A stretch of DNA of 8,698 bases from Deltaproteobacteria bacterium (GTDB lineage Bacteria; Desulfobacterota; Desulfobacteria; Desulfobacterales; JAFDCJ01), in the NCBI GenBank assembly GCA_024277475.1, contig JAJRVC010000272.1:1-8698 (forward strand). The letters are read 5' to 3'. Position numbers and translations under genes: made by a program. The notes below the pieces were generated by a model. That model did not search any database, had not been told where the DNA came from, and was given only the letters and a program-made list of their open reading frames with translations. This document shows positions 1 through 8,698 of this stretch, one piece after another (position 1 is the first letter of the stretch; every line of letters starts with the position of its first letter).

Positions 1-110
1 AAGCCGCCGGCATCGATCAGATTTGCACCCGTCAAGCATGCCCTCGCGGTAACGGTAGAACCTTTTAAATTCTCATCCCGACAGGTCGGGGTGGCTTATG
101 AATTGAGTTA
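1..110. repeat. 110-bp exact direct repeat, copy 1 (cut by window start)
   Basis: Positions 1-110 are identical to 1976-2085, in the same orientation. The right boundary is clear: after GAGTTA this copy continues with GTTAGC and the other with ATGTCA. The left boundary lies outside the window, so the true repeat may be longer and could include another copy of the zinc-ribbon gene found left of copy 2. The repeat contains the palindrome CCCGACAGGTCGGG (77-90), extendable to a 9-bp stem. It shows no transposase and no tRNA-like fold. What it is remains unknown; a duplicated segment or a small mobile element are both possible. Confidence 0.9.
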
Positions 111-158
111 GTTAGCTCAAACAACACGAATTGCGGCTACCTGGGCTGGAGGAAGCCA

Positions 159-547
159 TTGTTCGGCTTATATCGGCTTATAATGGACAGTCGTTGGCAT
201 AAAGTTGACAGGCTGGCCTGTCAGGGAACTTTTTTGCCTGTATTCCGGCCTGAAATGGGGTTTTTTAGACAGGACAGTGGGAATCTGCGGATGACCGCTA
301 AGGGATTGGGTTGGGAGAAACAGAAAATTTCTCAGTTGATTACGTCCATCGGCAATCTGGCAACCGTCTTGGAAACCACCCCTTGGCAGTGGTAGCGGAT
401 GACCCGGATAACCGTATTTTAGAATGCACTTTAGAGGCGGGAGCGGATTTTTTAATCACCGGAGATAAACACTTGCTCAAATTGAGGAATTACGAAAATT
501 TTGAAATTATCAACTTTTCTCTCGATATTTCACCAACCTCCCGTTGA
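159..547 (+). pseudogene. Broken PIN-domain toxin gene (COG1569 / TIGR00305-like)
   Basis: This is the remains of a PIN-domain ribonuclease of the type annotated as 'putative toxin-antitoxin system toxin component, PIN family'. The first frame (159-395) ends with a recognisable helical stretch (LGWEKQKISQLI, then GNLATVLE). A second frame picks up with VVADDPDNRILE and GADFLITGDKHLL, which is the C-terminal catalytic core of the family, and stops at 547. The two parts are in different frames, so a frameshift lies at about 365-390. The N-terminal DTN segment with the first catalytic Asp is missing, and the part before about 210 is not recognisable. I infer a non-functional remnant. No antitoxin is visible immediately upstream, only the 110-bp repeat. 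Confidence 0.7.
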
Positions 548-621
548 ATAGTCCAGTATTGCCTCGGCACGGCAGCCGTTTATACGGATACGCTATTTAT
601 TATGTCTATTCTATAAAAGGC

Positions 622-650
622 TTGACTTTTAAAACGTACGTATTTATATG
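622..650 (+). promoter_or_regulatory. Sigma-70-type promoter of the Phd/PIN pair
   Basis: TTGACT (622-627) and TATATG (645-650) are separated by 17 bp and lie just before the antitoxin ribosome binding site. Both hexamers are close to consensus and the spacing is ideal. Transcription would start around 657, so the leader is very short and the start point falls close to the Shine-Dalgarno sequence. Confidence 0.5.
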
Positions 651-653
651 TAC
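636..653. promoter_or_regulatory. Candidate autoregulatory operator (imperfect palindrome)
   Basis: GTACGTATTTATATGTAC is an imperfect palindrome with 7 of 9 arm positions complementary. It overlaps the -10 hexamer of the toxin-antitoxin promoter. Phd/YefM antitoxins are known to bind palindromes over their own promoter, so this is the obvious candidate site. Binding is an inference. Confidence 0.35.
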
Positions 654-673
654 ATAAAGGAGGTGATGCGTAT

Positions 674-907
674 ATGGAGATCAACGCTGCAGAGTTTCGC
701 GCTAACTGCTTTAAGATCCTCGATGAAGTCAAGCTAACCCACAGGGAGATTGTCATCACCAAACGCGGTGAGCCGATAGCAAAGCTGGTTCACATTGGCC
801 GACAAAAAGAAAAAGACCCGCTGCTTGGTGCGATGGAGGGCCTAGTTGAAACCATTGGTGATCTAACCGAACCGGTAATCGATGATAAAGCCTGGGAGCT
901 TGACTAA
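674..907 (+). CDS. Type II antitoxin, Phd/YefM family
   Basis: This 77-aa protein should neutralise the PIN toxin encoded directly downstream and repress the operon through its N-terminal DNA-binding domain. The N-terminus (MEINAAEFRAN) and the stretch IVITKRGEPIAKLV are typical of the Phd/YefM fold. The acidic C-terminal part (about 48-77, with a GDLTEP stretch and a Trp near the end) is the usual toxin-wrapping tail. The start is fixed by a strong AAGGAGGT at 657-664, 9 nt upstream. Its TAA stop ends 3 nt before the toxin ATG, so translation is probably coupled. Family assignment is firm; the pairing follows from the arrangement and is standard for such modules. Confidence 0.9.
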   Translation: MEINAAEFRANCFKILDEVKLTHREIVITKRGEPIAKLVHIGRQKEKDPLLGAMEGLVETIGDLTEPVIDDKAWELD

Positions 908-910
908 AAA

Positions 911-1303
911 ATGATCTTGCTGGATACGCATACCTGGATTTGGTCGCATAGCGCAACTACGCTTCTGTCCGATGACGTTAAAAAACGGATAAAAAAAACC
1001 CTGACAGATCAACGTGCAATCGCCTCAATTTCCATCTGGGAATTTGCAATGATGGTGGTCAAGGGGCGTATTAATGTGAAAATTGAGCCCAAGCTATGGC
1101 TGGACAATGCGATCAAAAATAGTGGTCTAAAAGTAATCGAATTATCACCCGAAATCGCAATAGAATCATGCAACCTTCCAGGCGATTTCCATAAAGATCC
1201 GGCTGATCAAATCATTGTGGCCACGGCGAGGATCCATAATTTAACCCTTCTAACAAAGGACCGAAAAATTCTCAGGTACCGACATGTAAATGCCCACTGG
1301 TAA
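911..1303 (+). CDS. PIN-domain ribonuclease toxin (VapC-like, COG3744 type)
   Basis: This 130-aa PIN-domain protein is the predicted toxin of the pair, a metal-dependent RNase that would cleave RNA when not bound by its antitoxin. The acidic catalytic set appears intact: D5 in LLDTHTW, E44 in SIWEF, D99 in DPADQIIVATA and D117 in LLTKDRKI. Length and motif order match the short PIN toxins that pair with Phd-type antitoxins. It starts 3 nt after the antitoxin stop, without a clear Shine-Dalgarno of its own, which fits translational coupling and lower toxin synthesis. Unlike the PIN remnant at 159-547, nothing suggests damage. The target RNA cannot be read from the sequence. Confidence 0.9.
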   Translation: MILLDTHTWIWSHSATTLLSDDVKKRIKKTLTDQRAIASISIWEFAMMVVKGRINVKIEPKLWLDNAIKNSGLKVIELSPEIAIESCNLPGDFHKDPADQIIVATARIHNLTLLTKDRKILRYRHVNAHW

Positions 1304-1360
1304 CTGCAAAAAGATAAAGATAAGAGATGGCTGAGGTTTTTCAACCTGGAACATTGCTTG

Positions 1361-1390
1361 TGGGGTCGAAGCCCAAAGGGCGGGGCCCCA
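1361..1390. other. Hairpin downstream of the PIN toxin
   Basis: The arms TGGGG/CCCCA and GCCC/GGGC enclose an AAA loop, with an unpaired internal section. No T-run follows on the plus strand, so it is not a standard intrinsic terminator. It may still mark the 3' end of the toxin mRNA. It is followed at 1391-1402 by AACCCTGAACCG, which recurs at 2985-2996. Confidence 0.3.
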
Positions 1391-1423
1391 AACCCTGAAC
1401 CGCTCAACATAGAATAGAGCATC

Positions 1424-1975
1424 TTATAATTCTAAGCCGCACCCACTGCAAAATCTCTCACCATCCTCGACGGGTTTCCCACAATTGCGGCAGAATTCAG
1501 CCCGCGATTGCTTTTCAGCCCCTGAATCATCAGACTTGCGGATGTAAGATGATGGACGACGGGAGGTAGTCTGCCAGATCAAGCAAGACCACTAAGAGGA
1601 TGAAACCACCGCTGACAACAGCCGCTAAAGCCCAGTTGAAGCCGGAGCCAGTACTTGGCGCGGCGGGTAATGCAGGGGTTTGGATGCTGGTATTTGGAGG
1701 AGGTAAACTTGTCGCCGATAAATGCGGGCAACAGCGTTGAGTCGGGCGGCTTCAGGCAAAGGTAGGGTGATCGCGGCAGGAAACCTGGTATCTCCCGGGA
1801 GTGTGCCGGTCATCAAAGCCAGGGCGGACGTCTTGTCATAGTTAGGCCAAATTTCAATATCAAGCGAGTCAATGACGGATACCGGGTTTTGTGCAAAGCT
1901 CGCGGCCATGGGCATCATCGATAAAAAATCAGTGGCACAAATGACTTGCGTTTCATTCCACTCTTCCTTAATCAT
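1424..1975 (-). pseudogene. Decayed secreted/membrane protein with C-terminal zinc ribbon
   Basis: Three minus-strand frames together describe one gene. The first (from ATG at 1975) gives a signal-peptide-like stretch (FLSMMPMAASFAQ), then SLDIEIWPNYDK and ITLPLPEAARLNAVA. A second frame gives a Pro-rich linker (LPPPNTSIQTPALPAAP) and a membrane segment (ALAAVVSGGFILLVVLL). A third frame gives RPSSYIRKSDD and a double-CxxC zinc ribbon (FCRNCGKPVEDGERFCSGCG), ending at 1424. As I recall, full-length relatives (about 300 aa, for example in Chloroflexota) have the same order with a further beta-rich section between LNAVA and the linker, which is missing here. So the gene has an internal deletion plus at least two frameshifts, and its 5' end abuts the 110-bp repeat. 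Relatives often sit near cytochrome c maturation genes; that is recollection, not shown here. Confidence 0.65.
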
Positions 1976-2085
1976 AAGCCGCCGGCATCGATCAGATTTG
2001 CACCCGTCAAGCATGCCCTCGCGGTAACGGTAGAACCTTTTAAATTCTCATCCCGACAGGTCGGGGTGGCTTATGAATTGAGTTA
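1976..2085. repeat. 110-bp exact direct repeat, copy 2
   Basis: This copy is identical to 1-110 over 110 bases. Here both flanks are visible. TCATAAGCCGCC at the left edge (1972-1983) pairs with GGTGGCTTATGA near the right edge (about 2065-2076) as an inverted repeat with one mismatch, so the unit looks like a small element with inverted ends. The internal palindrome CCCGACAGGTCGGG lies at 2052-2065. It abuts the 5' end of the decayed zinc-ribbon gene. Confidence 0.9.
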
Positions 2086-2105
2086 ATGTCATTCCAAGAA
2101 GTATC

Positions 2106-2260
2106 TCACCGCAGAGCCGCCGAGTACGCAAAAATTATTTTAAATTTTCTTTCTCAGCATTCTCCCGCCGGGGCGTAGGCCATTAGTAGGCCCTATGGCT
2201 TCCGGCTCGTAGAGCGAGCCTACAGCTCGGAGAGGCCGGAGGCTGCGAACTCTGCGGTGA
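2106..2260. repeat. 155-bp palindromic intergenic element with 11-bp inverted ends
   Basis: TCACCGCAGAG (2106-2116) and CTCTGCGGTGA (2250-2260) are perfect inverted repeats bounding a non-coding stretch. Inside is a perfect hairpin GGCTCG-TAGAG-CGAGCC (2204-2220), nested within TCCGG (2201-2205) and CCGGA (2236-2240). It lies just after the triple stop of the selenoprotein gene. The shape resembles MITE- or REP-like elements; repeats beginning with ACCGCAGAG are common in some deltaproteobacterial genomes. A lone CCGCAGAGG also occurs at 6832-6840. No coding frame was recognised inside. Confidence 0.55.
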
Positions 2261-2267
2261 ACTATTA

Positions 2268-2765
2268 CTACGAACCGAATTTTCGGTCGATCTCATTTCT
2301 AATTTCCGCTACAGTTGCTCCCTTGGCGTGCATTCGAGACGCTAACTGCGCCTCATCTGTACAGATATTTCATGTGGATGCATGCGTATCGACATAACAG
2401 CTCAGCAAGTTTTTGTGGCCGAAATTTTCCCGGCATCGGCAATAACAATAGAGACGATCTAGTACCTCCGGTATCGCACGAGCTATCTCGTACGCGCTCC
2501 TGACCTTGCCGGAAAACCTCTGCGGCAATAGTGTCGGTCTATTCTCTCGCAGGTTGATATTTTCCTTTTTCAATTCTGTGAGTTCAGGGGATTGGGTTAA
2601 AGGTTTTTCTCCCTGATATATAAAATAGGCACCGGTGAGAACCAGAACGCCGCCCGCTATGTAGGCGAGCAAAGGGTACTTAGACCTCTTTTTTGTCTCC
2701 GGTGCCGTTTGCTTGGGTCTGGTGGTACGTTTTTTCGGTAGATTCTTTTTTTTCTTTTTTGCCAT
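2268..2765 (-). CDS. PCYCGC-family selenoprotein (in-frame TGA read as Sec), membrane-anchored
   Basis: If the TGA at 2372-2370 is read as selenocysteine, this gene encodes 165 aa. It has a basic N-terminus (1-29), one membrane anchor (about 31-50, LLAYIAGGVLVLTGAYFIY), a charged linker, then the PCYCGC-type domain: YCYCRC (106-111), H117, C123, H128, Sec132 and C135. Relatives carry Cys at the Sec site in a CxxC motif followed by an acidic DEA-like stretch; here the order is U-N-I-C-T-D-E-A. The frame runs 33 codons past the TGA and ends at TAG-TAA-TAG. A SECIS-like hairpin follows the TGA. SD AAGGA lies about 8 nt before the ATG. Stopping at the TGA would give 131 aa without the last two ligands. 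The role is probably thiol/selenol redox or metal binding outside the membrane, consistent with neighbouring CcmH, CcdA and TlpA. The alternative is a nonsense mutation. Confidence 0.8.
2336..2354 (-). promoter_or_regulatory. Bacterial SECIS-like hairpin
   Basis: On the minus strand GAGGCGC and GCGTCTC form a 7-bp stem (one G-U pair) closing a five-base loop AGTTA. The loop has G at its second position, 23 nt after the TGA. Bacterial SECIS elements recognised by SelB have a short stem and a small apical loop with a G among its first two bases, at about 16-37 nt from the UGA. All three requirements are met. The element lies inside the coding frame, as usual in bacteria. Confidence 0.7.
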
Positions 2766-2786
2766 AGTAATATTCCTTTTGTAACC

Positions 2787-2819
2787 GTTCAGGGGTTCAA
2801 GGTTCAGAGGTTCAGGGTT
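2787..2819. repeat. Short tandem GGTTCA-type repeat
   Basis: Four slightly varying units of GGTTCA followed by one or two purines lie in a row upstream of the selenoprotein ribosome binding site. The last unit, GGTTCAGGGTT (2809-2819), has its exact inverse AACCCTGAACC at 2985-2995, and AACCCTGAACC also occurs at 1391-1401. They behave like a dispersed intergenic repeat family. No function is evident. Confidence 0.55.
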
Positions 2820-2837
2820 AACGTCAAATCTGAACCG

Positions 2838-3002
2838 TTAATTCTTGCCATACAAATCCGGATACTTTGCGCCCGGTTGCAAATTCAACGTATAAAGCTC
2901 TGACCTGCCGTGCCACGTCGGGAGGCCAAAAGTATCAGCTCGTCCACGAGCAGGGTCAACGAAGAGCGATAACCGTGAACGTTGAACCCTGAACCGATCA
3001 CT
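2838..3002 (-). pseudogene. Unrecognised coding-looking C-terminal fragment
   Basis: Between ccmH and the selenoprotein gene the minus strand has an open frame of 54 codons with protein-like composition (segments DPARGRADTFGLPTWHGR and LYTLNLQPGAKYPDLYGKN), ending in TAA. It has no ATG or GTG start; the frame opens after a TAA at 3005-3003. Its first codons run through the GGTTCAGGG-type repeat, suggesting that the original 5' end was replaced by the repeat. I do not recognise the family. It is either the tail of a lost gene or chance; the regular, polar, Pro/Gly-rich ending makes me favour a remnant. It is not in frame with ccmH, so it is not a ccmH extension. Confidence 0.35.
2938..2951. 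other. Small perfect hairpin
   Basis: GCTCGTCCACGAGC is a 14-base perfect palindrome-type hairpin in the gap after ccmH, inside the coding-looking fragment. No T-run follows on either strand. It could be an mRNA structure between ccmH and the selenoprotein gene or be incidental. Confidence 0.2.
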
Positions 3003-3009
3003 TTAGGTC

Positions 3010-3501
3010 CTATAACCCTTCGCCGAATTGCTTTAATTCTTTTTCCAGACGCTCTTTGTATTCGGAGAACCGGTCCTCATCAAAATGGGCGCCTGGTGTC
3101 GCCTGCACCCTGGTAGACCAGTGACGAATCAGAAAATATATTCCAATGGCCGCGAGGGCGACGAATACGAATGGCAAAAACCATAATATCAGGTTGAATC
3201 CCTTTTTATTGGGCTTAGCCATGATTCGTTCCCCGTAACGGCTTTCAAAGTATTGTAATATTTCTTCTTTGGTTTTGCCCTGGCGCAGCTTTTTTAAGAC
3301 CAGATCGCGCATCTGACTGCTGGTTTCGTTACTGGATTGTGCGATGGTTTGACCCGCGCAGAGAGGGCACATAATAAGACTGTAGATTTCTCTGGCCGTC
3401 TTTTGCAAGGCTTCTTCTTCCAGGTTCCGGGCCGTAACCGACAGGCCTGACAGGGGCAGGGTTAAAAGCGCCAATCCGATAATGATGATTTTGTATTTCA
3501 T
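3010..3501 (-). CDS. ccmH: Cytochrome c-type biogenesis protein CcmH/CycL
   Basis: This 163-aa protein is a membrane-anchored thiol oxidoreductase that in system I cytochrome c maturation keeps apocytochrome CxxCH cysteines reduced for haem attachment. It has an N-terminal signal/anchor (1-24), then the family signature LIMCPLCAGQ with C45 and C48, and a helical section ending in YGERIMAKPNKKGFN. A second membrane segment follows (about 103-124, LILWFLPFVFVALAAIGIYFLI), then a charged tail. An upstream in-frame ATG at 3534 exists, but the ATG at 3501 is preferred: it lies 2 nt after the ccdA stop and gives a normal signal sequence. The likely SD (GGAGGA, about 14 nt away) is inside the ccdA end. 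No other ccm genes are in the window, so this copy may serve another thiol-reduction role with TlpA and CcdA. Confidence 0.9.
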   Translation of the reverse strand: MKYKIIIIGLALLTLPLSGLSVTARNLEEEALQKTAREIYSLIMCPLCAGQTIAQSSNETSSQMRDLVLKKLRQGKTKEEILQYFESRYGERIMAKPNKKGFNLILWFLPFVFVALAAIGIYFLIRHWSTRVQATPGAHFDEDRFSEYKERLEKELKQFGEGL

Positions 3502-3503
3502 TT

Positions 3504-4256
3504 TTATAGGAACACTCCTCCTTTGGTTATCCAATAGTACATCTGGTAGAATCCGGATATCAGCAACAAGGCACCTGCAATTCGGCCCATGTAGGGTAAG
3601 ACGCGGCGCAAATAAGTTGCCAGCCCTCCTTTGAAGACAGCGAGACTTAAAGCCAGCGATGTCAGCACAGCTCCCATTCCCAGCGAATAGCTGAAGAATT
3701 GAAAAAGACCGTTTGAAAAGCCCTGAGATTTAATAGCACTTCCCACCACCACCAAAAATACGGGGAGCGTACAACCCAAAGAGGCCATCCCATACCCGAT
3801 ACCAAAGAGAAAGTAGGTGTTGAACCCCTGAGATTCAGGAGTGCCTATCAGGTTCGCAAGGCGGGCAGGAAGCGCCGTATGCACTGATTTTCCAGCCAGT
3901 AAAAATAGGCCGAGGCAAGCCAGGACAACCCCGACGAACAAACCGAGCCAGGGCAGATACTGCATGAGAAGGTAGCCCCCTGCCCAGATGATCACGCCGA
4001 CAAAGGAAAAAAGGACCGTAAATCCTAAGGTCACCGCTGTTCCAATAAGCAGCGCTCTGCCACCTCTGAGTAAAAAATTTCCGGATGCAGTACCTCCATC
4101 CCGGTCACCCAGATAGAGAGATAGATACGCCGGCAGCAGGGAAAAACCGCACGGATTAACTGTTGACACCATACCTGCCCCGAAAGAATACCCAAAGGGA
4201 AGCAAGACGGCCAAAGCATTCATCCAGTTGGCCAGAAAGATCTGTATTGCAGTCAT
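3504..4256 (-). CDS. ccdA: CcdA/DsbD-type thiol-disulfide electron transporter
   Basis: This 250-aa polytopic inner-membrane protein passes electrons from cytoplasmic thioredoxin to periplasmic thiol proteins such as TlpA/ResA and CcmH. About six membrane segments can be traced. The two redox cysteines are present: C36 in TVNPCGFSLLPAYLSLYLG (segment 1) and C162 in GMASLGCTLPVFL (segment 4). Size and motifs match the short CcdA class rather than full-length DsbD. Its ATG overlaps the tlpA stop by one base (TAATG), and its stop lies 2 nt before ccmH, so the three genes form one translationally coupled unit. Electrons most likely flow CcdA to TlpA and/or CcmH, and perhaps to the selenoprotein downstream. 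Confidence 0.92.
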   Translation of the reverse strand: MTAIQIFLANWMNALAVLLPFGYSFGAGMVSTVNPCGFSLLPAYLSLYLGDRDGGTASGNFLLRGGRALLIGTAVTLGFTVLFSFVGVIIWAGGYLLMQYLPWLGLFVGVVLACLGLFLLAGKSVHTALPARLANLIGTPESQGFNTYFLFGIGYGMASLGCTLPVFLVVVGSAIKSQGFSNGLFQFFSYSLGMGAVLTSLALSLAVFKGGLATYLRRVLPYMGRIAGALLLISGFYQMYYWITKGGVFL

Positions 4257-4807
4257 TACATGATTTCCTCAATTGACCTGATAAGCACGCTTTTCTCTAT
4301 GGCACCAACCCAGCGACGAACGATCTCTCCATCTCTGGAAACGAAGAAAGTAACCGGAAGACCTGAAACTCCGTAGTCGATGCTGATCTCTCCGGTCGGG
4401 TCCGGTCCGTTGGGATAAGTGATACCGAATTCCCGGATAAAGTTCAGGGCATCTTCCTTCCGGTCCTGGATATCCACCCCAATAAAGATTACGCCACGAT
4501 TCTTATAGGCTCGCCACGTTCTTTCCATGAGCGAGGCTTCAAGCCTGCAGGGGGGACACCAGGATGCCCAGAAGTTTATGACAACCGGCTTGCCCTTCAG
4601 GTCCGCCAGAGAAATCGTGGTTCCACTGAAGCTCGTCAAGGTGAAGTCAGGTGCCGAACGATTTACCATGGTGATGCCACTAAGTCCGGTTATGGGTTTC
4701 TTGTTTAGTATGCCCCATACTAAAAACCCCAAAAAGCCGACAAAAACCAACACAGCAATGGTTAACGCAAATTTTCGAAAAAATATCTTTTGTTCCTTAT
4801 CTCTCAT
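4256..4807 (-). CDS. Membrane-anchored thioredoxin-like protein, TlpA/ResA family
   Basis: This 183-aa periplasmic thiol-disulfide oxidoreductase is held by an N-terminal anchor (about 12-34). The thioredoxin fold starts with [11 protein letters not shown]. The active site WCPPC has C84 and C87, and GLPVTFF places the cis-proline at P151. The family reduces disulfides in apocytochrome c or other exported proteins, using electrons from CcdA. It is the first gene of the coupled tlpA-ccdA-ccmH set and ends in TAATG overlapping ccdA. The start is supported by GAGG a few bases upstream. It could equally be called ResA or CcmG-like; the sequence does not settle which substrate it serves. Confidence 0.92.
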
Positions 4808-4853
4808 AAATCCTCATAAGACGTTATCCTAAGACCGCAAAGCACAGGCTATA

Positions 4854-4865
4854 TTTTCATGAAAA
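4854..4865. promoter_or_regulatory. Palindromic site TTTTCATGAAAA upstream of tlpA
   Basis: A perfect 12-bp palindrome lies about 47 bp before the tlpA start. Its core TTCATGAA recurs at 4895-4902 and at 5308-5315, the latter over the start of the neighbouring membrane-protein gene. These are the only copies I found in the window. They look like a possible operator pair (39 bp apart) plus a third site. No regulator is known for them. Confidence 0.3.
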
Positions 4866-4894
4866 CACGCGTTGATGCTAAAAAAGAGGACAAA

Positions 4895-4902
4895 TTCATG
4901 AA
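4895..4902. promoter_or_regulatory. Second TTCATGAA palindrome in the tlpA leader
   Basis: This core lies in a longer imperfect palindrome (AAATTCATGAAATTT, 4892-4906), centred 39 bp from the site at 4854-4865. The stretch 4808-4958 contains no gene and no convincing sigma-70 promoter that I could place, so these palindromes are its main visible content. Confidence 0.3.
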
Positions 4903-4958
4903 ATTTTCGGGCTGTCTGAGACAATATGAAATTATTCCGATGAATTGGTCATGATTAT

Positions 4959-5312
4959 TTAGTAAGAAAATCGAGGAGGCTTAAAGAGGGCCCGATAGGC
5001 TCCAGGTGGTATGAATTGCCTGTCTCTGACAAAAAAAAGACCGGACAGAGGCAAAACAAAAAGAGCGGACAACACAATGGCAGTCTGGACAAATGAATGG
5101 TATAAAAAGGGACAGCTTCCGTCCCTGGGGGAATTGAGGCCGAGATCACCTGAAACACAATAAGATGAGCACAATGTGATAACCGCAATGCTGCCCACAA
5201 GAATGCCGATGCTGATAACTATGATGAGATTTTTTTTATTCAAAATACTCAATACATTCCTTTGATATATTCCGCTCACAGCCAAATCGCCTTTACTAAT
5301 GCAATTATTCAT
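4959..5312 (-). CDS. Hypothetical cysteine-containing membrane protein
   Basis: I do not recognise this 117-aa protein. It has two membrane segments (about 29-48, LIIVISIGILVGSIAVITLC, and about 77-95, TAIVLSALFVLPLSGLFFV). Between them lies a short loop with C48, C52, C67 and H72 (CSSYC, then GSCPFLYH), which probably faces the periplasm and could bind a metal or form a disulfide. The start is supported by AAAGGAG about 11 nt upstream. It sits between the metal-ligand-rich genes and the tlpA-ccdA-ccmH set, all on one strand, so a link to envelope thiol or metal chemistry is plausible but unproven. The start codon overlaps an ATTCATGAAT palindrome also seen upstream of tlpA. Confidence 0.7.
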   Translation of the reverse strand: MNNCISKGDLAVSGIYQRNVLSILNKKNLIIVISIGILVGSIAVITLCSSYCVSGDLGLNSPRDGSCPFLYHSFVQTAIVLSALFVLPLSGLFFVRDRQFIPPGAYRALFKPPRFSY

Positions 5313-5402
5313 GAATAAAGTTTCTCCTTTATACCTACCTTGTGGTATAAAATCAAGAATTTTATATAATTCGGTGATATTCGTGATCGAAGCCTAACCC
5401 CG

Positions 5403-5424
5403 GATTCACCGAAGGCGGAGAATC
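5403..5424. other. Hairpin between the NfeD-type gene and the membrane-protein gene
   Basis: GATTC and GAATC arms, one mismatch, then CCG/CGG close a four-base loop. It lies 35 nt after the NfeD-type stop on the minus strand. No T-run follows, so it is a poor intrinsic terminator; it may stabilise or process the mRNA between these genes. Confidence 0.3.
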
Positions 5425-5458
5425 AGGCATGCAATCATAAAACGCCCTTGATTGACCA

Positions 5459-5824
5459 TCACTTCTTTCCCGTCATTTTTTTTACAGGTGTTTCTTGTAC
5501 CAGCACTCTCAATCCCCAACTAAATCCACGAATTATAACTTTGTCCCCTTTTGAAAACTTTTTCCCATCCGCAATCGCATTCCAAATTTCGGTAGCATAT
5601 TGGATTTTACCTTCCGGGTTGATGTCCTGAATCACCAGACCTGTCCGGCCCACCATGGCCTCTTTACCATTCCAGGGTTTCATCCGCATGGCTTGATAGA
5701 TTTTCAAATAGATTAAAAAGCAAATCCCGCAGATTATCAGATAAATCGTCAACGCGGTGTTAAACGGGTATATCCAAAAAACCGGTAACGCAAAAAAAGG
5801 TATGAAAAAAATCAGGTTACACAT
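5459..5824 (-). CDS. NfeD-family membrane protein (short form, OB-fold domain)
   Basis: This 121-aa protein starts with two closely spaced membrane segments (about 2-20 and 24-44). It then has a C-terminal beta-barrel of the NfeD type (about 52-112): GKEAMVGRTGLVIQDINPEG, then WNAIADG, KFSKGDKVIIRG and LRVLVQE. This corresponds to the NfeD1b-like short forms that lack the ClpP-like protease domain. Such proteins usually accompany a stomatin/flotillin partner and act at the membrane, but no stomatin gene is present here. GGAG lies about 8 nt before the ATG. Its place among small Cys/His-rich membrane proteins is unusual for the family and suggests recruitment into this cluster. Confidence 0.82.
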   Translation of the reverse strand: MCNLIFFIPFFALPVFWIYPFNTALTIYLIICGICFLIYLKIYQAMRMKPWNGKEAMVGRTGLVIQDINPEGKIQYATEIWNAIADGKKFSKGDKVIIRGFSWGLRVLVQETPVKKMTGKK

Positions 5825-5908
5825 GGTTAGATCTCCAGCTTTGACCGCTCTCGGGCCCTATTCGGGCTTTTTTTTTGAAATCAATAACGAAACTTATCGG
5901 CATTGATT

Positions 5909-6154
5909 TCAAGATTCGTCATTTTTATACTCGATCTGCTGTGGCACCATGGTGGTTTCTGCTGAATTTGAATGCATTCCCCGCATCATCAGCAGATGCC
6001 CGACAGGACAAATTATGAGGAGGGCATAATAGCCCCAGGATCCCAGTATGCCAAATGCCGAGAGAACCAGTATCCCAACTATCGGAATTCCACAGCAAAG
6101 GATCATAGCCAAAGTATGATTTGTTTTAATTTTTTCTAGCAGTAATTTTATCAT
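5909..6154 (-). CDS. Small membrane protein, DUF2933-like
   Basis: This 81-aa protein has two membrane segments (about 15-34 and 40-57). Possible metal ligands lie at the membrane faces: C20-C21 in the first segment, and CPVGHLLMMRGMH (C49, H53, M56, M57, M60, H61) at the end of the second. The CPxxHxxM pattern with a Met/His-rich tail is what I associate with DUF2933 proteins, which are often found beside copper and other heavy-metal resistance genes. It begins 28 nt after the 48-aa Cys-rich gene, with AAAGGA as ribosome binding site. Function is unknown; copper or mercury handling is an inference from ligands and company. Confidence 0.72.
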   Translation of the reverse strand: MIKLLLEKIKTNHTLAMILCCGIPIVGILVLSAFGILGSWGYYALLIICPVGHLLMMRGMHSNSAETTMVPQQIEYKNDES

Positions 6155-6182
6155 TTTTTATTCCTTTTAGTTTTTTCCGACC

Positions 6183-6329
6183 TCAAACACAGTCGAGTTC
6201 ACCTGCTTTCAGGTATCGATTGATTTTGGGGCAGTTTATTGTCTTACCCGGGACGGAACAGCAGCCTCCCACTGCCGGTATCCCTTTAAAAGAAGCGAAA
6301 ATCGAAAAAATTGGCCCCCCAGTGTTCAT
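6183..6329 (-). CDS. 48-aa cysteine-rich small protein
   Basis: This short gene is easily missed. It runs from an ATG at 6329, 6 nt after the stop of the upstream gene, to a TGA at 6185-6183. The protein begins with a weakly hydrophobic stretch (GGPIFSIFASFKGIPAV), followed by GGCCSVPGKTINCPKINRYL and a tail ending DCV. That gives Cys at 23, 24, 33 and 47. The CC-x8-C spacing suggests a metal site or disulfides. There is no clear Shine-Dalgarno, so translation is probably coupled to the preceding gene. Composition is protein-like, and it exactly fills the space between two coupled genes on the same strand. I do not recognise the family. The terminal TGA does not look like Sec, since no sensible frame follows. 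Confidence 0.6.
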   Translation of the reverse strand: MNTGGPIFSIFASFKGIPAVGGCCSVPGKTINCPKINRYLKAGELDCV

Positions 6330-6335
6330 TGTTTT

Positions 6336-6755
6336 TTAACGCTCCACCGACCACTCGAAGGTTCTCTCCGGTACTTTGGCGACCTTTCGAATAATGAGCG
6401 TGATCGATTCCGTGTTGCCCTCCAGTTTCGGAAACTCCAGGACACCTTTGCGATGGTGCCCACCGGGCCCTGATCCCTGCCAGGCAGTTGCCTGATATAC
6501 TCGCCCTGCGTTATCTTTAAGGGAGCTGACGGCAACCATATCCTCTCCGAGTTTTTCTGAATGCGTATTCATTCGCACTTCAAATCTTGCGGGTTGCCCC
6601 GGCGTAAGCTGAACCGGTTTAACATCCACCCGCACCCGGTTTTCCCGGTTTGATCTCATTTCATAGGCGCCGGCGTCAAACGCCAATCCGACCGTCACGG
6701 CGGCTATCACCAGCGCTGCAAATCCAAAAACTCCATATATCCTGTCCATTTTCAT
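6336..6755 (-). CDS. Conserved periplasmic protein with GGHH motif
   Basis: This 139-aa exported protein has an N-terminal signal peptide or anchor (about 6-30, GVFGFAALVIAAVTVGLAF), followed by an all-beta, immunoglobulin-like region. Typical family stretches are LTPGQPARFEVRMNTHSEKL, DMVAVSSLKDNAGRVY, GSGPGGHHRKGVLEFP and a PERTFEW ending. I have seen this layout in uncharacterised proteins beside metal-export or envelope genes, without an assigned function. H65, H100 and H101 are candidate metal ligands. The start at 6755 is chosen over the ATG at 6797 because AAAGGAG lies 8 nt before it and it opens the signal peptide directly. The next gene starts 6 nt after its stop. Confidence 0.75.
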   Translation of the reverse strand: MKMDRIYGVFGFAALVIAAVTVGLAFDAGAYEMRSNRENRVRVDVKPVQLTPGQPARFEVRMNTHSEKLGEDMVAVSSLKDNAGRVYQATAWQGSGPGGHHRKGVLEFPKLEGNTESITLIIRKVAKVPERTFEWSVER

Positions 6756-6863
6756 TTTTGTTTCTCCTTTAGACATGAAATAGGTGCATATATTCACGAA
6801 TAGTGTTACGTTTCCCGGGGTTTTTAATTAACCGCAGAGGTCATGACGATTATTAAACGTTAC

Positions 6864-6892
6864 AATTTCTCCCTGTGCTCAACAGCGAAATT
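6864..6892. terminator. Hairpin after the CCSH membrane-protein gene
   Basis: AATTTC/GAAATT and CTGT/ACAG arms close a five-base loop immediately after the TAA at 6896-6894. The stem is A+T-rich, and the T-run is on the plus-strand side (6891-6895). It is therefore at best a weak partial terminator or a processing structure for the minus-strand operon. Confidence 0.25.
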
Positions 6893-6893
6893 T

Positions 6894-7553
6894 TTATATG
6901 TTATCGTATTTATGAAATTGTGTACGACGACGACCCGGTCTGATGCGCATCAGCACTTTTGGTACTCCGGTCCTGAACATTCCGTGTTTTCGCATCGTGC
7001 GTACCATCAGCCCGATACCAAAGAGACATGACACGACTCCTGCCAGGAAAAAGTAAGGTTGATACTGTGCCAGGCCGGCTACTGCAGTCGCGGAAAGAAA
7101 GGACACACCCAGCAGCGGTACGACCGTTGCCAGATAATGGGAGCAGCAGGCCATCATTGCCACAGCGGAAACCCCGCTGGAAGCGGCCATGCTCGAATTG
7201 GCCGCTGTTTTCTTTTTGCCGCTAAGATGTGATCTCAATAAGGTATACAAGGTTACCTGGATCCCCAACCCGATGGCAAGGCTAATGATCCACCATCGGT
7301 ATTCACTGAACTGAACCCTGGCAAAATACCAATCCGACGTCAGTGTATTCATGCCCAAATAAATTCCTACGATTGCAAAAGAGGCCAGTACGCCCAGTAA
7401 ATAGGCACGCGGATTTGAGAAACCCATCGGTTGTTCACAGCATTTTGGGACTGCCTTTAAATCTTTTTCCTGCAGTCTTAGTGCATCGTTTTCAACAATT
7501 TCCCCGGCAACAGAATATGCCGGTATCGAATTTTTTTGGATATCTCCTCGCAT
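6894..7553 (-). CDS. Membrane protein with CCSH motif (putative metal-related)
   Basis: This 219-aa protein has a cytosolic N-terminal region (1-48) containing C38-C39, four to five membrane segments (from about 51, 88, 128, 150 and 168), and a basic C-terminus. The hallmark is MACCSHYLATVVPLLG (C136, C137, H139) at a membrane segment. I recall related uncharacterised membrane proteins with ACC-[AS]-H-H-x(4)-P-LLG. The paired Cys in a membrane helix recalls MerT-type soft-metal permeases, but the overall sequence is not MerT as I know it. GGGAG lies about 7 nt before the ATG. It is the second gene after the sigma-54 promoter, following the YHS protein gene by 124 bp. A role in copper or mercury movement is an inference. 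Confidence 0.7.
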   Translation of the reverse strand: MRGDIQKNSIPAYSVAGEIVENDALRLQEKDLKAVPKCCEQPMGFSNPRAYLLGVLASFAIVGIYLGMNTLTSDWYFARVQFSEYRWWIISLAIGLGIQVTLYTLLRSHLSGKKKTAANSSMAASSGVSAVAMMACCSHYLATVVPLLGVSFLSATAVAGLAQYQPYFFLAGVVSCLFGIGLMVRTMRKHGMFRTGVPKVLMRIRPGRRRTQFHKYDNI

Positions 7554-7677
7554 ACACTACTCCCGGATCAAGGCGGAACGATAAAATTGAAAATGGACAA
7601 TATTTATCTGTTTCATGATTGAGGCAAAAACTCAGATCTCAAAAAATCTTCTCTATTTTCATTTGTGACGCCATGGC

Positions 7678-7935
7678 TCAGTGACATTTCATCGCCTTGC
7701 CTCCACTAGCTTTTTCCAGTCGTTCCAGATAACGACCCCATACTCCTTTTTTCTTGGCCGGCCTGGGATTGAGGAATTTCTTGGGATTTTCCTCAAAGGC
7801 TTGCCGACAGCCTTCGGCGCAAAAATAGTAGGTTTCCCCGTTAATGCTCGCAATTACGGTTTTAACGCCAGGTACCACTGTCATACCGCAAACGGGGTCA
7901 ATAACCGATTTTTTGTTATGCGCGGAAATTTTCAT
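7678..7935 (-). CDS. YHS-domain (TRASH-like) metal-binding protein
   Basis: This 85-aa cytosolic protein consists of one YHS domain: DPVCGMTV (C16, M18) at the start, then GETYYFCAEGCRQAFEENPKKF (C39, C43), followed by a basic tail ending in KCH. YHS domains occur in copper- and other heavy-metal-handling proteins, often next to or fused with P-type ATPases, and bind soft metals through these cysteines. It is the first gene behind the sigma-54-type promoter at 7981-7996. GGAGGT lies about 6 nt before the ATG and supports the start. It may act as a small metal chaperone or sensor for the membrane proteins that follow; no transporter ATPase is in the window. Confidence 0.88.
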   Translation of the reverse strand: MKISAHNKKSVIDPVCGMTVVPGVKTVIASINGETYYFCAEGCRQAFEENPKKFLNPRPAKKKGVWGRYLERLEKASGGKAMKCH

Positions 7936-7980
7936 AGCATACCTCCAGGTTTGTTTTTTGTGAATGGTATTAAATGATTC

Positions 7981-7996
7981 TGCAAGCGTTGTGCCA
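7981..7996 (-). promoter_or_regulatory. Sigma-54 (RpoN) promoter upstream of the YHS gene
   Basis: TGGCAC-AACGC-TTGCA on the minus strand matches the -24/-12 consensus TGGCAC-N5-TTGCW at every defined position, with the required 12-bp spacing from GG to GC. Transcription would start near 7970, giving a leader of about 35 nt before the YHS ATG. Sigma-54 promoters need an AAA+ enhancer-binding activator; none is in the window. Direct repeats TGATATA at 8002-8008 and 8023-8029 lie just upstream. Confidence 0.75.
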
Positions 7997-8066
7997 CACA
8001 GTGATATACATTCATAACATATTGATATAATATTAAATAAAATTTAAAATCAGTAGTTAAAAAATT

Positions 8067-8186
8067 CTATTTTCTAAATTTGTGACCGCAGGTGCAAAAA
8101 AAATTCCCGGTCTGGGTATGCGAAATGGGGCTTGGATGGGTAAAAAATATCCACTTGAGGATTAAAATATCAATGCGTATTTTCAT
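8067..8186 (-). CDS. Putative 39-aa small protein with CxCGHxF motif
   Basis: A short minus-strand frame starts 18 nt after the response-regulator stop and ends at a TAG. It encodes a hydrophobic N-terminus (IRIDILILKWIFF), a polar middle and the ending FFCTCGHKFRK. The CTCGH motif resembles half of a zinc ribbon. A GAGG lies just before the ATG, closer than ideal. I do not recognise it. It may be a genuine small protein in the regulator operon, a gene remnant, or a chance frame; the surrounding DNA downstream (8000-8066) is very A+T-rich and appears non-coding. Confidence 0.3.
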   Translation of the reverse strand: MKIRIDILILKWIFFTHPSPISHTQTGNFFCTCGHKFRK

Positions 8187-8204
8187 ATCCTCAGGCCGGA
8201 ATTA

Positions 8205-8597
8205 CTAAAGCATGGCCCTTTGCCGGGGTCTCCAGGAGAGTATTGCACGCTCGATGGTCAGTTTCAGCTCATCAAAATCAAAGGGTTTTCCAAGACAACC
8301 AAAAGCGCCCCTATCTTTAGCTTGATCGGCTATTTCAGTAGATAAATAGGCTGTCATCATTACTATCGGGACATCCGGTCTCATTGATCTAATCTGATCG
8401 AGAGCCTCTATTCCGGAGACTTCGGTCATGCGGATATCCATCAATACCAGGTCGAAATGCCGTTCAATTACTTTTTTAACCGCCGTTGCGCCGTCATCCG
8501 CTTCACAAATTTCGTATTGCCAGTCTAAGAGAATTCGCAGCATGGTACGATGGGCGATATCGTCATCGACAATGAGCAGGGATTTTTGATCTTTCAT
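8205..8597 (-). CDS. Stand-alone response regulator receiver protein
   Basis: This 130-aa protein is a single CheY-like receiver domain without a DNA-binding or AAA+ output domain. The phosphorylation machinery is complete: acidic pocket D11-D12, phospho-acceptor D54 in LVLMDIRM, T82 in VMMTAY, and K104 in the GKPFDFDEL loop. The sequence most resembles receivers of NtrC-type regulators, but the frame closes at TAG soon after helix 5 (SWRPRQRAML), and nothing resembling a sigma-54 interaction domain follows in any frame. It is either a true single-domain regulator or an old truncation. An AAGGA sequence precedes the ATG. A sensor kinase may be encoded just outside the window. It could act in a phosphorelay linked to the sigma-54 promoter downstream. 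Confidence 0.9.
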   Translation of the reverse strand: MKDQKSLLIVDDDIAHRTMLRILLDWQYEICEADDGATAVKKVIERHFDLVLMDIRMTEVSGIEALDQIRSMRPDVPIVMMTAYLSTEIADQAKDRGAFGCLGKPFDFDELKLTIERAILSWRPRQRAML

Positions 8598-8698
8598 TGG
8601 TTATTATCCTTTTCGATCAGATTTTCTATGAGAAATGATTTTCTCAGCCAGAAAGATATCGTAGGATCCATCATCGGAGCCTGTGCCCGGCCTGAATC
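8594..8698 (-). CDS. Possible 3' end of an upstream gene (frame uncertain)
   Basis: Two minus-strand frames stay open to the window edge. One ends in TGA overlapping the regulator start (ATGA) and would give 34 residues ending EKDNNQ. The other ends at TAA-TAA (first stop 8606-8604) and would give 30 residues ending HRKSDRKG. Either could be the C-terminus of a partner such as a histidine kinase, but no motif settles it. Too little sequence is present to name a product. Confidence 0.2.
   Translation of the reverse strand, partial: DSGRAQAPMMDPTISFWLRKSFLIENLIEKDNNQ

Follow-up and report, generated by a model that had tools for sequence, protein, structure and literature searches.

A probable selenocysteine codon in an OS_HP4/CYCXC family gene beside CcmH, and a possible role in cytochrome c maturation

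The window, a stretch of 8,698 nucleotides covering positions 1 to 8,698 of contig JAJRVC010000272.1 from a Deltaproteobacteria bacterium (GCA_024277475.1), carries on its minus strand an OS_HP4/CYCXC gene (2268..2765) that would encode a selenoprotein of 165 residues with Sec at position 132. Its frame opens with an ATG at 2765, meets its only in-frame TGA at 2372-2370 and, if this codon is read through, runs on for another 33 codons to TAG-TAA-TAG; the coordinates and the unshifted continuation given earlier by a sequence-only reading proved exact. The protein scores 130.5 bits against NCBIfam NF041379 (OS_HP4_CYCXC, “CYCXC family (seleno)protein”), above the curated cut-off of 90, and 53 bits against PF13798 (PCYCGC), above the gathering cut-off of 25. 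As in OS_HP4 members, UxxC (Sec/Cys) follows the CYCXC motif: the frame reads CYCRC at residues 107–111 (2433..2447), a region in which the first, third and fifth Cys are invariant (alignment A2), and then the putative U132-N-I-C135 (2361..2372). A hydrophobic N-terminal helix is predicted at residues 31–51 (2613..2675) with low confidence (pLDDT about 60 in the structure model), and is consistent with a membrane anchor. Scanning the window against Rfam at gathering thresholds gave no match, and no relatives of the gene were found among viral contigs and phages.

Immediately upstream on the same strand lies a CcmH gene (3010..3534; PF03918, 105.5 bits against a cut-off of 25), followed by a CcdA-like (DsbD transmembrane) gene (3504..4256) and a TlpA/ResA-like thioredoxin gene (4256..4807; PF00578, 96.4 bits). 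The CcdA-like assignment is made through the protein of a related locus, L033, which is 84.7% identical and scores 27.6 bits against PF02683 (cut-off 27.1); the window copy itself has no Pfam match. Downstream, also on the minus strand, is the broken remnant of a zinc-ribbon partner gene (1427..1915), to which tblastn aligns the L033 protein in three separate pieces, the middle part being missing. In relatives this partner is about 290–330 residues long, with the zinc ribbon at the C-terminus. An exact 110-nt direct repeat has its first copy at positions 1-110, where the window begins, and its second at 1976-2085; between the copies are what we take to be PIN-like and small antitoxin-like frames.

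The codon at the site (2370..2372, minus strand) was compared across 31 loci, namely the window, the CYCXC loci from 7 of 291 relatives of genome G001, and 20 of the 22 above-cut-off matches in 290 relatives of genome G003. The other two of these matches, G433:C40 (one TGA) and G369:C45 (none), came without locus sequence and were left out, as were the below-cut-off matches G519:C45, G381, G296, G473 and G328:C243. TGA occupies the site in 20 of the 31 loci, TGC in 8 and TGT in 3, and no other codon occurs; the TGA/Cys pairs that the sequence-only reading proposed to look for are thus present. Among the PCYCGC homologues of three plasmid proteins, a matching CxxC is found in all of the best 120 of 1446. 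These PCYCGC motif (lipo)proteins (PF13798) have the same cysteine pattern, CYCGC + C + CxxC, with Cys replacing Sec, and the two Cys PCYCGC proteins tested against NF041379 fall under its 90-bit cut-off (86.6 and 79.5 bits).

Codons beyond the TGA, outside the hairpin described below, evolve in a coding manner: of the 10 pairs formed by five sequences, 9 show a pS two or more times the pN, the exception being L001–L020 (0.07 vs 0.09). One TGA locus, L025, encodes a protein 83.8% identical to that of the window and contains an exact match to database protein P0053 from Olavius sp. associated proteobacterium Delta 1.

Beginning 15 nt past the TGA is a SECIS-like hairpin, GAGGCGC-AGTTA-GCGTCTC (2336..2354, minus strand). 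Directly 3' of the TGA, the TGA forms share a stem of up to 7 pairs closing a 5-nt loop, whose second position is G in all 20. Over 140 cells, 80% are paired and 7 are changed on both sides, and none of 500 shuffles equalled either value or the covariation score. Shuffles did equal the hairpin in the number of pairs with a double change (148 of 500) and in further pair types (150 of 500), and the two outer pairs each fail to form in 10 of 20 sequences. When the position was slid, pairing was 24–56%, although a slide of +2 gave a covariation score of 0.192 vs 0.202 for the true position. Synonymous differences among the five sequences are 0.00–0.30 in the hairpin codons vs 0.52–0.86 upstream. 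Folding z-scores are modest by themselves (-1.19 to -3.00), and by eye no such hairpin sequence is found in the Cys relatives L028–L030. Recurrence, pairing and folding thus place a SECIS-type stem-loop just 3' of the TGA, as is usual for a selenoprotein.

The selenocysteine machinery, which the sequence-only reading had wanted checked in the genome, was sought in the genomes of relatives rather than in the window's own. SelB scored above cut-off in all nine genomes tested and SelA in eight, with none found in G002. SelD was above cut-off in three of three, each best match having one TGA of its own and that in G003 being a fragment. At the best Rfam place, with 150 of the 417–553 candidates per genome scored, ARAGORN called tRNA-Sec in G003, tRNA-Trp in G002 and tRNA-Leu in G001. 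Because three of the nine machinery genomes (G257, G073 and G176) have only the Cys form of the CYCXC gene, the machinery alone does not tell Sec from Cys.

Given the 20 TGA and 11 Cys codons, the hairpin with its compensatory changes, the suppressed synonymous change, SelA, SelB and SelD in relatives, and the name of the family itself, we consider it very probable, judging from sequence, that UGA codon 132 of this OS_HP4/CYCXC (PF13798) family member is read as selenocysteine by way of the SECIS hairpin; the evidence for Sec132 within UxxC is good. It could be argued that the gene is decaying, the TGA being a nonsense mutation or an error of sequencing and the later codons relics, since the adjacent downstream gene is broken in the window, with the 110-nt repeat on its two sides. 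However, 20 of 31 loci have TGA at the same place and coding constraint persists past it, which makes such an explanation very improbable. We give an equally small chance to a genuine stop and a product of 131 residues. This is the product expected from automatic annotation, and 118 of the best 120 of 358 database proteins do end at the residue preceding the TGA, through gene calling; yet the frame and C135 are conserved past the TGA, and the Cys relatives read through. Decoding as another residue, for example Trp under a different genetic code, is the least likely: P0003 and P0004, the other two of those 120, continue past the site with Trp, perhaps from TGG or from TGA under another code in gene calling, but the 11 non-TGA loci all have Cys, the SECIS-like hairpin is present, and of ten window neighbours checked for further Sec genes three end in TGA, past which reading by eye gave no sensible extension. 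A pseudogene or error, a sense reading other than Sec and a functional product of 131 residues were all rejected on the recurrence of TGA, the Cys pairs, the coding constraint and the hairpin.

The selenoprotein family as such is not new, and the window gene is one further member of it. The sequence-only reading knew of no described selenoprotein of this family, a view that does not stand: NF041379 is named as a (seleno)protein family, P0053 lies inside L025, and OS_HP4 with UxxC is listed in two reviews. In the portions of these that were available, a table in PMC13188914 gives “CYCXC family protein (hypothetical protein OS_HP4)” with PF13798 and UxxC, a table in PMC9312934 gives OS_HP4 with UxxC, and both cite Zhang and Gladyshev 2007, on the Olavius symbiont. 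As far as those portions describe the family, the window protein shares with it the score above the cut-off and the Sec in UxxC, and differs in sequence only. What the window locus contributes to a selenoprotein family that these portions date to 2007 are Sec/Cys pairs and a conserved hairpin. Gene neighbourhood and a connection with CcmH are not described in the same portions. Available parts of the literature on PCYCGC, OS_HP4, CYCXC and PF13798, and on CcmH with selenocysteine, yielded no link between the family and CcmH, and no function for OS_HP4/CYCXC was found in what we could see in print. It is the evidence connecting the family to CcmH, which readies cytochromes for their haem, that looks new.

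Part of this evidence is the gene neighbourhood. L033 resembles the window in having TlpA, CcdA-like and CcmH genes directly upstream. By tblastn across 13 sources (12 loci besides the window, some of them short; L001 and L020 come from G001, and L034, L036 and L037 from G066), CcmH was found nearby in five (the window, L020, L033, L035 and L036), the zinc-ribbon partner in six, the broken window copy included, and cytochrome b/Rieske in four. The CcmH and CYCXC matches of genome G523 are separated by about 110 bases on the same strand, and genome G490 has a 307-residue open frame (L056, 856-1779) in which a CcmH-like domain is fused to a Cys-form CYCXC domain. Among the 290 relatives of G003, CcmH occurs in 17 of 23 genomes with CYCXC vs 55 of 267 without (Fisher p 3e-7, uncorrected for kinship).

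Comparison of the proteins themselves points the same way at the level of profiles. The CYCXC profile gave 81.9% against a CcmH profile, a value that none of 200 shuffles reached; smaller CcmH profiles gave 11.2% (five sequences) and 20.3% (three CxCGC-type sequences alone). The CYCXC profile set against these three had 60 rows (55 after filtering) and sampled one in four of the best 120 of 1446 Cys homologues. Searches with family models and in the PDB gave no such match: the CcmH model PF03918 did not match P0001 at E up to 10, nor was it among the 25 families listed, of 46, for 45 CYCXC members, and nothing in the PDB fell under E 0.24 for the single protein or 0.42 for the profile. The first two Foldseek rows for the predicted fold are CcmH, a weak pointer. 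In the model, the likeness to CcmH would consist of a helical bundle with a thiol motif in the loop past the first helix; in the profile alignment, the two have the end of the domain in common. CcmH differs in having CxxC where the profile alignment places CYCRC, and the CYCXC protein has C123 and UxxC in addition; the predicted UxxC does not occupy the loop past helix 1 but comes later, at the start of helix 133–147. CcmH-family proteins with CxCGC instead of CPxC, reminiscent of PCYCGC, were seen at L066, L071 and L077.

On the basis of the neighbourhood, the L056 fusion, the co-occurrence with CcmH, the profile match and, weakly, the fold, we propose that the CYCXC protein could be a CcmH-like selenol/thiol oxidoreductase working on apocytochrome c, a proposal to which we give somewhat less than an even chance. 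UGA132 would be translated as Sec through the SECIS hairpin, and the resulting protein would have its predicted membrane anchor and a helical domain that bears CYCRC, C123 and U132-x-x-C135. Like CcmH, it would be a thiol oxidoreductase built as a helical bundle and placed outside the cytoplasmic membrane, where the neighbouring CcdA-like/TlpA pair might recharge it; Sec132 would be its nucleophile in reducing or guarding the CxxCH thiols of apocytochromes c. By analogy, Sec132 and Cys135, with the CYCRC cysteines, may shuttle electrons between the TlpA-like protein and the apocytochrome. For CcmH of P. aeruginosa, the available part of PMC3884852 puts the redox motif in the loop that joins helix 1 to helix 2, describes the C-terminal Cys as solvent exposed and the suggested first attacker, and states that a mechanism of apocytochrome reduction is still lacking.

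The main rival is that the protein binds or detoxifies a periplasmic metal, copper or another soft metal, held by its Cys/Sec cluster; it is a serious contender, if short of probable. It draws its weight from plasmid Cys relatives that adjoin metal genes, the family members recovered here coming also from Bacillota and Burkholderiales. A Paraburkholderia Cys relative sits among genes for RND efflux, copper binding, DsbD, DUF2933 and multicopper oxidase, one from Caballeronia is close to cueR and a multicopper oxidase, and one from Paenibacillus is close to a heavy-metal P-type ATPase; DUF2933 and YHS genes also occur further along the window. However, in the window and L033 it is TlpA, CcdA-like and CcmH genes that lie directly upstream, cytochrome b/Rieske is near in 4 of 13 sources, and the fusion and co-occurrence with CcmH also speak against metal handling. 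The Paraburkholderia locus is compatible with metal binding and with a CcmH-like role alike, since it has TlpA and a c-type cytochrome as well. In the Caballeronia plasmid, the PCYCGC frame (L023, 2701-3276) is interrupted by a stop codon that lies upstream of the short gene annotated there.

A CcmH gene may itself encode selenocysteine. L059 (G003:C449:9082-9429), a Nitrospinota CcmH, carries TGA in frame where the second Cys of LRCPVC would be encoded (CxxU); a hairpin comes after it, and L059 is a further candidate selenoprotein. Its local hairpin (-11.5 kcal/mol) is the strongest among the 12 CcmH that match one motif within the 47 loci L059–L105, the next being -8.1; over the whole 54 nt, two Cys CcmH fold more stably (-22.4 and -20.0) than L059 (-19.2). 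It is the only above-cut-off CcmH match with a TGA in the 290 relatives of G003, 72 of which have a match, and among 389 relatives of G214 no above-cut-off match contains a TGA. As a single genome is concerned, the TGA could be a sequencing error. CcmH does not occur in the main text of PMC13188914.

In its widest form, which we hold to be rather unlikely, the CcmH-like reading would turn the entire PCYCGC/OS_HP4 family into a branch that diverged within the CcmH fold and acts beside CcmH, or replaces it, on apocytochrome thiols; selenium would then have entered thioreduction twice, as the UxxC of OS_HP4 and as the CxxU of L059, at the nucleophilic second Cys. If the link to CcmH is true, this uncharacterised family would gain a concrete role in cytochrome c maturation.
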